From positions 245,009-309,008 of the forward strand of contig QHNH01000016.1 in assembly GCA_003218375.1 (NCBI GenBank): DNA of 64,000 nucleotides. The letters run 5' to 3'. Of this stretch, positions 1 to 64,000 are shown piece by piece; the first letter of the stretch is position 1, and each line of letters opens with the position of its first letter. The notes under the pieces are model-generated. The model was not told the DNA's origin, searched no databases, and worked only from the letters and a program-made list of their open reading frames with translations. The stretch comes from Verrucomicrobiota bacterium. GTDB taxonomy: Bacteria > Verrucomicrobiota > Verrucomicrobiia > Chthoniobacterales > UBA10450. Made by a program: the position numbers and the translations under genes.

Positions 1-2
1 TC

Positions 3-650
3 GGTGCCAAAATGCAGCTGGCCCAGAAACTGGCTGAGACGATCGGCCGCGTCCAGGATCCGATGATGCGCGGCGAAGTAGCGAACCGGGCGAGCGCGCG
101 GATCGGGGTGCCACGGGCGGATTTCGACCGCCTGCTCAGCAAACCGGGCCGCGATCGGTTCTCGATTGATGACGGCGAAGCGCGGGCGGAAGTGTTGCCG
201 CCGCCGCGACACGATATCGCCATGCTTTGCCTGCTCGCGTTGCGCCACGAGAAAGCGCGGGAGTTTCTCCTCGCCCAGGATTGGCGCGAGATGCTTTCCC
301 ACACGCCGGATGCGCAAATCCTCGGGCGGATTTTGGAAAGCGACCTGCGCCCGGATGATCCGTCCTCGCTGAACGCGTTCATGTCCAGCCTGAGCCCGGG
401 CGAAGAGGCGCTGGTGTCCGGTTGGCTGCTCCAGAAGATGCCGCCGAACGGGCTCGAGGTCGCCCAGGGCTGGTGGACTGGGCTCCGCCAGGCAGTTTTG
501 CGGCGCCAACTCCAGATCGCCGAAGGCCGGATGAAGCTTCCGCGCCTGACCACCGGTGAAGCGGTCAATTTGCAGAAACAAATTCTTGACCTTACGGAGC
601 AACTCCGCGACCTTTCCGCGTTTTCGTCCGCCCGCGTGCTCGACAGCTGA
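3..650 (+). CDS. dnaG: DNA primase DnaG, C-terminal part (5' end outside window)
   Basis: The reading frame is open from the first bases of the window, so this is the 3' part of a gene that begins upstream. The visible 215 or so residues contain AETIGRVQDPMMRGEVANRA, typical of the C-terminal helical region of bacterial primases after the TOPRIM catalytic core, followed by the helical helicase-binding domain. DnaG makes RNA primers for replication and binds DnaB through this end. The next gene is the primary sigma factor, matching the conserved dnaG-rpoD macromolecular synthesis operon order. The catalytic zinc-finger and TOPRIM motifs are not in the window. Family assignment is from sequence pattern and context. 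Confidence 0.85.
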   Translation, partial: GAKMQLAQKLAETIGRVQDPMMRGEVANRASARIGVPRADFDRLLSKPGRDRFSIDDGEARAEVLPPPRHDIAMLCLLALRHEKAREFLLAQDWREMLSHTPDAQILGRILESDLRPDDPSSLNAFMSSLSPGEEALVSGWLLQKMPPNGLEVAQGWWTGLRQAVLRRQLQIAEGRMKLPRLTTGEAVNLQKQILDLTEQLRDLSAFSSARVLDS

Positions 651-725
651 AATGCTGCCGTTGAGGGGGCGGGAAAGGCCGGCGAGCTGGCTTGAAAACA
701 GCGATACCTCTAAAGCACTCAAGAT

Positions 726-2576
726 TTGGCAACTCACTCGAGAAAACAGACGCGACGCGGGGCCCGACCGTCTCCGAAGAAGCCGGCCAAGACAAAGCGG
801 CCGCAGAAAGCGAAGGCAAAACGAAAAGCTGCGCCTCGACCCTCGAAACGGATCGTCGCTTTCAAGAGTTCCGGTTCGAAGAAAAAGAAGATCTCCGCCT
901 TGCCGGCAACGAGACAATTAAACGGCGCGGAAGATTCCGGTGTGGAAGATATTTTGCCGCCCACTGGCGGAACCGATGTGCAGACGCGCATCCGCGAGCT
1001 GATCAAGCTCGCGAAGGAACAGGGTTATCTCACCTTCGACGATCTCAACGAGGCGTTGCCGCCCGACATCAGCGACGCGGACGAACTCGACGCCATCCTC
1101 ACCCGGCTACGCCGGATGGAAATCGACATCATCGAAGCGTCCGAGGTGGATCGCTACAAGGACGGCAAGAAGGAAGCCGAGGACGAAGAAGAGGAAAAAC
1201 CGGAGCCGAAGCTCGATATTCTCGACGACCCGGTGCGGATGTATCTCAAGCAAATGGGCCAGGTGCCCTTGCTGACACGCGAGCAGGAGGTCGAGATTTC
1301 GAAACGGATCGAAGAAGCCGAGATCATGGTGCAGCGGCTGATCAATCGCTTCGGGTTCATCGCGCAGGCGCACCTCGATCTCGCCCAGAAACTCACCGAG
1401 GGCGGAGAACGATTCGATCGCGTGATTCTCGACAAGAAAATCGAGAGCCGCGAGCGCTACATGAAAATGTTGCCGCGGCTCTGCAAGCAGGTCGAGAAAC
1501 TGAGCGCTTCAATTCGCCAGCAGTATGCCCACATTTTGCACGGCCCGGGCCGGCGCGACGCGCGGAAGGCGAAAGCGTTCCAGAAAGCGGTCACGGCGTT
1601 GCAGAAGCTTTACCCGAAATTTTATTTCAAACAGAAAGTGACCGAGGAATTCGTCCATCTCGCGGACGAGCGGTTCCAGGCGCTGACCCATTTGCAGGGC
1701 GAAATCAGCAAGCATCCGCGCGACAACGGCGCCCGCTCGCCCCTGGGGATCAAGACGCGGGACTTGGAAAGCTCGCTCTGGCTTTCGCTCGAGGAATACA
1801 CCGAGCAATATCGCGCCCTCAAGAGCTGGCTGCACAAGGCGCTCCGCGCGAAGACGGAAATGGTGGAAGCTAACCTGCGCCTCGTCATTTCCATCGCCAA
1901 GAAATACACGAACCGTGGCCTGTCGTTTCTCGATCTGATCCAGGAAGGGAACATGGGGCTGATGAAGGCGGTGGAGAAATTCGAATACCGGCGCGGCTAT
2001 AAATTTTCCACCTACGCGACGTGGTGGATCCGGCAGGCGATCACGCGCTCGATCGCGGATCAGGCGCGGACGATTCGCATTCCGGTGCACATGATCGAGA
2101 CGATCAACAAATTGATGCGCGTGCAGAAGCAGCTCGTCCAGGAATACGGGCGGGAGCCGACGCCGGAAGAAGTGGCCGAGGAAATCCTGCTGCCGGTCGA
2201 TCGGGTGCGGGCGGTGCTGAAGATGGCGCAGCAGCCGATCTCATTGCAATCGCCCGTGGGCGAAAGCGAAGAAACGAATTTCGGCGATTTCATCGAGGAC
2301 AAGGGCGCCGAGAATCCGAGCGACATGACGGCGATCGTGCTCCTGAAGGAGAAGATCAAGGATGTCCTGGAGACCTTGACCGATCGCGAGCGGCAGGTGC
2401 TCGAGCAACGTTTTGGCCTGGTGGACGGTTACAGCCGGACTTTGGAAGAAGTCGGCCGGCAATTTCGCGTGACCCGCGAACGGATCAGGCAGATAGAAGC
2501 TAAGGCCCTCCGCAAGATGCGCCATCCCACCCGGATCCGGCAGCTGGAAGGGTTCCTGGAAGCGGCCGAAACGTGA
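726..2576 (+). CDS. rpoD: RNA polymerase primary sigma factor RpoD (sigma-70)
   Basis: A 616-residue sigma-70 factor. After an unusual Lys/Arg/Pro-rich N-terminus (residues about 1-45) comes a region 1.1-like segment ([20 protein letters not shown]), then region 1.2 ([17 protein letters not shown]), region 2 core-binding and -10 recognition ([37 protein letters not shown]), region 3 and region 4 with a helix-turn-helix ([20 protein letters not shown]). It directs RNA polymerase to housekeeping promoters. The chosen start is TTG at 726; no ATG exists in frame until residue 131, well inside the conserved part, so a non-ATG start is needed. The exact one (TTG, or a later GTG near 937) is uncertain. 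It lies 75 bp after dnaG, probably in one operon. Confidence 0.95.
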
Positions 2577-2639
2577 TTGATCTGCGAGCCGTTTTCGGCC
2601 AGAAACTTTCCTGCCTTCCCGGAGTTTAATTAATCGCTT

Positions 2640-2922
2640 ATGAAACGCGAAGAAGACGAAAAACTGTGGGACCTGCTCGGTCGTTCTGCTGAGCCGAAGA
2701 TCTCGCCGTTTTTTGCCCGGAATGGTGCCGGCTGCCGGCGTCGCCGTAGCCATTATCGCCGCGGTCTCACTGCGTTTCCAAATGCCTGAACGCACTCAAT
2801 CCGATTCCCGGGGAGACGCTTTGGCATTGTCCGAAGCTCAAGACAGCGACTTGATGACGGACCTCGACGATTTGGTCGCCTCTGATGAGAGCAATTCGTG
2901 GGACGACGGCGTCCTGCTGTAA
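2640..2922 (+). pseudogene. Small single-pass membrane protein, apparently frameshifted
   Basis: From ATG at 2640 one frame reads MKREEDEKLWDLLGRSAEPK then ISPFFARN, and soon becomes Arg-rich nonsense ending near 2786. A second frame, offset by one base and open from about 2713, gives a hydrophobic segment (GVAVAIIAAVSLRF) and an acidic tail (DLMTDLDDLVASDESNSWDD). The two halves together look like one small protein: cytoplasmic head, one membrane helix, acidic end. I recall similar short proteins in Verrucomicrobia, with more residues between head and helix. A T6 run lies at 2709-2714. This is either a real frameshift with a small deletion or a sequence error. Function is unknown. Confidence 0.5.
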
Positions 2923-2928
2923 TTCGCT

Positions 2929-2966
2929 AAAAAAAATGAGCTGGCCAGGGATTTCCCAGCCAGCTC
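2929..2966 (-). terminator. Rho-independent terminator for the Gly/Tyr-rich protein gene
   Basis: Perfect 8-bp arms GAGCTGGC (2938-2945) and GCCAGCTC (2959-2966) enclose a further GGG/CCC pairing. Read on the minus strand, the stem is followed by an uninterrupted T run (A run at 2929-2936 on plus), 25 bp after the stop codon of the minus-strand gene. Confidence 0.8.
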
Positions 2967-2992
2967 AATCAAAAAACAACCTCGCGTTCGGC

Positions 2993-3283
2993 TTAGTAGT
3001 ACCGGCGATAATAGGGATACCGATGGTACCGCCGCAGATGATGGCGATGATACCGCGGCCCCACGTAGATGACCTCGCGCGGGTATCCGTAATAATAGTC
3101 GTACGGATAAGCACGGGAGTAATTGTAGCCATAGCCATACGGATAACCGTACCCGTAGCTGCTGTACCCGTACGGGAAGCCGAAGCCGATTCCCACCGAA
3201 ACTCGCGCCTCACTCCGCGGGACCGCCGCGAATCCAAAGGCGCCGACCGCGAACGCGATCAAAAGAAATTTTTTCCAGTTCAT
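2993..3283 (-). CDS. Small secreted Gly/Tyr/Arg-rich protein
   Basis: A 96-residue protein with a clear signal peptide (MNWKKFLLIAFAVGAFGFAA, likely cleavage near residue 26) and a mature part of about 70 residues made almost only of Tyr, Gly, Pro, Arg and His (for example YGYGYPYGYGYN, then a basic RYHRHHLRRYHRYPYYRRYY end). A strong ribosome binding site (GGAGG, 7 nt before ATG) supports the start, and a terminator follows. Low-complexity aromatic/basic proteins like this occur as cell-envelope or matrix proteins in many Gram-negatives, but no defined family is recognised. A monocistronic secreted product is likely. Confidence 0.8.
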   Translation of the reverse strand: MNWKKFLLIAFAVGAFGFAAVPRSEARVSVGIGFGFPYGYSSYGYGYPYGYGYNYSRAYPYDYYYGYPREVIYVGPRYHRHHLRRYHRYPYYRRYY

Positions 3284-3346
3284 AATGATTCCTCCGTTAA
3301 CGTTACTGACAATTTAACACGAATTTAGACGCGAGCTTCTTGAGAA

Positions 3347-4387
3347 TTATTCGGCGCGGTGTCGATCGAATGTCGGATAACCGACGACGCACAGGTCCGT
3401 GCCGATTCTCGCATAGCGAGCGCGAGTCAGGCGCGGCGCGGCTGAGGTAGCTCCTGCGCCATTACCCGCGAAGGCGAGCACTGACCCGCCGGTGAAAATC
3501 GGGGCAACATAAATCTGGACCTTATCGATCAGGCGGCGATCCAAAGCCTGACCGAGAATGTCGCCGCCTCCTTCGATTAACACACTGGTGATTTCTTTTG
3601 CGCCTAGCTCGCGCAGGAGAGCATCGAGTTGAATTTGGCGGTAAACCAAGGTGCGCGCCGCGAAACGATCGGTAAAGATTCGCGCCCGAGCCGGCAGTTT
3701 TTCCGAGCGCGAAAGCACGATGCGCCAGGGCTGCTTCGATGCCGCCTGTCCACGCAGGGTCAACCGAGGATTGTCCGCGCGGATGGTTTCAGCGCCGACC
3801 AGGATGGCGTCGACTCGAGAACGGAGGCGGTGAGCATCCCGCCGAGATGCTGCGGAAGTCAGCCATCGGTCTTCCGATGGCGGAGTCGTCAGCCGCCCAT
3901 CGAGACTCATGCCGCATTTCGCGATGACAAACGGGACCCCGGTCCGAATCCATTTGTTGTAACTTTCATTCAGCTCGGAGCACTCCTCCGACAAAACGCC
4001 GACCCGGACATCGATCCCGGCTTTTTTGAGTCGGTCGATGCCGCGCCCGGCATGCTTCGGATTTGGGTCGAGCGCGCCGATCACCAACTTTTTAACGCTG
4101 GCGTCGATGATCGCAGTCGTGCAGGGGCCGGTTCTTCCGGTCGTAGAGCACGGTTCGAGCGTCACATACAAAGTAGCGCTCTTCGGGACCGTCCGACCGA
4201 AACGGGCAAGACATTCGGCTTCGGCATGTGGTGCGCCTGCGCGGCGATGATGGCCGCGAGCCGCAACTTTGCCGTCGACCACGAGCACGGCACCCACGGC
4301 TGGATTTGGACTCGTTAGGCCAAGACCGCGGCGCGCTTCGATAAGCGCCGCTCGCATGAATCGTTCTTCCACATTTAGGCTCACCAT
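3347..4387 (-). CDS. ribD: Bifunctional riboflavin biosynthesis deaminase/reductase RibD
   Basis: About 346 residues in two domains. The N-terminal deaminase has the zinc-binding motif HAEAE (first ligand) and TLEPCSTTGRTGPC (two cysteine ligands), which converts the diaminopyrimidine intermediate of riboflavin synthesis. The C-terminal reductase (from about residue 150: KCGMSLDGRL, VGAETIRADNPRLT, LIEGGGDI) reduces the ribosyl side chain with NADPH. The frame stays open to an ATG at 4453, but the extra 22 residues do not look like RibD. ATG at 4387 gives the usual start close to the first helix (EERFMRAALIEARRG), with GGGGGA directly before it. No other riboflavin gene and no FMN riboswitch is visible nearby. 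Confidence 0.93.
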   Translation of the reverse strand: MVSLNVEERFMRAALIEARRGLGLTSPNPAVGAVLVVDGKVAARGHHRRAGAPHAEAECLARFGRTVPKSATLYVTLEPCSTTGRTGPCTTAIIDASVKKLVIGALDPNPKHAGRGIDRLKKAGIDVRVGVLSEECSELNESYNKWIRTGVPFVIAKCGMSLDGRLTTPPSEDRWLTSAASRRDAHRLRSRVDAILVGAETIRADNPRLTLRGQAASKQPWRIVLSRSEKLPARARIFTDRFAARTLVYRQIQLDALLRELGAKEITSVLIEGGGDILGQALDRRLIDKVQIYVAPIFTGGSVLAFAGNGAGATSAAPRLTRARYARIGTDLCVVGYPTFDRHRAE

Positions 4388-4594
4388 TCCCCCGCAGAGA
4401 TATCGCCGCCGGGGCTCGAACGCAACCGTCCTGAGCGCTGTTGACCGAGCCATTTTTACCCAATCGCCACCGCGTACTGATTACCGGATGTGTGCCAATG
4501 CGTCTTAAATTGCAAGATGGCCGTATCCGATCCTGTTTTAGTAAATCATTACCTCACACTATGTTGTGAATACTTCCCAGGGTGCCACCGGCCG

Positions 4595-4610
4595 TGGCAT
4601 TTCTCTCGCT
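4595..4610 (+). promoter_or_regulatory. Possible sigma-54-type promoter upstream of the hsp20 pair
   Basis: TGGCATTTCTCTCGCT has GG and GC separated by exactly 10 bases, as in the -24/-12 consensus TGGCAY-N5-TTGCW, with one mismatch (TCGCT for TTGCT). It lies about 53 bp before the first hsp20 start, inside a 209-bp divergent spacer. No sigma-54 or activator gene is visible in the window, so this rests on the motif alone. Confidence 0.3.
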
Positions 4611-4662
4611 GAAATAAGAAGCGGTCTTTCAACTCCAAGCTTACAAAGGAAAGGAAATCCAT

Positions 4663-5133
4663 ATGAGTTTAATTCGTTACCAAACCCCGAGTTCCGTGAT
4701 GTGGCCGTCGCTTAATCGCTGGGCGAATTTGCGGGACGACCTTGATACTTTGCTCGAGCTGCCGTTTTTAAGCGGCGGCGCACGGCAGGAGCAACTCTTC
4801 ACCGGCTGGACTCCGGCGCTCGATCTTTATCAGAACAACGATAACGTCGTCGCCGTTGTCGAACTTCCCGGCATGCGCAAGGAAGACATCGAAATCTCGC
4901 TGCATGACGGCACCCTGACCATCGGCGGCGAGCGCAAAGCGCAATCCGGCGGCAATGGCGAGAGCGCCACGCGGACCGAGCGGTTCACCGGCAAATTCCG
5001 CCGCAGCATCACGCTGCCGACGCGGGTCGATGCGAACAAGGTGAACGCCACCTACAAGGACGGCATTCTCACCGTGACGCTCCCGAAAGCGGAAGAGGCC
5101 AAGCCGAAACAAATTCAGGTCGACGTCAGCTAA
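4663..5133 (+). CDS. Small heat shock protein, Hsp20/alpha-crystallin family
   Basis: A 156-residue ATP-independent holdase chaperone. The alpha-crystallin domain occupies about residues 45-145, with VVAVVELPGMRKEDIEISLH and the beta-sandwich signature ending DGILTVTLPKAE. The C-terminus (PKQIQVDVS) carries an I-x-V motif used to dock onto neighbouring dimers. The N-terminus is a short Trp/Leu-rich arm. AAAGGAAAGGAAAT lies just before ATG. A second hsp20 follows after 24 bp, so the two are almost certainly co-transcribed, as in other bacteria with paired class A/class B small Hsps that co-assemble. Confidence 0.93.
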   Translation: MSLIRYQTPSSVMWPSLNRWANLRDDLDTLLELPFLSGGARQEQLFTGWTPALDLYQNNDNVVAVVELPGMRKEDIEISLHDGTLTIGGERKAQSGGNGESATRTERFTGKFRRSITLPTRVDANKVNATYKDGILTVTLPKAEEAKPKQIQVDVS

Positions 5134-5157
5134 ACAATTTAAAGAAAGGAAAACCGA

Positions 5158-5538
5158 ATGAATACTTTGGTTCGTGAAAATCGCAGCGGCACCAGCAACG
5201 GCGAGCGTGCGGAGGAGCAGTTCATAGCTCCGGCAGCCACCGTCCTCGAGAACGCCGATGGCTACACGCTCGAAGTCGAAATGCCGGGCGTAAGCAAGGA
5301 CACCCTCGAAATGTGGGTCGAGAACAACGAGCTCACCATTCTTGGACGGCGCTCGTTGCCGGCCGTGGAGGGAACGCTCCTCCACCGCGAGTCGCGCCCG
5401 GAAAATTTCCGGCGCACGTTCGAGCTCGATCCGTCGATCGACGCTGAAAAAATCAGCGCCAAGATCGAACAGGGCGTCGTGAGCCTGACGCTCCTGAAGG
5501 CGGAGCAGGTCAAGCCGCGCAAGATCACCGTCGGCTAA
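5158..5538 (+). CDS. Second small heat shock protein (Hsp20 family)
   Basis: A 126-residue alpha-crystallin-domain protein. Key stretches are YTLEVEMPGVSKDTLEMWVE, the central FRRTFELDPSIDAEKISAKI and EQGVVSLTLLKAE, ending PRKITVG. It is clearly paralogous to, but diverged from, the upstream Hsp20, and lacks a long N-terminal arm. AAAGGAAAACCGA precedes ATG. A rho-independent terminator lies 28 bp after the stop, closing the two-gene unit. The likely role is binding unfolded proteins in heat or oxidative stress together with its partner. Confidence 0.92.
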   Translation: MNTLVRENRSGTSNGERAEEQFIAPAATVLENADGYTLEVEMPGVSKDTLEMWVENNELTILGRRSLPAVEGTLLHRESRPENFRRTFELDPSIDAEKISAKIEQGVVSLTLLKAEQVKPRKITVG

Positions 5539-5565
5539 GAAATCGAATTGTTGGGTTAGTTAGCG

Positions 5566-5606
5566 CAGGCCGCGAGCCGGAAGGTTTGCGGCCTGTCGTT
5601 ATTTTA
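5566..5606 (+). terminator. Rho-independent terminator after the hsp20 pair
   Basis: CAGGCCGC (5566-5573) pairs with GCGGCCTG (5588-5595) around a 14-nt loop, followed by TCGTTATTTTA. It ends the hsp20 unit before recA. Confidence 0.75.
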
Positions 5607-5673
5607 CGACACCGTTTTAAGCTTTTCTGCTTGGCGAAGTCCGCGACCGCACGTACTTAAGAGGCCCCTCCCT

Positions 5674-6711
5674 ATGGCTACAAAAACTGAAGAGAAAACT
5701 GCCGACGACAAAGTCACCGCCGCGCGCAACAAGAACCTCGATCTCGCGATCCAGCAGATCGCCAAAGATTATGGCGACGGCGCCATCATGCGACTTGGCG
5801 ACGAATCAATCGTCGACATCGACGTTATCCCCACCGGAAACATTTTGATCGACCGCGCCCTCGGCGTCGGTGGATTTCCGCGCGGACGCGTGGTGGAAGT
5901 TTATGGGCCGGAATCGTCCGGCAAAACGACGCTCACCCTCACGGTGATCGCGCAGGCCCAGAAGCGCGGCGGCCTGGCGGCGTTCATCGATGTCGAGCAT
6001 GCCCTCGACCCGCAATATGCTCGCCGGCTCGGGGTGAACCTGGACGATCTCCTGGTTTCCCAGCCGAGCTCCGGCGAAGAAGCGCTCCGCATTTGCGAAA
6101 CGCTCGTGCGCTCGAACGCGCTCGACGTGATCGTGCTCGATTCGGTCGCGGCCCTCGTCACGAAGGCGGAACTGGAAGGCGAGATCGGCGACGTTACGGT
6201 CGGCGCGCAGGCGCGGCTGATGAGCGCCGCCTTGCGCAAACTCACCGCGCTGATTTCCAAGGCGCGGACCTGTTGCGTTTTCACGAACCAGATCCGCGAA
6301 AAGATCGGCGTCATGTTCGGCAACCCGGAAACCACGCCCGGCGGCAAAGCGCTTAAATTCTACGCGAGCGTGCGCATCGATATTCGTCGCATTGGCGCGA
6401 TCAAACAGACGGACGGCGTGGTGACCGGCAATCGGACCCGGGTGAAGGTCGTGAAGAACAAAGTGGCGCCGCCGTTCACCGAAGCCGAGTTCGACATCAT
6501 GTATAACGAGGGAATTTCCTCGACCGGCGCGCTCCTCGACCTCGCGCTCGAGAAGCAAATCATCGAGAAGCGCGGTTCCTGGCTCAGCTACAAAGGCACG
6601 CAGCTCGCCCAGGGCCGCGACGCCGGCAAAGACGCGTTGAAAAACGATCCCGCGCTTTACGAAGAGATCGAGACCGCGGTCAAGGCGAAGCTCGACGAAG
6701 AAAAGAAGTAA
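5674..6711 (+). CDS. recA: Recombinase RecA
   Basis: A 345-residue RecA of normal length. The Walker A motif GPESSGKTT is at residues 78-86; the Walker B strand [13 protein letters not shown], the DNA-binding loop motifs ([34 protein letters not shown]) and the [11 protein letters not shown] segment are all present. RecA forms filaments on single-stranded DNA, drives strand exchange and triggers LexA self-cleavage. No SOS operator is obvious in the 67-bp spacer before ATG. An inverted repeat of 77 bp lies directly after the gene. Confidence 0.98.
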
Positions 6712-6719
6712 GCCTCTTG

Positions 6720-6796
6720 CTGTAGCGGCGGTCTATGACCGCGGGAAATTTCGCTGCGACACGTTCACATTCGGCGGTCATAGACCGCCGCTACAG
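6720..6796. repeat. Interspersed inverted repeat, CTGTAGC family, copy 1
   Basis: CTGTAGCGGCGGTCTATGAC at the left is the exact inverse complement of the right end (GTCATAGACCGCCGCTACAG); the perfect arm continues to about 23 bp around a 31-nt centre. It lies between recA and alaS. Other members at 9766, 11981, 14549, 28408 and 29717 share CTGTAGC...GCTACAG ends with different inner arms. Confidence 0.9.
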
Positions 6797-6819
6797 AGCG
6801 CGCTAACGTCATTCCGTCC

Positions 6820-9774
6820 ATGACCGCCGCCGAGATTCGTCAATCCTTTCTCGATTTCTTTCGCGAGAAACAGCACAGCGTCGTGCCCTCGGCTTCGCTC
6901 CTGCCGGATTCGCCGAACCTGCTTTTCACGAACGCCGGGATGAACCAGTTCGTCCCGATTTTTCTCGGGCAACAAAAACCGAGCTGGGATCCGCCGCGCG
7001 TGGCCGACACCCAGAAGTGCATCCGGGCCGGAGGCAAGCATAACGATCTCGATGACGTCGGTCTCGACACCTATCACCACACATTTTTCGAGATGCTCGG
7101 CAACTGGAGTTTCGGCGATTATTTCAAAAAGGAAGCGATCGAATGGGCGTGGGAACTCGTGGTCGGGCGCTGGAAACTTCCAGCGTCGCGGCTTTACGCG
7201 ACGGTTTACAAACCGGGCCCGGGCGAACCGAGCGAGTTCGACCAGGAAGCGCACGATTACTGGGCGACATTGTTCGAGAAGGCCGGGCTCGATCCCGCCG
7301 TCCATGTCGTCAACGGGAACAAGAAGGACAACTTTTGGATGATGGGCGATACCGGGCCGTGCGGCCCGTGCTCCGAATTACACGTCGATCTCACGCCGGC
7401 CGGCGACACGAAAGGCTCGCTCGTCAACGCCGGTGATGCTCGCTGCATCGAGATCTGGAACCTCGTGTTCATTCAGTTCAACGCGAACGCGGATGCGACG
7501 TTCTCGCCTTTGCCGCAGCGTCACGTCGATACCGGCCTGGGCCTGGAGCGCATCACGGCGATGATCCAAGGTACGAAGAATTTCACCGATTTCACTGGCA
7601 TCATCTCGAACTACGAGACCAATGTCTTCCGCCCCATCTTCGACGAATTGGAGAAGCTGAGCGGGAAAAAATACACCAGCACGTTGCCGGATTCTTCGGA
7701 TCGGGGAGCGCACGCGCCCTCGCGTGCCGGAGTCGGCGCCTCGCCGACGGCATCCGGCGAGGCGCCGGACGCAACACCCGAGGCGGGTGTGCTCCCCAGA
7801 GCAGAACAAGAGAAGATCGACATCGCCTTCCGTGTCATCGCCGATCACATCCGCACGTTGAGTTTCGCCATCGCGGATGGAATCCAGCCGAGCAACGAAG
7901 GACGCGGCTACGTCCTGCGCCGCATCCTGCGCCGCGCCGTACGTTATGGACGCACGCTTGGCTTTCAACAGCCGTTCTTCTACCTCCTGGTCGATGTCCT
8001 CGCCAACACGATGGGCGATGTTTTTCCGGAACTGCGGAACAAGCACAAGTTGATCAAGGATACACTGCGTCGGGAGGAAGAAGGATTTAACAAAACGCTG
8101 GATAAAGGAATTGAAGTCTTCACGACGGCTACCTTCTGTGTTCCTCCCGAAGACAATCGGAACTTGGGATCAATTACGGCGACAGGGGCTCAGGAAAACG
8201 CTGAGTTCATGACGACTCTGGAGGGGAGAATGATAACTGGTGAGTTCGCCTTCAAACTTTACGACACCTACGGCTTCCCTCTCGATCTGACTGAGCTAAT
8301 GGGTCGCGAGCGCGGCCTGTCTGTTGACGTGGCGGGGTTCGAGCGGCTGATGGATGAACAGCGTGAGCGCGCGCGCAAGAGCCAGAAGAAACAAGCGATC
8401 GAGCTCGAAGACGGGAAGCTGGATGTCGCGCCGACAAAGTTTCTTGGCTACGATTTTCCGGAGATGGAAGCGGTCGTCGAAGCAGTGTTGGCCGGTCGCG
8501 CGCCTAACGAGTTCAATATCGTTCTCGACCGAACGCCTTGTTACGCGGAGATGGGCGGTCAGGTTGGTGACCACGGACTGCTTCATGTTCCCGGGCATGA
8601 TCAAAGTGAGGTAGGCCAGCTCGCAATTTTCGACACGCGAAAACGCGGAGATGTTTTCGTTCATGTCAGCCGCCTGATGGAGGGGCGCGCTCCCGAACCG
8701 GGCGAAGCGGTCCGCGTATCGGTCGACGCGGCGCGACGAGATCCGATTCAGGGACATCATACTGTCACGCACGTGTTGCATTGGGCGCTGCACGAGAAAG
8801 TGAGCAAAGAAGCGGTGCAGAAGGGGAGTTACGTCGGGCCGGAGAAATTGACGTTCGATTTTTCGAGTGCGGCGCTGACGGGAGAACAGAAGCGCGAGGT
8901 CGAGAGATTGGTGAACGAGAAGATCGCGGAGAACGCGCCGGTTTCCTGGACGGAGATTCCGTATGCGGAAGCGAAGAAACGTTCGGATATCCAGCAGTTC
9001 TTCGGCGACAAATATGGCGAGAAAGTTCGCGTGGTGCAGATCGGCGGAGAACCGAAGCAGCTCAATGGATACTCGATGGAGCTGTGCGGCGGGACGCATG
9101 TGCGCGCCACGGGCGACATCGGATCGTTTCGGATCGTGAGGGAGGAAGCGATCGCAGCGGGGATTCGCCGGATCGAAGCGGTGGCGGGGGAGGCGGCGAA
9201 AAACTGGGCGCGGGAGGAAGCAGTGCGTCAGCAGGAGAAGTTTGGGGCCCTGGAACGGAAAAAGAGTGGCATCGCGGCGCTGCCGGCGTTCAGCGACAAC
9301 GCGGAGACGGCGACGATGCTGCAGCAAATCGACGCGCGCGCCGCTCATCTCGAAAAGCTCGAGGCCGAAGTGAGCGAGTGGCAAAAACAACAGTCGAAAG
9401 CTTCGGAAGCGGACGTGAAGAGCCGTGCCGCTGCGATCGCGAAAGAGCTTCGCGCGGCGCATGCAACGGACAAGGCGATCGTTGCTTCAGTGGCCGACGC
9501 CGACGGGAAACTGCTTCAGGGCGTGGTCGACGCGCTCAAATCCCATTTTGGCGGACCGATCTTTTTGGCCGGCGCCCTCGACGGACGCGTCGCCTTGGTC
9601 GCATCCGTTCCCAAAGAACTCACGACGCAATTCCAGGCGAATAAGCTGATCCAGGAAATCGCGCCCATCGTCGGCGGCAAAGGCGGCGGCCGGCCGGACA
9701 ATGCGCAGGGCGCAGGGAAAGACACGGCGAAAATCGACGCCGCTCTCGCCCGCGCGCGCGAGCTTCTTCTGTAG
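6820..9774 (+). CDS. alaS: Alanine-tRNA ligase AlaS, with an in-frame repeat insertion
   Basis: 984 residues, longer than the common 870-900. The class II catalytic domain is at the N-terminus (FTNAGMNQFVPIFLG; GDTGPCGPCSELH; DTGLGLERITAMIQG), followed by the tRNA-binding helical region (SNEGRGYVLRRILRRAVRYG), the editing domain with zinc-binding HHTVTHVLH (residue about 647) and LCGGTHV (about 755), and the C-Ala/DHHA1 oligomerisation domain ending GGKGGGRPDNAQGAG. Residues about 295-326 are encoded by a palindromic repeat and have a low-complexity Ala/Gly/Pro/Ser composition; flanking residues (KKYTSTLP, then AEQEKIDIAFRVIADHIRTL) align with normal AlaS. The TAG stop lies inside another repeat. 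The protein should remain active because the insertion is in a linker. Confidence 0.97.
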   Translation: MTAAEIRQSFLDFFREKQHSVVPSASLLPDSPNLLFTNAGMNQFVPIFLGQQKPSWDPPRVADTQKCIRAGGKHNDLDDVGLDTYHHTFFEMLGNWSFGDYFKKEAIEWAWELVVGRWKLPASRLYATVYKPGPGEPSEFDQEAHDYWATLFEKAGLDPAVHVVNGNKKDNFWMMGDTGPCGPCSELHVDLTPAGDTKGSLVNAGDARCIEIWNLVFIQFNANADATFSPLPQRHVDTGLGLERITAMIQGTKNFTDFTGIISNYETNVFRPIFDELEKLSGKKYTSTLPDSSDRGAHAPSRAGVGASPTASGEAPDATPEAGVLPRAEQEKIDIAFRVIADHIRTLSFAIADGIQPSNEGRGYVLRRILRRAVRYGRTLGFQQPFFYLLVDVLANTMGDVFPELRNKHKLIKDTLRREEEGFNKTLDKGIEVFTTATFCVPPEDNRNLGSITATGAQENAEFMTTLEGRMITGEFAFKLYDTYGFPLDLTELMGRERGLSVDVAGFERLMDEQRERARKSQKKQAIELEDGKLDVAPTKFLGYDFPEMEAVVEAVLAGRAPNEFNIVLDRTPCYAEMGGQVGDHGLLHVPGHDQSEVGQLAIFDTRKRGDVFVHVSRLMEGRAPEPGEAVRVSVDAARRDPIQGHHTVTHVLHWALHEKVSKEAVQKGSYVGPEKLTFDFSSAALTGEQKREVERLVNEKIAENAPVSWTEIPYAEAKKRSDIQQFFGDKYGEKVRVVQIGGEPKQLNGYSMELCGGTHVRATGDIGSFRIVREEAIAAGIRRIEAVAGEAAKNWAREEAVRQQEKFGALERKKSGIAALPAFSDNAETATMLQQIDARAAHLEKLEAEVSEWQKQQSKASEADVKSRAAAIAKELRAAHATDKAIVASVADADGKLLQGVVDALKSHFGGPIFLAGALDGRVALVASVPKELTTQFQANKLIQEIAPIVGGKGGGRPDNAQGAGKDTAKIDAALARARELLL
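7703..7797. repeat. Palindromic repeat inserted within the alaS coding sequence
   Basis: Ends GGGGAGCGCACGCGCC and (inverse) GGGGAGCACACCCGCC form a long imperfect stem; a second inner stem is CGGCGCCTCGCCGACGG against CCGGCGAGGCGCCG. The element is open in the alaS frame and adds about 32 residues between conserved blocks, so it must have added a multiple of three bases. Confidence 0.85.
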
Positions 9775-9855
9775 CCGCTGCCCTGCGGGCAGCGCGAGAG
9801 CGACAAGACAGCGACGCCACCGCCCGCGCTTCGCATAGCGAAGCGGCTACAGAAG
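9766..9855. repeat. Interspersed inverted repeat, CTGTAGC family, copy 2
   Basis: CTTCTGTAGCCGCT at the left and AGCGGCTACAGAAG at the right are inverse complements, with smaller hairpins inside (GCCCTGCGGGC; CGCTTCGCATAGCGAAGCG). The alaS stop TAG (9772-9774) is in the left end. It separates alaS from the convergent DUF3667 gene and may act as a bidirectional terminator. Confidence 0.9.
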
Positions 9856-9870
9856 CGATCGGGGCGACAG

Positions 9871-11190
9871 CTAACTTGGCAACAACAGAGTCACCAACGC
9901 GGTTGCTCCGACCGCGACGATCAGGATCACGAAATAAACGATTCCGCCGAACACGAACTTAACTAGGGTAAGGAACCAGCCCTGCCCGTAGACGCGGCGG
10001 ATGGAGAGAAAGATCTGGACGAGAATCGCGAGCGTCATAAGTCCGGTAATCCATCCGGCGAGGGCCGGCACGGTTCGATTGGCGCCCATTACGGCGAGCG
10101 AGGTGATGATTACCGCCACATAAAGAAAAGTGTGGACGTGCAACGCGTAGACCAGGTGCTCGACGTAGAAGCGCCGCTTGCGGAGGTAGAGAATTTTCAG
10201 GACGAAAGCAAAAAGCGGGATGCAGCAGAGCATCATCGCCGGGATGTTACTCCTCAAGGTGTCGGCGAAAAGGCGGGCCTTGCTGCCGTCCTCGCCAATC
10301 TTTTCTTTGATCTGCTTTTCTATCCATATTCCGAAAGGCGTTTTCTTGCCGTCCGCGCGGGTGCTGAAATGCATAGTCTCGTTTTCCTTTGGCTTTGGGG
10401 TCGCGCTCACCGCAGGAACTGATGGCTGATCTCCAGATTCGGTCGCGATGGAAGGATCGGTCACTTTGATTGAAGCATCGGGCACGTTACGTGGAGGTGC
10501 TGGCGCTTTGGAAATGCGCGCGATGGCCGTGGCCATTTCCGCGCGTTCCTCCACGGTAAGATTCTTTCGGAAGCTCGATTTGAGAAAGACGCGAAATGCC
10601 GCCTTAAGCTCGGCGCGTTCCTGTTCCGAGAGCGTCCCCTCGCCTTGCAAGAGTTTTGTGCGCGCGGTCTCCACTTGTTGACGCTGCTCGGCGGTGAGCG
10701 GCGACTCCGGCCCAGTCAACTTGGCGAGATTGGTCGCGAGCTCGGTGCGGTCCTGCACCGTTAATGGAACCGGCGGCGGCGAGTCGAAATTGATCGCGCG
10801 CGCCAGGAGAAAGAAAATAATGCTGGCGATCAGATAGAGACGAAGCGGATGAACGTAGCGGGCGCGGCGGCCGGCGTTGAAGTCGTTCGTCAGCTCCCAT
10901 GGGCGAATCAAAAGCAGGCCCAGCGTTTTGAGAAATTTCGTGTCCCAGTTCAGGAAGGAATCCGCGGCGTCCCACAGGACTCGAAGAATCGAACGGCGGT
11001 AGTCGATCGCATGCTGTCCGCATTGCGCGCAGAACTCGCCCGTCAAGGGGGCGCCGCAATTCTCGCAATGGGTCAGCGGCTGCTCCGGCATTTTCGACCG
11101 GCGCCGGAAGATTCCGCGCCGTCGCGGCGGCTCCTCGGCCACCGAGGAAGCGGCATCAGCCAGGATAATGTTTTCGAGTTCGTCGCTCAT
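9871..11190 (-). CDS. DUF3667 membrane protein with zinc ribbon
   Basis: 439 residues. A zinc-ribbon CENCGAPLTGEFCAQCGQ (Cys 42, 45, 54, 57) is followed by the DUF3667 signature (WDTKFLKTLGLLLIRPWEL, then a Gly-Arg-Arg-Ala-Arg-Tyr-Val-His-Pro-Leu segment) and a first membrane helix near residue 120. A long charged cytoplasmic or periplasmic insert (about 150-290) follows, then four C-terminal membrane helices (for example AMMLCCIPLFAFVLKILYL). The family is widespread in Bacteroidota and Verrucomicrobiota and has no established function. It lies 10 bp downstream of the yebC gene on the same strand, so the two probably share a transcript. Confidence 0.85.
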   Translation of the reverse strand: MSDELENIILADAASSVAEEPPRRRGIFRRRSKMPEQPLTHCENCGAPLTGEFCAQCGQHAIDYRRSILRVLWDAADSFLNWDTKFLKTLGLLLIRPWELTNDFNAGRRARYVHPLRLYLIASIIFFLLARAINFDSPPPVPLTVQDRTELATNLAKLTGPESPLTAEQRQQVETARTKLLQGEGTLSEQERAELKAAFRVFLKSSFRKNLTVEERAEMATAIARISKAPAPPRNVPDASIKVTDPSIATESGDQPSVPAVSATPKPKENETMHFSTRADGKKTPFGIWIEKQIKEKIGEDGSKARLFADTLRSNIPAMMLCCIPLFAFVLKILYLRKRRFYVEHLVYALHVHTFLYVAVIITSLAVMGANRTVPALAGWITGLMTLAILVQIFLSIRRVYGQGWFLTLVKFVFGGIVYFVILIVAVGATALVTLLLPS

Positions 11191-11200
11191 CGTCTCCGCG

Positions 11201-11935
11201 TCATTTTATCGCCGCCCACACTCGATGCACGTCGTCGTGGTCTTCGAGCGTCCGGAGAAATTCGCCGGTGTGGGTGCGCTGTTCGTCGGTCAGCTCGGGG
11301 AAATTTTTGGCAAGGTAACCGAGCTCGCTGGTGACGATCGTCCAGCCATTCGCGGCCAACCATTGCGAAACCGAATGCAGATCGCCGCGCTCGGTGATGA
11401 AACGCGCGCCAGCCGCGCCTTCCGGGATATCGTCATTCTGCGCTGGCGAAAGCGGTTCGACATTTTGCGCGCCGGCTTCGATCGCCGCCGCTTCAATGTC
11501 CGCGCTCGGATCGGCGTCGTGCGCGTCCACGAGTCCGACATGATCGAAGAGGAATTTGTTGCTGCCGGGCGCGCCGAGCTGGCCACCTTTCTTGAACAGG
11601 ACGCGAATTTCTGGCGCGGTGCGGTTGTTGTTGTCGGTGAGGACTTCGACAATGATCGGCACCTTGTTCGGCGCGTAACCTTCGAAGACGACCTGCTCCA
11701 TGACGAGCTTCTCGTCGCCGATCCCGGCGCCCTTCTTGATCGCGCGCTCAACCACGTCGCGCGTCACGTTGGCCTTTCGCGCCTTGTCCACCACAGCCGC
11801 CAGGCGCGGATTGCCCGCCACCTCGGCTCCACCGAGTTTCGCCGCGACCATTATTTCCTTTACGAGCTTTCCGACGATCTGGCCTTTCTTGAGTCCAGCG
11901 ACTTCTCGTTTCGCGTGCAACCATTGGCGACCCAT
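11201..11935 (-). CDS. YebC/PmpR (TACO1) family regulatory protein
   Basis: 244 residues, normal length for the family. It starts MGRQWLHAKREVAGLKKGQI, then shows the family core NPRLAAVVDKARKANVTRDV, ERAIKKGAG and YAPNKVPIIVEVLTDNNNRT, with the late DFxT-like region weaker than usual. The family has been described both as DNA-binding regulators (PmpR) and as ribosome-associated factors that relieve stalling at proline-rich stretches (YebC/TACO1); the sequence alone does not decide. The usual N-terminal AGHSKW is altered to GRQWLH, as in the YeeN-like subgroup. It is followed at 10 bp by the DUF3667 gene. Confidence 0.88.
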   Translation of the reverse strand: MGRQWLHAKREVAGLKKGQIVGKLVKEIMVAAKLGGAEVAGNPRLAAVVDKARKANVTRDVVERAIKKGAGIGDEKLVMEQVVFEGYAPNKVPIIVEVLTDNNNRTAPEIRVLFKKGGQLGAPGSNKFLFDHVGLVDAHDADPSADIEAAAIEAGAQNVEPLSPAQNDDIPEGAAGARFITERGDLHSVSQWLAANGWTIVTSELGYLAKNFPELTDEQRTHTGEFLRTLEDHDDVHRVWAAIK

Positions 11936-11980
11936 GTTCTGGGTTTAGCAGTTGCGGCGTGGCTCAGCAAGCGAGCGCCT

Positions 11981-12063
11981 CTTCTGTAGCCGCCGCCCTG
12001 TGGGCGGCGTGAGAGCAGGCAAGGCTAACACCCACGCTTCGCACAGCGAAGCGGCTACAGAAG
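11981..12063. repeat. Interspersed inverted repeat, CTGTAGC family, copy 3
   Basis: CTTCTGTAGCCGC...GCGGCTACAGAAG ends, with inner hairpins CGCCGCCCTGTGGGCGGCG and GCTTCGCACAGCGAAGC. It lies between yebC (start side) and the 3' end of a small membrane-protein gene. Confidence 0.9.
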
Positions 12064-12076
12064 AGCGGCTAGACCG

Positions 12077-12289
12077 CTACTCGCGAAACAGAAATAGCGC
12101 CGCAGTCCCGACAGCCCCGATCGCAAAGAGCGCGATGTCGTTCGCAACGAAATAGGGATACGCCATCAGCGCGAGCCCCAGGAACATCGGCTTCCAGACG
12201 TGCATTCGTTTTCCGTAAATGAACGCGACGAAACCGATCGAGCCGAAGAGCAATCCGCCGATGAGATTCGCGCCGCTGAAAACAGGCAT
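12077..12289 (-). CDS. Small membrane protein of unknown function
   Basis: 70 residues from the internal ATG (MPVFSGANLIGGLLFGSIGF); the frame extends 14 residues further up to 12331, but those residues are polar and atypical. Three hydrophobic stretches are visible: GGLLFGSIGFVAFIYG, PMFLGLALMAYPYFVA and ALFAIGAVGTAALFLF. Similar short three-helix proteins occur widely in proteobacteria and Verrucomicrobia as uncharacterised 'amino acid transport' or conserved hypothetical proteins; I cannot assign a function. It is divergent from the APC permease, 85 bp away. Confidence 0.65.
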   Translation of the reverse strand: MPVFSGANLIGGLLFGSIGFVAFIYGKRMHVWKPMFLGLALMAYPYFVANDIALFAIGAVGTAALFLFRE

Positions 12290-12374
12290 GCTGTTTTTGG
12301 AAGCTAAAGGCGAGCCACGCCCGAGGATCAATTAGCGTTGACCACCTAGCGGCGAATCGCCATACCATCGCGGC

Positions 12375-13904
12375 GTGGCAAGTTCGCTTTTCTCGCGTAA
12401 ACCGATCGCGGCTTTAGTCGCAGAGGGAGAGAATCCCAAAGGTCTCCGCCGGGTGCTTGGTCCTGGAGACTTGATCATGCTCGCGATCGGCGCCGTGATT
12501 GGCGCCGGTATTTTTTCCTCCATCGGCACGGCCGCGGCCGGCGAGATTTTGCCGAGTGGGGAAGTCATTCGGCTCGGCGCGGGACCGGCCTTGATCTTGT
12601 CGTTCGTTTTGTTAGGCGTGGTCTGCGGTCTCGCAGCGCTTTGTTATGCAGAACTCGCGGCGATGATTCCGCAAGCTGGCAGTGCCTATGCCTACTCTTA
12701 CGCGACCCTGGGCGAACTGGTCGCGTGGATCATAGGTTGGGATCTCATTCTCGAGTACGCCGTCGGCAACGTCGCCGTCGCCATCGCATGGAGCGGTTAT
12801 TTAACGTCACTGCTCTCGGGTTTCGGGATTTCTTTTCCAGATTGGCTCACCCACGGCTATCGCACCGCGCTATTCAGCAGCGATCCCGCCGTGCATGGTC
12901 TGTTGCAAACCGCCCCACGCATCTTCGGGATTCCGATTTTGTTGAACTTGCCGGCCTTCGCCATCGTCATGGCGATCACCTGCCTGCTCTATCGCGGGGT
13001 GCGCGAAAGTGCGCGGGCGAACAATATCATGGTGGTGGTGAAATTGCTGGTTCTGGCGCTCTTCGTGGGTGTCGGCGCGTTCCACATTAACCCGGAAAAC
13101 TACAAACCGTTCGCGCCTAACGGATGGGCGGGCATCCATCAAGGCGCGGCCATTATCTTTTTTGCCTATATCGGGTTCGACGCCATCTCGACCGCCGCGG
13201 AAGAGACAAAAAATCCGCAGCGTAACATGCCGATCGGCATTCTCGGCGGGCTGGCGATTTGCACTTTGATTTATGTCGTCGTCGGCGCAGTTGCGACCGG
13301 GATCGTGCCCTACACGCAATTGAAGGCCGCCGATCCACTTTCACGCGCGCTCGAGTTGGCCCATTTGCCGAGCGCGAGTTGGATTGTCGCATTTGGCGCT
13401 GTCGTCTCGTTGACCGCGGTGCTGCTCGTGTTTCAATACGGGCAACCCCGGATTCTTTTCGCGATGGCGCGCGATGGATTGTTGCCGCGCTGGGCCGCCA
13501 AGGTGCATCCGCGATTCAGAACGCCGCACATCACCACGGTTGTTACCGGGCTATTCGTCGGCGTCGGCGCCTTGTATTTTGACGAGAACGAAATCTACGA
13601 CCTAACGAATATCGGAACGCTGGCCGCCTTCGCCATCGTGTGCGTGGGAGTGCTCGTCTTGCGCTATTCCGATCCGGAGAGGAAACGCCCATTTCGAGTG
13701 CGAGCGTTGCCGGTGGTGGCGATTGCGGGCGCGCTGGCCTGTCTTTACACGATGAAAGGTCTGCCGGTTACCGCCTGGCAACGTTTCGGCGTCTGGCTCG
13801 CGCTCGGGCTCGGGTTGTATTTTGCCTACGGGTTTCGCCATTCCACGCTCCGTCGTGGTGCGCCTCCGGAGCCGGTGCAGCCGCCACCTTCCATCGTCCC
13901 GTAA
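12375..13904 (+). CDS. APC family amino acid permease (cationic amino acid type)
   Basis: 509 residues and about twelve membrane helices, from VLGPGDLIMLAIGAVIGAGI (the substrate-binding GAxIGxGIF-type unwound helix 1) to LGLGLYFAYGFRHS. Helix 6 contains IIFFAYIGFDAISTAAEET, the signature of the CAT/YfnA branch of amino acid-polyamine-organocation symporters that take up amino acids with protons. The start is GTG at 12375, giving MASSLFSRKPIAAL, a typical short cytoplasmic N-terminus for this branch. The tail is Pro-rich. Specific substrate cannot be read from sequence. Confidence in class is high. Confidence 0.92.
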   Translation: MASSLFSRKPIAALVAEGENPKGLRRVLGPGDLIMLAIGAVIGAGIFSSIGTAAAGEILPSGEVIRLGAGPALILSFVLLGVVCGLAALCYAELAAMIPQAGSAYAYSYATLGELVAWIIGWDLILEYAVGNVAVAIAWSGYLTSLLSGFGISFPDWLTHGYRTALFSSDPAVHGLLQTAPRIFGIPILLNLPAFAIVMAITCLLYRGVRESARANNIMVVVKLLVLALFVGVGAFHINPENYKPFAPNGWAGIHQGAAIIFFAYIGFDAISTAAEETKNPQRNMPIGILGGLAICTLIYVVVGAVATGIVPYTQLKAADPLSRALELAHLPSASWIVAFGAVVSLTAVLLVFQYGQPRILFAMARDGLLPRWAAKVHPRFRTPHITTVVTGLFVGVGALYFDENEIYDLTNIGTLAAFAIVCVGVLVLRYSDPERKRPFRVRALPVVAIAGALACLYTMKGLPVTAWQRFGVWLALGLGLYFAYGFRHSTLRRGAPPEPVQPPPSIVP

Positions 13905-13949
13905 GGCTGTGGCCGCGGCGCTCAATCGCCGTGCGTTGCGTTCGCGCCA

Positions 13950-14055
13950 GGAACATAGGCAACTTGCCTGTGTGCCCAGCGGACATGCTGGCCGCTGTCA
14001 GCCTGAGCAGCGGAGTGCAACTCCGCTGGACGCACAGACTGAAAGTCTATGTTCC
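13950..14055. repeat. Interspersed inverted repeat, GGAACATAG family, copy 1
   Basis: GGAACATAGGCAACTTGCCT at the left and (inverse) GGAACATAGACTTTCAGTCT at the right, joined by GTGTGCCC/GCGCACAG-like inner arms. The second copy is at 23943-24043. The TAG stop of the minus-strand VOC gene (14047-14049) is part of the right end. Confidence 0.88.
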
Positions 14056-14529
14056 GCGCAGCAAATCGTCCAGATCGAGCGGAACGGTGAACATCGCCAC
14101 CTCGCCGTTCGGGCCGCGCGGCCAGGATTCTTTCGGCCGATCCCAATAAAGTTCGATGCCGTTCTGGTCGGGATCGCGCAGATACAGCGCTTCGCTCACA
14201 CCGTGATCGCTCGCGCCGTCGAGAGCGATTTTGGCAGCAGTCAATCGGCGGAGCGCGTCCGCGAGCGTGGCCCGGGTCGGATACACAATCGCGAGATGAT
14301 ACAAGCCCGTGCAATGCTCCGGCGGCGGCGACCCGCCCGCGCTTTCCCACGTGTTGAGCCCGATGTGATGATGATAGCCGCCGGCGGAAACAAACGCGGC
14401 TTCCGATCCATATCGCTGCCTCAGCTCGAAACCGAGGACGCCGCAGTAAAACGCGAGTGCGCGATCAATGTCCGAGACCTTCAGATGGACGTGCCCGATG
14501 CGGACGGCGGGATCGATTGGCGTTGTCAT
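14047..14529 (-). CDS. VOC (glyoxalase/dioxygenase) family protein
   Basis: 160 residues with the beta-alpha-beta-beta-beta fold of vicinal oxygen chelate proteins: IGHVHLKVSDIDRALAFYCG (metal-ligand His), a central HHHIGLNTWES block, HLAIVYPTRATLADALRR and SEALYLRDPDQNGIELYWDR (final Glu ligand). The arrangement resembles the CatE/2,3-dihydroxybiphenyl-dioxygenase-like group. Substrate is unknown. The last codons (GGA ACA TAG) lie in a palindromic repeat, so the original C-terminus may have been replaced. It converges with the APC permease gene. Confidence 0.88.
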   Translation of the reverse strand: MTTPIDPAVRIGHVHLKVSDIDRALAFYCGVLGFELRQRYGSEAAFVSAGGYHHHIGLNTWESAGGSPPPEHCTGLYHLAIVYPTRATLADALRRLTAAKIALDGASDHGVSEALYLRDPDQNGIELYWDRPKESWPRGPNGEVAMFTVPLDLDDLLRGT

Positions 14530-14548
14530 TCAATCTTTCGTCGCCATT

Positions 14549-14638
14549 CTTCTGTAGCCGCTTCGCTGTGCGAAGCGTGAGTGATGCGCTGCTGCAGAGA
14601 TAACCCTCGCGTCGCCCACAGGGCGACGGCTACAGAAG
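14549..14638. repeat. Interspersed inverted repeat, CTGTAGC family, copy 4
   Basis: CTTCTGTAGCCG...CGGCTACAGAAG ends; inner hairpins CGCTTCGCTGTGCGAAGCG and CGTCGCCCACAGGGCGACG. It fills the gap between the ubiB-like gene end and the VOC gene start. Confidence 0.9.
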
Positions 14639-14644
14639 AGGTTT

Positions 14645-16309
14645 TCAATCGCCGGCTCCCTTGTCGTAGAAAAGAATGTTGATGAGCAGGATGACGCCGG
14701 CGGCTGCGGCGGCGAGGAAAAGCAAAATCGCCAGGCCGGGGTAACCCCAGATCCGGAACGAGGTTTCGACTCGCATCAGCATCGCCGCGCCCACGATGAG
14801 AGCGGCGATGATCAACCCCACCGTGATCCGGTTCGCCACTTTTTGGAAACCGACCACGAGCGTTTTCTCGTCGATCGCATCGACGGAGACTTTCATTTCG
14901 TTGTTTGCGATCACGTCGATGATTTTGTTCAACCGCGAGGGCAGACGTTGCACCAGGTCCTTCAACTCGAGCACGCCGCTGAATAGATTTCCCGGCGACA
15001 GACTTTTCATCAGCCGCTGTTGCATGATCTGGGCGGCGTTGCGGCGAATCGACGCGTTCGGATCGAACGTGGGCTCGATGGTGCGGCCTACCTGATCGAG
15101 GTTGAGCAGGGTTTTGCCGAGCATCGTCAGCTCGGGCGGAACGCGGATGCTGTTTTCGGCGGAGGCCTGGGTCACTTCGAGGACGAGCCTTCCGACCTGC
15201 ATCTGCTCCACCGTCGCGCCCTGTTGTTTGGCCACGATCTCCCCGATCCGGCGCTTGAATTCTTTCTCGGTAAAATCCTCCTTCCGCTCGCCGATTTTGA
15301 TCGCGATGTCCGCCGCGTCGTCACCGCGCCCTTCCGAAATCGCGAGCAAAAGTTGGAGGAGCTGTTCCTGCAATCCGGGCATGATTCGTCCGACCATGCC
15401 GAGGTCGATCAACGCGATCCGGTAATCGTCGGTGAGGAAAACATTCCCCGGATGCGGGTCGGCGTGAAAAAAACCGTCGACTAAAATCTGTTGGAGGTAG
15501 GCGCGGAAAAGTTCTTCGGCGAGTGCGCCGCCATCGAATTCCATCCGGGTGAGGGGACTGAGGTCCGTGATTTTTTTTCCATGCACGTGCTGCATTGTCA
15601 GGACGCGCGAGCTGCTGTAATCCGCGATCGGCTCCGGGACGATGATGTGCTCGAATTCCCTGAGGTGGCTGCCGATGGTGGTGAGGTTGTTCGCCTCCTG
15701 CCGGTAATCGAGTTCGCGCACGAGACTCTTGCGGGTCTCATCGAGCATTTGGCAAAAGCCGTAGCGTTTTCCGGTGGCGGTGTGGTTATCGAGGAACTCG
15801 GCGATCTCATCGAGCGCGTCGAGGTCCTCGAACATCGCGTCGCGAATCCCGGGCCGTTGCACTTTTACCGCGACCTGCCGGCCATCGCGCAGCCGGGCCT
15901 TGTGAACTTGCCCGAGCGACGCGGCCGCCATGGGCGCGACCTCGAAATCCGAGAATGCTTTCGACATCCGCACCCCCAGTTCCGAGCAGACGATTTTTTC
16001 GACTTCGTCGAACGGGAACGGATCGACGTTATCCTGCAATCGCGCCAGAGCCTCGAGATACGCCTGCGGCATCAACTCGACGCGGGTGGAAAGAAGCTGG
16101 CCGAGTTTTATGAACGTCGGCCCGAGTTTTTCCAGGTCCTGCGCCAGCTCGCTCGCTTTCGCGGCTTCTTTCGGCGTCACGCGCTGTTCGGCCGCGAGCG
16201 TCCCTTCGAGTCCGGATTCCTTAACCAGATCGGACCGGCCGTATTTGACGAAGAGCCACGCGATCTGGCGGTAGCGGTTGAGATGCTGCGGTTTCAGTGA
16301 GATCCCCAT
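14645..16309 (-). CDS. UbiB/ABC1 (AarF) family atypical kinase
   Basis: 554 residues. The ABC1-specific KxGQ region (GPTFIKLGQLLSTR), the Ala-rich nucleotide loop (PMAAASLGQVHKARL), VKVQRPGI with the catalytic lysine, HADPHPGNVFL and IDLGMVGRI (metal-binding DLG in place of DFG) are all present. Two C-terminal membrane helices (ITVGLIIAALIVGAAMLM; LAILLFLAAAAAGVILLI) anchor it. Members support ubiquinone or other prenyl-quinone biosynthesis as ATPases/kinases. No quinone genes are adjacent, though a prenyl diphosphate synthase is encoded at 34.4 kb. The start MGISLKPQHLNRYRQIAWLF matches the family. Confidence 0.92.
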   Translation of the reverse strand: MGISLKPQHLNRYRQIAWLFVKYGRSDLVKESGLEGTLAAEQRVTPKEAAKASELAQDLEKLGPTFIKLGQLLSTRVELMPQAYLEALARLQDNVDPFPFDEVEKIVCSELGVRMSKAFSDFEVAPMAAASLGQVHKARLRDGRQVAVKVQRPGIRDAMFEDLDALDEIAEFLDNHTATGKRYGFCQMLDETRKSLVRELDYRQEANNLTTIGSHLREFEHIIVPEPIADYSSSRVLTMQHVHGKKITDLSPLTRMEFDGGALAEELFRAYLQQILVDGFFHADPHPGNVFLTDDYRIALIDLGMVGRIMPGLQEQLLQLLLAISEGRGDDAADIAIKIGERKEDFTEKEFKRRIGEIVAKQQGATVEQMQVGRLVLEVTQASAENSIRVPPELTMLGKTLLNLDQVGRTIEPTFDPNASIRRNAAQIMQQRLMKSLSPGNLFSGVLELKDLVQRLPSRLNKIIDVIANNEMKVSVDAIDEKTLVVGFQKVANRITVGLIIAALIVGAAMLMRVETSFRIWGYPGLAILLFLAAAAAGVILLINILFYDKGAGD

Positions 16310-16354
16310 CGCATCTCTGAAACGAATTTCGCGGGCAGAACGGTCTTTCCCATC

Positions 16355-16443
16355 CAGGTAGGGATGGCTCTCCGAGCCGTCCGACTATTCTGGCCGGGCG
16401 CGCGATTCCAAAGTCGGACGTTTCGGAAAAACGTCCCTACCTG
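16355..16443. repeat. Inverted repeat with CAGGTAGGGA ends
   Basis: CAGGTAGGGA/TCCCTACCTG outer arms and inner pairs CCGTCCGAC/GTCGGACG and GGCTCTCCGAGCC, TTTCGGAAAAACG. It lies 2 bp beyond the TAA of the DUF5069 gene and before the ubiB-like gene start. Confidence 0.8.
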
Positions 16444-16445
16444 CC

Positions 16446-16898
16446 TTAAGCCGCTTTCTGGTAACTCGCTTTGTCGTCGACTTCGAGCCAGTCGAACAGC
16501 GTCGTCTTGGCCGGATCGAGGCGGTGCGGCTTCACCTGTTCTTCAAACCACTCGCGCTTCTCCGGATTGTCGTACGGATTTGTCGCCTCGGCTTCATCAC
16601 TCCAGGCCTTGACTTCCTCCGGCGTTTTCTTGTCGCCGTGATTGTCGAGCCAGCGCGCCATTTCCTGGTCGGTCGCGCCCTTTTCGACTTCCGCCTTGAA
16701 ATCGTCGCCCTTCACGCCTTTGAACCCGAAAAGCATGTTGTCGAGCGGACAATCGAAATGGTACTCGCCGATATTCCCGGCGAGCAGCGCGGAACATTTA
16801 TCGTAAGTTCGCGCCAGGATTGCGTAACCACCGATGCGCATCCGCGGGCTCCGCGGCGCTTCCTTCGTGAGATCTTTCCCCTTCACCTTGTTGTTCAT
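16446..16898 (-). CDS. DUF5069 domain protein
   Basis: 150 residues starting MNNKVKGKDLTKEAPRSPRM. The family hallmark Asp-Leu-Thr-like head (KGKDLTKEAPRSPRMRIGGY), ILARTYDKCSALLAGNIGEY and a Trp-rich C-terminal half (RWLDNHGDKKTPEEVKAW) are visible. The frame extends upstream to 16931, but the added residues are unlike the family. DUF5069 proteins are common in Verrucomicrobia, Planctomycetes and Opitutales; no function is established. Predicted to be a soluble cytoplasmic protein. Confidence 0.82.
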   Translation of the reverse strand: MNNKVKGKDLTKEAPRSPRMRIGGYAILARTYDKCSALLAGNIGEYHFDCPLDNMLFGFKGVKGDDFKAEVEKGATDQEMARWLDNHGDKKTPEEVKAWSDEAEATNPYDNPEKREWFEEQVKPHRLDPAKTTLFDWLEVDDKASYQKAA

Positions 16899-16936
16899 AA
16901 GGGAACTTAAGGCCGCAGCGGATCGTCGCAAACCAA

Positions 16937-16995
16937 GGAGCGGCGATTTGCAATCGCCGTTTTTGTTGGGTCGGCGGTTTGTAAACCGCCGCTCC
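16937..16995. repeat. Inverted repeat with GGAGCGGCG ends
   Basis: GGAGCGGCGATTTGCAATCG on the left and CGGTTTGTAAACCGCCGCTC on the right; each half also folds on itself (CGATTGCAAATCG-type and GCGGTTTGTAAACCGC). It occupies the divergent gap between DUF5069 and the GH26-like gene. Confidence 0.8.
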
Positions 16996-17015
16996 CTGAT
17001 GTGCTAGGTTCGGCG

Positions 17016-18077
17016 ATGCTGTTTCGGCGTGCGATCGCGGTGGCTCTGCTCGCCGCTTCAGTCGTGCGCGCGGGTCAGGTCGTTGCTCCGCCGCCGCCGG
17101 GCAAGTTGTATCAGGGCGTTTATTTCGACGAGCCTGCGGCGCAGCACGATCCTACCGAGCACGACATCACCGAGAAAGATGTCGCGCAGTTCGAGCAAGC
17201 GCTCGGAACCAAAACGGCCTGGGTTTACTTCTCGAACAACTGGTTTGAATCGCGAAAATTTCCCGTCGCGACCTGCGATTGGATCCGCGGGCTGGGAAAA
17301 GTTCCGTATGTCCGACTCATGTTGCGCTCGGATGGAGAACAGAATCGTCCGGAGAAATTGTTCACGTTGGCGAACCTTTGCGCCGGCAAGTTCGACGAGG
17401 AACTGAAAACGTGGGCGCGGGATGCGAAACAGTTCGGGTCGCCGGTCCTGGTGGAATGGGGAACGGAGCCGAACGGCAAATGGTTTTCCTGGAATGGAAA
17501 ATGGAACGGCGGCGCGAACGAGGGACCCGCGCGTTACATCGCCGCCTGGCGCCATATCGCGGACCTGATGCGCGCGGAAGGCGCCGACAATCTGCAATGG
17601 GTCTGGCATGTGAACTGGCTCGATCAGCCGGAGGCGAAATGGAACCGATTCGAGAATTATTATCCGGGCGAAAACTATTGCGACTGGGTTGCGCTCAGTG
17701 CCTACGGCCCGTTAACTCCGCGGACGGTCGATGGCACGGAGAGTTTCGGATTCAAAATGCACACCGCTTATCCGCGCCTGACGAAGCTTGCGCCGGGAAA
17801 GCCGATCGTGATCGCGGAGTTCGGCTGCGATATTCACCATCCAAACGTCGATGCGAGTGAGTGGGCTCGCGCCGCACTCGAAGATTTGTTTTCCGGGCGC
17901 TGGCCCGCGGTGATCGGTTTTTGCTGGTGGAACGAATCGTGGGAGAACGACAACGTCCGGAAGCACAACACGGACATGAATATCTTGCATGATGCCGGCT
18001 TAACGAAAGTGTTCCGGGACATGCTGGCGAAGTACCGGGAAAAGATTCAAGCGCCTCCCATCACCCGGGTTGAATGA
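17016..18077 (+). CDS. Secreted glycoside hydrolase, GH26/beta-mannanase-like
   Basis: 353 residues from ATG 17016 (a GTG at 17001 is also in frame). The N-terminus is a signal peptide (MLFRRAIAVALLAASVVRAG). A TIM-barrel clan-A pattern is visible: the acid/base Glu in VEWGTEPNG (residue 151) after a beta-strand, the nucleophile Glu in PIVIAEFGC (residue 268), and Trp-rich substrate loops (WFSWNGKWNGG, VWHVNWLD). GH26 enzymes cleave beta-mannans or related plant polysaccharides, fitting a soil polysaccharide degrader. Substrate is not certain; a general clan GH-A assignment is firmer than GH26. The TGA stop falls within the following GAATGAC repeat. Confidence 0.8.
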   Translation: MLFRRAIAVALLAASVVRAGQVVAPPPPGKLYQGVYFDEPAAQHDPTEHDITEKDVAQFEQALGTKTAWVYFSNNWFESRKFPVATCDWIRGLGKVPYVRLMLRSDGEQNRPEKLFTLANLCAGKFDEELKTWARDAKQFGSPVLVEWGTEPNGKWFSWNGKWNGGANEGPARYIAAWRHIADLMRAEGADNLQWVWHVNWLDQPEAKWNRFENYYPGENYCDWVALSAYGPLTPRTVDGTESFGFKMHTAYPRLTKLAPGKPIVIAEFGCDIHHPNVDASEWARAALEDLFSGRWPAVIGFCWWNESWENDNVRKHNTDMNILHDAGLTKVFRDMLAKYREKIQAPPITRVE

Positions 18078-18190
18078 CGAATGACGGAATGACGAATGAC
18101 GAACCAATGACAAAGGGCGACAACAGCGCCGCCCCGGGACATTCGTCATTGCGTCATTCATTCGTCATTGGTCATTCGACATTCGTCATT
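18072..18190. repeat. GAATGAC short-unit repeat with inverted half
   Basis: The left half repeats GAATGAC or close variants (18073-18112); the right half repeats the complement, ATTCGTCATT/GCGTCATTC (18140-18190), so the whole can fold into a long stem. It starts at the last codon of the GH26-like gene (TGA at 18075-18077) and ends 20 bp before the OsmC gene. Confidence 0.85.
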
Positions 18191-18210
18191 TAGCTTGATG
18201 CCGAAATTCC

Positions 18211-18630
18211 ATGGTTGAAGTGACTATTAAATACACCGGCGATCTGCATTGCGATGCGGTCCACGGTCCATCGCACGCGAAAATCGCGACGGACGCGCCG
18301 ACGGATAACAAAGGGAGAGGCGAAGCGTTCTCTCCTACCGATCTCGTCGCGACCGCGCTGGGGACCTGCATGAGCACGATCCTGGCGATGGCTGCGCAGG
18401 AGCACGGGCTGGATGTGAAAGGCATGACTGTCAACGTGAGCAAGGAAATGTCGAAGGGCGCGCCGCGGCGGATCGTGGCGCTGCCGTCGGAGGTTCACAT
18501 TCCGCTCCCCGCGAATACGCCGCAGCGGGCGCTGCTGGAAACCGCCGCGCTTAATTGCCCCGTCCACAAGAGTCTCCCGCCCGAGATCGAGCGCCCGACG
18601 AAATTTTTCTGGGAAGGGAAGGCTCGCTAG
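18211..18630 (+). CDS. OsmC/Ohr family peroxide-reducing protein
   Basis: 139 residues. The two peroxidatic/resolving cysteines of the family are present: Cys53 in ATALGTCMSTIL and Cys116 in AALNCPVHKSL, 63 residues apart as in OsmC. The protein should reduce organic hydroperoxides in the cytoplasm using thiols. The start (MVEVTIKYTGDLHC) fits the first beta-strand. No OhrR regulator is adjacent. Closest to the OsmC/YhfA-like group rather than to Ohr proper, judged by the short N-terminus. Confidence 0.9.
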   Translation: MVEVTIKYTGDLHCDAVHGPSHAKIATDAPTDNKGRGEAFSPTDLVATALGTCMSTILAMAAQEHGLDVKGMTVNVSKEMSKGAPRRIVALPSEVHIPLPANTPQRALLETAALNCPVHKSLPPEIERPTKFFWEGKAR

Positions 18631-18762
18631 ACTTAGGAAGTCACGCCCTTTGGTCGCGAAAGTTCTCACGCCGCACCATCCTGTTCGTCACGCCGAGTAG
18701 TAGGTTTGATCACGGTCACGCTAGGATTTCTCTGCATGAAACTGTGCGGATAGCAAAGAGGC

Positions 18763-19527
18763 ATGGCTCACCTTGTCGATTACCTGCGTCGCCATCCGTT
18801 TCCTGTCGTAGCGTGGTTCGAGCGCGTCGTCGCTGCGTCGTTTGCTTTTCCGGAAGAAATTCTGCGCCCACTGGTACCGAAAAGATTGGAGATCGATACT
18901 TACTGCGGCTTCGGATTCGTCACGGTGGCGATGGTTTGGACGAAAGATCTTCGCCCTGCAGGATTCCCGGCTTTTTTTGGACAAGATTTTCTCCTCGCGG
19001 GATATCGCATCTTTACGCGGCTGGATGATGGGCAGCGAAGGTTGCGCGGTCTCCAGATCCTACGCAGCGAGACGGATCGGCGTCGCATGGTGTGGCTGGG
19101 AAATCTGATGACGCATTACCGCTACCGCTACGTGAAGGCGGAAATTCAAGAGGCTTACGGGCAGACAAGAGTCCAAATGTCGCGTGCCGATGGAGCTCCC
19201 ACGCTCGATCTTACTTTCGCAGCGGCGGACGATCGGGCGCCGTTGCCTGAAGGGTCACCTTTCGGCGATTGGAAGACGGCGAGACGTTTCGCAGGACCGA
19301 TGCCGTTTACATTCAGCGAGGAGGATGAGGATACCTTTGTCGTAATCGAAGGCAGCCGGCAGGACTGGCTGCCGCATCCGGTTTCAGTGAAAAAGTGGCG
19401 CATCGCGATTTTCGACGAGGCCCCGTTGCGGGAAGCAACGCCGATCCTCGCCAATGCATTCGCTGTGAACGGCGTCGCCTATCGCTGGAAGAAAGGACGC
19501 ATCGTGCGGCTGGGAGCTGGGGCATGA
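18763..19527 (+). CDS. DUF2071 (YqjF-like) protein
   Basis: 254 residues. Hallmarks are FPEEILRPLVPKRLEIDTYC near residue 35, GFGFVTVAMVWTKDLRP, a variable central sheet with MTHYRYRYVKAEI, and a late HPVSVKKWRIAIFD. The fold is predicted to be an acetoacetate-decarboxylase-like beta-barrel and the family is uncharacterised. Its stop overlaps by 4 bp (ATGA) the start of the methyltransferase gene, and that gene overlaps the next one in the same way, so translation is coupled. The DUF2071-methyltransferase-DoxX neighbourhood suggests a membrane or lipid-related unit, but that is only inference. Confidence 0.85.
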   Translation: MAHLVDYLRRHPFPVVAWFERVVAASFAFPEEILRPLVPKRLEIDTYCGFGFVTVAMVWTKDLRPAGFPAFFGQDFLLAGYRIFTRLDDGQRRLRGLQILRSETDRRRMVWLGNLMTHYRYRYVKAEIQEAYGQTRVQMSRADGAPTLDLTFAAADDRAPLPEGSPFGDWKTARRFAGPMPFTFSEEDEDTFVVIEGSRQDWLPHPVSVKKWRIAIFDEAPLREATPILANAFAVNGVAYRWKKGRIVRLGAGA

Positions 19528-20279
19528 GCACGCGTGGGTCGTGGCAGGGAATGCTCGCCATCGCGCGATTCAATTGGCCGTCTTATGTCGCGGCGCTCGC
19601 GGTCTTGCTGGTCTCGGCCGCCAGTTTGCTCGCCTCGTCCGCTTTCATCACAAAGGTAATCTCCTCCGTCGCGCTGGCGGGGTCAGCTTACTTTCTTTTT
19701 GGATCGCTGGGCATTTCTCACCTCATCTACGATCGCTCGGATTTATATCGGTGGCGCTGGCTTGATCGCGCATTGCATGGCGCAAAAATCGAGCGAGCGA
19801 TTTTCTGCCATTCCGGTTTTGACGAAGTATCCAGCGAACTGGCTGCGCGGTTTGGCAAGACCGAATGGCAGATCCTGGATCATTTCGACGAAACCAGAAT
19901 GACAGAGGACTCGATTCGCAGAGCGCGCAGGCTGTTTCCTCCCACGCCTGGCACACTCTCGGCGGCCTATGACCATTGGCCAGTCGCCGCGGAATCCACG
20001 GATGTCGTATTCGGGTTGCTGGCAATCCATGAATTAAGAAACGCCCCGGAACGCGGGACATGGTTCGCCGAGGCGCATAGATGCTTGTGCCCAGGCGGGC
20101 GTGTCATCCTGGTCGAACACGTGCGCGATATTGCTAATTTCATCGCCTTCGGCCCGGGCTTCTGGCATTTCCACTCGCGACGAAGCTGGGCGCGAGCATG
20201 GGAGTCGGCTGGGTTTCGCGTGGCGGATGAATTTCGCGTGACACCGTGGGTGCGGGTCTTTGTCCTTCTCGCATCATGA
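19524..20279 (+). CDS. Membrane-anchored class I SAM-dependent methyltransferase
   Basis: 251 residues from ATG 19524, which overlaps the upstream TGA. Two N-terminal membrane helices (YVAALAVLLVSAASLLA, VALAGSAYFLFGSLGI) are followed by a Rossmann-like domain: a strand and acidic turn ending LDHFDETRMTEDSIRRARRL, ESTDVVFGLLAIHEL (motif II), and CPGGRVILVEHVRDIANF (motif III). It lacks a clear GxGxG motif I, so it belongs to a divergent branch. A substrate cannot be named; lipid or quinone-like small molecules are possible given the membrane anchor. Coupled with the DUF2071 gene before and a truncated membrane-protein gene after. Confidence 0.78.
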   Translation: MSTRGSWQGMLAIARFNWPSYVAALAVLLVSAASLLASSAFITKVISSVALAGSAYFLFGSLGISHLIYDRSDLYRWRWLDRALHGAKIERAIFCHSGFDEVSSELAARFGKTEWQILDHFDETRMTEDSIRRARRLFPPTPGTLSAAYDHWPVAAESTDVVFGLLAIHELRNAPERGTWFAEAHRCLCPGGRVILVEHVRDIANFIAFGPGFWHFHSRRSWARAWESAGFRVADEFRVTPWVRVFVLLAS

Positions 20280-20494
20280 TCGAAACCCTTACGATCGCTC
20301 TTCGGATCGCCGGCGCCGGGCTCATTCTCCTCGCGCTCTTGCACATTCCCATGAGCCGGCACTTAAAATGGCGCGAGGACGTGGCGCAGCACCAGCCGCC
20401 GCAAAACTCAAGGCTTCGCAGCGAGCAGGGCCCAATTCCAAATTACCGCGAGGAAGCTGAGGTTCAGTATCACCATGCCGATCGCGGAGATTAA
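20276..20494 (+). pseudogene. Truncated small membrane protein gene
   Basis: ATG at 20276 overlaps the methyltransferase stop. The first 38 residues (MIETLTIALRIAGAGLILLA then LLHIPMSRHLKWREDVA) look like the start of a conserved multi-helix membrane protein I recall as longer, continuing after the WRE motif with more helices. Here the frame instead runs into polar residues that overlap the 3' end of the convergent DoxX-like gene. A deletion near 20385-20405 seems to have joined the two. The remaining peptide is unlikely to be functional. Confidence 0.5.
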
Positions 20495-20797
20495 CAATTC
20501 GCGAGCCAGGATGATCTCCAGCGTGTTCATTCCGACGATCGCCAACGTCTGAACTGCAGCGCATTCTACACGTGCGAGTCCGGTAAATGCCCAAAGGCCT
20601 AGTAATATCTCGAGGCTTCCGATGATCTTCGTGCCAAAGCCAGCGAATCGTTCGCCGAGGATTCTGCCGACAATCAATTGGTGTCGTGGAATGCCGTTCA
20701 GAATCTTGCTGTAAAGCCCGTGGAAGAGCCAGACGCTGCCAATTACAATCTGCGAGATAATTTCAATAGTGTGCGAGTGCAGAAACGTCATTGTCAT
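20408..20797 (-). CDS. DoxX-like membrane protein
   Basis: 129 residues from the ATG at 20797 (MTMTFLHSHTIEIISQIVIG); the frame extends to 20947, but that part is polar and overlaps the upstream region of the DUF899 gene. Four hydrophobic helices are visible: ISQIVIGSVWLFHGLYSKIL, FGTKIIGSLEILLGLWAF, AAVQTLAIVGMNTLEIILA and SAIGMVILNLSFLAVIW. The pattern fits the DoxX-like group (DUF4267/DoxX_3-like). Role unknown; such proteins often accompany DUF2071 genes. It converges with, and overlaps by 87 bp, the truncated gene described at 20276. Confidence 0.75.
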   Translation of the reverse strand: MTMTFLHSHTIEIISQIVIGSVWLFHGLYSKILNGIPRHQLIVGRILGERFAGFGTKIIGSLEILLGLWAFTGLARVECAAVQTLAIVGMNTLEIILARELLISAIGMVILNLSFLAVIWNWALLAAKP

Positions 20798-20906
20798 TTG
20801 TCCCGGAAGTTTGCAGGCGCCATGCGATCCACCAAGTCGAAAGGCGAACTTGGCTCGGGCTCGTTCGTCGATATTTTGGATAAGAGCGCTTGCTGAAAGG
20901 AAACCT

Positions 20907-21617
20907 ATGAAATCCGCCGACGTCCATGACAAACCGTCATTGACCACCCTGCCGAAGATTGTTTCGCGCGAAGAATGGCAGCGGGCTCGCGACCAATTCC
21001 TGGTGAAAGAGAAAGCGGCGACGAAAGCGCGGGATGCGCTGAACGCAGAACGGCGGCGGTTGCCGATGGTGCGAATCGAGAAGGATTATGTTTTCGAGGG
21101 GCCGGGCGGGAAGGTCCGCTTGCTCGACCTGTTCGAAGGGCGGCGTCAACTGATCGTTTATCACTTCATGTTTGCGCCCGGCGTGGATGGGTGGCCGACG
21201 GCGGGGTGTCCGGGTTGCTCGATGGTAATCGATCACATTGGGCCGCTCGAACATCTTTACGCGCGCGACACTTCGTTTGTCCTCGTGTCGCTCGGACCGC
21301 TGGCGAACCTCGAAGCCTACAAGAAGCGCATGGGCTGGAAGGTGCCGTGGTATTCATCCGCGGGCGCGAGTTTCAATAAAGACTTCGGCCTGAGCACGGA
21401 CGAAGGCGAGCACTTCGGGTTGAGTTGCTTCCTGCGCGACGGCGACGCGATCTATCACACCTACTTCACCACGGATCGCGCGCTGGAGGCGGTGGATACG
21501 AACTTCACTCTGCTCGACTGGACGGCGCTCGGACGGCAGGAAACGTGGGAAGACTCCCCGGCGGGATGGCCGCAATCGGAGCCATACATTTGGTGGCGTC
21601 GCCACGATGAATATTGA
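20907..21617 (+). CDS. DUF899 thioredoxin-fold protein
   Basis: 236 residues from ATG 20907 (GAAAGGAAAC before it). The family start LPKIVSREEWQRARDQFLVK and EKAATKARDALNAERRRLPM are followed by a thioredoxin-like core with a C-x-x-C (Cys101-Pro-Gly-Cys104) in GWPTAGCPGCSMVIDHIG, then a Trp-rich middle (YKKRMGWKVPWYSS) and a TFFT-like end. DUF899 proteins are common soil-bacterial relatives of AhpC/peroxiredoxin-type folds without a proven reaction. Cytoplasmic. No partner gene is evident. Confidence 0.9.
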   Translation: MKSADVHDKPSLTTLPKIVSREEWQRARDQFLVKEKAATKARDALNAERRRLPMVRIEKDYVFEGPGGKVRLLDLFEGRRQLIVYHFMFAPGVDGWPTAGCPGCSMVIDHIGPLEHLYARDTSFVLVSLGPLANLEAYKKRMGWKVPWYSSAGASFNKDFGLSTDEGEHFGLSCFLRDGDAIYHTYFTTDRALEAVDTNFTLLDWTALGRQETWEDSPAGWPQSEPYIWWRRHDEY

Positions 21618-21687
21618 GGCGCCTCGCTAACGACAACAAGTCGCGCAGTTGCCGCCTGATTGGCAAAGCGCCTTGCTAGTCGTATTC

Positions 21688-22770
21688 TTACTGCCCGAGC
21701 ACCCAGGCGAAGATCAAAGGCACGCAAATCGTGGCATCGCTTTCGACCACGAACTTCGGAGTTGAGGCCGCGAGTTTGCCCCAGGTGATTTTCTCGTTCG
21801 GCACGGCGCCGGAGTAGCTGCCGTAGCTCGTCGTCGAATCGCTGATTTGGCAGAAATAACCCCACAGCGGTACCCCGATGCGCTCGAGATCCTGATGCAG
21901 CATCGGGACGACGCAAATCGGGAAATCGCCGGCGATGCCGCCGCCGATCTGAAAAAAACCGATTGAGCCCTCCCGGTTGCGCAGCCTCTTGGCGTTCTTC
22001 GTGTAGTAGTCCGCGAGCCACGTCATGTATTCGATGCCGGTGCGCACGGTGTGCACGTTCCTGACGTCGCCGCGCATCACCGCCGCCGCATACATATTAC
22101 CGAGCGTCGCATCCTCCCAGCCCGGCACAATGATCGGCAGATTCTTTTCGCAGGCCGCCAGCATCCAGGAATGCTTCGGGTCGATCTGATAGCTCTTCTT
22201 CAGCTTCCCGCTGCGAAGAATCTTATACATAAACTCGTGCGGAAAATAACGCTCTTCCGCGCGATCGGCCGCGATCCACTCTTCCAGGACCGCCTTCTCG
22301 ATCCGCCGCATCGCTTCCATCTCCGGGATGCACGTATCGGTCACGCGATTCATGTGGCGGGAGAGCAATTGCTGCTCGTCCCCCGGCGTGAGCTGCCGGT
22401 AGTGCGGCACCCGCTCGTAATGGTCGTGCGCGACCAGATTGAAAATATCCTCTTCGAGGTTCGCGCCTGTACAGACGATCAGGTGCACCTTGTCGCGACG
22501 GATCATTTCCGCCAGCGAGATCCCGAGCTCGGCTGTCGACATTGCGCCCGCGATCGTCATCAGCATCCTGCCGCCGGCGGCGAGGTGGGTCTCGTAGCCC
22601 TTGGCCGCGTCGAGCAGCGCGGCCGCGTTAAAGTGACGATAATTCTTCGCGATGAATTTCGAGACCGGACCTTTTTTTGCCGCGAGCGCGGCGTTGATCT
22701 CTTCTGGACTTCTTGAGGGCCGTTTGGCTTTCATCGCCTGGGCAACTTGGGTCAGGCGGGGTAAAGCCAT
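21688..22770 (-). CDS. Deoxyhypusine synthase-like protein
   Basis: 360 residues. The deoxyhypusine synthase fold is clear: KGPVSKFIAKNYRHFNAAAL, the NAD-site GAMSTAELGISLAEMIR, HLIVCTGANLEEDIFNL, IGFFQIGGGIAGDFPICVVP and the active-site lysine in EKITWGKLAA (about Lys332). Bacteria lack eIF5A, so bacterial members probably transfer the aminobutyl group of spermidine to other acceptors, for example in homospermidine-type polyamine synthesis; this is known of some relatives only. ATG at 22770 overlaps hldD by 19 bp; ATG at 22734 would give a 17-bp gap and is also plausible. Co-transcribed with hldD. Confidence 0.9.
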   Translation of the reverse strand: MALPRLTQVAQAMKAKRPSRSPEEINAALAAKKGPVSKFIAKNYRHFNAAALLDAAKGYETHLAAGGRMLMTIAGAMSTAELGISLAEMIRRDKVHLIVCTGANLEEDIFNLVAHDHYERVPHYRQLTPGDEQQLLSRHMNRVTDTCIPEMEAMRRIEKAVLEEWIAADRAEERYFPHEFMYKILRSGKLKKSYQIDPKHSWMLAACEKNLPIIVPGWEDATLGNMYAAAVMRGDVRNVHTVRTGIEYMTWLADYYTKNAKRLRNREGSIGFFQIGGGIAGDFPICVVPMLHQDLERIGVPLWGYFCQISDSTTSYGSYSGAVPNEKITWGKLAASTPKFVVESDATICVPLIFAWVLGQ

Positions 22771-23681
22771 TTCATGTAATCAGCCACGCCGGTCTCGAGC
22801 GAATAGCGCGGCTCATAGCCGAGACCCTGGCGGACGCGGGTGAGATCGGCCTGGGTGAAATTCTGGTAATGGGTGTGCGGGTTCTCGATGTAATCCGGCT
22901 TGAAATCCGTGCCTAACGAGCGGTTCAACACATCGACGAGCTCGTTGAACGACCGGGCGTGGCCCGAGCCCAGATTGTAGATGCCGCTCTCCTTCGCTTC
23001 GAGGGCGCGAATGCTGCCTTCGACGATGTCCTTCACGTAAACGAAATCGCGCTTCTGATCGCCGTGCTGGAAAATTCGCGGACGCTGTCCGGCTTTCATC
23101 TGGCGCGAGAGATGGAAGACCATACTCGCAGGCACGCCTTTATGCGCTTCGCGCGGTCCGTAAACATTGAAGTAACGGAGGCCGATGATGATCCAGTTCT
23201 TTTCCTCGGCCGCGGCCCGATTCGCCAGATTATCCATGATGGCTTTCGAGAACGCGTAAACGTTCGCGGGCGCGGCGCCGTTTGTTTCCACGCTGGCCGC
23301 GCTGGCGGCGCCATAGGTGGCGGCGGAGGAGGCGTAGATCACGCGCGTCTTGTTCGTCTTCGCGAAATTCAGGAGGCGGCGGAAGCTCTCCACGTTGTCA
23401 TGGGTCTGGACGAATTGATCGTGCAGGGTCGTGTCGGTGATCGACGCGAGATGAAAGATAGCCTCGAATTTTTCGTCGCCGAACTGTTGCTCCCAATCGA
23501 GTGTCGCCAGATTCTGCGCCACGAAATCGCCCTTGTAACCGGCGAGGTTCTTGAAATCACCGGAGCGGAAATCGTCGATCACGGCGAGCTGCGCATTCGG
23601 CATTTGCTCCTGGAGAGCGAGAACGAGATTGGAGCCGATAAAACCGGCGCCGCCAGTGATGAGAAAATTCCGTGAAGCCAT
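22752..23681 (-). CDS. hldD: ADP-glyceromanno-heptose 6-epimerase-type NAD-dependent epimerase
   Basis: 309-residue short-chain dehydrogenase/reductase of the extended type. NAD-binding GGAGFIGSNL is at residues 10-19, the catalytic triad consists of Ser118/119 (YASSAATYG), Tyr142 and Lys146 (VYAFSK), and the substrate loop is LRYFNVYGPREAHKG. That combination and the late NLGSGHARSFNELVDVLN match HldD, which makes ADP-L-glycero-D-manno-heptose for the lipopolysaccharide core. A role as a different nucleotide-sugar epimerase is possible. First gene of a minus-strand pair with the deoxyhypusine synthase-like gene. Confidence 0.88.
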   Translation of the reverse strand: MASRNFLITGGAGFIGSNLVLALQEQMPNAQLAVIDDFRSGDFKNLAGYKGDFVAQNLATLDWEQQFGDEKFEAIFHLASITDTTLHDQFVQTHDNVESFRRLLNFAKTNKTRVIYASSAATYGAASAASVETNGAAPANVYAFSKAIMDNLANRAAAEEKNWIIIGLRYFNVYGPREAHKGVPASMVFHLSRQMKAGQRPRIFQHGDQKRDFVYVKDIVEGSIRALEAKESGIYNLGSGHARSFNELVDVLNRSLGTDFKPDYIENPHTHYQNFTQADLTRVRQGLGYEPRYSLETGVADYMKWLYPA

Positions 23682-23687
23682 TTGTAT

Positions 23688-23754
23688 TGTAGCGGCGTCC
23701 GCCGCGGCGGACGCACCCCCTTCGGTCCTGCGACTGAGACAGCCGCCCTACACC
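23688..23754. repeat. Degenerate repeat related to the CTGTAGC family
   Basis: TTGTAGCGGCGTCCGCCGCG starts a hairpin (GCGTCCGCCGCGGCGGACGC, perfect) and the right end carries CCGCCCTACA. It lies just upstream of the hldD start, at the left edge of the 612-bp gene-free interval 23682-24293. The rest of that interval holds the cobalamin riboswitch, an inserted GGAACATAG element and a 170-bp leader. Confidence 0.7.
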
Positions 23755-23851
23755 TAAATAAATCTTGAGCGCCCAAGCGCAAGCGGCTACTTCTGGTGGC
23801 AGTCGGAGCACGGGCTTCCAGCCTGTGGTCTTTTGTTCTTTGTCAGTGCGG

Positions 23852-24122
23852 TTGTGGAGCGGTGCGAGGAATTCCCGTGAGAATCGGGAGCAGTTGCGCT
23901 GCTGTGACTGGATACGATTTCCCAGGGCCAATCGTGAGCGGCCGGAACATAGACTTCCAGTCTGTGTGCCCAACAGGTTTGTAACCTGTTGAAGATCGCG
24001 GACAACATGTCCGCGGGGCGCACAGGCAAGATGCCTATGTTCCGAGCGCGCTGGCGGTGAAGGCGGGAAAGAGGATGCGTGTCGATCGATGCGCGGAAGC
24101 CAGAAGCCAGAATATTTGCCCG
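23852..24122 (+). promoter_or_regulatory. Cobalamin (AdoCbl/B12) riboswitch, interrupted by a repeat
   Basis: The 5' core is GAGGAATTCCCGTGAGAATC (23865-23884) followed by GGGAGCAGTTGCGCTGCTGT, matching the conserved GGAAnnnGGTGnnAATCCGnn(a)CnGnCGC...CTGT block of this class. The 3' core has GGCGGGAAAGAGG (24062-24074) and the B12 box AGCCAGAATATTTGCC (24105-24120), which matches 12 of 16 positions of AGYCAGGAGACCTGCC. A palindromic GGAACATAG element (23943-24043) separates the halves in a variable peripheral arm. It precedes a btuB-like gene and B12 salvage genes, as expected. A weak hairpin with a short T run (24152-24175) lies downstream and could be the expression platform; mechanism is unproven. 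Confidence 0.75.
23943..24043. repeat. Interspersed inverted repeat, GGAACATAG family, copy 2, inside the riboswitch
   Basis: GGAACATAGACTTCCAGTCT on the left and (inverse) GGAACATAGGCATCTTGCCT on the right, with GTGTGCCC/GGGCGCAC inner arms and a centre containing CAACAGGTTTGTAACCTGTTG and CGCGGACAACATGTCCGCG hairpins. It has the same end sequences as the copy at 13950-14055. Confidence 0.88.
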
Positions 24123-24293
24123 TCTCCACCTCATTCGAGCCGGCACTCGAGCCGCGATCGTTGATCGCGGATTTTCTCGAGCGTCGCGGCTCGAAAAAAC
24201 TTCTTCGCGAAAAGAAGAATGAGAGCTGTGGACGCGATCTCCCGCGAGAGCGGGAGCGAGTCTGCCTCTCGAAAAAGTTGGAGGTAACTTGTT

Positions 24294-26206
24294 ATGCGGA
24301 ATCGTTCATGGCTCATGGCAGCGGCCGTTCTTTTGGCCGCGCCGTTCATCTGCCGCGCCCAGGATGCGGCTTCATCGGCGCTTTCCAATTCGGAGGCGGA
24401 AACTCAAGGAATCGTCGTCAGCGCGACGCGAATCGAAACGCCGATCAACGAGATCGGCAGTTCCGTGACGTTGATCACGGAAAAGGAGATCGAGCGCGAT
24501 CAAAAACGGACGCTGCCGGACGTTCTCCGGACCGTGCCCGGTCTGAATATCGTCCAAACGGGAGGGCCCGGTGGGAAGACGTCCGTGTTCATGCGCGGCA
24601 GCAATTCGAATCACACCAAGGTGTTGATTGACGGCATCGACGCGAACGATCCCAGCCAGGACGGCGTCTTCGATTTCGGTCAGGTCTTCACTTCGGACAT
24701 CGCGCAGGTCGAGGTGCTCCGCGGTCCGCAAAGCAGCTTGTACGGATCGGACGCAATCGGTGGCGTGATCAATATCGTGACGAAGACAGGCGAAGGTCCG
24801 CCTCAATTCACCGGACGTATTGAGGGTGGTTCGTTCGACACGTTCAATCAAAGCGCGAGCGTGAGAGGATCGGTCTCGCGCGTTCGCTATTCATTTAACG
24901 TCGCGCATTTCCTGGCCGACGACACACCGGTGACGCCGCTCGATTTGCTGCCGCCGGGGAGGAAGCGGATCAACGACAGTTACGAAAACATCACCGTCTC
25001 AACCAAACTCGGCGCCGATCTGACGGACATCTTCAGCATCGATTTCGTGGGACGCTACACCGACTCCACTTTGTTTTTTACCGGCGAGGATTTCTCGTTT
25101 TTCCCAAGTGTCCCAGCCGCGAGCCAGAGCGAACAGAACGCGCGGCAGCTTTTCACCCGCGGCGACGCTCGCCTCGTGCTCTTCGGCGGCGCATTTAAGA
25201 ATCGAGTGGGCGTCGGCTACACGAATTATCGTACTGTTATCCAGGCACCCGACACCGGCTTTGGGCTTCCGCCGGAAAACATCAATCACGGGGATCGGAT
25301 CAAGTTCGACTGGCAGGGAAACATCGAGCTCGGCAAGAGCAACGCGTTTCGGAGATCGTGCCGGGTCTATTCACTGCGGCCAGCATTCGGCACGATGATA
25401 ACGATCGCTTCGGAGGAAAAACAACCTGGCGGATTGCGCCCGCGTATCTGATCCCGAACCTCGGCACGAAGCTGAAGGCCAGTTACGGCACAGGGTTCAA
25501 GGCGCCCAGTCTGACGCAATTATTCGTCAGCTTTCCGGCGTTCAATTTTTTCGCGAACCCGGATCTGCAACCGGAGGAAAGCGAAGGATACGATTTCGGA
25601 TTCGAACAGCCGCTGATGGGAGAACGGCTCCGTTTCGGCGCGACCTATTTTCACAATGACATCAAGAATCTGATCAACGCGAACGCGACTTTCACCTCGC
25701 TGGAAAATGTCGGGCAAGCCACCACCCAAGGCGTGGAAACATTTATCTCCGTGGCGGTGACCGACCGCTTCAAGGTGCGCGGCGATTACACTTATACCGA
25801 TGCCGTTGATGACACGACGGGCCTGGAGCTTTTGCGCCGGCCAAAACACAAGGCAAGCGTGACCGCGAGTTGGCTCCCGACGGATCGACTTTCGTTTTCC
25901 GCGACCGCGTTATACGTCGGCTCGCAAGTGGACGGGAACCGCAGCTTCTCGATCCAGCGCCTCGAGGCCGATCCATATTTCGTGGTCAACCTGGCCGCCA
26001 ACTATGACGCCGGCAAAGGCGTCATGCTCTTCGTGCGGATCGACAACGTGTTTGACGAGCGTTACGAAAACCCAACCGGGTTTCAGCGCCCGGGCTTCGG
26101 CGTTTTCGGCGGTGCAAGCTTTACCTGGGGCCCAACCTCTCCACAGCGCAGCGAAGCGAACGACAAGACCCAGCTCACACGCGCGGAGAAGGAAACAACG
26201 AAATGA
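24294..26206 (+). pseudogene. btuB: TonB-dependent vitamin B12 receptor (BtuB-like), frameshifted
   Basis: Frame 1 (24294-25451) has a signal peptide (MRNRSWLMAAAVLLAAPFIC), the plug domain (IETPINEIGSSVTLITEKEI; VEVLRGPQSSLYGSDAIGGV) and early barrel strands. From about 25345 it becomes nonsense, while another frame (open from before 25358 to 26206) continues with SIRHDDNDRFGGKTTWRIAP, YGTGFKAPSLTQLF and the C-terminal TonB-receptor strand. About 40-60 residues expected between IELGKSNAF and the re-entry point seem missing, so this is a deletion plus frameshift, or a sequence error. GGAGG precedes the ATG. The intact protein would import cobalamin across the outer membrane, in keeping with the riboswitch. 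Its stop overlaps the next gene by 4 bp. Confidence 0.82.
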
Positions 26207-26793
26207 GCTCCAACGATTACATTCGGATTCCCGCGGCCGGCGATCCAATGCAGCCGAGCAGGATAGCTCGCTTAAGCTGGACTGTGATTCTGACGCTGGC
26301 TGCCATCGGCGGCAGTCTCGCGCTTTCTTGCGTGGCGCCTTTTGCCGCGCTGGCTGTGGCCCTTGGCGGAACAGCCGGGTTGCGCGCTTCGTTGCGCGCC
26401 GTCGCCATCGTCTGGTTAGCGAATCAAGTTGTCGGATTTGTGTTTTTCCATTTTCCGATCACGACGAACACGTTTCTGTGGGGAATCGCGATTGGGATCG
26501 CCGCGCTTGTCACAACGACCGTCGCATTCGTGGTGATGAAATATGCGGCTGGCTCCGCCACGGCTCTGCGGCTCGGCATTTGTCTCCTGCTCAGTTTCGG
26601 AGTTTACGAAATGACGTTGCTCGTCGCGGCTTTCATCCTGGGCGGCCTCGAGACATTCCGCCCTTCGATCATTGCGCAGCTCGCCTGGATCAACGCGGCG
26701 TCGCTGATGGGTATGATCGTCCTGAACGAAGTGGCGGCTGCGTTGTGTCGGCCCTGGCTTGGAAGGATGCCGCGACTGGCCCGATCGTCCTGA
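26203..26793 (+). CDS. Polytopic membrane protein of the B12 operon, function unknown
   Basis: 196 residues whose ATG overlaps the btuB stop (ATGA). Five or six membrane helices: WTVILTLAAIGGSLALSCVA with its extension, ASLRAVAIVWLANQVVGFVF, LWGIAIGIAALVTTTVAFVV, LGICLLLSFGVYEMTLLVAA and INAASLMGMIVLNEVAAALC. No Walker motifs and no BtuC similarity that I can see. Its size and helix count resemble S-components of ECF vitamin transporters or Cbt-type cobalt/B12-regulated membrane proteins, but I cannot place it in a family. Sitting between btuB and a btuF-like gene under a cobalamin riboswitch, it may be the inner-membrane step of B12 uptake. That is inference. Confidence 0.75.
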   Translation: MSSNDYIRIPAAGDPMQPSRIARLSWTVILTLAAIGGSLALSCVAPFAALAVALGGTAGLRASLRAVAIVWLANQVVGFVFFHFPITTNTFLWGIAIGIAALVTTTVAFVVMKYAAGSATALRLGICLLLSFGVYEMTLLVAAFILGGLETFRPSIIAQLAWINAASLMGMIVLNEVAAALCRPWLGRMPRLARSS

Positions 26794-26797
26794 CCCA

Positions 26798-27742
26798 ATG
26801 TCGAGTTCGCCACGCATCATCTCCCTCTTGCCGAGCGCGACCGAGATCGTGGCCGCGCTCGGGTTCGTGGAGAATCTCGTCGGCCGCTCCCACGAATGCG
26901 ACTTCCCGCCTGGAGTGGAAAAGCTGCCGGTTTGCAGCTCTACAAAAGTTCCGGTTCACGGAAATTCGTATGAGATCGACGAGCGCGTGAAAGAGATCGT
27001 GGCGGAAGGGCTCTCAGTCTATCGCGTCGATGTCGATCGGCTGCGCGCGTTGCAGCCCGACCTGATTCTGACCCAAACTCAATGCGCCGTTTGCGCCGTC
27101 ACTCCGCGCGATTTGGAGGATGCGCTTTGCGCGTGGACCGGCGCGCGCCCGGCGATGATCTCACTCGAGCCGAATAATCTCGCGGACGTCTGGAAAGATT
27201 TTCGCCGCGTCGGCGAGGCACTTGGTGTTTCGAAACGGGCAGAGACGCTGATCGATTCGCTTGGCCAGTGCCTGACAAATCTGCGCGATCGATCAAGTGC
27301 GGCGTCGTCGCGACCGACTGTTGCCGCCATCGAGTGGCTAGGACCGTTAATGGCAGGCGGGAATTGGATGCCCGAACTCATCGAGATCGCAGGAGGCCGC
27401 AGCCTCTTCGCGCAACCGGGCGAACATTCGAACTGGCTCGATTGGGCAAGCCTTGTTGAGGCCGACCCGGAAGTCATCGTCCTTGTCCCTTGCGGGTTTA
27501 AGATCGCACAAACCATCCGTGATCTGAGTCTGCTCACAGAGAATCCGGCGTGGGCGAATCTTCGCGCCGTGCGGCAACGACGGGTTTATCTAATCGACGG
27601 CCATCACTTCTTTAACCGTCCGGGACCGCGGCTCGTCGAATCCGCGGAAATCGGCGCGGAGATTTTACACCCGGACCGATTCCACTTTGGCCATCGTGGA
27701 ACGGGATGGATCGCGATCGATGACGCACGGTCATTCGGATGA
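26798..27742 (+). CDS. Cobalamin-binding protein, BtuF-like
   Basis: 314 residues from ATG 26798, 4 bp after the previous stop. The fold is a class III periplasmic-binding protein: RIISLLPSATEIVAALGFVE, LVGRSHECDFP, LQPDLILTQTQCAVCAV, a long connecting helix and RVYLIDGHHFFNRPGPRLVE. RSHECDFP and the TQxQCxVC segment are typical of the B12-binding subgroup. No signal peptide is seen, so it may act in the cytoplasm or be exported by an unusual route; this signal-less type commonly sits beside DUF71 genes. It overlaps the next gene by 4 bp. No btuC or btuD is encoded nearby. Confidence 0.87.
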   Translation: MSSSPRIISLLPSATEIVAALGFVENLVGRSHECDFPPGVEKLPVCSSTKVPVHGNSYEIDERVKEIVAEGLSVYRVDVDRLRALQPDLILTQTQCAVCAVTPRDLEDALCAWTGARPAMISLEPNNLADVWKDFRRVGEALGVSKRAETLIDSLGQCLTNLRDRSSAASSRPTVAAIEWLGPLMAGGNWMPELIEIAGGRSLFAQPGEHSNWLDWASLVEADPEVIVLVPCGFKIAQTIRDLSLLTENPAWANLRAVRQRRVYLIDGHHFFNRPGPRLVESAEIGAEILHPDRFHFGHRGTGWIAIDDARSFG

Positions 27743-28413
27743 AAGAGCCTGTCGTGATGTCGTGGAGTGGCGGAAAAGATAGCGCGATGGCGTTGCATGA
27801 ACTGCTTCGCGGCGGCGAATATGAGGTTGTCTCGCTGCTCACGAGCGTATCGGAGGAGTATCGGCGGATCAGCCATCACGGCGTGCGGGAATCGCTCCTC
27901 GATGAGCAGGCAAGAACGATCGGCATTCCGCTGCGCAAGGTCTATCTGCCTTCGGGCGAAAACGGCGGATGCACCAACGAGGTTTACGAAGCGATCATGG
28001 CGAAAGAGATGGCGGCGTGTCGCGATGAAGGAATTTCCACGATAGGGTTCGGAGATTTGTTTCTGGAAGATTTGCGCGCGTGGCGGGAAGTGAACCTGGC
28101 GCGATCCGGCATGCGGGGAATCTTTCCGATTTGGCAGCACGAGACTGCAAAGTTGGCTCGCGACGTGATCGCGCTCGGATTCAAGGCGTGTCTCTCCAGT
28201 GTGGAAGAACGTGTTGGTGCCGGTTTTGCAGGCCGGCGGTACGACGAAACGCTGTTACGCGACCTGCCGGCGGGCATCGATCCCTGCGGGGAAAACGGAG
28301 AGTTTCATTCCTTCGTTTTTGATGGCCCGATTTTCCGAGCGCCTGTTTCAGTGGAGGTCGGCGAAATTGTGCTGCGTGGCGGCATGTACTACGCGGACCT
28401 GACGAATCTGTAG
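27739..28413 (+). CDS. DUF71/COG2102 (Dph6-like) adenine-nucleotide alpha-hydrolase, B12 subgroup
   Basis: 224 residues with the PP-loop SGGKDS at 10-15, DEGISTIGFGDLFLEDLRAW and the family-specific CGENGEFHSFVF near the C-terminus. In archaea and eukaryotes this family makes diphthamide; bacteria lack that modification. A published comparative-genomics analysis of DUF71/COG2102 separated a bacterial subgroup linked to B12 genes and proposed a salvage role. This gene, ending a cobalamin-riboswitch operon and coupled (ATGA) to a BtuF-like gene, fits that subgroup. The reaction (perhaps amidation of cobyric acid side chains) is not known. The TAG stop lies inside a palindromic repeat. Confidence 0.85.
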   Translation: MKEPVVMSWSGGKDSAMALHELLRGGEYEVVSLLTSVSEEYRRISHHGVRESLLDEQARTIGIPLRKVYLPSGENGGCTNEVYEAIMAKEMAACRDEGISTIGFGDLFLEDLRAWREVNLARSGMRGIFPIWQHETAKLARDVIALGFKACLSSVEERVGAGFAGRRYDETLLRDLPAGIDPCGENGEFHSFVFDGPIFRAPVSVEVGEIVLRGGMYYADLTNL

Positions 28414-28488
28414 CCGCTTTGCTGTGCGAAGCGTAACTGTGGACGTGAATTGACGTGCGTTACGTCGCCCGCAGGGCGACGGCTACAG
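28408..28488. repeat. Interspersed inverted repeat, CTGTAGC family, copy 5
   Basis: CTGTAGCCGCTTTGCTGTGC...GGGCGACGGCTACAG, with inner arms GCTTTGCTGTGCGAAGC and GTCGCCCGCAGGGCGAC. The TAG at 28411-28413 is the stop of the DUF71 gene. Confidence 0.9.
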
Positions 28489-28522
28489 TTGAAATCCGCG
28501 CGGCAGCGCTTAATCACAACTC

Positions 28523-29722
28523 GTGGATCCGCTACTTTACGCGTTGATCGGATTGGTCGCTGGCGCCGGCGTTGCCACGGTCGTCTTTGCCCTCGTCCGT
28601 CGCGGGAAAAAGGACGACTCCGAATTAATCCAACGCTTCGAATTGCTTGAGCGGGCGCAAGAGCGCGGTGAGAGGCTGATCCGCGAGGAAATGGCGCGGG
28701 GTCGCGAAGAGAACGCGAATGCGGCCAAGACCCAGCGCGGCGAGCTGACGGCGTCGCTCGAAAGTGTGCGGGGGATTGTCGATCTGCGCTTGAAACAATT
28801 GCAGGAAGACAACACCGGCCAGCTCGAGAAAATGCGCGCGACGGTGGACGAAAAGTTGCAGGGAACGCTCGAGAAGCGTCTCGGCGAATCGTTCAAGCTG
28901 GTCAGTGAACGCCTTGAGCAAGTGCACCAGGGCCTCGGCGCGATGCGACAACTGGCGAGCGACGTCGGCGGCTTGCAGAGGGTCCTCGCGAATGTGAAAA
29001 CGCGCGGCGGCTGGGGCGAAGTCCAGCTCGGCAATTTGCTGGAGCAGGTGCTGACTGCGGATCAATTCTCGCGCAACGTCCAGACCCGCGACGAAAGCGG
29101 CGAGCGGGTCGATTTTGCGATCAAACTTCCAGGCGACGAAAACGGCGCGCCGGTCTGGCTGCCGATCGACGCGAAATTTCCCACGGAAGACTACCAGCGG
29201 TTGTTGGCGGCGCAGGATAAGGGCGATGCCGATTTGATCGAGGGCGCGATGAAGGGGCTCGAGACGCAGTTGCGAAAAAACGCGAAAGACATTTGCGGAA
29301 AATACATCAACCCACCGCGCACGACCGATTTCGCGCTCATGTTTTTGCCGACGGAAGGACTTTACGCGGAAGCGATCCGGCGCGTCGGATTGGTGGAACA
29401 AATCCAGCGCGATTGCCGGGTGATCTTCGCGGGGCCGACGACGCTGGCGGCACTGCTCAACAGTTTGCAGATGGGATTTCGCACCCTCGCGATCCAGAAG
29501 CGCTCGAGCGAAGTCTGGAATTTGCTGGCTGGCGTGAAGACGGAGTTCGGGAAATTCGGCGAGGCACTTTCGAGCGTGAAGGACAAGCTCGAGCAGGCCG
29601 CCCGGAAAATGGAGGATGTCGATGTCCGTTCACGCGCGATCACGAAGAAGCTGCGCGACGTGGAAGAACTGCCGGATAATCCGCAGCCGCTCCTGCCGGA
29701 ATTGTTGTCGGACGACCTGTAG
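28523..29722 (+). CDS. rmuC: RmuC family DNA recombination protein
   Basis: 399 residues from GTG 28523 (MDPLLYALIGLVAGAGVATV). One N-terminal membrane helix, then a long coiled coil (residues about 35-150, rich in Glu/Arg/Leu), then the RmuC nuclease-like domain: KTRGGWGEVQLGNLLEQVL, FAIKLPGDENGAPVWLPIDA, KFPTEDYQRLL, GKYINPPRTTDFALMFLPTE. RmuC limits inversions at short inverted repeats in E. coli, notable here given the number of palindromic repeats. The last codons CTG TAG lie inside a repeat. Convergent with the DUF885 gene. Confidence 0.93.
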   Translation: MDPLLYALIGLVAGAGVATVVFALVRRGKKDDSELIQRFELLERAQERGERLIREEMARGREENANAAKTQRGELTASLESVRGIVDLRLKQLQEDNTGQLEKMRATVDEKLQGTLEKRLGESFKLVSERLEQVHQGLGAMRQLASDVGGLQRVLANVKTRGGWGEVQLGNLLEQVLTADQFSRNVQTRDESGERVDFAIKLPGDENGAPVWLPIDAKFPTEDYQRLLAAQDKGDADLIEGAMKGLETQLRKNAKDICGKYINPPRTTDFALMFLPTEGLYAEAIRRVGLVEQIQRDCRVIFAGPTTLAALLNSLQMGFRTLAIQKRSSEVWNLLAGVKTEFGKFGEALSSVKDKLEQAARKMEDVDVRSRAITKKLRDVEELPDNPQPLLPELLSDDL

Positions 29723-29805
29723 CCGCTTCGCTATGCGAAGCGCGGGAGAAGGCGTTGCTGGTTATGAGCGCCGATCTCACGCCGCCCACAGGGCGGCGGC
29801 TACAG
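29717..29805. repeat. Interspersed inverted repeat, CTGTAGC family, copy 6
   Basis: CTGTAGCCGCTTCGCTATGC...GGGCGGCGGCTACAG with inner hairpins CGCTTCGCTATGCGAAGCG and CGCCGCCCACAGGGCGGCG. The TAG at 29720-29722 ends rmuC; the right edge is 8 bp from the convergent DUF885 gene's stop. Confidence 0.9.
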
Positions 29806-29813
29806 AAGCGCGT

Positions 29814-31790
29814 TCAGAGCACCTCGTCCCACTTCGCTTTGTCCTTGAGCATCACTTCGCGGAGAAGACGGATGGGGAGCATGCCGTGGTTGAGCAGTTC
29901 GTCGTGGAATTTCTTGAGCGAAAAGTTCTCACCTTCCTGCGCCTGGTAATCAGCGCGCAGCTTCAAGATCTGGAGTTTGCCCAGCGTGTAGTTGAGATAG
30001 CCGATGTCGAAAGTCCCGCGCATCGCCTCGGCGCGCGCCGGCTTTTCTTCGTAGTAACAGTTCTTCTGGAAGAATTTCGTGGCGTCGTCGACGGACATTC
30101 CCTGGGTGTGCATCTTGATCGAGACGCAAAGCCGGCAGAGCCGAGCCATGGCAGCCTGCGTCTGGACCATGCGGTATTTCGCGGTGCGTTGGACTTCGTC
30201 TTCGGACGGTTTCGCGCCGTGAGCCGGGCCGCCGAAACCTTCGTCTACGATCATCTTCTCGCAGTAATGCGCCCAGCCTTCGACGAACGAGGTGGTGCGG
30301 AAAACTTTCTCCGACTTCGTCGCCTTCGACGCATTCAAGTGGAGGAACTGCACGTAATGCCCGGGATAAACTTCGTGGATCGAGACGAGGTCGCTCATGA
30401 AATAATTGAAGGAGGTGAGCCATTGTTCCTTCTGGAGTTCCGTCCAATCGTTCTCCGGCGGCGTCACATAAAAGTAGGATTCGTTCGCGCGCTTCTCGAA
30501 CGGGCCCGGCGTATCCATCGAGGCGAAGCTTGTGGCGCGGCGATCCTGCGGCGTCTCTTTCACCTGCGCTTTCGCCTCGCCGGAGATCGTCACCAGCTTC
30601 CGGTCGGCGACGAATTTCTTCACGGCGTCGAGCCGCTTCGTCACTTCCGGAATCAGATTGGCGGCGGTCGGATGATCGCTCTGGATTTGCTTGAAGATCA
30701 CGTCGGCCGGGCGGGTCTCGTCGATCTTCTTCGCGGCCTCGGTGAAAACCTCCTGTTCCTTTTTCAATTCGGCCATTCCCAGATCGAGCAATTGCGCCGG
30801 CGGCATGTCCACCAGTTCCGTCTCCGCCAGGAATCGCCGATACTTCTCCTCGCCAATCGCAAACTCCGGCGTCGCCTTCGGCAATTTTTCCTTCTCGAGC
30901 CAGGCCGCGTATTCCGTCAGCGCCGCCGTGGCGCGGCGATTCGATTGCAGGAACGTCGCGCGCAAAGTTTCATCTTTCAGGTCGGCGAGGCTTTCGATGA
31001 GATCCTTCTTCAAGAACTCGGAAGCGCCGCGCGCGGTCTGGATTGCCAGCTGGACGTAAGGCTTCGGGAGGACCTCGGCCAGGTTCGTCTTCGCCGCGAT
31101 CATGATATTGGGCGCCTGGTTCTCGACCATGATGATGCTGCGGACGCGGTCCTCGATCGGGGCGTATTTGCGTTTCGCGTAAACGCCGACGTCGATAGCG
31201 CGGGCGTAGGTCATCGGGTTGCGGTCGTAGATCGCGAGGTCGTGGATGAAGAAGAGCTCCTTCCTGATCGCGGCCTGGAGGAGACGGAGATCGATGACGG
31301 CCCGCGGGCCGAGCTTGGCGAGATCGAATTTGGTCAGGCGATCGTCGAAGCGGCGGAGGCGGGCAATCTCGGCGTCGATGGCGAGGCGGGTGTCGTCGTT
31401 GATGCGGCCGTCGTATTCGTGGAACCCAAGCGCGGTCGCGTGGAGTGGGCGCGCGGCGAGGTAACCACGGATGTATTCTTCCGCGACGACGTCGAGTTCG
31501 GCGTCAGGTTTGAGAGCGGGGGTAGGCTTGGGCGACGGTTTCGATTTTGGGGAAGGGGAAGGAGAGGAAGAGGCAGCAGGAGAGGCGGAAGACTTTGGTT
31601 TGGCGGATGGGGACGAGGCGGGCTTTTCGGAAGGAGTGGGGGAAGCTTTTTGCAACGGCTTCACCGGCTCGGTTGGTTTTAGAGGCGGACGCGGTTTCGG
31701 CGTTGGAGTCGGAGTGGGAGAAGGCGTGGCGCAGAAGGCCGAGACGGCGAGACAAAGCGGCAGCGCGAAGATGAAGCGACGTATTCTCAT
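29814..31790 (-). CDS. Secreted DUF885 metallopeptidase-like protein
   Basis: 658 residues: signal peptide (MRIRRFIFALPLCLAVSAFC), then about 75 residues of Pro/Ser/Lys/Thr-rich linker (PTPTPTPKPRPPLKP repeats), then a DUF885 domain to the end. The zinc-binding HEVYPGHYVQ (HExxxGH) and the conserved EGWAHYCEKMI further on are both present, so hydrolytic activity is expected. DUF885 relatives resemble M32-like carboxypeptidases; substrate is unknown. The linker may span the periplasm or peptidoglycan. It is divergent from the S41 protease gene (101-bp shared promoter region). A long plus-strand frame opposite this gene is an artefact of its base composition. Confidence 0.93.
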   Translation of the reverse strand: MRIRRFIFALPLCLAVSAFCATPSPTPTPTPKPRPPLKPTEPVKPLQKASPTPSEKPASSPSAKPKSSASPAASSSPSPSPKSKPSPKPTPALKPDAELDVVAEEYIRGYLAARPLHATALGFHEYDGRINDDTRLAIDAEIARLRRFDDRLTKFDLAKLGPRAVIDLRLLQAAIRKELFFIHDLAIYDRNPMTYARAIDVGVYAKRKYAPIEDRVRSIIMVENQAPNIMIAAKTNLAEVLPKPYVQLAIQTARGASEFLKKDLIESLADLKDETLRATFLQSNRRATAALTEYAAWLEKEKLPKATPEFAIGEEKYRRFLAETELVDMPPAQLLDLGMAELKKEQEVFTEAAKKIDETRPADVIFKQIQSDHPTAANLIPEVTKRLDAVKKFVADRKLVTISGEAKAQVKETPQDRRATSFASMDTPGPFEKRANESYFYVTPPENDWTELQKEQWLTSFNYFMSDLVSIHEVYPGHYVQFLHLNASKATKSEKVFRTTSFVEGWAHYCEKMIVDEGFGGPAHGAKPSEDEVQRTAKYRMVQTQAAMARLCRLCVSIKMHTQGMSVDDATKFFQKNCYYEEKPARAEAMRGTFDIGYLNYTLGKLQILKLRADYQAQEGENFSLKKFHDELLNHGMLPIRLLREVMLKDKAKWDEVL

Positions 31791-31891
31791 GGGAGCAGCT
31801 GCGGCGCGCCAACCTTAGACGACGCTTTGCGCGTTGCCAAAAATTTCCGCATGAGCGATCATCGTCCTCGCCCGGAGACGAGATTTTACCT

Positions 31892-33190
31892 ATGAAGCGC
31901 CGCCTTTTGTTCAGCACCTTCGCCTGCCTGATCCTTTTCAACGTGCTGCTGGGTGTCCGCTTTTACACCGCCCACGCGGCCAGCGCCGAGGATGACAGTG
32001 GTTATTCCCAGATCGCCGTCTTCGCGAAAGCGGTCCAGCTCTTGCGCCAGGATTACGTGGACGGCGCCAAGACCAGTTACCACGACCTCATTTACGCCGC
32101 GATGAAGGGAATGCTCGCGTCGCTCGATCCCCACAGCCAGTTCATGGACCCGAACGACTTCAAGGAAATGCAGGACGACACCCGGAGCCGCTTCAACGGT
32201 CTCGGCATCGAGGTCGCGGTGAAAGGCGGGCTCCTCACCGTGATCACGCCAATGGAAGACACGCCGGCGGCGAAGGCTGGGATTCTTTCGGGCGATCAGA
32301 TTTTGCGGATCAACGGTAACTCGACCGAGAAAATGGACCTGCAGGACGCGGTCAATTTTCTCCGCGGCACTTCCGGGCAAAAAGTGACGCTGACCATTTT
32401 GCGGCCCTCGACGAAAGAGATAAAGGATTTCGCCCTCGAGCGGACGGAGATCAAAGTGCAAAGCGTCAAGGGCATGAAGCTGCTCGACGCCGAGTTGGTC
32501 GGCCCGTTCAAGATCGGGTATATCCGGATCATTCAATTCAACGAGCCGACGGCGGAAGAACTGGCGAAAGCGCTCGACGAACTCCAGAAGCAGGGGATGC
32601 AGGCGCTGGTGCTCGATCTGCGGAACAACCCGGGCGGTCTCTTGAATGTAGCGGTGGATGTCTGCGCGCAATTCCTGCCGCCGGGGACGAAGGTCGTTTC
32701 CACGCAGGGCCGCGTCACTTCGCAGCAGCATGATTATTCCACCGCGACGACGACGAGGGAGCGGCCGCATTTTCCGCTCGCGGTTTTAGTGAACGAAGGG
32801 AGCGCGAGCGGCTCGGAGATCGTGGCGGGAGCGATGAAGGATTTGAAGCGGGCGGTGCTGGTGGGCGAGACGACCTTCGGAAAAGGCTCGGTCCAGAATG
32901 TCGTGCAATTGCCGGACGGCTCGGCGCTGCGTTTCACGACGGCGAAATATTATACGCCGAGCAAACAGGTCATCCACGGCGCCGGCGTCGTGCCGAACAT
33001 CCGGGTGCCGATGACGGCGGAGCAGGAGCGGGCGCTGTTTGCGGCGCGGAACGACAACCTGAAGCCGGAAGAAGAGAAGAACCTGATCAAAACGAAGGAC
33101 CCGCAATTGCTGCGTGCGATCGATGCCCTCAAAGGCGTGATGATCTACGCGCAGGAAACTTCGCCGAAGGTCGACCGGGTGAAGAAGTAA
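31892..33190 (+). CDS. S41 family C-terminal processing protease (CtpA/Prc type)
   Basis: 432 residues. The N-terminus is a signal peptide or anchor (MKRRLLFSTFACLILFNVLL). A PDZ domain spans about 95-175 (FNGLGIEVAVKGGLLTVITP, AKAGILSGDQILRINGN), and the S41 core has LDLRNNPGGLLNVAVDVC, the catalytic Ser region NEGSASGSEIVAGAM and the catalytic Lys region GETTFGKGSVQ. Such proteases cut the C-termini of periplasmic or envelope proteins and regulate murein hydrolases. The final 40 residues form a charged tail with a late helix (QLLRAIDALKGVMIY). Confidence 0.95.
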   Translation: MKRRLLFSTFACLILFNVLLGVRFYTAHAASAEDDSGYSQIAVFAKAVQLLRQDYVDGAKTSYHDLIYAAMKGMLASLDPHSQFMDPNDFKEMQDDTRSRFNGLGIEVAVKGGLLTVITPMEDTPAAKAGILSGDQILRINGNSTEKMDLQDAVNFLRGTSGQKVTLTILRPSTKEIKDFALERTEIKVQSVKGMKLLDAELVGPFKIGYIRIIQFNEPTAEELAKALDELQKQGMQALVLDLRNNPGGLLNVAVDVCAQFLPPGTKVVSTQGRVTSQQHDYSTATTTRERPHFPLAVLVNEGSASGSEIVAGAMKDLKRAVLVGETTFGKGSVQNVVQLPDGSALRFTTAKYYTPSKQVIHGAGVVPNIRVPMTAEQERALFAARNDNLKPEEEKNLIKTKDPQLLRAIDALKGVMIYAQETSPKVDRVKK

Positions 33191-33250
33191 ACCGGAGCAC
33201 AGGCATCCTGCCTGTTTCGGTTTTGAGCGCCTAGGGCGCGTTCTCAAACC

Positions 33251-33332
33251 AGCCTGGGGCACCGCCCCAGGATTATGGCCCGAATTCCTGGGGCGTTGCC
33301 CCAGGCTATCATGAACATGCGCCTTTGGCGCT
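33251..33332. repeat. Interspersed inverted repeat, AGCCTGGGGC family, copy 1
   Basis: AGCCTGGGGCACCGCCCCAG and its inverse CCTGGGGCGTTGCCCCAGGC, then ATGCGCCTTTGGCGCT. The same blocks recur at 50963-51186. It lies between the S41 protease and tsaD. A further short hairpin, ACAGGCATCCTGCCTGT, is just upstream at 33199. Confidence 0.85.
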
Positions 33333-33368
33333 GATATCGAGGCCGGATGTCTGTGTTATGATGAAATC

Positions 33369-34373
33369 GTGAGCACCATTCTTGCGATCGAGACTTCGTG
33401 CGACGAGACGGCGGTCGCGATTCTGCGCGGGAGTGAATTGCTCGCGAGCGAGGTCGCCTCGCAAGCGGAGCACGAAGCCTACGGCGGAGTCGTGCCCGAA
33501 GTCGCGTCGCGCAACCATCTCTTGCACGCGCCGCGCCTGCTCGATCAAGCGCTCGGAAAAGCCGGCGTCGCGCTGGAAGAAATCGATGCATTTGCGGCAA
33601 CGTCAGGACCCGGTCTGGCGAGTTCGTTGATGATCGGGGCATCGATGGCGAAGGGTCTCGCGCTCGGCGCGGATCGGCCTTACCTGGCGATTAACCATCT
33701 CGAAGGTCACCTGCTGTCGCCGTTCTTCGACGGCAATTCCGAGATCGAGCCGAACGTGTCCCTGATCGTGAGCGGCGGCCACACGCTCCTCGTGGAAGTG
33801 CGCCGCGTGAGCGGTTACCGCATCCTCGGCCGGACCGTGGACGATGCGGCGGGCGAGGCGTTCGACAAGGTGGCGAAGCTGCTGGGGCTCGGTTACCCGG
33901 GAGGGCCCGAGATCGAGAAGCGGGCGGTGGCGGGGAACGCTGCGCGTTTCGATTTTCCGCGGAGCATGCTCGATTCCGGCGATCACAATTTCAGCTTCAG
34001 CGGTTTGAAAACGGCGGTCCGCTATCGACTGGCGGATTTTCAGAACGAACAGGCGACGCCGGGATTGGTGAGCGACATGTGCGCATCCTTTCAGCGGGCG
34101 GTCATCGAAGTGCTGGTGAAGAAAACGCTGCGCGCGGCGAAGGAGTGCGGCGCGACGTTGGTGACGATGAGCGGAGGAGTGAGCTGTAACCAGGCGTTGC
34201 GAAAAGAAATGGCAGAGCGATGTCGCGCCGCCGGCACGCGTTTGCTGACCGCGCCGCCACGGCTTTGCACGGACAACGCCGCGATGATCGCGTTCGCGGC
34301 GACGCTGCGATTCCAGGCGGGATTTCGCTCGCAAGTCAGCGAAGAGATCGATCCGAATCTGGCGTTGGTGTGA
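33369..34373 (+). CDS. tsaD: tRNA N6-adenosine threonylcarbamoyltransferase TsaD
   Basis: 334 residues from GTG 33369 (MSTILAIETSCDETAVAILR). The metal-binding histidines are in INHLEGHLLSPF, and the ATPase-fold motifs SLIVSGGHTLLV, GRTVDDAAGEAFDKVAKLLG, YPGGPEIEK, FSFSGLKTAVRY and VTMSGGVSCNQALR are present. TsaD transfers threonylcarbamoyl to A37 of ANN-decoding tRNAs with TsaB and TsaE, which are not in the window. Normal length and conservation. Confidence 0.97.
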   Translation: MSTILAIETSCDETAVAILRGSELLASEVASQAEHEAYGGVVPEVASRNHLLHAPRLLDQALGKAGVALEEIDAFAATSGPGLASSLMIGASMAKGLALGADRPYLAINHLEGHLLSPFFDGNSEIEPNVSLIVSGGHTLLVEVRRVSGYRILGRTVDDAAGEAFDKVAKLLGLGYPGGPEIEKRAVAGNAARFDFPRSMLDSGDHNFSFSGLKTAVRYRLADFQNEQATPGLVSDMCASFQRAVIEVLVKKTLRAAKECGATLVTMSGGVSCNQALRKEMAERCRAAGTRLLTAPPRLCTDNAAMIAFAATLRFQAGFRSQVSEEIDPNLALV

Positions 34374-34380
34374 CCCATTT

Positions 34381-34437
34381 CGGAGGGACTTGCTTCTGCA
34401 AGTCCCATAATGGGACGTGCGGAAGCACGTCGCTCCG
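34381..34437. repeat. Inverted repeat with CGGAG ends
   Basis: CGGAGGGACTTGCTTCTGCA/AGTCCC on the left and GGGACGTGCGGAAGCACGTC/GCTCCG on the right; each half has its own hairpin. It fills the convergent gap between tsaD and the prenyl synthase gene. Confidence 0.8.
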
Positions 34438-34439
34438 AG

Positions 34440-35321
34440 TCAGTATTCGCGAGCCAGCAAATAATCGGCGAGGGCGCGCAAGACGCGGGCGTTTCCGCCG
34501 AGAGGTTCGAGGGCGGTGTGGGCTCGACGCGTTAGCCGGCGCGCTTCTGCTCGCGATTTCTCGAGACCGATCACGGCCGGATAAGTCGCCTTCTGCGCGG
34601 CGATGTCTTTTCCGGCGCTCTTGCCCAGTTTCTCCGAGGTCTGGGTCACATCGAGAATGTCATCGATGACCTGGAAGGCGAGGCCCAGGGCGCGGCCGAA
34701 CGCGGTGACCGCCGCGAGTTGCTTCGTGTTCGCGTTCGCCGCCATCGCTCCGAGGCGGATGGATGCAGTCAGCAACGCCGCGGTTTTGTTTTCGTGAATC
34801 GAGCGCACCTGCGCGCGGGTAATGCGCCGGCCTTCGGCCTCGAGATCCGCCACCTGGCCCGCGATCAATTTCCGGCTGCCGGACGCCACGGTGATTTCGC
34901 GAAAAATATCGCGCAGATCGTAACGCCTAACGGACTTCGCGCTGGTCGCGATCTCGAAGGCAATGGTGAGCAAGGCATCGCCGGCAAGAATGGCGATGCC
35001 GTCGCCGAAAACTTTGTGACACGTCGGGCGGCCACGGCGGAGATCGTCGTTATCCATGCTCGGCAGATCATCATGAATAAGCGAGTAGGTGTGGATGCAT
35101 TCCACGGCGCAGGCGTGAGGCAGCGCCGCCGTCGTTTCACCTCCGCAGGCTTCGGCAGCGGCGAGACAAAGAATGGGCCGGAGCCGTTTCCCGCCGGCAA
35201 ACAAACTGTAGCGCATCGCCTTATGGAGCGTGACCGGCGGCACGGACGCCTTCGGCAAAAACCGATCGAGCGCGCGGTCGACCTGTTTTTGCCGGCCGGC
35301 AAGGTAGCGCTTCAAATCCAT
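34440..35321 (-). CDS. Polyprenyl (farnesyl/geranylgeranyl) diphosphate synthase
   Basis: 293 residues, short-chain IspA type. The first aspartate-rich motif is LIHDDLPSMDNDDLRRGRPT (Asp84-Asp90) and the second is FQVIDDILDVTQ (Asp220-Asp224); GGKRLRPILCLAAAE provides the diphosphate-binding residues. The bulky pair before the first motif (Tyr-Ser at 79-80) suggests a C15-C20 product. It condenses isopentenyl diphosphate onto allylic primers to feed quinone and carotenoid or undecaprenyl synthesis. The gene is followed (upstream on this strand) by VKOR and DsbA genes with 15-bp spacing, suggesting one transcript. Confidence 0.93.
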   Translation of the reverse strand: MDLKRYLAGRQKQVDRALDRFLPKASVPPVTLHKAMRYSLFAGGKRLRPILCLAAAEACGGETTAALPHACAVECIHTYSLIHDDLPSMDNDDLRRGRPTCHKVFGDGIAILAGDALLTIAFEIATSAKSVRRYDLRDIFREITVASGSRKLIAGQVADLEAEGRRITRAQVRSIHENKTAALLTASIRLGAMAANANTKQLAAVTAFGRALGLAFQVIDDILDVTQTSEKLGKSAGKDIAAQKATYPAVIGLEKSRAEARRLTRRAHTALEPLGGNARVLRALADYLLAREY

Positions 35322-35336
35322 GAGAGCGGTCCGCGA

Positions 35337-35807
35337 TTATTTTTCGGAAGTTCGCGGCGCGGGACTGGCCACGACGAGCCCCATGAGCAGGAAGGTGATC
35401 GCGGCCGAGAACAGGCAATAGCGGCAGAAGGCGTGGAGCAAGAATGCCTGGACGTAAAGCAACCAGAGCGTGACTGCAAAAAGCACGCCGGCCGTGAGCG
35501 CAAAAAATTTCCGGGCGCGCGCGTAATTGAAAACGGAAAAGGTCGCGCAGGTAAACGCGCAGAAGTATCCCGCCACGCCGAACGCAGCCACCGGGATTCC
35601 CGCCACTCTCGAATAAGCGCTGCCGAGCACCTCGAAACAACCGGCCTGTCCGCTACAGGCGGCGGTTTCCCCGGTTAACGCCAGCACCGTGAGATAAGTG
35701 GCATCCGCCAGGCCGAACAAACAGAACAACGCTGCCACCGAGTACAGAATCACGCCGCCGCGCGAGAGTGATCCCGGTTGCGTTTCGCGGGGCGCGGGCT
35801 TCGTCAT
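35337..35807 (-). CDS. Vitamin K epoxide reductase (VKOR) family protein
   Basis: 156 residues and four or five membrane helices. The loop cysteines are Cys51 and Cys57 (TAACSGQAGCFEV), and the quinone-proximal pair is Cys128/Cys131 (HAFCRYCLFSA). This is the bacterial DsbB substitute: it reoxidises a DsbA-like partner and passes electrons to quinone. The neighbouring gene, overlapping by 4 bp (ATGA), encodes just such a DsbA, so the two form a complete periplasmic disulfide-forming system. Ser/Ile in SRVAGIPVAAFG, conserved in the family, is present. Confidence 0.93.
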   Translation of the reverse strand: MTKPAPRETQPGSLSRGGVILYSVAALFCLFGLADATYLTVLALTGETAACSGQAGCFEVLGSAYSRVAGIPVAAFGVAGYFCAFTCATFSVFNYARARKFFALTAGVLFAVTLWLLYVQAFLLHAFCRYCLFSAAITFLLMGLVVASPAPRTSEK

Positions 35808-36454
35808 GGTTTCGGTTTCTCCTTGAGCGCGTTCTCGATCGCCTTGTGAAGGCCGGCTGGATTAATCTCCGCCGCGGGCAACGCGACGTTGTTCACGAAC
35901 AAGGTCGGCGTGCTCGTGACCCCGCGTGACGCGCCCAGTTTCTGATCGGCATCGACGCGGGAAGCGATCTCGGGATTGGCCAGGTCCTTTTTGAAGCGCT
36001 CAAGGTCGACGCCAGTCGTGCCCGCGTACGACTGGAGCAGCGAAGGCACGTCCGGCGCCTTCGACCAGATGGCTTGCTCCCGATAGAGAACATCGTGCAT
36101 TTCCCAAAAACGTCCCTGCATTCCGGCTGCTTCCGCCGCAAGCGAGGCTTCGCGAGCGTGAGCATGCATGGCGAGCGGAAAATGGTGGAAGATCACGAGC
36201 AACCGCGCGCCGTATTCTTCCTCGGCTTTCTCCAAAACGACTGCCATCCCCGCGCAGGGCGGACATTGGAAGTCGCCAAACTCCTCGACCGTCACCAGGG
36301 CCCCGGCTTTCCCGCGCACATGAGTTCCGGAGGCCGGCCCGCTTTTCGGCGCGGCCGGAAGTGCGGCGAGCTTGGCGCGATAAAGAGCAAAGCCGCTTCC
36401 GAATGTGGCCAGGGCCACGAACACGACAATCACATGGGGCAAGTACCGTCTCAT
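35804..36454 (-). CDS. DsbA-like membrane-anchored thiol oxidoreductase
   Basis: 216 residues from ATG 36454 (MRRYLPHVIVVFVALATFGS), where a single helix anchors it; the frame continues to 36607 but the additional residues are not protein-like. The active site is Cys64-Pro-Pro-Cys67 (VEEFGDFQCPPCAGM) in a thioredoxin fold with a helical insert; the cis-proline loop is SRGVTSTPTLFVN. It probably introduces disulfides into exported proteins and is reoxidised by the VKOR encoded immediately after. It shares the 173-bp region upstream with the divergent giant secreted protein gene. Confidence 0.92.
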   Translation of the reverse strand: MRRYLPHVIVVFVALATFGSGFALYRAKLAALPAAPKSGPASGTHVRGKAGALVTVEEFGDFQCPPCAGMAVVLEKAEEEYGARLLVIFHHFPLAMHAHAREASLAAEAAGMQGRFWEMHDVLYREQAIWSKAPDVPSLLQSYAGTTGVDLERFKKDLANPEIASRVDADQKLGASRGVTSTPTLFVNNVALPAAEINPAGLHKAIENALKEKPKP

Positions 36455-36627
36455 CGGAGAGCCTAAGGATAACGATTGCCGCCTGATTGCCAGAAATATT
36501 GTGGGGGGATCCGCTGCAAGAAAATAGTAACACGCGGGAACCAGCGCGAGCCGGGGGGACGATTCTAGGGGTAGCCGAGGCCGCGCTCGCGGCCCTCCGC
36601 TATTCACTCGTCACCGGAGAAAGTCCC

Positions 36628-39600
36628 ATGAAACCGTATTCCAAATCGTCTCGAAATCGTGGTTCCGTAATTCGACCCATCCTCGCCGCCTTGCTGATGC
36701 TCGGCGGCATCGCGCTCCTCGCCCGTGCGGGCGGCCTCGCGAATCAAACGGCGCCGGCATCCGCCAGCGCTTCCGGGTCGCCGCAAGCGCCACAGGCGCC
36801 CGCTGCGTCTCCCGGCCTGCCGCGTTTCTTCAATTACGCGTCTCCGCCAGGCATTGCCGATGATGTGGGCGAGCCCTCGATCGGTTGCAATTGGAAATCG
36901 GAGACGAGTTCTAGCAACAGCATGTTTAGCATTCCGAACGGAGGCCGAGTGATGCTCTTCGGCGGGTTTTCGCCCGACCTATACCGCGCCACCTTTGACG
37001 ATTGCTCTTCGCCGGCGAAGCCGAACTGGGAGGCAAAACCGCTTCTCCTCGCCTCCACTCCGCGAGCCGCGGGCGATCCGATCCTCTTCACCGATCACGA
37101 TACCGGTCGCACCTTTGTCTCTCAACTCGAGGGCCTGACGCCAGCCGGCAGCACGACGGACATTACCGATGACGATGGCGATAATTTCACGCCGAGTGAA
37201 GGCTCGAGCTTGCCGTCGGACATCGATCACCAGACTTTCGGAGGCGGAATATTTCATGCGGGCGGGGTCGGCCCGGTCACGGCCTATCCGAACGCGGTTT
37301 ATTACGCTTCGCAGAGTGTGTCCGACGCGCGTGCCGCGCAAAGCCAGGATGGCGGCCTCACTTTCGGGCCGGCTTTCCCGATGTACACGATCAACGACTG
37401 CGCCGGATTGCATGGCCATATCAAGGTCTCGCCGAAAGACGGCACCGCTTACGTGCCGAATGTCGGTTGCGGCGGTGCGGTTCCGTTTCACGAGACCGGC
37501 GCGAAACAGGCGGTGATCGTCTCGGAAGACAACGGGATCACCTGGAACATCCGGACGATTCCGGACTCGACCACCCATGGCAACGGCAGCGCGGATAACA
37601 CGATCATCGGCACCCGCGACCCATCCGTCTCGATCGACGCTGATGGGAACGTTTACTTTGTTTACCAGGCGGAAGATCGCCTGACCGGGATCGCCAACGG
37701 GACCGACAACGCCGGCGATACGCATCCGAAGGTCGCCGTTTCGCACGACAGGGGCCTGCACTGGGAGCCGAGCATTGATGTTGGCGCGACCGTGATCAAC
37801 GGCAATCCGATCAAAAACGCCACCTTTGTTACCGCTACCGCCGGCAGCAGCGGTCGCGCCGCGGTCGCCTTTTTCGGCACCGAAACCGGCGGCAACAACT
37901 GGTCTTGTGGCGAGGGCGATGACTGTTCATTAAGCGTCCAAGGAGTCAGCACTGGCATCAACGCGAGACCGCTCTTCACCGGCATTTGGTATCTCTACAT
38001 CTCGACCACGTTTGACGGGGGCAAGACCTGGACGACCCAAAACGTTACGCTCGGCGATCCGATCCAGCGCGGCGGCATTTGCGGCGGGAGCACCTGCCGG
38101 AACCTGCTCGATTTCATGGATATTCAGATCGATAAACAAGGCCGCATTCTCGTCGCGGGCGAGGACGGTTGCATCGGCGCCTGTGTCAACGGCGGACCGA
38201 ACTCTTTTACGGCCAAAGGATTCATCACCCGCCAATCGGGCGGCAAGCGAATGATCGCGCAGTTTGATCCGGTGGAGCCCATTCTTGCCGGCGCGCCTTT
38301 GCTTAGCGCCGCGATGGACAACGACAAGCTGACGGTGCAGCTCTCGTGGCCCACTCCGGACAACGGCGGGTCCGACATCACCGGTTACAAGGTCTACCGG
38401 CGCATCGGCGCTGGCAGTTTCACCCTGCTCGCCACCACCACGAGCACCAGCCTCACCGACATCACGTTCGATAAGAATCAAACCAACACGTATCACGTGA
38501 CCGCAGTCAACGGGATCGGCGAGGGACCGTTCTGCCACGACATCGTGCCAATCCTTCTCCCGCCGGGCGAGAACCTTTGCCTCCCGCCGGGCGTGAAATT
38601 GCTGACCGACCCGGCTGGAGATACCAGCGCCGCTCTCGGCTTTGTCAACTCGCCGGCCCCGCCGGGGGCCGATCTGCTCCGCTTGCAGGTCGTTCAGCCG
38701 TTTGCCACTGACGGCGTGGTTAAACTCTACTTCCTGCTTCAGACCGACGTGGGCCAATCGCCGCAGCCGCCAGCATCGGCCTGGTATGTCTCGATGAAGA
38801 CACCGGACGGCAAAGTGCACGGTCTCCACATGGCTTGGAAGGGCCCGACGCCGAGCTTCGAATCTTACATCGCTTCGGCTAACACGAGTGGCGGAACCGA
38901 TGGACGCTTTGTTGACCCGGCGTCAATCAAACCTCTCGAACCCGAGAGCAAGTACGAGCCGGAAAAAGGCCTCGTTACCCTGGTGGTGAAGGTGAGTGAA
39001 TTGGGTCTCACCTCTGGGGGCGTTATTTCCGGGTTCAATTCCGGGGTCACGCAAAGCACCGATGTCGCGAACATCGGCCGAGGAGCCACCACCACCTACG
39101 ATGAGATGCCGAACGGTCTTACCTACGCGGGTAGCCTCACCTTTGGCGGCAACGCGGTCTGCGCGCCGAATCTGCCGCCCACTGCCAAGTTCAGCGTTAC
39201 GCCCGATCACGGTAATCCGCCGCTGACCTCGAACTTTGATGGCTCCGCGTCCGTCGACCCGGATGCAGGCGATTCGATCGCATCCTACACCTTCAGCTTC
39301 GGCGATGGCTCGCCGGATGTGACGCAGTCGAGTCCTACCATTAGCCACACCTACAAACATGGCGGCGGGTTCTTTGCTACCCTCACGGTGAAGGATTCTC
39401 ATGGGTTGGTTAGCGCGAATACCGCTACGGCCGAGATCGAGGTCGCCGCGCAGATATTGAATCTATCAACTCGCATGCGCGTCCAGCCCGGAGACAACGC
39501 GCTCATCGGCGGCTTCATCATCCGCGGAAGCGAACAAAAGAAAGTCATCCTCCGCGGGATCGGGCCCAGCCTCAACGTTCCCGGCAAGCTCGACGACCCG

Positions 39601-40218
39601 GTGATCCAGTTGTTTAACGGCTCGGGCGTCAACATTGCCGGAAACGACGATTGGAAGACCGACCAGCAGAACGTCGAGTCGACTGGCCTTGCCCCGACGA
39701 ACGACCGCGAGTCCGCCATCGTCATCACGCTCGATCCCGGCGCTTACACCTTGGTGATGCGCGGGAAGAACAACAGCAGCGGCATCGGCCTTGTGGAAGT
39801 GTATGACATCGGTCTCGCGGCCAATGCGCGGCTCGCGAACGTCAGCACCCGCGGCTTCGTCGGCACCGGTGACAACATTCTCATCGGCGGTTTCTTTGCC
39901 GGACCCCAGACCGCCGCCGTGACCGGAGTGGTCTTCCGCGCCCTCGGCCCGTCGCTCTCGAATTTCGGCGTCCCGCAACCGATGCAGGATCCGACCATCG
40001 AGATTCATAACGGCAACGGCGACGTGATCGCGTCGAACGACGACTGGCAATCGAACCAGAAAACCGAGATCCAAGGGACGGGATTGGCGCCGAGCGATCC
40101 ACGCGAGTCCGCCATCCTCATGCGCAACTTCGACCCCGGCCCCTACACGGCGATCGTCCGCGGCAAGAACAACACGACTGGTATAGGTCTCGTGGAGATT
40201 TACGACGTGCAGCAGTAG
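36628..40218 (+). CDS. Giant secreted Asp-box (sialidase-like) protein with FnIII, PKD and paired C-terminal domains
   Basis: 1196 residues from ATG 36628 (GGAGAAAGTCCC before it; an earlier in-frame start at 36487 is unlikely). After a signal anchor (IRPILAALLMLGGIALLARA) comes a beta-propeller with Asp-box motifs SQDGGLTF, SEDNGITW, SHDRGLHW and TFDGGKTW. Next are a fibronectin type III domain (about residues 560-650, NGGSDITGYKVYRRIGAGSF), a lectin-like segment, a PKD domain (about 850-940, DGSASVDPDAGDSIASYTFS) and two homologous C-terminal domains (about 942-1063 and 1067-1196) with GDN-LIGGF, RGIGPSL/RALGPSL, NDDW and GLAP-DRESAI signatures. A sialidase-type catalytic triad is not evident, so it may bind rather than cleave glycans. 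Extracellular or surface-bound. Confidence 0.88.
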   Translation: MKPYSKSSRNRGSVIRPILAALLMLGGIALLARAGGLANQTAPASASASGSPQAPQAPAASPGLPRFFNYASPPGIADDVGEPSIGCNWKSETSSSNSMFSIPNGGRVMLFGGFSPDLYRATFDDCSSPAKPNWEAKPLLLASTPRAAGDPILFTDHDTGRTFVSQLEGLTPAGSTTDITDDDGDNFTPSEGSSLPSDIDHQTFGGGIFHAGGVGPVTAYPNAVYYASQSVSDARAAQSQDGGLTFGPAFPMYTINDCAGLHGHIKVSPKDGTAYVPNVGCGGAVPFHETGAKQAVIVSEDNGITWNIRTIPDSTTHGNGSADNTIIGTRDPSVSIDADGNVYFVYQAEDRLTGIANGTDNAGDTHPKVAVSHDRGLHWEPSIDVGATVINGNPIKNATFVTATAGSSGRAAVAFFGTETGGNNWSCGEGDDCSLSVQGVSTGINARPLFTGIWYLYISTTFDGGKTWTTQNVTLGDPIQRGGICGGSTCRNLLDFMDIQIDKQGRILVAGEDGCIGACVNGGPNSFTAKGFITRQSGGKRMIAQFDPVEPILAGAPLLSAAMDNDKLTVQLSWPTPDNGGSDITGYKVYRRIGAGSFTLLATTTSTSLTDITFDKNQTNTYHVTAVNGIGEGPFCHDIVPILLPPGENLCLPPGVKLLTDPAGDTSAALGFVNSPAPPGADLLRLQVVQPFATDGVVKLYFLLQTDVGQSPQPPASAWYVSMKTPDGKVHGLHMAWKGPTPSFESYIASANTSGGTDGRFVDPASIKPLEPESKYEPEKGLVTLVVKVSELGLTSGGVISGFNSGVTQSTDVANIGRGATTTYDEMPNGLTYAGSLTFGGNAVCAPNLPPTAKFSVTPDHGNPPLTSNFDGSASVDPDAGDSIASYTFSFGDGSPDVTQSSPTISHTYKHGGGFFATLTVKDSHGLVSANTATAEIEVAAQILNLSTRMRVQPGDNALIGGFIIRGSEQKKVILRGIGPSLNVPGKLDDPVIQLFNGSGVNIAGNDDWKTDQQNVESTGLAPTNDRESAIVITLDPGAYTLVMRGKNNSSGIGLVEVYDIGLAANARLANVSTRGFVGTGDNILIGGFFAGPQTAAVTGVVFRALGPSLSNFGVPQPMQDPTIEIHNGNGDVIASNDDWQSNQKTEIQGTGLAPSDPRESAILMRNFDPGPYTAIVRGKNNTTGIGLVEIYDVQQ

Positions 40219-40374
40219 CTAGTCCTTCGCTGAAAGGTAAACAGAAATGGATTCGCAGCCCGCCCGACCGCGGCGCAATCCCAGGCGAGGCCTGCGAAAT
40301 ACGCGGAAAAAAGTGGTAGACGAAAAAATGTTCGCCTTTAAAGACGAACCTTCGCTTAATTCTCGTTAGGTCTC

Positions 40375-40764
40375 ATGCGACGCTTGATCGTACGGAGGTT
40401 GCTTTTCCTTGCGGCGTTCGCATTCATCGGCGGTCTATACTTTTGGGGGACCATTGACGCGCATCAGGTCAATCTGCGTTACATCCTTTGGAAGCATCAC
40501 GCTTGGCCCCACCAGCGTTTCATGCTGCCATTCCTGAGTGTTGATGGCGAGTTCACCATGTCGCTGCGTGGTAAGACGAAGGCAGAGATTCAGCGGTACT
40601 TCCCGTTACTGATCCGCCCAGAGCTCGCGATCACTGAATACCAGCGAACCTACAGCCAAGACATGATATGGCGCCACCGCGATTACCTTTGGATCGGCGA
40701 TTCGGACTACGCAATCCAATTTGAGGATGGAAAAGTTGTATATGTTGGGCCGATTAAGGGATAG
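40375..40764 (+). CDS. Small membrane-anchored hypothetical protein
   Basis: 129 residues: an N-terminal hydrophobic anchor (RRLLFLAAFAFIGGLYFWG) and a soluble rest with a beta-rich end (YLWIGDSDYAIQFEDGKVVYVGPIKG). The middle has RGKTKAEIQRYFPLL. No family is recognised. Length, start and composition are consistent with a real gene; AGG lies 7 bp before the ATG. It sits between the two giant secreted-protein genes, with 156 bp and 223 bp spacers. Confidence 0.6.
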   Translation: MRRLIVRRLLFLAAFAFIGGLYFWGTIDAHQVNLRYILWKHHAWPHQRFMLPFLSVDGEFTMSLRGKTKAEIQRYFPLLIRPELAITEYQRTYSQDMIWRHRDYLWIGDSDYAIQFEDGKVVYVGPIKG

Positions 40765-40987
40765 ACCTAACCAAGCGCTGGAGCGAACCGCCGTCCGTCG
40801 TGCATCTTCGTCTCTTGTGACCAGAACCCGTTCCCGGCGATTCATGCGCGCTCTCGGCGGCGGTCGCTCATCTTTTTTTCGTTAGACCGAAAGATTCCCG
40901 ATGCGAAACCGGGCTCGACATGAGTTGATCGTGCTTTGATACTTTTCCCGAGAGGGAAAGTGGATCGGACCAGGGGAAGGAACTGTG

Positions 40988-43900
40988 ATGCAGAGAAATT
41001 CCAGGAGCGAATCGGGGACCTTTCATCCGCGCATCTTTCTCGCGTTTGTTTTCTGTCTCAGCGCGGCGCTTCTGGCGGTCTTTAGTTTTGCGGGGCCTTC
41101 ATCGAAACTTCCGTCCGCCCCTGCGGCGCCCACGGCCATACCGACTTTCGGCCATCCCATCATTAGCGGAATCGGTGGGACCGGTTTCGAACAATCGATC
41201 CGGACCGACCCGACGGATCCGAACCGGATTTACACGAGCGCGCCTGGGACTGCTTCCGCCGATACGAGCTGGATCTGGCATTCGCTGGACGGCGGGAAGA
41301 CTTTCAAGTGGGTCGTGGGTGCGGCCGCCTTCGAGGGAAAGGCTACGACCTGTCATGGCGGCGGCGACACGGAGATCGGCGTCGATTCCGCGGGCCACCT
41401 CTATTTCAATGACCTGACGCTGGCGAACTTCAGCACCGCGCGCTCGGATGATTTCGGTGCCACGTTCACTTGCAGCAACACCGGCGTTCCCGATACCGCA
41501 GTCGATCGCCAATGGTATGCGATCGATGGCGATCCGACCAATGGCGGCAACCTCTATCTCGTGAACGACGAGATCGGGCCGGGCGGCGCGATGTGCGGCA
41601 GCAGCGTAGGCAACAACGTCCTCGTCATGTATCGCTCGCCACTTGCCGGACTCGGCGCGACGGCGGGAATCCAGTTCGGTCCGGCAAACAAAATCACGGC
41701 CGTCGGAAGCTGCGATGAAGCGATCATGGGGAACAACGAAGTGAGCCCGATAGCCACGACGTTGGGACAGCCGAATGGCACCGGCGGCTTCGCCACGTTG
41801 CCGGCGCCGGTGAAACACATCTTCGTCGTTCACGACAACGCGCAGCTGAACAAGATCATGGTCGGCCGTTGTTTCCCGGTCGCTTTCGGTGCGCCGGTGG
41901 CGAACGTCAGCGATCCGAGCGGCCTCAATTGCACGGACATTCCGGTGGCAGATCTCGGCGCGAATGCAAAGACGGGCGGCGATTTTCCAACCCTGGCGAT
42001 CGATAAGGCCGGCAATCTTTACGCGGTCTGGGAACAGGCGCCACTCACCGCCGGTGTGATTTCCGGCGATGTCGTCCTGAAGTATTCCTATTCAACTGAT
42101 CAGGGAAACAGCTGGTCGGCGCCGATCGAGATCAACACTTCGGGTTCGTCCGCCGGCACGTTGCACCAGAACGTGTTCGCCTGGATCAATGCCGGCGACG
42201 AGGGACGCGTGAACATCGTCTGGTATGGAACGCCGGGCCAGGCGACGCCCGGCGGCGCGAACGGGCCGGACGATTGCAACGATTGCGCCTGGAGCTTGTG
42301 GATGGTGCAATCCCTCAACGCGCACGCTGCCGCGCCCACCTTCACCGCGCCGATTCTCGCCAGCGAGCATCATATCCACAAGGGCACCGTCCAGTCGCTC
42401 ATCGGCGGGCAGAACCAACTTTCCAGCCGCTCGTTAGGCGATTATCTCCAGGTGCGGATGGGACCTTTCGGCGAAGCGCAGATAGCTTACGCCGATTCGA
42501 ACAACATCGTCGGCAGCGCTGCCGGTCACGCGATGTACGTCCGGCAAAATGGCGGCGACGGCCTGCTCGGGTCGTTGTCGCCGGTGAATCTTCCCGGCCT
42601 CACGGCGTTCAATGGTGTCACCGATCCATCCGGCGACGGGAAGTATGAAGTGAATGGAAGCAGCAGCGCCAGCATGCCGCAGCTAGATATCCTGAGCTCG
42701 AGCATCACCAAAGTTACTTCGTCGCCGTGTTCCGCGGCCGATCCTTGTTACCGGATCGCAATGCAATTGAATAGTCTCAGCCTCGCGCCAGCCGCGCAGG
42801 ATCCCGATCCGGACCTGGTCTGGCTTACGCAATGGTTCGTTCCGTCGACGAGCGACGCCAATGGCGGCAAGAATTTCCATGCTTACGCGGAATCGACCAA
42901 CGGCGGTGCGTTACAATGTTTCGTGGGCGAAAATGCCGTGCAACTGGTAGGCGGCGGTGGGGTCATGACTTATCCGGGAGCGACCACGTTGCCGGCGGCA
43001 AATTGCCAGTCCATCCCGGGCGCGAACGGGACGATTACGATTTATGTGCCGTTATCGGTCGTAACTGAGGCGAACCCGATCGACAACAAGCTGCACGAAG
43101 TAACCGCGAGCACGATGACGCTGGCGCAACCGGCCAATAGCACGCCGTCCTTTGGCGGCATTGGTGGTTCGTTGTTTAACCTCATCGACGTCGCCCAGGG
43201 CTACACCTTTGATCCGACCTTAACACCTTCTCCTACTCCCACCGCGACGGCTACAGCTACGGCCAGCCCTATAGCTACCGCTACCGCGACAGCTAGTCCT
43301 ACAGCTACTCCTGCATCCACACCTACAGCTACCGCTACAGCCACTCCGACTGGCACACCTACCGCTACTCCGACGCCCGTTGACCTTCAGCTCTTGAACA
43401 TCTCCGGGCGCGTCGTAGCTCAAACCGGCGACAAGGTCGGTATCGCCGGCTTTATCGTGAAGGGCTCGGGGTTCAAACGCTTCATCGCTCGCGCCATCGG
43501 GCCGTCGATGACCGTCAATGGCCAGCCTGTCCCGGGCCGCTTGATGGATCCGGTCTTGGAATTGCACGATAGCAATGGCCAGACGATCACGAATGACAAT
43601 TGGCGCACCGGCGGCCAACAGACGGAGATTCAGCAAAGCGGTCTCGCGCCAAGCGACGACCGCGAGGCCGCGATCATTCGCACAGTGCCCGCCGGAAATT
43701 TCACCGCGATCATTACCGGAGCGAATAACACCACCGGCATTGGGTTGATCGAAGTTTATGATCTCGGCACAGTCAGCTCGGCTGAGGAGGAAGCGAGGAT
43801 CGAACGACCGGACGCCCCCGACGCCGCCGCCAGCGAGCTCGGGAATCTCTCCGTCCGCGCCGATGTTCAGACAGACGACAACATCCTGATCGACGGCATC

Positions 43901-44224
43901 ATTCTCCGTGGCGGGAATCCGAAACGCGTCTTGTTCCGCGCCCTCGGCCCCTCGGTGAAATCGAATGGCAATCCGGTCCCCGGCACCTTGCAGAATCCGA
44001 TGCTTGAGCTGCGGAACGCGAACGGCGTGCAATTGCAGTCGAACGATGACTGGCAGCAAGCGCCCAACGCCTCCGAGATCCAGGCCACGGGTCTCGCCCC
44101 GTCCGATCCCAAGGAATCCGCCATCCTGATGAGCCTAACCCCCGGCAACTACACCTCACTCGTCCGCGGCGTGAACCGCACCACCGGCATCGCCTTGGCC
44201 GAAGCCTACAAGCTCGATAATTAG
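40988..44224 (+). CDS. Second giant secreted Asp-box protein with low-complexity linker and paired C-terminal domains
   Basis: 1078 residues from ATG 40988 (GGGGAAGGAACT upstream; a GTG one codon earlier is an alternative). Signal segment IFLAFVFCLSAALLAVFSFA. The body has Asp-box motifs (SLDGGKTFKW, STDQGNSWSAP) and several paired cysteines, as in secreted proteins. A Thr/Ala/Pro/Ser linker (nt about 43218-43381) precedes two copies of the same C-terminal domain found in the 36.6-kb protein (LLNISGRVVAQTGDKVGIAG...; LGNLSVRADVQTDDNILIDG...). The two proteins share N-terminal layout and C-termini but the middle is different. No catalytic residues can be assigned. Probably exported, with the paired domains in sorting, anchoring or assembly. 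Confidence 0.87.
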   Translation: MQRNSRSESGTFHPRIFLAFVFCLSAALLAVFSFAGPSSKLPSAPAAPTAIPTFGHPIISGIGGTGFEQSIRTDPTDPNRIYTSAPGTASADTSWIWHSLDGGKTFKWVVGAAAFEGKATTCHGGGDTEIGVDSAGHLYFNDLTLANFSTARSDDFGATFTCSNTGVPDTAVDRQWYAIDGDPTNGGNLYLVNDEIGPGGAMCGSSVGNNVLVMYRSPLAGLGATAGIQFGPANKITAVGSCDEAIMGNNEVSPIATTLGQPNGTGGFATLPAPVKHIFVVHDNAQLNKIMVGRCFPVAFGAPVANVSDPSGLNCTDIPVADLGANAKTGGDFPTLAIDKAGNLYAVWEQAPLTAGVISGDVVLKYSYSTDQGNSWSAPIEINTSGSSAGTLHQNVFAWINAGDEGRVNIVWYGTPGQATPGGANGPDDCNDCAWSLWMVQSLNAHAAAPTFTAPILASEHHIHKGTVQSLIGGQNQLSSRSLGDYLQVRMGPFGEAQIAYADSNNIVGSAAGHAMYVRQNGGDGLLGSLSPVNLPGLTAFNGVTDPSGDGKYEVNGSSSASMPQLDILSSSITKVTSSPCSAADPCYRIAMQLNSLSLAPAAQDPDPDLVWLTQWFVPSTSDANGGKNFHAYAESTNGGALQCFVGENAVQLVGGGGVMTYPGATTLPAANCQSIPGANGTITIYVPLSVVTEANPIDNKLHEVTASTMTLAQPANSTPSFGGIGGSLFNLIDVAQGYTFDPTLTPSPTPTATATATASPIATATATASPTATPASTPTATATATPTGTPTATPTPVDLQLLNISGRVVAQTGDKVGIAGFIVKGSGFKRFIARAIGPSMTVNGQPVPGRLMDPVLELHDSNGQTITNDNWRTGGQQTEIQQSGLAPSDDREAAIIRTVPAGNFTAIITGANNTTGIGLIEVYDLGTVSSAEEEARIERPDAPDAAASELGNLSVRADVQTDDNILIDGIILRGGNPKRVLFRALGPSVKSNGNPVPGTLQNPMLELRNANGVQLQSNDDWQQAPNASEIQATGLAPSDPKESAILMSLTPGNYTSLVRGVNRTTGIALAEAYKLDN
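43218..43381 (+). repeat. Low-complexity Thr/Ala/Pro/Ser-coding repeat
   Basis: Imperfect tandem repeats of CTACAGCTACCGCTAC-like hexamers encode (TA)n, (TP)n and SPTAT runs inside the 40988-44224 gene. It forms a flexible linker between the propeller part and the paired C-terminal domains. Confidence 0.85.
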
Positions 44225-44234
44225 TTTAGCCTCT

Positions 44235-44321
44235 CTTTGGAGACGGCCTGCCCTCAGGCCGTTGGATTTCCGCGAACGCCCGGCGCATTCTCTCCGGCAC
44301 GAGGGCGTGCCGGCTCCAAAG
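44235..44321. repeat. Interspersed inverted repeat, TTGGAGACGGCCTG family, copy 1
   Basis: Ends CTTTGGAG/CTCCAAAG; the left block GACGGCCTGCCCTCAGGCCG and the right block CCGGCACGAGGGCGTGCCGG each form a hairpin. A second copy at 48793-48871 shares both blocks with a different centre. Confidence 0.88.
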
Positions 44322-44383
44322 ATCGACCGCCGCTCTTCTTGAAAACGTTCGCCGCGCGGTTAACGTGACGCCCGCAAATCGGA

Positions 44384-44459
44384 GGGGGTATAGCTCAGTT
44401 GGTAGAGCGTCTCGTTCGCAATGAGAAGGTCAGGGGTTCGAATCCCCTTACCTCCACCA
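44384..44459 (+). tRNA. tRNA-Ala (anticodon CGC)
   Basis: A 76-nt cloverleaf. Acceptor GGGGGTA pairs with TACCTCC and includes the G3-U70 wobble that identifies alanine tRNAs. The D arm is GCTC-AGTTGGTA-GAGC, the anticodon arm TCTCG-TTCGCAA-TGAGA with anticodon CGC (reads GCG), and the T arm AGGGG-TTCGAAT-CCCCT. The CCA end is encoded. Confidence 0.97.
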
Positions 44460-44479
44460 AATTTCGCTTCAGCGAAATT
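44460..44479. other. Perfect short palindrome just after the tRNA
   Basis: AATTTCGCT-TC-AGCGAAATT forms a 9-bp hairpin directly at the tRNA 3' end. No T run follows, so it is not a standard terminator; it could aid 3' processing or be a repeat remnant. Confidence 0.5.
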
Positions 44480-44591
44480 CGTACGAGTTTCTCAGGGAAT
44501 GAAAACGCAGTTCAACTGGTGGGGCGCGATAGCGCAGCGCGGGAAAACGTTTCGATTTTAGCTGCGGATCCGATAGAACGGGTCGGAAGAA

Positions 44592-46226
44592 ATGAAACGA
44601 AGAACATTTTTGCGCGCGGGGTTGGCCAGCACAGCTCTGTCGCTTTCTCCCGGACTGGGCGCCCATCGCGAAGAGAGAGATAAAGCGGCACTCTCCGCGA
44701 CTGAAACGCCAGTTAAACCATTCGAGTTCGAAGAGACGACCATTGCCGACTTGCAAGAAGCAATGCGTGCCGGGCGGCACACGTCGCGCACGATCACCGA
44801 GGCATACCTGGAACGCATTCGAGAGGTGGACAAGGAGGGTCCGGCATTGAACTCCGTAATCGAGTTAAATCCGGACGCGCTCGCGATTGCCGAGAACCTC
44901 GATAATGAGCGAAAGGCGGGTCGCGTCCGCGGACCGCTCCACGGCATTCCGATCTTGATCAAGGATAACATCAATACCGGCGATCGGATGCAGACCACCG
45001 GCGGTTCGCTTGCTCTGGTCGGTCAGCCCGCATCGCGAGACGCCTACATCGTCGAGAAGCTTCGGGAAAGTGGCGCGGTTATCCTGGGCAAGACTAATTT
45101 GAGCGAATGGGCGAACATTCGCTCGAACCATTCTACGAGCGGGTGGAGTGGACGCGGTGGTTTGACGCACAATCCCTACGCGCTCGACCGCAATCCCTCC
45201 GGTTCCAGTTCCGGCTCGGGCGCGGCCACGTCCGCCAATCTTTGCGCAGCCGCGATTGGCACAGAGACCGATGGTTCGATCGTTTCGCCGGCATCTGCAA
45301 ACGGTCTCGTTGGGATCAAGCCTACGGTCGGTCTGCTCAGCCGCTCCGGAATCATTCCCATCTCGCACACCCAGGATACCCCTGGTCCGATGGCGCGGAC
45401 GGTCGCCGATGCGGCCGCTCTTCTCAGCGCCCTGACAGGAATCGATCCGCGCGACGCCGCGACGAATGGCAGCCGCGGCAAAGCCGTTCCGGATTACACT
45501 GCTTTTCTAAAGGCCGACTCGCTCCGCGGTGCGCGCATCGGCGTGGCCCGAAAATATTTTGGCCGGCACGAGCGCGTCGACAAACTGGTGGGTGACGCCA
45601 TAGATGTAATCAAGCGGGCGGGTGCGACGGTGATCGATCCCGCAGACGTTCCGACGAGCTCGGAGCTTGGAGCCGCGGAAATTCTTGTCCTGCTCTTCGA
45701 GCTGAAAGCGGGATTGAATAATTATCTCGCCGAGCGCGCGCTGAAAGACGGCCCACGGACGCTGGCCGACGTAATTAAGTTCAATGAAGCTAATCGCCGG
45801 ACGGAAATGCCGTACTTCGGTCAGGAGCTGTTTCTGCAAGCTCAGGAAAAGGGACCGCTGACGACGAAGACCTACCTGGACGCGCTGGCGAAAAACCACA
45901 AGCTCGCGCGCGAGCAAGGCATTGACGCGGTCGCCACGAAATTCAAACTCGATGCCTTTATTGCGCCGAGTCGAATTCCGGCGTGGTTAACCGATCTGAT
46001 CAACGGTGATTCTTCCTCCGGCGGCTGCTCAACCCTGCCCGCCGTCGCCGGCTATCCGCACATCACCCTTCCCGTTGGTGACGTCCACGGGCTGCCCGTT
46101 GGAATATCCTTTTTCGGGGTTGCGTATTCAGAGCCAAGGTTGATCGCGCTCGCTTACGCCTTCGAACAGGCCACAAAGTTTCGACGTCCCCCAGGATTTC
46201 TTCCCAGTGCGAAGCTGGATACGTGA
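44592..46226 (+). CDS. Exported amidase (amidase signature family)
   Basis: 544 residues. The start MKRRTFLRAGLASTALSLSP is a twin-arginine-like signal. The Ser-cisSer-Lys triad is visible: Lys124 (PILIKDNINTG), cis-Ser205 (NPSGSSSGSGAA) and Ser229 (GTETDGSIVSP). The Gly-to-Asp change before the nucleophile (usual GGSI, here DGSI) is uncommon but occurs in secreted relatives. The family hydrolyses amides from small amides to peptides; it is close to 'amidase family' enzymes of soil bacteria rather than GatA, since no GatB/C is adjacent and a signal is present. Confidence 0.9.
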   Translation: MKRRTFLRAGLASTALSLSPGLGAHREERDKAALSATETPVKPFEFEETTIADLQEAMRAGRHTSRTITEAYLERIREVDKEGPALNSVIELNPDALAIAENLDNERKAGRVRGPLHGIPILIKDNINTGDRMQTTGGSLALVGQPASRDAYIVEKLRESGAVILGKTNLSEWANIRSNHSTSGWSGRGGLTHNPYALDRNPSGSSSGSGAATSANLCAAAIGTETDGSIVSPASANGLVGIKPTVGLLSRSGIIPISHTQDTPGPMARTVADAAALLSALTGIDPRDAATNGSRGKAVPDYTAFLKADSLRGARIGVARKYFGRHERVDKLVGDAIDVIKRAGATVIDPADVPTSSELGAAEILVLLFELKAGLNNYLAERALKDGPRTLADVIKFNEANRRTEMPYFGQELFLQAQEKGPLTTKTYLDALAKNHKLAREQGIDAVATKFKLDAFIAPSRIPAWLTDLINGDSSSGGCSTLPAVAGYPHITLPVGDVHGLPVGISFFGVAYSEPRLIALAYAFEQATKFRRPPGFLPSAKLDT

Positions 46227-46227
46227 G

Positions 46228-46314
46228 TCAGCGTATTTGTTCCATCGCGCCGAAGGCGAGGCCGTAAGTCACGACCGCTTCGATAACGCCCACGACGGTC
46301 ATTTTAACCGGATG
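46228..46314 (-). pseudogene. Duplicated C-terminal fragment of the MbfA/VIT gene
   Basis: In one frame this reads HPVKMTVVGVIEAVVTYGLA then FGAMEQIR and a stop, nearly the same as the last 25 residues of the iron exporter at 46993-48153 (EMTMVGVIEAVVTYSLGLAF then GAMA), with two residues (Ser-Leu) missing. There is no start codon, so it is a remnant. It lies on the far side of the DUF4410 gene. Confidence 0.75.
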
Positions 46315-46333
46315 CCACCTAGGTGCGCCGTGC

Positions 46334-46921
46334 TCAGAAGGCGTTGATCAATTCCCCGATGTCGCCACCTAGCTGACGAGCGGTTCGCTGAAACAACTCT
46401 CCATAGCCGCCGCCAAATGCGGCGAAACCCGAGCGCCGCTCTTGAGCGAATCGCACCAATACTTTGCCCGAAGATCCGTCGATGATTTCGCCTACGATGG
46501 CGATCTTCACCGCTCCGGCACCAAAACCGACAAAGTAGCGCGCCGCTTGAGAGCCCGGATCGACCTTTGTTAACCGCGCGCGAACAATGAGTGTTTTCCC
46601 CGTGGCGTTTGGGCCGGCCTTTCGTCGGGCCTTCTGCGCAAGTCCGTCCATGAAGGCCGGCTTCATCATACGGATCGCGGACTGCACGGCGCGGAATGTA
46701 TTATCGTTCGTCGGCGGCAACTTAACGCCGGCGCTATCGAAGGATTCCACCGCGATCTGGTCGTACGCCGCGGCGTTGAAAAGCCGGATGATCGTGACTT
46801 CATCTACGTCGTGCCAGTCCCGGAAGGTACCCGGGGCCGGGGGGGCCGTAGCAGCCACAGCCGACGCGGAGACACAAGCCCCCACGACAGTGGCGAAGAT
46901 GTTCAAAAGTTTTGGAGTCAT
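46334..46921 (-). CDS. DUF4410-like exported protein
   Basis: 195 residues from ATG 46921; a much longer frame upstream is only an alternative reading of the iron-exporter gene. The N-terminus is a signal peptide (MTPKLLNIFATVVGACVSAS). Later features are a KTLIVRARLTKVDPGSQAAR strand, the Gly/Phe-rich YFVGFGAGAVKIAIVGEIID and a G-x-x-G-E helix at the end, the pattern of DUF4410 proteins, which are small exported or lipoprotein-like beta-rich proteins of unknown function. It sits between the iron exporter and a duplicated piece of that exporter's 3' end. Confidence 0.72.
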   Translation of the reverse strand: MTPKLLNIFATVVGACVSASAVAATAPPAPGTFRDWHDVDEVTIIRLFNAAAYDQIAVESFDSAGVKLPPTNDNTFRAVQSAIRMMKPAFMDGLAQKARRKAGPNATGKTLIVRARLTKVDPGSQAARYFVGFGAGAVKIAIVGEIIDGSSGKVLVRFAQERRSGFAAFGGGYGELFQRTARQLGGDIGELINAF

Positions 46922-46992
46922 GCGATAATGTTGTGCGGTCGTCGAAATCAGACAAGCGATGAGTATATGACCCGGGCGACCTATTGGACTGC

Positions 46993-48153
46993 TTACGCCA
47001 TCGCCCCGAAGGCGAGGCCGAGGCTGTAGGTGACGACCGCTTCGATCACGCCGACCATCGTCATTTCCAAGCCGGAAGCCCACCAGGAGCGGATGGTGAT
47101 CAACGATTTCACGGCGCCGACGGCGAAGTGGGCAACGATGCTGACGGCGAACGAAGCGATCACGGCGTTGATTCCGTTCATGAAAAAGAAGGGGATGATC
47201 GGGATGAACGCGCCGACGGCGGTGGAAATGGCGGCGGAGGTCGCGGATTTCCAGTGGTTCGGGAACCGATGCTCGGAAAGTCCGAGCTCGTGTTGCGCCA
47301 TGGCCTGGACCATTTGGTCGGGCTGCTCGGCGAGCCGTTCGGCCATCCGCTGCGATTCTTCCGGGTTGAATCCTTGCAGTTGATAGAAGAGCGACATCTC
47401 TTCGATCTCTTCCTCGGGATTCTCTTCGACCTCGCGTTTTTCGCGGGCGATCTCGGCTTCGTAAACTTCCGCTTCGCTTTTCGCGGCGAGATAGGCGCCG
47501 GCGCCCATGGAGAGCGAGGAAGCGAGCATGCCGGCCAGGCCCGAGATGAGGACGTAGTGTTGCTGGTTGTTCGTCGCGCCGGCGACGCCGGAGACGATGC
47601 CGAACACGGCGCCGAGCCCATCGTTCACGCCGTAGATGGCGTCCGCGACCCAACTGCCGCCGCGGCCGTGCCAGCGTTCGCGTTTCAGGATGGTGTCGAG
47701 CGCGGCGCGCGGTCCCGCGGGTGCCGGCGGCGCCATTGCATTAAGGACGCGGGCGTGCGCCTTTTCCTCGAGGGCGGCTTCGTGGAGGAATTTCAGGGCA
47801 TCGGGATCATCCGCGAGAGCGCGCTCGCTTTGGGCGCGGTAACGCGCTTCGTGCCGGTCTTCCGCGGCTTCCATCCGGCGAATGGCGACATCGAGTCCTG
47901 CGAGGCGGTTCCACCAGCGGCTCAGCCGTTGGCCTAACGAGTCTTTCAATTCAGGGGGCGGCACTCCGAGCTCGGTCAGTTTCTGGGCCCAGCGCGCGGC
48001 GTGGCGTTCCTCCGCTTCGGCCATGCGCACGAGAATGTCTTTGCGCTTCTGGTCCTTCTCGCGTTCGGCCAGCTCCCGGTAAACCCGCGCGGTTTGCAGT
48101 TCCGCGCGCCAGTTTTCCTTCAGCGCCTCGATCGATTCCGGGTCGTTAGGCAT
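46993..48153 (-). CDS. MbfA-type iron exporter: ferritin-like domain fused to VIT1/CCC1 transporter
   Basis: 386 residues from ATG 48153. The N-terminal third is a ferritin/rubrerythrin-like helical bundle with metal-ligand patterns (RMAEAEERHAARW, RMEAAEDRHEARYR, EAALEEKAHARVL). The C-terminal part is a VIT1/CCC1 membrane domain with DAIYGVNDGLGAVFGIVSGV, the cytoplasmic Glu-rich loop (REVEENPEEEIEEMSLFY) and GAFIPIIPFFF. Relatives (membrane-bound ferritin A) export ferrous iron and protect against iron and peroxide stress. Possible Fur or Irr sites were not found by eye. Its 3' end is partly duplicated at 46228. Upstream DNA is a short-unit repeat. Confidence 0.92.
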   Translation of the reverse strand: MPNDPESIEALKENWRAELQTARVYRELAEREKDQKRKDILVRMAEAEERHAARWAQKLTELGVPPPELKDSLGQRLSRWWNRLAGLDVAIRRMEAAEDRHEARYRAQSERALADDPDALKFLHEAALEEKAHARVLNAMAPPAPAGPRAALDTILKRERWHGRGGSWVADAIYGVNDGLGAVFGIVSGVAGATNNQQHYVLISGLAGMLASSLSMGAGAYLAAKSEAEVYEAEIAREKREVEENPEEEIEEMSLFYQLQGFNPEESQRMAERLAEQPDQMVQAMAQHELGLSEHRFPNHWKSATSAAISTAVGAFIPIIPFFFMNGINAVIASFAVSIVAHFAVGAVKSLITIRSWWASGLEMTMVGVIEAVVTYSLGLAFGAMA

Positions 48154-48739
48154 GGGAAGAAAAATTCGAAGTCCGAAGCTCGAAGTTCGAAACAAGGCTC
48201 AAATGGGAAAATTCGGATTTCGGAAATTGTTTCGGATTTCGGATTTCGAGCTTCGAGTTTCGTCTCATAATCTCCGGATGCCTGCTCTCGTCAGGCAAAA
48301 AATGCAAGGCCGACCCGAGAAGAATTGCCACGCCGGCAAAGCCGCCGGCCAGCCCGAGCCAGACGATCGGCGTCGGTCTCGGGGCAATGCCGCTCCACCA
48401 GGCGAGCAACGCGATGTAGATCGGGACTGTCGCGACCATGACGGAAGCGAGCCCGGAAGAGACATATTGCTCGGCAAGGGTGACGCCGCCATTCCCGCCC
48501 AGCAGCAAGCAGCCGCCGATGATCAAGGCCGTGCGCCAATTCGCCAGCGAACCTTTGGGCGCACCCTGCCCGCGCGCGATCGCATACATAATGAACCCGG
48601 CGAGAAGGAAACGCGCGCCGGCCATGAGCAGCGGCGGGATCGTTTTGATCGCAAACAAGATAGCGAGGTAGGTCGAACCCCAAATGACATAGAGCGCCGC
48701 GAACGCGGCGAGGATAAGGAGTCTATGGGGCCGCGGCAT
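48146..48739 (-). pseudogene. Truncated EamA/DMT transporter gene ending in a repeat
   Basis: The reading frame starts at ATG 48739 and encodes one complete EamA domain (about 150 residues, five helices: LLILAAFAALYVIWGSTYLA, PLLMAGARFLLAGFIMYAIA, TALIIGGCLLLGGNGGVTLA, VMVATVPIYIALLAWWSG, IVWLGLAGGFAGVAILLGSA). Normal EamA exporters of this type (RhaT/YdcZ-like) have two such domains, about 300 residues. Here the second is absent: after PDESRHPEIM the frame enters the short-unit repeat and stops. It is most likely a nonfunctional half transporter, though a dimeric single-domain exporter cannot be excluded. Confidence 0.75.
48166..48262. repeat. TTCGAAGTTCGAAG-type short-unit repeat
   Basis: Imperfect tandem TTCGAA(G/A)(T/C)-like units on the left (TTCGAAGTCCGAAGCTCGAA) and TTTCGGATTTCGGATTTCGA on the right. 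On the minus strand it codes for NSKLEIRNPK and FELRTSNF-like peptides, a known signature when such repeats are read through. It encodes the tail of the truncated EamA gene and abuts the start of the iron exporter. Confidence 0.85.
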
Positions 48740-48792
48740 GCGACCGCATTGTGGCACAGGGAGCAGAAAGCTTCATATCATCCCGAGTCTCA

Positions 48793-48871
48793 TTGGAGAC
48801 GGCCTGCCCTCAGGCCGTTGAGGGACCAGCTTCCAGCCTTTCGTCCGCGGCACGAGGGCGTGCCGCCTCCA
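48793..48871. repeat. Interspersed inverted repeat, TTGGAGACGGCCTG family, copy 2
   Basis: TTGGAGACGGCCTGCCCTCA/GGCCGTTG and CGCGGCACGAGGGCGTGCCG/CCTCCA match copy 1 at 44235 except in the centre. It lies between the EamA fragment and the GlsB-like gene. Confidence 0.88.
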
Positions 48872-48881
48872 GTTCGCTGCC

Positions 48882-49145
48882 TCAGCTGCGCCGGCCGGCG
48901 ATCATGCGATAGAGGAACAAGAGCAGCATGGCGCCGACGATCGACATGATCCAATGGGCCGTGTAGTTCTCGTTCCCGGTAAACATCCGGCCGAGCCACG
49001 TCCCGACAAACGCGCCTGCGACACCCAGGAGCATCGTTATAATGCAGCCACCGGGATCCCGTCCCGGCATTAAGAGCTTGGCGATCGCGCCAATGACGAG
49101 CCCGACGAGTAAGACCCAAATGATTGAGTGAGCGCTGAAGTCCAT
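48882..49145 (-). CDS. GlsB/YeaQ/YmgE family small membrane protein
   Basis: 87 residues from ATG 49145 (MDFSAHSIIWVLLVGLVIGA); the frame is open to 49268 through an inverted repeat, which is not coding. Three membrane helices and the family motif IGAIAKLLMPGRDPGGCIIT-MLLGVAGAFVGTWLG (transglycosylase-associated domain). These small proteins are induced in acid or general stress in E. coli; their action is unknown. Probably a single-gene unit. Confidence 0.88.
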   Translation of the reverse strand: MDFSAHSIIWVLLVGLVIGAIAKLLMPGRDPGGCIITMLLGVAGAFVGTWLGRMFTGNENYTAHWIMSIVGAMLLLFLYRMIAGRRS

Positions 49146-49192
49146 GGCGAGGATTCTGAAGACCACGCAGCCTGCGGTCAATCCTGCAATCG

Positions 49193-49268
49193 GTGGATCG
49201 AGCGCTCCGCCGCTCGATGGCATAAATGCCGGGATAGTAAACATCGAGCGGCGGAGCGCTCGATCCAC
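49193..49268. repeat. Perfect inverted repeat between GlsB-like gene and serA
   Basis: GTGGATCGAGCGCTCCGCCG/CTCGATG (27 bp) at the left is repeated as its exact inverse complement at the right, with a 22-nt AT-richer centre. The serA TAG (49269-49271) abuts its right end, as CTGTAG-GTGGATCGAGCG on the minus strand. Confidence 0.92.
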
Positions 49269-50861
49269 CTACAGCTCGATCACTTGCGCCGACTTGATGT
49301 CTTCGCTCGCGCGAATTTTTTCGAGCAACGCGGAATCCGGAGCCGTGTCCAGGTTGAGTACGGTCAAAGCGGTGCCGCCGGCCTGGTTCCGGCTCAACGA
49401 CATCGTGGCGATATTAACGCCGTGATCGCCGAGGAGTGTCCCGATGCGGCCGACAATGCCGGGGCGGTCCGTGTTTTCGAGTACGAGGACGACACCATGC
49501 GGACGCGCTTCCACGTGGCGGCTGTTTACGTTCACAATCCGCGGGGTGGCTCCGAAAAACGCGCCGGCCACGGAAACGGTTTTGCCTTCGGCCACGGCGG
49601 AAAGCTCGAGCAGGTCGGTGTAATCACCGGCGGCGCTCAATCGGCTCTCGGTAATTTTCAGGCCGAGGCTTTCGGCGAACGCCGGCGCGTTTACTTCGTT
49701 GATCTCGCTGCCGCCGGCGCCTTGCAGGAAACCTTTCAAGACCGAGCGCGTGATCGCAGTGGTATCGACCTCGTTCACTTTGCCGCTGTAGTTGATGTTC
49801 AAGCTCTCGACTCGTCTGGGCGCGAGTTGGAACAAAAAACGCGCGAGCTTTTCGCCGAACCGAAGATGCGGGCCGACGACCGCGAGCGTTTTGGCGTCGA
49901 GGTTCGGCATGTTGACCGCGTTGCGAATCGTGCCTTCGAGCAGCGCCGCCCGAATCGATTGTGCGATCTCGATCCCAACACTTTCCTGCGCCTCCGCCGT
50001 GGACGCGCCGAGATGCGGTGTGAGCACGAGGTTCGGCGATTCGCGCAATGGCGAATCCGCGGGCAGCGGCTCGGTTTCGAAAACGTCGAGCGCGGCGGCG
50101 GCGACGTGGCCGGAGCGCAAGGCATCGGCAAGCGCCGCTTCATCGACGAGTCCGCCCCGGGCGCAATTGATCACGCGCACACCGCGTTTGGTTTTCGCCA
50201 GGCGGGCGGCATCGAGCAGATGATGGGTCTGTGCGGTGAGCGGCGTGTGCAAGGTGATGAAATCCGCTGCGGCCAGGAGATCATCGAGTTCTTCCACCAG
50301 CTCGACCTGTAAAGTTCGCGCGCGCGTCGCGGACAAATACGGATCGAACGCCATCACCCGCATGCCGAACGCGATTGCGCGCCGGCTCAGCTCGCTCCCG
50401 ATTCGGCCCATGCCGATAACGCCGAGGGTCTTGTTAAACAGTTCGACGCCTTCGAGATTTTTTCGGTCCCATTTCCCGCCGCGCAGGAGCGCGTCCGCCT
50501 GCGGAATTTTGCGCGCCGCGCAAAGCAGGAGCGAGAAGGCGTGCTCCGCCGTGGAAATCGTGTTGCCGCCGGGCGCGTTCATCACGATCACGCCGCGCCG
50601 CGTCGCTGCCTCCACATCCACGTTGTCCACGCCGACGCCGGCGCGCCCGATCACGCGCAACCGCGCACCAGCATTCACGATGGCCGCCGTCACTTTCGTC
50701 TGGCTGCGCACGACGATCCCGCTGAACTGCGGGATCATTTCGACCAGCGCCGCTTCGGTCATCCCGATGTGAGTCGAAACCTCGAGCGCCCCATCGCGCG
50801 CCAGTTCGTCGATGCCACGCTGTGAAATCGAATCCGCGACCAGAATTTTCGGCGCCGTCAT
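49269..50861 (-). CDS. serA: D-3-phosphoglycerate dehydrogenase SerA
   Basis: 530 residues, the long form of the enzyme. Substrate-domain start KILVADSISQRGIDELARDG; nucleotide-binding LGVIGMGRIGSELSRRAIAF; catalytic Arg (INCARGGLVDE), Glu (VFETEPLP) and His (LTPHLGASTAEAQ) are present. After residue 315 comes the allosteric substrate-binding domain (ASB) and a C-terminal ACT domain (DRPGIVGRIGTLLGDHGVNI) for serine feedback. It oxidises 3-phosphoglycerate with NAD as the first step of serine biosynthesis. The last codons (GAG CTG TAG) abut a perfect inverted repeat. Confidence 0.97.
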   Translation of the reverse strand: MTAPKILVADSISQRGIDELARDGALEVSTHIGMTEAALVEMIPQFSGIVVRSQTKVTAAIVNAGARLRVIGRAGVGVDNVDVEAATRRGVIVMNAPGGNTISTAEHAFSLLLCAARKIPQADALLRGGKWDRKNLEGVELFNKTLGVIGMGRIGSELSRRAIAFGMRVMAFDPYLSATRARTLQVELVEELDDLLAAADFITLHTPLTAQTHHLLDAARLAKTKRGVRVINCARGGLVDEAALADALRSGHVAAAALDVFETEPLPADSPLRESPNLVLTPHLGASTAEAQESVGIEIAQSIRAALLEGTIRNAVNMPNLDAKTLAVVGPHLRFGEKLARFLFQLAPRRVESLNINYSGKVNEVDTTAITRSVLKGFLQGAGGSEINEVNAPAFAESLGLKITESRLSAAGDYTDLLELSAVAEGKTVSVAGAFFGATPRIVNVNSRHVEARPHGVVLVLENTDRPGIVGRIGTLLGDHGVNIATMSLSRNQAGGTALTVLNLDTAPDSALLEKIRASEDIKSAQVIEL

Positions 50862-50962
50862 TTTGGCTGAATGCTAGAGAGCGAGCGGGCGGAGTCGAAT
50901 CGAATCACGTATTGAGAAACTCCGCGCGGGCACGCCGCTTTTGGATCGTCTCGCGCCAGGAT

Positions 50963-51186
50963 ACTAGCGCCGACGGCGCGGAATCATAATAGCCTGGGGC
51001 AACGCCCCAGGATTCTGATGCGATGATGAAACCAGCGCTGAAAGCGCGATTCAACGCGCCACTTCGCTGTAAGACCACACCCTGCTCCGGTCGTTGAATC
51101 GCGCTTTCAGCGCTCACCCTTGTCATGCCGCCCGAGTTCCTGGGGCGATGCCCCAGGCTATGGTGAGCGCGCGCCTTCGGCGCTGC
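50963..51186. repeat. Composite inverted repeat, AGCCTGGGGC family, copy 2
   Basis: Outer: AGCCTGGGGCAACGCCCCAG (50991) and CCTGGGGCGATGCCCCAGGC (51140-51159), with GCGCCGACGGCGC- and GCGCCTTCGGCGC-type arms outside. Inner: a perfect 23-bp pair, AGCGCTGAAAGCGCGATTCA/ACG (51034-51056) and its inverse (51092-51114). The stop and last nine codons of the gene ending at 51158 lie inside the right part. The interval 50862-51157 holds nothing else. Confidence 0.9.
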
Positions 51187-52783
51187 GAACAGGCGCCCTG
51201 CGACTCACTGACCACGCCCGGTAAATCAGCAGGATGAGAAAACAGGAATAGAGAGGCATGACGGGAAACAGGTAGCGTTCATATCCGCCTATCCACCAGG
51301 TTGCGTCGAGGTAAGAGAAGAGAGTTACCCTGAGAAGGATCGAAGCCGCCAGGAGAACGAGCACGGGGTTGAGAGGGTTGCGGAGGCGGAGCTTACGCCG
51401 ATGCCAAATAGCTATCAGCAGGCCAGCACACCCGAGCAACGACATACCTGCGACAAAAATTCGGTGGTAACGACCGATAAAGTTTTCAAGCGCTGCTGAC
51501 CTGCGTTTCGGGCGGCTCGAGGAGGCACGACGGCCAGTCATCTCATCATATAAGGCACGCTGTGAGGCAGTGAGAATGGCATCGTCACGGTCCGCGATCG
51601 TTTCAAATTGGAGCAGAAACAGCCCGGCAATCCTGGGGAATGATTGAGGCAGGTAACGAATGTTTGCGAGCGCTCCCGGGTCCAGAAAAGTGGAGAGCAC
51701 GAACCGTTGCGGAACGCGGCCCTCGTCGCAGGCGCGATTGATTTCCTCGGCGACATCTTGATAGAAGCGGTTCGCGTGGGCCGCGCTGCTGTGAATGTCT
51801 CCGCTGTTCGCGGCGACGCTGCGCAAAGCCCAATGAAACCAGGGGGCGCCGATTTCATGAATGCCCAGGGTAGTGAAAGCCGGGACTTGCCAGTTGTGGC
51901 CCAGATCGCCTTCGAATTGCGGCTTCAGCCGCGCGAAAGTAGGACTGACCTTGTAGGCCGTCTCAAGTGCTTCGGTTGAGACAGAAACGAAACGCTGTTG
52001 GTGGCTGGGTTTAATTCGAAGCAGCGCCTTGTAAGCGGCCTGGAAGCTGGACGCCGTCAGTTCCGATTTCGAAAAACTGTGAAAGGCATGGTAGTTGGCG
52101 ACATCGACCGTGAGCACCAGTAAGGCCAAAGGTACCAGCATCGAAGCGGCAGGTTTTGTCCAAAAGCGCGCGGCCTCCTTCCAGGAGCCCATCTCAGAAC
52201 GGCGACGGAACAACGCGACTGCGAAGAAGACGACGAGCATCGCGAGAATCAGAATGCTTTCTTCGCGGGTGTTCCAAAGAATGCCTAGCGTCACACCTGT
52301 CCAGATGGCGTGGCCAGGCTTTCCACTAAAGAGAGTCAGGAGAAGCCCGCCCAGAGCCAGGGGAAGAACCCCGGCGTAAAAGGAATCGCTCATCGTATGG
52401 TTATTGAACAGAAAGCTGGCCGGATGAAGGAGCATGGCTGCGAAGGCCAACAGGCAGACCGAACGGGGAACGCTAACTCTGCGAAAGACAGTTACCAGCA
52501 CGAGATACGCTCCGATCTGGAGCAGCTCTATCGCGATCCGAAGAGGAATCGCACAGAGATGCACAAGAGCGATGAACAACGGATAAGCCGGCGGCCGGAC
52601 AAAGGCGGTCCAGCTGTAAGGCGCGCCCCAGTACCAATTCCTGGCCGCGCCCAAATACCAGAGCGCGTCGTACTCTGTCGCGCTCCCGTAGATGTCTTCG
52701 GTGTGGACAAGCCAAAACTTGAAAACGATGAGAACCAGCAGGCCCACCGCCAGCCCGTAACGTCGCAAAACGGAACTCAGCAT
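51158..52783 (-). CDS. Polytopic membrane protein, ArnT/PMT-like (GT-C?) paralog B
   Basis: 541 residues from ATG 52783, which overlaps the stop of the upstream paralog by 7 bp (ATGCTGA). About ten membrane helices. The first extracytoplasmic loop has VHTEDIYGSATEYDALWYLG followed by WYWGAPYSWTAFVRPPAYPL, an Asp/Glu-containing loop as in GT-C glycosyltransferases (ArnT, PMT families), but the exact catalytic motif is not certain. The large C-terminal soluble loop (RINPS...ACDEGRVPQRFVLSTF) is shared with paralog A. It could transfer sugars from lipid carriers to envelope targets. The last nine residues (SAEGARSP end) are encoded by a repeat element. Confidence 0.75.
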   Translation of the reverse strand: MLSSVLRRYGLAVGLLVLIVFKFWLVHTEDIYGSATEYDALWYLGAARNWYWGAPYSWTAFVRPPAYPLFIALVHLCAIPLRIAIELLQIGAYLVLVTVFRRVSVPRSVCLLAFAAMLLHPASFLFNNHTMSDSFYAGVLPLALGGLLLTLFSGKPGHAIWTGVTLGILWNTREESILILAMLVVFFAVALFRRRSEMGSWKEAARFWTKPAASMLVPLALLVLTVDVANYHAFHSFSKSELTASSFQAAYKALLRIKPSHQQRFVSVSTEALETAYKVSPTFARLKPQFEGDLGHNWQVPAFTTLGIHEIGAPWFHWALRSVAANSGDIHSSAAHANRFYQDVAEEINRACDEGRVPQRFVLSTFLDPGALANIRYLPQSFPRIAGLFLLQFETIADRDDAILTASQRALYDEMTGRRASSSRPKRRSAALENFIGRYHRIFVAGMSLLGCAGLLIAIWHRRKLRLRNPLNPVLVLLAASILLRVTLFSYLDATWWIGGYERYLFPVMPLYSCFLILLIYRAWSVSRRAPVRSAEGARSP

Positions 52784-54468
52784 CGAGTGAAGGCGGATGA
52801 AGAGAATCCGTGGCGGCTCCGCCATAACGCGATTGCTTCGTAGATGAGGAGAAGGAAGAAGCAGGCCGAGAGCGGCATTATCGGGAAGACGTAGCGCTCG
52901 TAACCGGCCATCCACCAGGTGGCGTCGAGGAAAGAAAAGAACACGAGCCTGGTCACGATCGTCGCGGCGAGTAGGAGCAAAACGATGATCCGCGGCTCGC
53001 TCGCGCGCCAGCGGCGAACGAACCAGAGCAGGATCAGGAACGCCGCCAGCCCCGCCCAGGCCAGGACGATAAAGAGATAAACATAATAGGCCCCGATAAA
53101 ATTTTGCGTAGCGACCGCCAGCTTCGCCAGGATCGTGTTCGGAATGACGACCGTGTTCGAACCGGCCACCTGCGGCTGACGGAAGACCATCTCTTGATAT
53201 AGCTCGCTCATCCACGGGACAAGATTGGTATCGGCCCGGACCATCACCTTCTGGTGCCGGAAGAGAAACAGCTTCGCAATCCGGCCAATCGAGCGCGGCA
53301 GGTAGCGAATCCGCGAAACCGCGCCGGGATCGAGAAAGCCCGAGACGACGAGACGATCGGGAACGCGGCCTTCGTCGCAAGCCTGGTTAATTTCGCGCGC
53401 GACCTTGCGATAAAAGGCGTTCGTCGAGACCGGGTTTTTGTAATAGCCGGCGTTCGCGGTCATGTTGCGCAGCGCCCACATGAACCAGGGCCCGTATTCG
53501 CGGATGCCGAGAGTGTCGAAGGCGGGATTGGTCCAGTTCCGTCCGGCGAGCGCTTCGAACTGCGGCTTGAGTTGGGCGAAGGTGGGACTTACCTCGTAAG
53601 CCAGGCGCAGTGCTTCCATGTTAACCGCGATGTAGCGCATGGAATAGGTCGGCTTGATCCGCAGCAGCGCCCTGAACGCCTTCTCAAATGCCGGCGAGCT
53701 CATGTCTGATTTCGCGAAGCTGCGGAACGTGTAGTAGTTCGCCGAGTAAACCGCGGCCACCAGCACGATCAGCGTTCCGGCCAGCGCGCCGGTGCGTTTG
53801 AGCCAGAAAACGAAGTGGGCTTTTCGCGTGGGCGCATCTCGCCGCTGAAGTATGGCGAGTCCGAAGAACACCGCGAGGATCACCGGGATGAGAAAGCTCT
53901 CCTCGCGCGTATTCCAGAGCACGGCGTAGGCGCCGCCGGTCCACACGGCATGGGAAAACTTCCGCGTAAACAGAGTTAGCAGCGAACCGCCGAGCGCCAG
54001 CGGAAGGATCGCCGCGTAAAAGCTGTCGCTCATGCTGTGGCTGTTGCAGAGAAACGAAGCGGGATGCAGCATCATCAGCGCGAAGATGACGAGGCCAAGC
54101 CCGCGCGGCACGGCCGCCTTGCGCAGCGCCGCGATAAGGACCGTGTAGCCCGCCATCTGCGCCAGTTCGATCGCGATCCGCAACGGAATGCCACAGAAAT
54201 GGACGACCGCGATGAACAACGGATAGGCACACGGGCGGACAAACGCGGTCCAGCTATATGGCGCCCCCCAATACCAGTGCCTGGCCGAGCCTACGTACCA
54301 AAGCGCATCGTACTCCGTCGAACTCCCGTAGATTTCTTCGGTATGGATAACCCAGAGTTTGACAAGGATGAGAAGGATAAGACCCAAGGCAAACGCATGC
54401 CGGCACACGATCGCTCTGGCCTGGTCTGCTATGCTGGTGGATGAGTTCACTAACAGCCTTTGGATCAA
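52777..54468 (-). CDS. Polytopic membrane protein, ArnT/PMT-like (GT-C?) paralog A
   Basis: 563 residues. Helices begin LGLILLILVKLWVIHTEEIY. The first loop EIYGSSTEYDALWYVGSARH and WYWGAPYSWTAFVRPCAYPL match paralog B almost word for word; identity continues through FLCNSHSMSDSFYAAILPLA, LWNTREESFLIP, ACDEGRVPDRLVVSGFLDPG and FSFLDATWWMAGYERYVFPI. The last motif resembles the C-terminal helices of lipid-linked-sugar transferases. A tandem duplication is evident. A specific acceptor or donor cannot be inferred. It is the first gene of the two-gene unit; its final codons (CGA TGC TGA) hold the start of paralog B. Confidence 0.75.
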   Translation of the reverse strand: MIQRLLVNSSTSIADQARAIVCRHAFALGLILLILVKLWVIHTEEIYGSSTEYDALWYVGSARHWYWGAPYSWTAFVRPCAYPLFIAVVHFCGIPLRIAIELAQMAGYTVLIAALRKAAVPRGLGLVIFALMMLHPASFLCNSHSMSDSFYAAILPLALGGSLLTLFTRKFSHAVWTGGAYAVLWNTREESFLIPVILAVFFGLAILQRRDAPTRKAHFVFWLKRTGALAGTLIVLVAAVYSANYYTFRSFAKSDMSSPAFEKAFRALLRIKPTYSMRYIAVNMEALRLAYEVSPTFAQLKPQFEALAGRNWTNPAFDTLGIREYGPWFMWALRNMTANAGYYKNPVSTNAFYRKVAREINQACDEGRVPDRLVVSGFLDPGAVSRIRYLPRSIGRIAKLFLFRHQKVMVRADTNLVPWMSELYQEMVFRQPQVAGSNTVVIPNTILAKLAVATQNFIGAYYVYLFIVLAWAGLAAFLILLWFVRRWRASEPRIIVLLLLAATIVTRLVFFSFLDATWWMAGYERYVFPIMPLSACFFLLLIYEAIALWRSRHGFSSSAFTRC

Positions 54469-54487
54469 CTTTCGAATGAGCGACCCT

Positions 54488-57415
54488 CTACTTTGATCCA
54501 GAGGCGGCAGGGGACTCCTTGGTCGCCGGCAGAATAGTTACTCGCGAAGCGCGCTCGCGGCCGAGATATTTTGCAGCGAGAGCGCTGATCTCGGCAGGCT
54601 TAATTCCTTCGATATCTGGAACCCGTGTTTTGGCCCATTCGAGATGCTCGGGTTTTTCCTGCGCACGCGCAAGGACAGCATTAAGCCAGTAACCATTATC
54701 TCTGAACGCACCCCTCGAGTAGCTGAGCAGCGGTTCGCGCGCCCGATTAAATTCGTCGTTGGTCACCCCCCTTTGTTGAAGATCATCGGCAAGACCGATG
54801 GCCAGGTCCGAGATTTTCCCGGCCATGGAAGGATCCACATCAATGCTCGCGAACATATAGCCGTACCCAGGGAAGGTGTCGCTACTGTGATTTTGGGCGT
54901 GCGGAGTGTAGGTGCCGCCGATTGCTTCGCGCACCTTTACTCGCAGGCGATCTTTCAAAATCTCGGCGAGCAAATCGAGCCGGCGGGTCCGTTGCACATC
55001 CCGATAGTCATCGGTGGGCCAGTAAATGAAAACGGCGCCTTTGGGAATCGCGGAGTCGATCGCATAGTTCTTCGCGAATGGCTGAGCGGGAAACGAAACC
55101 TTCTTTAACTCAGGGAGCGCCGGCTTTGCCTCGCGTCGCGGGAGTGCACCTATCGTTCGGGACGCGGCATCTATCGACGCTTCAATTTCCAGGTCACCTA
55201 CGATTGCTACTTCGAGCGAGCCATGGGTAAGCTGCGGAGTCAGCCAGGCCCTTAGCTCGTCGAGCGTGCGCGCCATGACCACCTTTTGCTCGGGAATACC
55301 AAAGCGACGATCGCCATTCGCAACGAGGTTTGCGATTTCGGTCGCTAACGGACCATTAACGGTGTGTTGAAACGACAGATAGAGCTCTTCCAAACCCTTG
55401 TGCGCCACTCGCAAACCCTCCGGCCGGTAGCCGGCGTCGGACAGCCCTGCGCTGAGCAATTGCAATTCAAGGAGAAGATCATCCGGCGCGCTGCGGCCGC
55501 TAAATTGAAACGTGTCGTACTCAGGTGCGAACTGCCAGGCAACGCTCTTTCCAGCGAGGATTTGCTGGAGATCATCGGCGCTATGTTTTCCCAAGCCGCC
55601 CGCGAGAAAGGCGCCGCGGGCCAACACCGCTAACCCGCGCCGGTCGGCAGGCTCAGTGATCGTCCCGTTGCCCACACTTGCATTGAGGATGATGCGCCCA
55701 GCTTCAAAGTCAGTGCGTTTCAGATTGAGCCGCGCGCCGTTCTCGAACGTGACGAGTTCGATGTCGAAATCGGCGATGTGCTCTCGTTTCGCGATTTTTC
55801 CCGGCGCGCCGAAGTCGCTGTAACCCCACGCGATTTTTTTGTCGGCGTCTGGCAGAGTGACCGCGATAGCGTGGGCCTGCTCGTAAGCCAGTGTAATCGC
55901 GGCCGTAGCGTCGCCAGCAATTTGCGCGTTGCCCGTGACCGAGACAAAGCGGCCCCTGCCGCCAAAGTCGTTTCGCAGCGCTGCCTGACAATCGGCGGGA
56001 GTGATCGCAGGGAGGAATTGTTTCAGCAGCGCGAGGTCGTCCGCAGGAGTGGTGAACACTTCATGTGCAACAAGCTGCCCGACTATTCTTTCGGCAACTA
56101 AGTTTGAGGGACGAGTGCTAGCGCTCTTCGACGCCTGCTCAAACTGATTGGTGAGATTAGCGGCGGCGTCGGACAGTTCGCCGGCGGTGAACCCGTGCTC
56201 AATCGCACGCCGCAGTTCCTGCTCGCCCGCGGCTAGCGCGTCCGCCCACTGCTCGGCTTTGCACGTGATACGGACGCTGGCATACCGGAGAAAATCGAAT
56301 TGTTCGTTGACCGATGCCAGGGCCAAAGTAAAGGGCGCATTCTCCTGTTTGCCGAGGACGGAGAAGCGGCGGTTGAGGATCTCGAGCGCCAGGAAGTGTC
56401 GGAGACGATCTTTTCTGCGCGCGCCCGTGTCAGGCTCATGCGCATACGGTGTGATGCTCGTAATCGAAATATTCGTGGCGGGCGATTCGGGCTCGGCGTG
56501 ATAGATCGGGCGCACTCCCTCGATCTTCGCCAGTTTTCCTAACGCCGGCGGCGGCCGAGCCGGCGCGCGCGCGCGCAGATTTGCGAAACTTTCTCGTATC
56601 ATCTTCTCGACCGCGGCCTGGTCCGCGAAGTCGCCGACCGCGACGACAACCATTTTTTCCGGCCGATACCAGGTGTTCCAGAAATCGATGAAGCGTTCCC
56701 GCCGCACCGTTGTGATGACTTCCGGCAGCCCGAGGGCGAGACGACGGGGGAGGAGCGTAGTTCCCAGCATCGCCTCGAACTCCGCGACAAAGTTGCGGTA
56801 ACCGGTCGAGTCGTTGGCTCGTTTCTCCGAGAGAACAATGCCTCGCTCCTTGTCGATTTGCTCATCGCCTAAAAGCAATCCGCCGGCGTAGTCGCTAAAA
56901 ACCCGCATTCCCTCGAGAAGAGTAGTGTTATCGGCATGCGCCAACTCCAGGCGATAGATTGTGCGATCGAAGGAGGTATGAGCGTTGACATCCGCTCCGA
57001 GACTCATCCCCATGCGTTGGAAAAACTCCACGAGCGTGCCTGGGGGATAATGGGTGCTGCCGTTGAACGCCATGTGCTCGAGAAAATGCGCGAGACCCCG
57101 CTGGTCGTCCTTTTCGTTCAGGGAACCTGCGAGAATCAGGAGGCGCAACGACGCGCGACCTCTCGGTTCGTGATTGGAAAGAACAACATAACGGACGCCG
57201 CTCTCCAGCCTCCCGAACCGCGCGGCAGGATCCGCCTTAAGGTCGCTCTCCTGCTGCGGAAACAGGATGATTCCTGCCGCCGCCTTTTCCTTTGCCGCCG
57301 CCGGCGCAGCCCAGAAGACGAAAACAAGAAGAACCCCTGAGACGATCCGATCGAGGAAACGAGCATGGGAAAGCAATCGAACCCTCGCTGGAATGTTGAG
57401 CCTTCGAAGCATCAT
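54488..57415 (-). CDS. M16 family (pitrilysin-type) metalloprotease, exported
   Basis: 975 residues. Signal segment VLLVFVFWAAPAAAKEKAAA; the zinc site is the inverted HxxEH in LAHFLEHMAFNG (His110, Glu113, His114) with the downstream Glu in EQIDKERGIVLSEKRA. Four M16 repeats follow in two halves, the second half having SFPAQPFAKNYAIDSAIPKG and ALAAKYLGRERASRVTILPA. Such enzymes degrade peptides in the periplasm and, in some relatives, process secreted ones. Full length for a single-chain member. 83 bp from the cupin gene. Confidence 0.94.
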   Translation of the reverse strand: MMLRRLNIPARVRLLSHARFLDRIVSGVLLVFVFWAAPAAAKEKAAAGIILFPQQESDLKADPAARFGRLESGVRYVVLSNHEPRGRASLRLLILAGSLNEKDDQRGLAHFLEHMAFNGSTHYPPGTLVEFFQRMGMSLGADVNAHTSFDRTIYRLELAHADNTTLLEGMRVFSDYAGGLLLGDEQIDKERGIVLSEKRANDSTGYRNFVAEFEAMLGTTLLPRRLALGLPEVITTVRRERFIDFWNTWYRPEKMVVVAVGDFADQAAVEKMIRESFANLRARAPARPPPALGKLAKIEGVRPIYHAEPESPATNISITSITPYAHEPDTGARRKDRLRHFLALEILNRRFSVLGKQENAPFTLALASVNEQFDFLRYASVRITCKAEQWADALAAGEQELRRAIEHGFTAGELSDAAANLTNQFEQASKSASTRPSNLVAERIVGQLVAHEVFTTPADDLALLKQFLPAITPADCQAALRNDFGGRGRFVSVTGNAQIAGDATAAITLAYEQAHAIAVTLPDADKKIAWGYSDFGAPGKIAKREHIADFDIELVTFENGARLNLKRTDFEAGRIILNASVGNGTITEPADRRGLAVLARGAFLAGGLGKHSADDLQQILAGKSVAWQFAPEYDTFQFSGRSAPDDLLLELQLLSAGLSDAGYRPEGLRVAHKGLEELYLSFQHTVNGPLATEIANLVANGDRRFGIPEQKVVMARTLDELRAWLTPQLTHGSLEVAIVGDLEIEASIDAASRTIGALPRREAKPALPELKKVSFPAQPFAKNYAIDSAIPKGAVFIYWPTDDYRDVQRTRRLDLLAEILKDRLRVKVREAIGGTYTPHAQNHSSDTFPGYGYMFASIDVDPSMAGKISDLAIGLADDLQQRGVTNDEFNRAREPLLSYSRGAFRDNGYWLNAVLARAQEKPEHLEWAKTRVPDIEGIKPAEISALAAKYLGRERASRVTILPATKESPAASGSK

Positions 57416-57498
57416 GACTTTCCGGCGAATGGTTTTACGGGCCTTACCGGATGCGCGTGGACATTAGCGCATAGTCTTACCGGGCGGAAGCGTCCAGT

Positions 57499-57951
57499 TC
57501 AGGCGTAGAGCGGCCACCGGAAACCGCCCAATTCCTTCGGCAGCTGCTTTGGATCTGTGGGGTAGAGTAGGGTGGGGTCAGGCTCCTGCCCGGGCGGCAA
57601 TTCGAGTTCCGGGGATCCGATGACCAGCCAGAGCACTTCGCTCACCGTATCGTTGAAAACCTGGCGCACGCACTTGGGTCCTACGAGTACGCCGCCGTGG
57701 TTCGCCACCGTAATCGTCTCCTCGTTGATCCGCATTCGTCCCGTGCCCTCCACGACAAAATAGAATTCCTCCATGGCCGGATGCCGGTGGAGCGTGTTCG
57801 CGCTCTTTGCTGGAAGCCGCCAAAGCCGGGCTCCCATAATTTCGCTCTTGGTCCGCTCCAGAAAATCCGCATTTGGAATTTTCATTAAGTTAGAAGATCT
57901 CCACACCAGATCTTCCGGCTGAACTACAAAGTAACCCTCAACTGCATTCAA
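57499..57951 (-). CDS. Cupin-domain protein
   Basis: 150 residues. The start is TTG 57951, which overlaps the upstream TGA (TTGA), giving MNAVEGYFVVQPEDLVWRSS. The frame is open further up to 58047, but that part overlaps the YjbR gene and is Arg-rich. The cupin metal motifs are SANTLHRHPAMEEFYFVVEG (HxH...E) and the second block GVLVGPKCVRQVFN. A small metal-binding beta-barrel of unknown substrate. An ATG at 57885 (MKIPNADFLERTKSEIM) is an alternative start. Confidence 0.82.
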   Translation of the reverse strand: MNAVEGYFVVQPEDLVWRSSNLMKIPNADFLERTKSEIMGARLWRLPAKSANTLHRHPAMEEFYFVVEGTGRMRINEETITVANHGGVLVGPKCVRQVFNDTVSEVLWLVIGSPELELPPGQEPDPTLLYPTDPKQLPKELGGFRWPLYA

Positions 57952-58316
57952 GCCGTCGGCCTCCGCCGTCCTGGAACCACTGCGCCGCTGGAGACGGCGT
58001 CGTAGGCGGAACGGAGCAGCCGCCGCAAGGCATCGCGGCCGACGCAATCGAGGCGAACCAGCACGACCGGGTAAGGCTCGTAATGCGGCTTCAGATAATA
58101 CACGCGTGGGTCCGCGGCGATTAGTTCGTCGCGGCGTTTGAATCCGACCGGCACACTAATGGAATTGGGTTCTGCGCTGCGATGCCCAGTCTGAACGACG
58201 AACATTTGACCGTCGACTTTCAGAGCTGGCAGGCGGAAGTAGAGGGACTCCCTGGCCCGCGGCAGCGCCAGTCCGAATTCGCGGACCGTGCTAAATGTTA
58301 GACCTTTATTAGTCAT
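57948..58316 (-). CDS. MmcQ/YjbR family protein
   Basis: 122 residues from ATG 58316 (MTNKGLTFSTVREFGLALPR). The YjbR fold (CyaY-like/MmcQ) shows in ESLYFRLPALKVDGQMFVVQ and RVYYLKPHYEPYPVVLVRLD. The family is often called DNA-binding on structural grounds only; no function is proven. Its TGA overlaps the following cupin gene's TTG start, so the two are translated together. Confidence 0.85.
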   Translation of the reverse strand: MTNKGLTFSTVREFGLALPRARESLYFRLPALKVDGQMFVVQTGHRSAEPNSISVPVGFKRRDELIAADPRVYYLKPHYEPYPVVLVRLDCVGRDALRRLLRSAYDAVSSGAVVPGRRRPTA

Positions 58317-58325
58317 GGCCAATGT

Positions 58326-59147
58326 TCATTGCGCTTTTGCTTTGGTCTTCGCAGCGAGAATCTGCGGTAACAAGATGTCGCGGACATAATGCCAGTAGGG
58401 AACTATTTCCAGCGCTGCGCGCGTTGTCCGCTCTGCTGCTTCCAGGTTCGGAGGAGTTTTGCTGAACTCGAGGTAGGCGAGGCTCATCATCAATTCCGGC
58501 TTGCCCCAGGAAGGTTCGAGGTTGTCTGTGCTCGGCTCCGTTTTGGAAATTACTTCCAATCCATGTTGGTAGTTCTCGATGACCTTGTCGATGCCACCGC
58601 CGCGTTCCACGGGCGTATACCAAAGAATTGGTCCCATCACCCAACTTAGGCGGGGATTGTCTGGCTCAGCCGCTTGGGCTTCTTTAATAAGCGGCGTTAT
58701 CCGCGTCATCAATTCTTGCATTCGCTCCGGCTCTTTTCGATGAATGTAGGTGACGTAGCCAAGGCAGGAAATCATCCCCACCTTCGCGTCAATAAATGCC
58801 GGATCTCTCGCTGCGGCATCCTTAAACTCGTCGACTGCCTGCATGAACAGTCGTTCCAACTCGTTTGGGTCGACTGAATCGTTGAAACCGTTGATGGCGC
58901 TTCGCCAAAGATCGAACCCGCGCCAGTAACGGATGCGCGACGCCAGTTCCTTGTTTTCCAGGAACGGCGTCAATTCGTCATAATATTTCTTCAGCGCGGT
59001 CCGGTCTCCTTCGTAGTCCGCCCGTTGAATTTGGGATACGATCCGTTGCGCTTGCGCCCGAATGTCGTTATCCGCCGCACCAGAGGCCGCAGTTAACGAA
59101 ACGACGATAGCTGCAGCTGCTGTTAGTGTCTTGTTCATTAGTCTCAT
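58326..59147 (-). CDS. Secreted helical-repeat (TPR-like) protein
   Basis: 273 residues. The start ATG 59147 overlaps the preceding stop (ATGA). A signal peptide (MNKTLTAAAAIVVSLTAASG after MRL) is followed by a largely helical protein with TPR-like pairs (LMQAVDEFKDAAARDPAFID-like; NLEAAERTTRAALEIVPYWH). I do not recognise a family, but the pair with the LolA-like gene suggests envelope or lipoprotein handling. The downstream YjbR gene begins 9 bp after its stop. Confidence 0.7.
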   Translation of the reverse strand: MRLMNKTLTAAAAIVVSLTAASGAADNDIRAQAQRIVSQIQRADYEGDRTALKKYYDELTPFLENKELASRIRYWRGFDLWRSAINGFNDSVDPNELERLFMQAVDEFKDAAARDPAFIDAKVGMISCLGYVTYIHRKEPERMQELMTRITPLIKEAQAAEPDNPRLSWVMGPILWYTPVERGGGIDKVIENYQHGLEVISKTEPSTDNLEPSWGKPELMMSLAYLEFSKTPPNLEAAERTTRAALEIVPYWHYVRDILLPQILAAKTKAKAQ

Positions 59148-59815
59148 GGCTTCGCTCCGAAAAGAGAGGACTCGATTGGCGGATTGATAAGTGTCTTGGT
59201 GAAGCGGATCACAGCTCCGTTCGGACCGCCGGCGCTCCGATGGATCTCTTTCTCGAACTTGATCCCCTCGACGGTTTCGTAAGAATCGAAGGTGACCGTG
59301 ATCGTCCGATCTCCTTCCTTGTGCACCATCGTCTTCGGCAACGCCGTCTGCGCGTCGAGCGAGACCCGCCATTCAACTCCGCCGTCCGACTTGAGCACGA
59401 TGGTATTGTCAGCCTCGATAGCCACGCTGCCGTGACGGCGCTCCGGGAAGAACGCGAAGAACATCGCGTTCGCATTGGCGAAGCGCTTGGCTTTCGATAG
59501 TTCCAGTTCTCGGGCCGTCATCTCTCGCGGCGGCCCATCACCCTCCTGGATGGTGCCCTTCGTGCCATCAAAGATTTCGACGCTCGAAAGGTCGCCCATC
59601 TTCTCTTCTTTCCGATACTTCCCATCAGCGGTATGCCAGACTTTCAGGCTGCCTTGATATCCGCCGAATTCGAGTGTCGCCTCCCGATAGATCGATTTTA
59701 TTGCTGCGACTTTGTCCCGGCCGCCTGCCGCGTTTGCCCAACGTTCGATCAGATCGTTGTCGGCTAACGCGCTCGAGATGAGAAAAAACAGGACGAGGAA
59801 AAAAAACTTACGCAT
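59144..59815 (-). CDS. Exported LolA-like (outer-membrane lipoprotein-sorting-like) protein
   Basis: 223 residues with a signal peptide (MRKFFFLVLFFLISSALADN). The mature part is a beta-rich half-barrel of the LolA/LppX type: IKSIYREATLEFGGYQGSLK, VWHTADGKYRKEEKMG, VEWRVSLDAQTALPKTMVHK and EGIKFEKEIHRS. Such proteins bind acyl chains of lipoproteins or lipids in the periplasm; this group is broader than true LolA. Translationally coupled to the helical-repeat gene. Clear ribosome binding sequence (AAGGAGTTACTC) before the start. Confidence 0.82.
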   Translation of the reverse strand: MRKFFFLVLFFLISSALADNDLIERWANAAGGRDKVAAIKSIYREATLEFGGYQGSLKVWHTADGKYRKEEKMGDLSSVEIFDGTKGTIQEGDGPPREMTARELELSKAKRFANANAMFFAFFPERRHGSVAIEADNTIVLKSDGGVEWRVSLDAQTALPKTMVHKEGDRTITVTFDSYETVEGIKFEKEIHRSAGGPNGAVIRFTKTLINPPIESSLFGAKP

Positions 59816-59936
59816 GAGTAACTCCTTGGTGTTGTCGGCAAGCCTAGGAAGCTAACTCGATCGCGCGACGAAAATGTCGCGAATAGCTGTCGCGGAAGCG
59901 CCAACCTACAGGATAAGGGCGCGAAAAACGCGCTAG

Positions 59937-60713
59937 CTACAGCGGTTTACCCAGAATGCCGAACAACTTGTCCTTGTAGTTGCGACTGAGGGTCAGTTTT
60001 GTGCCGTTTTCCAGGTGGACCGAGTGTTCGCCGCTGAAGAGCGGCTGCAATTCCTTGATTTGCTCCACGTTCACAATCGCCGACCGATGAATCCGGACGA
60101 ATTTCTTCGGATCAAGCTGGGTTTCCATGGTGCTTAAAGTTTGCCGCACCATGCGCGAGCCTTCGCGGGTGTGGAGATGGACGTATTTGTCGTCGGCCTC
60201 TATCCAGTCAATCTCGCGAGTATTCAGAAAACTAATGCGGCCATTCGCTTTGATAACAACACGGTCAAGGTAGGCCGGCTGAGCCTTAATGCTTTCCAGA
60301 AGTGTCCCGATTTGAAGGCGACCATCTTCGACGTGCTGAGAATGGATACGCTCCTTCACATGCTTCACCGCGGCCTTGAACCGAACCTGGTCGAACGGTT
60401 TTAGAAGATAATCGACGGCGTGAAGCTCGAAGGCTCGAATCGCGTAAGACTCATAGGCGGTCGTAAACACGATCTCCGGCAAATGATCGAGCCCGAGCGT
60501 CTCGAGCACCTTGAATCCATCCATCTCCGGCATTTGGATGTCGAGAAAAACGACGTCGGGTTGTTGTTTCCTGATCATCGCGACAGCTTCTTTCCCGTTA
60601 CTGCATTCGCCGACGATTTCTATCTCGGCATCCTGTTTTAGGATTCGACGAATGAACTTGCGAGCAAGCAATTCATCGTCCGCGATCACGGCTTTGATCT
60701 TCGCTTCCTTCAT
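59937..60713 (-). CDS. LytTR-type response regulator
   Basis: 258 residues. The receiver domain has acidic pair DDE at 12-14, phosphoacceptor Asp58 (VVFLDIQMPEMDG), Thr and Lys (FTTAYESYA; LLKPFDQ). The C-terminal LytTR DNA-binding domain (from about 150) has VVIKANGRISFLNTREIDWI, DDKYVHLHTREGSRMVRQTL and the final RIHRSAIVNVEQIKEL and LTLSRNYKDKL motifs. It is coupled by an ATGA overlap to the kinase gene upstream. Such pairs often regulate cell-envelope or motility genes; no direct target is visible. Confidence 0.95.
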   Translation of the reverse strand: MKEAKIKAVIADDELLARKFIRRILKQDAEIEIVGECSNGKEAVAMIRKQQPDVVFLDIQMPEMDGFKVLETLGLDHLPEIVFTTAYESYAIRAFELHAVDYLLKPFDQVRFKAAVKHVKERIHSQHVEDGRLQIGTLLESIKAQPAYLDRVVIKANGRISFLNTREIDWIEADDKYVHLHTREGSRMVRQTLSTMETQLDPKKFVRIHRSAIVNVEQIKELQPLFSGEHSVHLENGTKLTLSRNYKDKLFGILGKPL

Positions 60714-61831
60714 GGGGCTGAGTCGTCATCGAGCTCTTTCCGCCAGGGAACTTGCATGACGACGATGAGACCTCCTTCCAGGCCGTTCGTTATTTCGAAA
60801 CGATGATCCCGGCCATACAGTTGTTCGAGGCGCGACCGGACGTTACTTAAGCCCAGACCCCGTCTCTCTAGTATCCCCCTGGCCTCGGTTATTCCTGGTC
60901 CGCTATCTCGCACTTCGATTCGGAGCTGGTCATTGAGCCGCCTGGCTTCGATTTTGATGCAGCCAGGAGAGGCGCGGGGAGCGATGGCGTGCTGAACCGC
61001 GTTCTCCACCACCGGTTGCAAGATGAGATGCGGCACCTGCGCGGTGAGCGCGGCCGGCTCCAGGTCAAGCTCCACAGTTAGCCGATCTCCAAAACGCACC
61101 TGCTCTATTTCCAAGTAACAGCGCAGGAACTCCGTTTCCTTCTTGAGGGTGACTAGTTGTTGGTCTGATTCCTCGAGGGTCAGGCGCAGAAAATCGCCCA
61201 GGCGCGCAATCATGCTATTGGCTTTGGGAGGATCTTCCAGGACGAGTGACGAAATCGAATGCAAGGTGTTGAACAGGAAATGCGGATGAAGTTGCATCTT
61301 CAAGGCCCTGAGCTTGGCCTGGGCGAGTTGGGTCTTGAGCGATGCCTGCTCCAGCTCGCTGGCGCGGAAGCGTCGATAGTAAAGGAGAGCGTGCACCGCG
61401 ATAATGATGAGCGAGGCGACAATCAAATCGATGTAGAAGCCGAGCCCGAAATACGCGCGGTAGCAGTCAAGGAGCGAAGGAAACTGCTGGCGCAGGCGCG
61501 CGGAGGAAGACCAACGGACAAGAAGATGAACAGCCTGATGAAGACCGGCGAACAGTAACAAGGCTGGAAAATGAAGTAACAAGTTGCGCGTTCGCAGCGG
61601 CCGGAATTCGACGGGGAATCGCCGGCTAAAGGCGAAAACAAGCAGGGAAAAAATTCCCCAGAGATAAAATTGAACGAGGTTCAATTTGAGCGCTTCAGCC
61701 AGGCCGAAGCGGCTGTTGCTTTCGCTCATCGCAATGCCATAGGAGACGGCTGCGAAGATAAGCCCCACCACCGTCCATCCTCCGAAAAGGAGTGCTGCCT
61801 GGCGCAAGGTTCGCTTAATTGTTGGCATCAA
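60710..61831 (-). CDS. LytS/YehU-type sensor histidine kinase
   Basis: 373 residues. Four N-terminal membrane helices (WTVVGLIFAAVSYGIAM; FYLWGIFSLLVFAFS; LLLHFPALLLFAGLH; YIDLIVASLIIIAVHALLYY) followed by the His_kinase domain with the phosphoacceptor in KMQLHPHFLFNTLHSIS (His184) and an HATPase_c domain with LILQPVVENAVQHAIAP and DSGPGITEARGILERRGLGL. It phosphorylates the response regulator encoded just after (overlap 4 bp). Ligand is not known. It is divergent from a lipoprotein gene about 65 bp away. Confidence 0.95.
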   Translation of the reverse strand: MMPTIKRTLRQAALLFGGWTVVGLIFAAVSYGIAMSESNSRFGLAEALKLNLVQFYLWGIFSLLVFAFSRRFPVEFRPLRTRNLLLHFPALLLFAGLHQAVHLLVRWSSSARLRQQFPSLLDCYRAYFGLGFYIDLIVASLIIIAVHALLYYRRFRASELEQASLKTQLAQAKLRALKMQLHPHFLFNTLHSISSLVLEDPPKANSMIARLGDFLRLTLEESDQQLVTLKKETEFLRCYLEIEQVRFGDRLTVELDLEPAALTAQVPHLILQPVVENAVQHAIAPRASPGCIKIEARRLNDQLRIEVRDSGPGITEARGILERRGLGLSNVRSRLEQLYGRDHRFEITNGLEGGLIVVMQVPWRKELDDDSAP

Positions 61832-61895
61832 TCACCCGCTGCACCCAAGGATGCTTGAAATGCGCCGGCTTTTCCATCCTGAACCGGAAAGAAAA

Positions 61896-62471
61896 TTGAA
61901 TGCTGGGAATAACCGGGGCAAAGTTTTGCGTCAGTTGGATATTCGTCGTGCCGCCCTAATCCTGGTCGCGGGCATCATCACCGCTTGCTCCGAGAAGTCT
62001 GCGCCTGATCGCGAGAAGCATTCAACCACCTCCGAAGCGACGGGCGAGCCCAGGCCGGAGGTTGTAAAAGGCGAAGACGAGCTTCAGCCGCGCGAAGACG
62101 AAATCGAGGAGGACTGCGTGGCTTTCGTTCGCGCCACGAAGATTGTTCCTGCGCAAGCACCGACTGCCGACTGCCCCGGATGTCCTGCCGCGGGCGCGGA
62201 GCTGCTGACGTTTCGGCAGATGAAGACGGACCGAATCTCTTGCTTGGGCGATACCTGCACCGTTTTGGCGACTATCGTTGTGTCGTTCAATCCAGGCGCA
62301 GGCGAACGGATTGCCGGCGGCTTGACGGCTTGGATTTCGCCGGAACAGCGAAGCGCATATTTGAGTGGGCGCATGCCATCGGGCGAACAGGCGTATCGCG
62401 TCCAGATCACCTACAAGCGTCGCGGCAAAGCTTGGCGGGCCGTCGAATTCGATCGCGCGCCTGTCGAGTGA
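61896..62471 (+). CDS. Predicted lipoprotein of unknown function
   Basis: 191 residues if the TTG at 61896 is used: GGAAAG sits 4 bp before it and it puts the lipobox cysteine (LVAGIITAC) at residue 31. ATG 61851 (frame open) would add 15 residues and bury the signal. The mature part has an acidic stretch (EDELQPREDEIEEDCVAFVR), several cysteines (TADCPGCPA; RISCLGDTCTVLA) and a beta-rich C-terminus. No family is recognised. Divergent from the histidine kinase gene. Confidence 0.65.
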   Translation: MNAGNNRGKVLRQLDIRRAALILVAGIITACSEKSAPDREKHSTTSEATGEPRPEVVKGEDELQPREDEIEEDCVAFVRATKIVPAQAPTADCPGCPAAGAELLTFRQMKTDRISCLGDTCTVLATIVVSFNPGAGERIAGGLTAWISPEQRSAYLSGRMPSGEQAYRVQITYKRRGKAWRAVEFDRAPVE

Positions 62472-62601
62472 GAACAATAGTAATGACGCGCGCTTCCCAA
62501 AAAGATACACGCGGCTGATTGCGCGAAAACGAACCCCATTCGGCGTCTCACAGGCCGGCAGGTAAGTGGTTTTGTGGCTCGTCTCCCGGAGATCTTCAGC
62601 C

Positions 62602-64000
62602 ATGAAAATAAAAAATTTCCACCGCGCGGCTTTCTCTAACTTGCGGGCCCTCATCACATCTCTGCTGTGCCTCACAGCAGTGATAGTCAGTCTGTTCGCC
62701 TTCGGATCGGTCGCGCAGCAGCGAGATAGCAAAGGACAAACGACTGGTCCGTTCCGCTTGTTGACCCGGCTGGCATCCGTCTTCGGGATAGAGACGCGAT
62801 CACAATCAGGTGGAGCGATCAAGGTGGACAAAGACCCGGCAGAGCGACCGCCGGGAGCAACTCAACCGCCCGCGGGTCCCTATACCGGTCCGGTGCGCGA
62901 TCTGCGGCCGGTCACGGCCGTTCGAAGCGCAAATCTGCGGGATATGGCGCCGATCGATCCGGCAAGCGTCCCGAAGATTTATCATTCCGAACCGATCCGC
63001 CCGAAGCCCCCGACGCAAAGTGCCGGACCTGAGGGACCGTTCCAAACCGTTGCGGGACCGCTTGCCTCGGCACCGAGTCCGACGGGTCTCACCTTCGAGG
63101 GCGTCGGCGTGGGTCTCCTTGGGTTCTCTCCTTCCAGTAATCCCCCGGACGTGGAGGGCCGTGTGGGTTCCACTCAATATGTCCAGTGGAACAACACCAG
63201 CTTCGCCGTCTTCAACAAGACGACTGGCGCTCTCCAGTACGGTCCCGCCGCCGGGAATACGCTTTTCCAGTCTTTGGGCGGCGTCTGCGCGTCGCACAAT
63301 GACGGCGACCCCGTCGTCTCTTACGACATCCTCGTGGGCCGCTGGGTCATTTCGCAGTTCGCTGTCGCTGGGCCGACCGGCAGCTATTCACACCAATGCG
63401 TCGCGGTTTCCGCGACATCAGACGCGACGGGAGAGTACTACCTCTACGACTTCGAGACTGACAAGGTCAACTTCATCGATTACCCGCATACGGGAGTATG
63501 GCCGGATGGCTATTACATGAGCGCGCACGTGTTCAACCCCGGCGGGACATTCACGGCGGGTCGCATCTACGTTTTCGAGCGGGACAAGATGATCGCTGGT
63601 CAACCGGCTCGGATGCAGAGCCAGGACCTCGGAGCTGAATATGGATTTCTCCCCGCCGATCTCGACAGTTTAACTCCTCCGGCTGCGGGCGAGGCAGAGT
63701 TTGTGATTGGCCCTAACTTCGGACTCACGAACCTGACCGACTCGTTTCGAGTGGCGGTGGTGTGGGGCGCAACTCCAACGATCAATGTGACTCCTGGTAC
63801 TCCGATCATGGACGGCATCGGCAATGCGCCGTGCGTCAACAACAGCAACGGCCGCGACTGCGTGCCCGAGCCTGCCCCAGCGGCGGGAGTGGACTATCTC
63901 GACAATATTTCAGGGCACTACATGTATCGGATGGCTTATCGTAACAACGGTACCCAAGAGTCCATCGTTGGCAGTGGTCCCAGCGACGGCAGCGACGCCT
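62602..64000 (+). CDS. Large secreted protein, N-terminal part (runs off window)
   Basis: An open frame from ATG 62602 to the window end (466 codons, no stop). It begins with a signal segment (LRALITSLLCLTAVIVSLFA), a Pro/Arg-rich region (PPGATQPPAGPYTGPVRDLR) and then a beta-rich domain with YVQWNNTSFAVFNKTTGALQ, SHNDGDPVVSYDILVGRWVI and GVWPDGYYMSAHVFNPGGTF. Similar proteins in soil Verrucomicrobia and others carry later Ig-like or C-terminal domains; none is visible here. The type fits the other two giant exported proteins of the window. Function unknown. Confidence 0.75.
   Translation, partial: MKIKNFHRAAFSNLRALITSLLCLTAVIVSLFAFGSVAQQRDSKGQTTGPFRLLTRLASVFGIETRSQSGGAIKVDKDPAERPPGATQPPAGPYTGPVRDLRPVTAVRSANLRDMAPIDPASVPKIYHSEPIRPKPPTQSAGPEGPFQTVAGPLASAPSPTGLTFEGVGVGLLGFSPSSNPPDVEGRVGSTQYVQWNNTSFAVFNKTTGALQYGPAAGNTLFQSLGGVCASHNDGDPVVSYDILVGRWVISQFAVAGPTGSYSHQCVAVSATSDATGEYYLYDFETDKVNFIDYPHTGVWPDGYYMSAHVFNPGGTFTAGRIYVFERDKMIAGQPARMQSQDLGAEYGFLPADLDSLTPPAAGEAEFVIGPNFGLTNLTDSFRVAVVWGATPTINVTPGTPIMDGIGNAPCVNNSNGRDCVPEPAPAAGVDYLDNISGHYMYRMAYRNNGTQESIVGSGPSDGSDA

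Follow-up and report, generated by a model that had tools for sequence, protein, structure and literature searches.

Many B12-dependent bacteria have BtuB but lack BtuCDF, and the passage of B12 across their inner membrane is mostly unexplained (PMC6072759). With the solitary S-component BtuM, E. coli without BtuFC is capable of B12-dependent growth (PMC6072759). A protein that automatic annotation names "BtuN" is said to be a B12 transporter encoded beside BtuB (PMC8954225, PMC7038796). DUF71 proteins have been proposed for corrinoid salvage, as a CbiZ substitute working with CbiB (PMC3541065). Here, a four-gene operon that lies within a stretch of 64,000 nucleotides (the window) was analyzed; all results are computational. 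We lean towards the view that this operon is a corrinoid uptake module that needs neither an ABC nor an ECF motor. A solitary S-component-like translocator, resembling BtuM in action but not in sequence, would act together with a cytosolic acceptor.

The four genes are tightly packed on the forward strand in the order btuB, membrane protein, btuF and DUF71. The first-pass annotation had described them as an overlap-coupled operon, and order, spacing and identities were all confirmed. The ATG of the membrane protein gene (26203..26793) is at 26203 and overlaps the btuB stop codon (26204-26206). Its own stop codon (26791-26793) is followed by btuF (26798..27742), which starts with the ATG at 26798. 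The ATG of the DUF71 gene (27739..28413) is at 27739 and overlaps the btuF stop codon. The host genome (completeness 97.8%) codes for a B12-dependent MetH and for an IcmF/MCM-type B12 domain. The presence of MetH indicates that the host needs B12. CbiB (PF03186) is absent from this genome, so that B12 is probably not synthesized there from cobalt.

The first gene, btuB (24294..26206), is of the outer-membrane B12 receptor type (Pfam Plug and TonB_dep_Rec; best NCBIfam name TIGR01779). Its designation as a BtuB-like receptor is thus appropriate with respect to family, but the gene is not intact in the assembly. It is split into two ORFs (24294-25451 and 25358-26206), frame 1 ending at 25451 and the barrel resuming in another frame. 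Compared with btuB from the same genus, about 30 codons are lost by a clean out-of-frame deletion of 91 nt at 25348|25349. The operon may therefore be decaying here, or it may be misassembled.

Upstream of btuB is a probable cobalamin riboswitch on the forward strand (23869..24115). Its 5' core (23869-23949) was located by Rfam, while the 3' part (approximately 24047-24115) was placed by eye. A palindromic, REP-like insert (23944..24046; DNA fold of -34.1 kcal/mol, z -8.4) is found in the variable arm, and ends similar to those of the insert occur at 14033-14055 and 23805-23827. Riboswitch control of the operon, as postulated by the first-pass annotation, is likely. The window copy itself remains below the gathering score of RF00174 (15.4 versus 31.5 bits), but the leader of the same-genus orthologue, the 5' half of which is near-identical, passes with 32.3 bits, and other relatives score 36-49 bits. 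A second riboswitch-like match in the genome (contig C3, 18 bits) has cell-wall genes nearby and was regarded as a chance match. It is conceivable that the operon is decaying and idle in this host, with btuB being a pseudogene and the riboswitch being disrupted. This would account for the btuB deletion and for the riboswitch insert, and no other btuB of similar score exists in the genome. However, the reading frames of the other three genes are uninterrupted and well-conserved, B12 is needed given the presence of MetH, the insert is in the variable arm, and short deletions can arise from faulty assembly. We consider an idle operon unlikely.

The operon had been noted to lack an ABC permease. 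This holds genome-wide, as no member of the FecCD family (BtuC-type permeases) scored over the cut-off in the host genome in a search that recovered 13 of 14 controls. A distant btuCD, named in advance as a possible refutation of an uptake role, was thus not found in this genome. The closest match below the cut-off (contig C19) has a ZnuA-like neighbor and was interpreted as a metal permease, not as BtuC. Among 58 genomes of near relatives, only three have full-length FecCD members and the others have none over the cut-off; matches of 25-46 bits in relatives have the size of metal permeases and were not accepted as BtuC. EcfT (PF02361) was not found in the host genome and occurs in 1 of 33 genomes carrying the membrane protein family. 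FecCD permeases are also present in about half of the genomes that contain homologs of the membrane protein, which thus need not be the sole route there.

An unrecognized ATP-driven system might operate nevertheless: the membrane protein could aid a distant ABC permease, or BtuF could be exported without a classical signal and feed such a system. The family to which BtuF belongs comprises ABC binding proteins, FecCD permeases occur in about half of the homolog genomes, and other ABC types can move cobalamin, e.g. the mycobacterial BacA (PMC10960864). We consider this quite unlikely, given the scarcity of FecCD in the host and its near relatives, the lack of EcfT, the absence of signal peptides from BtuF-like partners of two separate subfamilies, and the replacement of BtuF in ten loci by a protein with a predicted heme-chaperone-like fold (see below).

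The 196-residue membrane protein is the candidate corrinoid translocator. Pfam and NCBIfam contain no family for it, and an assignment as CbtA or CbtB was rejected since no Pfam family matched. The protein had been called new, which applies to the missing family name only; relatives are common in Alphaproteobacteria and are also found in some Verrucomicrobiota. BtuN may belong to the same family. Of the five or six helices estimated earlier, six are present in the AlphaFold2 model (pLDDT 87, pTM 0.82), which was computed from an alignment that left out two rows from plasmid records. A comparison with ECF S-components and BtuM, suggested as a check, gave a divided answer. With VIA-align, the 13 best rows were all ECF S-components (Z 12.0-7.8), headed by TmRibU (Z 12.0; 148 aa, 3.0 Å) and BtuM (Z 11.5; 162 aa, 3.8 Å) and also including RibU, ThiT, BioY, NikM (Z 9.9), CbiM (Z 9.3) and 5edl (Z 7.8). 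The first unrelated row has a Z of 7.5 over 105 aa, and values below about 13 can reflect a common arrangement of helical bundles. CbrT was not among the families in these rows. Foldseek, in contrast, retrieved no S-component from the PDB below E 0.001. A profile of 34 homologs matched none of the PDB chains at E <= 10, BtuM entries included.

Four residues (Cys43, Gln75, Gly78 and Trp93) are invariant in all 34 sequences. The conserved positions are located in loop 1, at the end of helix 3, in loop 3 and at the start of helix 4, which is the periplasmic side as judged by loop charges. Position 2 is not occupied by His, and neither His nor Asp is conserved at any site in this family. In S-components, the AxxxA motif in helix 1 serves for ECF docking; it is not conserved in this family and was not used as evidence.

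The genomic context of the family points to B12. Among 39 homolog loci, 32 show linkage to at least one of btuB, btuF, cob genes and a cobalamin riboswitch, so that the homologs are not consistently outside B12 contexts, which had been considered as a potential refutation. The module is not confined to this lineage. The commonest neighbor is btuB (24 loci), and a same-strand cobalamin riboswitch is upstream in 21 loci, in two of them immediately adjacent to the gene. In three loci (L026, L030, L045), the membrane protein adjoins cob biosynthesis genes. These loci, and the metal S-components CbiM and NikM among the structural matches, would be compatible with transport of cobalt or another B12 precursor instead of a corrinoid; cells replete with B12 have no need of cobalt, which would explain a cobalt transporter in the B12 regulon. 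However, the commonest neighbor codes for an outer-membrane corrinoid receptor, BtuF-like proteins are paired with the membrane protein in several loci, the family lacks the His and Asp residues mentioned above, and synthesis from cobalt is improbable in a host without CbiB. Of the alternatives considered, we regard precursor transport as the least probable.

Only slightly more credence is given to the membrane protein being a B12-regulated sensor or a corrinoid-modifying enzyme (e.g. for decyanation or remodelling) rather than a transporter. Receptors also show S-component folds (PMC11109136), BtuM modifies its own ligand (PMC6072759), and corrinoid salvage has been proposed for DUF71 (PMC3541065). 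However, no kinase or other signalling partner adjoins the membrane protein, and it takes the slot that another small membrane protein has in btuB operons of genomes without BtuCD, which lack an uptake step. For the membrane protein, nothing was found that favors B12-related remodelling, which the first-pass annotation had offered as an alternative to uptake; for DUF71, remodelling fits poorly without CbiB. Uptake across the inner membrane is supported by the lack of FecCD and EcfT, by the S-component-type model and by the repeated linkage to btuB, btuF and riboswitches in other genera.

The BtuF-like protein (26798..27742; PF01497), which has a TQxxCxVC motif, is the candidate cytosolic corrinoid acceptor. 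As annotated, it has no signal peptide: none is found from any possible start, and the N-terminus begins directly with the first strand. Judged only by this missing signal peptide, the protein is most likely cytosolic. The linked BtuF-like partners, which represent two separate subfamilies, all lack a signal peptide. In the phylogenetic tree, the BtuFs from the window, from genome G025 and from Qipengyuania, all encoded beside this membrane protein family, form a clade (support 100/99), while the BtuFs linked to DUF6580 (PF20221), another membrane protein, form a separate one (support 100/100). DUF6580 takes the slot of the membrane protein in genomes from the same family. A genome from the same genus (G005) has the order btuB (87%), DUF71 (74%), DUF6580, BtuF (41%), with DUF6580 as its membrane protein. 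Because DUF6580 occurs in the same slot with a different BtuF clade, the membrane protein and BtuF have been exchanged as a pair. Common ancestry of the two membrane protein families is not claimed, a profile comparison being not significant (probability 1.2%). The two families align over a short piece that corresponds to the loop 1 / helix 2 motif. No solved structure was found by sequence with the DUF6580 profile. In ten other loci, the partner of the membrane protein is DUF7676 in place of BtuF, with a predicted HutX/ChuX/HemS heme-chaperone fold (Foldseek 3.6e-5; Z about 6 to 11). A literature search found no papers on DUF6580 or DUF7676.

The last gene (27739..28413; PF01902) does code for a DUF71/COG2102 PP-loop protein, as had been stated, and this is of the B12-linked kind. 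Its orthologs in btuB operons of related genomes are 67-74% identical. The idea of a CbiZ substitute fits poorly here because the genome has no CbiB, and the occurrence of DUF71 in such a genome limits this idea.

The favored uptake module builds on gene order, the absence of FecCD, EcfT and CbiB, the S-component-type model, the invariant Cys, the linkage to B12 and the paired exchange, all of which were computed; from these, we infer the substrate, the direction of transport, a contact between Cys and cobalt, the capture in the cytosol and a role of DUF71. BtuB, judged by its family and notwithstanding the broken gene in the assembly, would bring the corrinoid across the outer membrane. The membrane protein would bind it at the periplasmic face, possibly via Cys43 as BtuM does via Cys80, and would carry it by facilitated diffusion over the inner membrane. 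In the cytosol, the incoming corrinoid would be captured by the BtuF-like protein; this capture, as we propose, would make uptake one-way. DUF71, as a PP-loop ATPase, may act on the imported corrinoid in some later step.

It is tempting to speculate, although we hold this only tentatively, that a motor-free B12 route is widespread. The corrinoid would be passed on by a solitary S-component-like protein, the Cys of which may ligate cobalt, to a cytosolic acceptor, namely a BtuF relative devoid of a signal peptide or the HutX/ChuX-like DUF7676, intracellular binding would be the driving force, and the pair would be interchangeable with DUF6580 and its own BtuF. The analysis has uncovered an unnamed family in Alphaproteobacteria and some Verrucomicrobiota for which a fold is predicted, whose invariant Cys is a candidate ligand of cobalt, and whose partners recur and appear to be cytosolic; DUF6580 is a second family that fills the same slot. 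If correct, this would place another type of solitary S-component beside BtuM as a B12 transporter, and would suggest capture inside the cell as a driving force.

With respect to known systems, the locus shares BtuB and a BtuF-family protein with the BtuCDF ABC importer, but it differs by the absence of a BtuC-type permease from the genome and of a signal peptide from BtuF. ECF S-components (RibU, ThiT, BioY, CbrT) resemble the membrane protein in length and predicted fold, but EcfT is missing from the host genome and from 32 of 33 genomes with this family. The DUF71-B12 subgroup (COG2102) likewise consists of PP-loop proteins clustered with B12 uptake genes, but its published co-occurrence with CbiB (PMC3541065) is not seen in the host. 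The uncharacterized DUF6580 is of similar size and shares the slot with DUF71, BtuB and BtuF in the same genus and family; it differs in sequence family, the membrane protein having no PF20221 match, and in the clade of its BtuF partner. Solitary BtuM from Thiobacillus denitrificans is also small, with six helices and an S-component fold like that predicted here; in both cases, the gene adjoins btuB and belongs to the B12 regulon, the genome has no ECF module, and one Cys is invariant. However, sequence similarity to BtuM is not detectable, the Cys is in loop 3 (Cys80) rather than in loop 1 (Cys43), and the partner of BtuM is btuR, while that of the family described here is a BtuF-like protein or DUF7676.

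Four genes run in one direction in the window, and gene calls and Pfam confirm the gene set proposed in the first-pass annotation: a BtuB-like receptor (24294-26206; Plug and TonB-dependent barrel), a 196-residue membrane protein (26203-26793; no Pfam match), a BtuF-like protein (26798-27742; Peripla_BP_2) and a DUF71 protein (27739-28413; Diphthami_syn_2). The membrane protein is best explained as a candidate solitary S-component-like corrinoid translocator with a putative cytosolic acceptor.

The receptor gene has the expected identity but is not intact. For both halves, TIGR01779 (B12 receptor) is the closest NCBIfam name, each half being below the cut-off. The gene is readable only across two frames: compared to the intact btuB from G005, a genome of the same genus, 91 nt are missing between 25348 and 25349, out of frame, and the two parts are 87% and 82% identical. 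The deletion is clean, with no obvious repeats at the junction. No second gene with a comparable score to the B12 receptor model is found elsewhere in the genome. The break reflects either a pseudogene or an assembly error.

Riboswitch control of the operon, as had been claimed, is upheld in part. The leader is riboswitch-like, and the 5' half of the aptamer is nearly identical to that of G005, but the cobalamin riboswitch scores only 15.4 bits, which is under the gathering score of 31.5 bits. The same-genus ortholog scores 32.3 bits, and other family members reach 36 to 49. A palindromic stretch (23944-24046; DNA folding z = -8.4) is found at the site of the riboswitch variable arm, and the 3' portion of the aptamer, of the AGCCAGAAG type, was placed after it by eye, at about 24092. 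The palindrome looks like a REP-type insert, with similar ends at 14033-14055 and 23805-23827. A fragment of a REP-associated transposase is encoded elsewhere in the genome, near metH (locus L170).

The genome needs B12, since it codes for methionine synthase MetH and an IcmF/MCM-type B12-binding domain. The reported lack of an ABC permease in the operon extends, for the FecCD (BtuC-type) family, to the whole genome: no member exceeds the cut-off, while the family is detected in 13 of 14 control genomes. Nor is there a distant btuCD over the cut-off, the best weak FecCD match being adjacent to a ZnuA-like binding protein. Full-length FecCD members occur in only 3 of 58 relatives. EcfT (PF02361), the partner in ECF modules, was not found in this genome and is missing from 32 of the 33 genomes with the membrane protein; FecCD is likewise missing, or represented only by 25-34-bit matches, in the window's genome and in roughly half of the other genomes with the protein.

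Relatives of the membrane protein are rare nearby (2 other genomes among the 58 relatives; 1 other among 388 across the phylum). Reference genomes contain 36 loci, mostly from Alphaproteobacteria (for example Bradyrhizobium, Methylocapsa, Methylosinus and Hyphomicrobium); further copies are on plasmids of Methylocella, Qipengyuania and Acaryochloris. The gene adjoins btuB in 24 loci, and 21 have a same-strand upstream cobalamin riboswitch (all but two loci were scanned), which immediately precedes the gene in Parvibaculum and Acaryochloris. Overall, a riboswitch, btuB, btuF or cob genes link 32 of the 39 loci to B12, so that the homologs are not consistently outside B12 contexts. The other seven (three Bradyrhizobium, two Rhodopila-type, two Beijerinckiaceae-type) have no such link in the stretch examined. 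B12 control of B12-independent isozymes is known, and the ribonucleotide reductase genes adjacent to the membrane protein in locus L034 and in Acaryochloris fit this. On the Acaryochloris plasmid (L012:5648-10782), metE, a cobalamin riboswitch, a shortened membrane protein copy, nrdAB, DUF1636 and cobW occur together. The same gene set occurs independently in Parvibaculum (L043:4909-6528): DUF71 and a cobalamin riboswitch are in divergent orientation there, with the membrane protein and BtuF downstream of the riboswitch.

The AlphaFold2 model (34 sequences; mean pLDDT 87, pTM 0.82) has six helices. Foldseek gave no match below E 0.001. In a second look with VIA-align, the top 13 rows consist entirely of ECF S-components (TmRibU, BtuM, RibU, ThiT, BioY, NikM, CbiM, 5edl; Z 12.0 to 7.8, a range that helical bundles can reach by chance), with Z 11.5 over 162 residues for BtuM; the first row thereafter has Z 7.5 over 105 residues. 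Despite the chance-level caveat, the consistent match list and the full-length coverage argue for a predicted S-component fold. Cys43, Ala48, Gln75, Gly78 and Trp93 are invariant; almost invariant are Pro46, Trp71, Asn74, Tyr84 (which is Phe in the window), Pro85, Gly94 and Gly98. These residues occupy loop 1 with the beginning of helix 2, the end of helix 3, and loop 3 with the beginning of helix 4, and loop charges put them on the periplasmic side. The protein lacks a His at position 2, which belongs to the metal site of CbiM/NikM, so that this site is not expected.

In G005 and other family members, the operon order is btuB-DUF71-DUF6580-btuF. Five loci from relatives (L123, L124, L125, L126, L128) have this order downstream of cobalamin riboswitches, and their genomes lack BtuC. 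The DUF6580 proteins form a different membrane family, likewise small and uncharacterized, and are another candidate for a B12 translocator. One more DUF6580 copy, with a lower score, is encoded outside the operon in the window's genome (L135:7226-7867, contig C10) and in most related genomes. Identity to G005 is 87% for btuB (first part) and 74% for DUF71, but only 41% for BtuF. Among 26 BtuF-like proteins placed in a tree, one clade (100/99) unites those from the window, from G025 and from a plasmid of Qipengyuania, all adjoining the membrane family, and the DUF6580-linked ones form another (100/100). Thus, the membrane protein was probably acquired together with its BtuF, and the two replaced a different pair of this kind. 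Such an exchange suggests a joint function of membrane protein and BtuF, and the same job for the membrane family and DUF6580.

As had been noted from the sequence, the BtuF-like protein lacks a signal peptide, as do the DUF6580-linked and alphaproteobacterial BtuFs; all start directly at the first strand. The alphaproteobacterial proteins are a separate subfamily (28-31% identical). A TQxxCxVC motif (27080-27100; BtuF residues 96-99) is common to signal-peptide-free BtuF-like proteins from Verrucomicrobiota, a cyanobacterium, Qipengyuania and Haloferax, and is missing from the second alphaproteobacterial subfamily. In ten other loci (L014:5310-5912 and nine more), DUF7676 is encoded between btuB and the membrane protein, never together with BtuF. 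It has a conserved HFHxCIG motif, and its model (pLDDT 84) matches HutX, ChuX and HemS/PhuS (Foldseek E 3.6e-5, Z about 6 to 11), which are described as heme-binding proteins and chaperones. DUF7676 is a candidate corrinoid chaperone. Both partners look cytosolic. An acceptor role fits because two unrelated, apparently cytosolic kinds of tetrapyrrole-type binders adjoin one membrane protein.

The link of DUF71 to B12 salvage, previously attributed to comparative genomics, agrees with published gene clustering, and DUF71 was proposed to substitute for CbiZ in genomes with CbiB (PMC3541065). CbiB was not found in this genome, and its apparent absence counts against this exact route here. "BtuN" is the name given in two papers (PMC8954225, PMC7038796) to a B12 transporter next to BtuB, and it may be the membrane family. 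If so, the context link is less novel, while the fold and pairing evidence is still novel.

Corrinoid would cross the membrane via the solitary S-component-like protein and be received by the cytosolic acceptor. In its working mode, the candidate would resemble BtuM from Thiobacillus denitrificans, although it is outside the BtuM sequence family and no sequence link connects the two. The one invariant cysteine of BtuM, Cys80, binds cobalt, and growth depends on it (PMC6072759). The membrane family also has an invariant cysteine, but Cys43 is in loop 1 while Cys80 is in loop 3.

Follow-up and report, generated by a model that had tools for sequence, protein, structure and literature searches.

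Four described systems come closest to the module reported here. For PEP-CTERM proteins, Haft et al. inferred sorting from placement at the extreme C-terminus, many-or-none copies, diverse cargo with signal peptides, a composition rich in Thr, Ser and Asn and a sporadic distribution (PMC1569441). The PEP-CTERM element comprises 24 residues, including a membrane helix, and it follows exosortase across genomes. The C-terminal domain (CTD) of the T9SS is itself a C-terminal beta-sandwich (PMC4804311), and its type A form is a tag common to many surface proteins. Domains of the pre-peptidase C-terminal (PPC) fold, represented by PF04151, the ColG s3a–s3b tandem and the jelly roll of subtilisin Tk-SP, are also beta-sandwiches placed C-terminally in secreted proteins. 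A sequence relative is available in NF038127 (FDP_fam, the DVUA0089 family), whose name gives no mechanism.

Here we describe a pair of PPC-like domains, A then B, that ends about 60 unrelated, probably exported proteins of one Verrucomicrobiota genome. The fold is known, yet, if our reading is true, a fixed heterotypic pair that closes so many unrelated exported proteins in a single 4-Mb genome would be a new address tag. The same reading would supply a ‘surface-displayed’ annotation for thousands of unnamed proteins of the Verrucomicrobiota, a phylum of widespread but poorly cultivated soil bacteria. A search of the open-licence literature returned no published description of the A–B pair.

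Organization of the domain pair in the window

The window, that is, the whole stretch of 64,000 nucleotides analysed (C42:245009-309008, with contig coordinates converted to window coordinates), contains two genes that close with the pair (Table 1). A separate ORF of 129 aa lies between them at 40375-40764. A first-pass annotation of this DNA had noticed that a domain of ~125 residues stands twice at the end of both proteins, behind different middles, and both observations hold. The four copies share 133 aligned columns, 34 of them invariant, and relative to the first copy the remaining three show 50, 50 and 45% identity. The A1 profile, built from these same copies, matches them with E values of 1e-59 to 3e-65, and a DNA repeat finder gives the same fourfold register as the protein copies. 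The fourfold repeat is real, with a similarity far beyond chance. In Pfam searches, the middle of gene 1 comprises a BNR-like stretch, a fibronectin type III (fn3) domain and a PKD domain; the middle of gene 2 shows nothing beyond a weak BNR repeat. At ~1,200 and ~1,080 residues the two proteins are large rather than ‘giant’, as they had been called. Both reading frames stop one or two residues past the last copy, and the linker between A and B in gene 2, at 23 residues, is the longest among the 54 pairs counted.

Table 1. Features of the two pair-bearing genes, in window coordinates
Feature	Position	Strand	Basis
Gene 1: signal-like N-terminus, BNR-like region, fn3, PKD, then A–B pair	36628..40218	+	ORFs, translation; ATG picked from sequence
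BNR_2-like stretch, gene 1	37327..37722	+	PF13088, E 7.1e-5, 22.7 bits, below the Pfam cut-off of 31.4
Fibronectin type III domain, gene 1	38317..38529	+	PF00041, E 5.1e-6
PKD domain, gene 1, immediately N-terminal to the pair	39172..39444	+	PF18911, E 9.5e-15
Copy A, gene 1	39448..39810	+	Alignment, profile search, AlphaFold
Copy B, gene 1; stop codon 1 residue beyond end	39829..40212	+	Profile search, AlphaFold
Gene 2: signal-like N-terminus, weak BNR-repeat-like middle, Thr/Pro-rich linker, A–B pair	40988..44224	+	ORFs, translation, Pfam
Thr/Pro/Ala-rich linker ahead of the gene 2 pair	43217..43387 (ends approximate)	+	Translation
Copy A, gene 2	43388..43765	+	Alignment, profile search
Copy B, gene 2; stop codon 2 residues beyond end	43835..44215	+	Profile search

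Copy number and position of the pair

Run on the genome of origin (3.96 Mb, Chthoniobacterales-like Verrucomicrobiota), the profile of the four window copies returned 127 matches at E<=1e-3. These fall at 67 places, of which 58 are exact pairs, 8 carry a single copy and one is a broken triple, so that the original observation proves far broader than first stated. All 67 places were read, and terminal position was counted at 57 of them. Seven were left out as broken, fragmentary or at a contig end (L009, L119, L131, L137, L149, L163 and L170), and three because the frame had no stop in the stretch taken (L115 and L143, both cut by contig ends, and L124). In all 57 genes kept, comprising 54 pairs and three with a single terminal copy, the last copy lies 0–5 residues before the stop (0 residues in 11 genes, 1 in 30, 2 in 7, 3 in 7 and 5 in 2), and the A–B linker measures exactly six residues in 41 of the 54 pairs.

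An independent set of 79 loci from named genomes was searched with a profile made from copies of the genome of origin. The 128 matching ORFs carried two copies in 122 cases, one in five and four in one. Among the 123 ORFs with a stop inside these loci, 120 end 0–4 residues past the last copy; the remaining three extend 14, 292 and 665 residues beyond it.

The locus L124 of the genome of origin is a true exception, in which the pair directly follows the signal peptide and precedes CHRD and DUF1800 domains. A locus from a named genome (L033) is arranged likewise, again with the pair N-terminal in a DUF1800 protein. This placement, at which the pair functions or at any rate is retained, favours docking by a folded module over an export signal of the T9SS kind that has to cross the membrane in a set order.

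We accordingly give an even chance to the reading that exported proteins dock at the cell surface or matrix through the tandem module, which would so serve as a C-terminal address or anchor. An N-terminal signal peptide, judged from the N-terminal sequence, would bring the protein to the periplasm. The end of the protein, two different PPC-like beta-sandwiches in the order A then B with the short linker seen in most genes, is predicted to form one compact unit, often behind a Thr/Pro-rich stalk. At the outer surface this folded pair would dock to a partner shared by all these proteins, be it a receptor in the outer membrane or a glycan of the surface or exopolysaccharide, and ~60 unrelated proteins would thereby be displayed in the same place. 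As the conserved DUF1800 protein indicates, the module would not necessarily have to come last.

Two distinct types of copy

Separate A and B profiles, each made from 55 copies in the genome of origin, were applied mostly to other genomes (the L124 pair was included although it had been in training, and matches spanning fewer than 100 profile positions were dropped). First copies scored as A in 121 of 123 cases and second copies as B in 120 of 124. Five single copies were typed, four as B and one (L148) as A; L009, which scores B, is single only through the start of its contig. A FastTree tree required 7 changes of A/B label, against a minimum of 29 over 200 shuffles. By these sequence comparisons, first and second copies are distinct types. 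The A–A and B–B similarity matrices correlate with r 0.53, a value reached by none of 2000 permutations, which indicates that the halves travel together. Mean identities are modest throughout (A–A 52%, B–B 51%, and A–B within one protein 53%), so the halves differ at a limited set of positions. The A-specific positions include the D of VYDL and K32, and polar positions conserved in both halves are N, R, R, S, N, W, E, T, E and Y.

These data bear on the proposal that the module is a stabilising C-terminal cap, or that it spread mainly by gene duplication without any common address function. Tandem gene arrays on contig C47 of the genome of origin (143.9-164.6 kb), together with copies broken by stop codons, speak for such a history and point to fast turnover of the module. 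The closest fold match, the C-terminal jelly roll of subtilisin Tk-SP, is in keeping with a cap, given that this jelly roll contributes to stability. Duplication alone would leave unexplained both the lasting distinctness of A and B across genomes and the occurrence of one common ending on 41 Pfam families, and we rate this proposal the least probable of those considered.

Predicted fold and sequence relatives

AlphaFold prediction, which the first-pass annotation had suggested, yielded a confident beta-sandwich. AlphaFold2 models of the pair (114 doublets) reached a pLDDT of 95.0 and a pTM of 0.89, and those of the B copy alone (109 single copies) 95.5 and 0.89. The best structural matches of the B copy were the Tk-SP C-terminal jelly roll (Z 10.6, rmsd 3.0, 97 aligned; a second Tk-SP match at Z 10.4), ColG s3b (Z 9.0, rmsd 2.5, 91 aligned) and the PPC domain of a B. 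anthracis collagenase (Z 8.9, rmsd 2.5, 93 aligned). The GOLD domain of TMED1 (Z 8.6) and PliG (Z 8.5) nearly tie with the PPC structures, which leaves the fold class certain but the precise family less so. The domain is thus predicted to be a beta-sandwich with the PPC jelly-roll fold. Structures of the T9SS CTD are absent among the best 50 fold matches listed, which excludes nothing, and a viral fold library gave only long, high-rmsd alignments or single-domain sandwiches. A sequence search for relatives of solved structure returned SAKe designs and WD40 profile matches without a passing stretch of their own, none of them convincing.

The nearest sequence family is NF038127. At E<=0.01 it is matched by 84 of the 114 doublets, the best of them at 3.5e-15; 30 of 109 single copies match it as well. 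Against its cut-off of 29 bits, window protein P0001 scores 29.6 and its doublet 41.2, with no match reported for P0002. Single copies from the genome of origin mostly fall below the cut-off, 5 of the 19 listed places lying above it, and the best-scoring stretch of the window copies corresponds to about positions 49-112 of the 150-position model. Other families were reached by fewer doublets at the same threshold, namely PF23623 (galactose-binding) by 18 of 114, PF04151 (PPC) by 8 of 114 (best 6.7e-5) and TIGR04183 (T9SS type A sorting domain) by 1 of 114 (5.6e-5); PF07589 (PEP-CTERM) was not among the families matched. The window copies themselves gave no match to PF04151 up to E 5, and no Pfam model calls them. 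The earlier remark that the domain could not be matched to a named family therefore holds for Pfam, and it needs amending in view of the remote NF038127 relative and the PPC fold. Rather than an entirely new kind of domain, the module represents a novel version of an established fold, put to use as a common C-terminal unit. DVUA0089, the founding member of NF038127, appears in a published exopolysaccharide/biofilm regulon (PMC4641369); for the present module this link is remote and offers only a hint.

Since PPC-fold domains elsewhere bind substrates, as the collagen-binding domains of ColG do, one would expect much the same picture from a simple binding module. The pair might accordingly be an ordinary module for a carbohydrate or protein ligand that brings secreted enzymes to environmental substrates in the manner of the collagenase PPC domains. 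Two observations agree with this: the best fold matches include the collagen-binding domains of ColG and ColH as well as the PPC domain of the B. anthracis collagenase, and the tandem of ColG (5iku) is likewise C-terminal. We nevertheless hold it improbable, because the copy number and position of the pair are nearly constant, features that usually vary in binding modules, and because the cargo consists mostly of non-hydrolases (propellers, PKD, FG-GAP, Calx-beta, cyclophilin). Compared with the solved PPC domains listed, A and B copies are ~30 residues longer. Also unlike PPC domains, the module occurs almost always as A then B, in ~60 proteins per genome, most of them non-peptidases.

Cargo proteins and export features

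Cargo parts were compiled from 57 proteins, of which 56 were scanned against Pfam (L128 was left out for length). They match 41 Pfam families at E<=1e-5, with no family present in more than six proteins, including PKD, Calx-beta, propeller repeats, NHL, beta-helix, FG-GAP, subtilase, pectinesterase, GDSL lipase and cyclophilin. At least one ORF (L037) holds little beyond a leader and the pair. By a lenient signal-peptide heuristic, 53 of 55 pair-bearing proteins pass, against 114 of 232 neighbouring control ORFs.

The composition of the cargo is also distinctive. Lys plus Arg account for 4.5% of residues, against 13.6% in the window ORFs, a background that probably includes spurious Arg-rich ORFs, and Thr (11.7% vs 4.7%) and Asn (6.4% vs 2.8%) are enriched on the same comparison. 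A similar pattern was noted by Haft et al. for PEP-CTERM and LPXTG proteins (PMC1569441). Thr/Pro-rich linkers precede many pairs, and cysteine is virtually absent from the pairs themselves (0.0% of 13,987 residues; 3 of 30,935 residues in another count).

The first-pass annotation had suggested a sorting, anchoring or assembly domain. The fixed C-terminal place, the varied cargo, the signal-like N-termini and the sporadic distribution fit this suggestion, and it is from such features that we infer the role. Standing at the extreme C-terminus of many unrelated exported proteins, the pair occupies the place of a sorting signal.

Comparison with described sorting machinery

The genomic behaviour of the A–B pair matches that of PEP-CTERM point by point on the features used by Haft et al. 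(PMC1569441). The two differ in kind, the pair being a folded unit of 250 residues, and also in their relation to exosortase. The exosortase model PF09721 matched 33 of 33 genomes, pair-bearing and pair-free alike, and exosortase was rejected as the specific partner because it occurs with and without the pair. Pair-bearing C-termini end in the last beta-strand (e.g. VEVYNLQ), with no PEP motif, membrane helix or basic cluster. Replacement of PEP-CTERM by the pair was likewise considered, given the low counts of PF07589 sites in four genomes of the own genus (4, 0, 0 and 2), but other pair-bearing genomes contain up to 56 and there is no clean inverse relation. According to Haft et al., PF07589 misses sites in Verrucomicrobium (PMC1569441).

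The T9SS offers the other comparison. Like its type A CTD, the pair is a C-terminal beta-sandwich common to many proteins; unlike it, the pair is a tandem and by sequence belongs to another fold family, as the solitary TIGR04183 match shows. The pair could be a C-terminal export signal of this kind, recognised in the periplasm by a dedicated outer-membrane secretion system, after which the protein would be moved across the outer membrane and the tag perhaps cleaved; the extreme C-terminal place of the pair, its fold, the dozens of varied cargo proteins per genome and the sporadic distribution would all suit such a signal. We consider this unlikely in view of the DUF1800 proteins with an N-terminal pair and the few others with 41-292 residues after it. 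SprA (TIGR04189) matched in 0 of 33 genomes, a search in which the control genomes were likewise silent and which thus had no positive control.

The T2SS was also examined as a partner. The T2SSK model (PF03934) gave no match in 8 of 8 pair-bearing Chthoniobacterales-like genomes and matched weakly in 8 of the 9 pair-bearing genomes from f17, a second family of the same class, and hence does not track the pair; as the control matched in unrelated genomes, this result says little. The machinery models looked up were thus PF09721, TIGR04189, PF07589 and PF03934. No neighbouring gene recurred in more than 4 of the 79 loci.

A bolder extension of the docking reading, which we put forward tentatively and regard as rather doubtful, is that some Verrucomicrobiota may possess a surface-sorting system not yet described, with the pair as its cargo tag. 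A two-domain PPC-like ticket would be recognised in its folded state by a dedicated outer-membrane receptor or translocon, and would display from ~60 different proteins per cell (genome of origin) to perhaps 100 or more, alongside PEP-CTERM/exosortase or in its place.

Taxonomic distribution

The domain was found in 8 of 57 genomes of an order sample, 44 of 83 of a family scan and 14 of 288 of a phylum sample. All eight genomes of the own genus carry it, with at least 51 matches each (140-293 first-look candidates in the family scan). In the same scan, every member of genera g178, g180 and g183 has the domain and no member of g3, g4 and g184 does. Genus g185 is mixed, a few members having 1–21 matches and most none; together with some MAGs with 1–4 matches, this means that presence is not strictly all-or-none. 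Most genera have many copies or none. With dozens of copies or none in close genera, phyletic profiling is cleanly feasible. Plasmids gave no domain match.

The domain had been thought specific to its phylum, which is nearly so: 78 of the 79 named loci are titled Verrucomicrobia, Spartobacteria or Chthoniobacterales, the remaining one Acidobacteriaceae. In the phylum sample, however, only the 14 of 288 genomes given above have the domain, and the phylum to which the ‘Acidobacteriaceae’ record belongs yielded matches in 2 of 247 genomes. One of these (G413), with 15 matches on high-numbered contigs, may be contaminated; in the other (G472) a single pair lies on contig C1 and is followed by 41 residues. 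In family f17, which we suspect to be Opitutaceae, pairs are present and again mostly C-terminal, with exceptions.

Placement of the domain pair in CHRD-DUF1800 proteins

In two CHRD-DUF1800 proteins, encoded at the loci L124 and L033, the domain pair is N-terminal and directly follows the signal peptide. Matches with the same 21-nt spacing, in frames of ~940–970 aa, occur in G008, G028 and G051, which suggests that this N-terminal placement is a conserved exception.

Exosortases and PEP-CTERM sites in the genus

The window's own genome (G000) and its congeners G028, G037 and G051 each encode one to four exosortases, yet the PEP-CTERM model PF07589 recovered few sites (four, zero, zero and two, respectively), indicating either that PF07589 misses sites or that the exosortase substrates of this genus differ.

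Genomic context and distribution

The neighbourhood holds a third pair-bearing gene (1345-aa frame), whose pair lies ~2 kb past the right end of the window. Two ORFs, which we take to resemble vitamin K epoxide reductase-type and DsbA-type proteins, lie immediately upstream of gene 1. Cysteine is nearly absent from the pairs themselves. Elsewhere in the genome, six pair-bearing genes and one fragment form a tandem array of ~21 kb.

In G413, the record containing L061 and titled Acidobacteriaceae palsa_188, all 15 domain matches fall on high-numbered contigs; contamination of this MAG by Verrucomicrobiota DNA is possible. In-frame stop codons inside three domain copies of G000 suggest, judging from these sequences, gene decay within the pair-bearing family.

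Coordinates of the features discussed
Feature	Location	Strand
N-terminal pair, L124	G000 C10:242510-243265	
CHRD-DUF1800 ORF, L033	5878-8751	
Pair of third gene	G000 C42:310820-311599	
Two upstream ORFs	window 35337-36607	-
Tandem array	G000 C47:143894-164563	single strand
Copy with in-frame stop	G000 C22:89190	
Copy with in-frame stop	G000 C51:77981	
Copy with in-frame stop	G000 C42:64968
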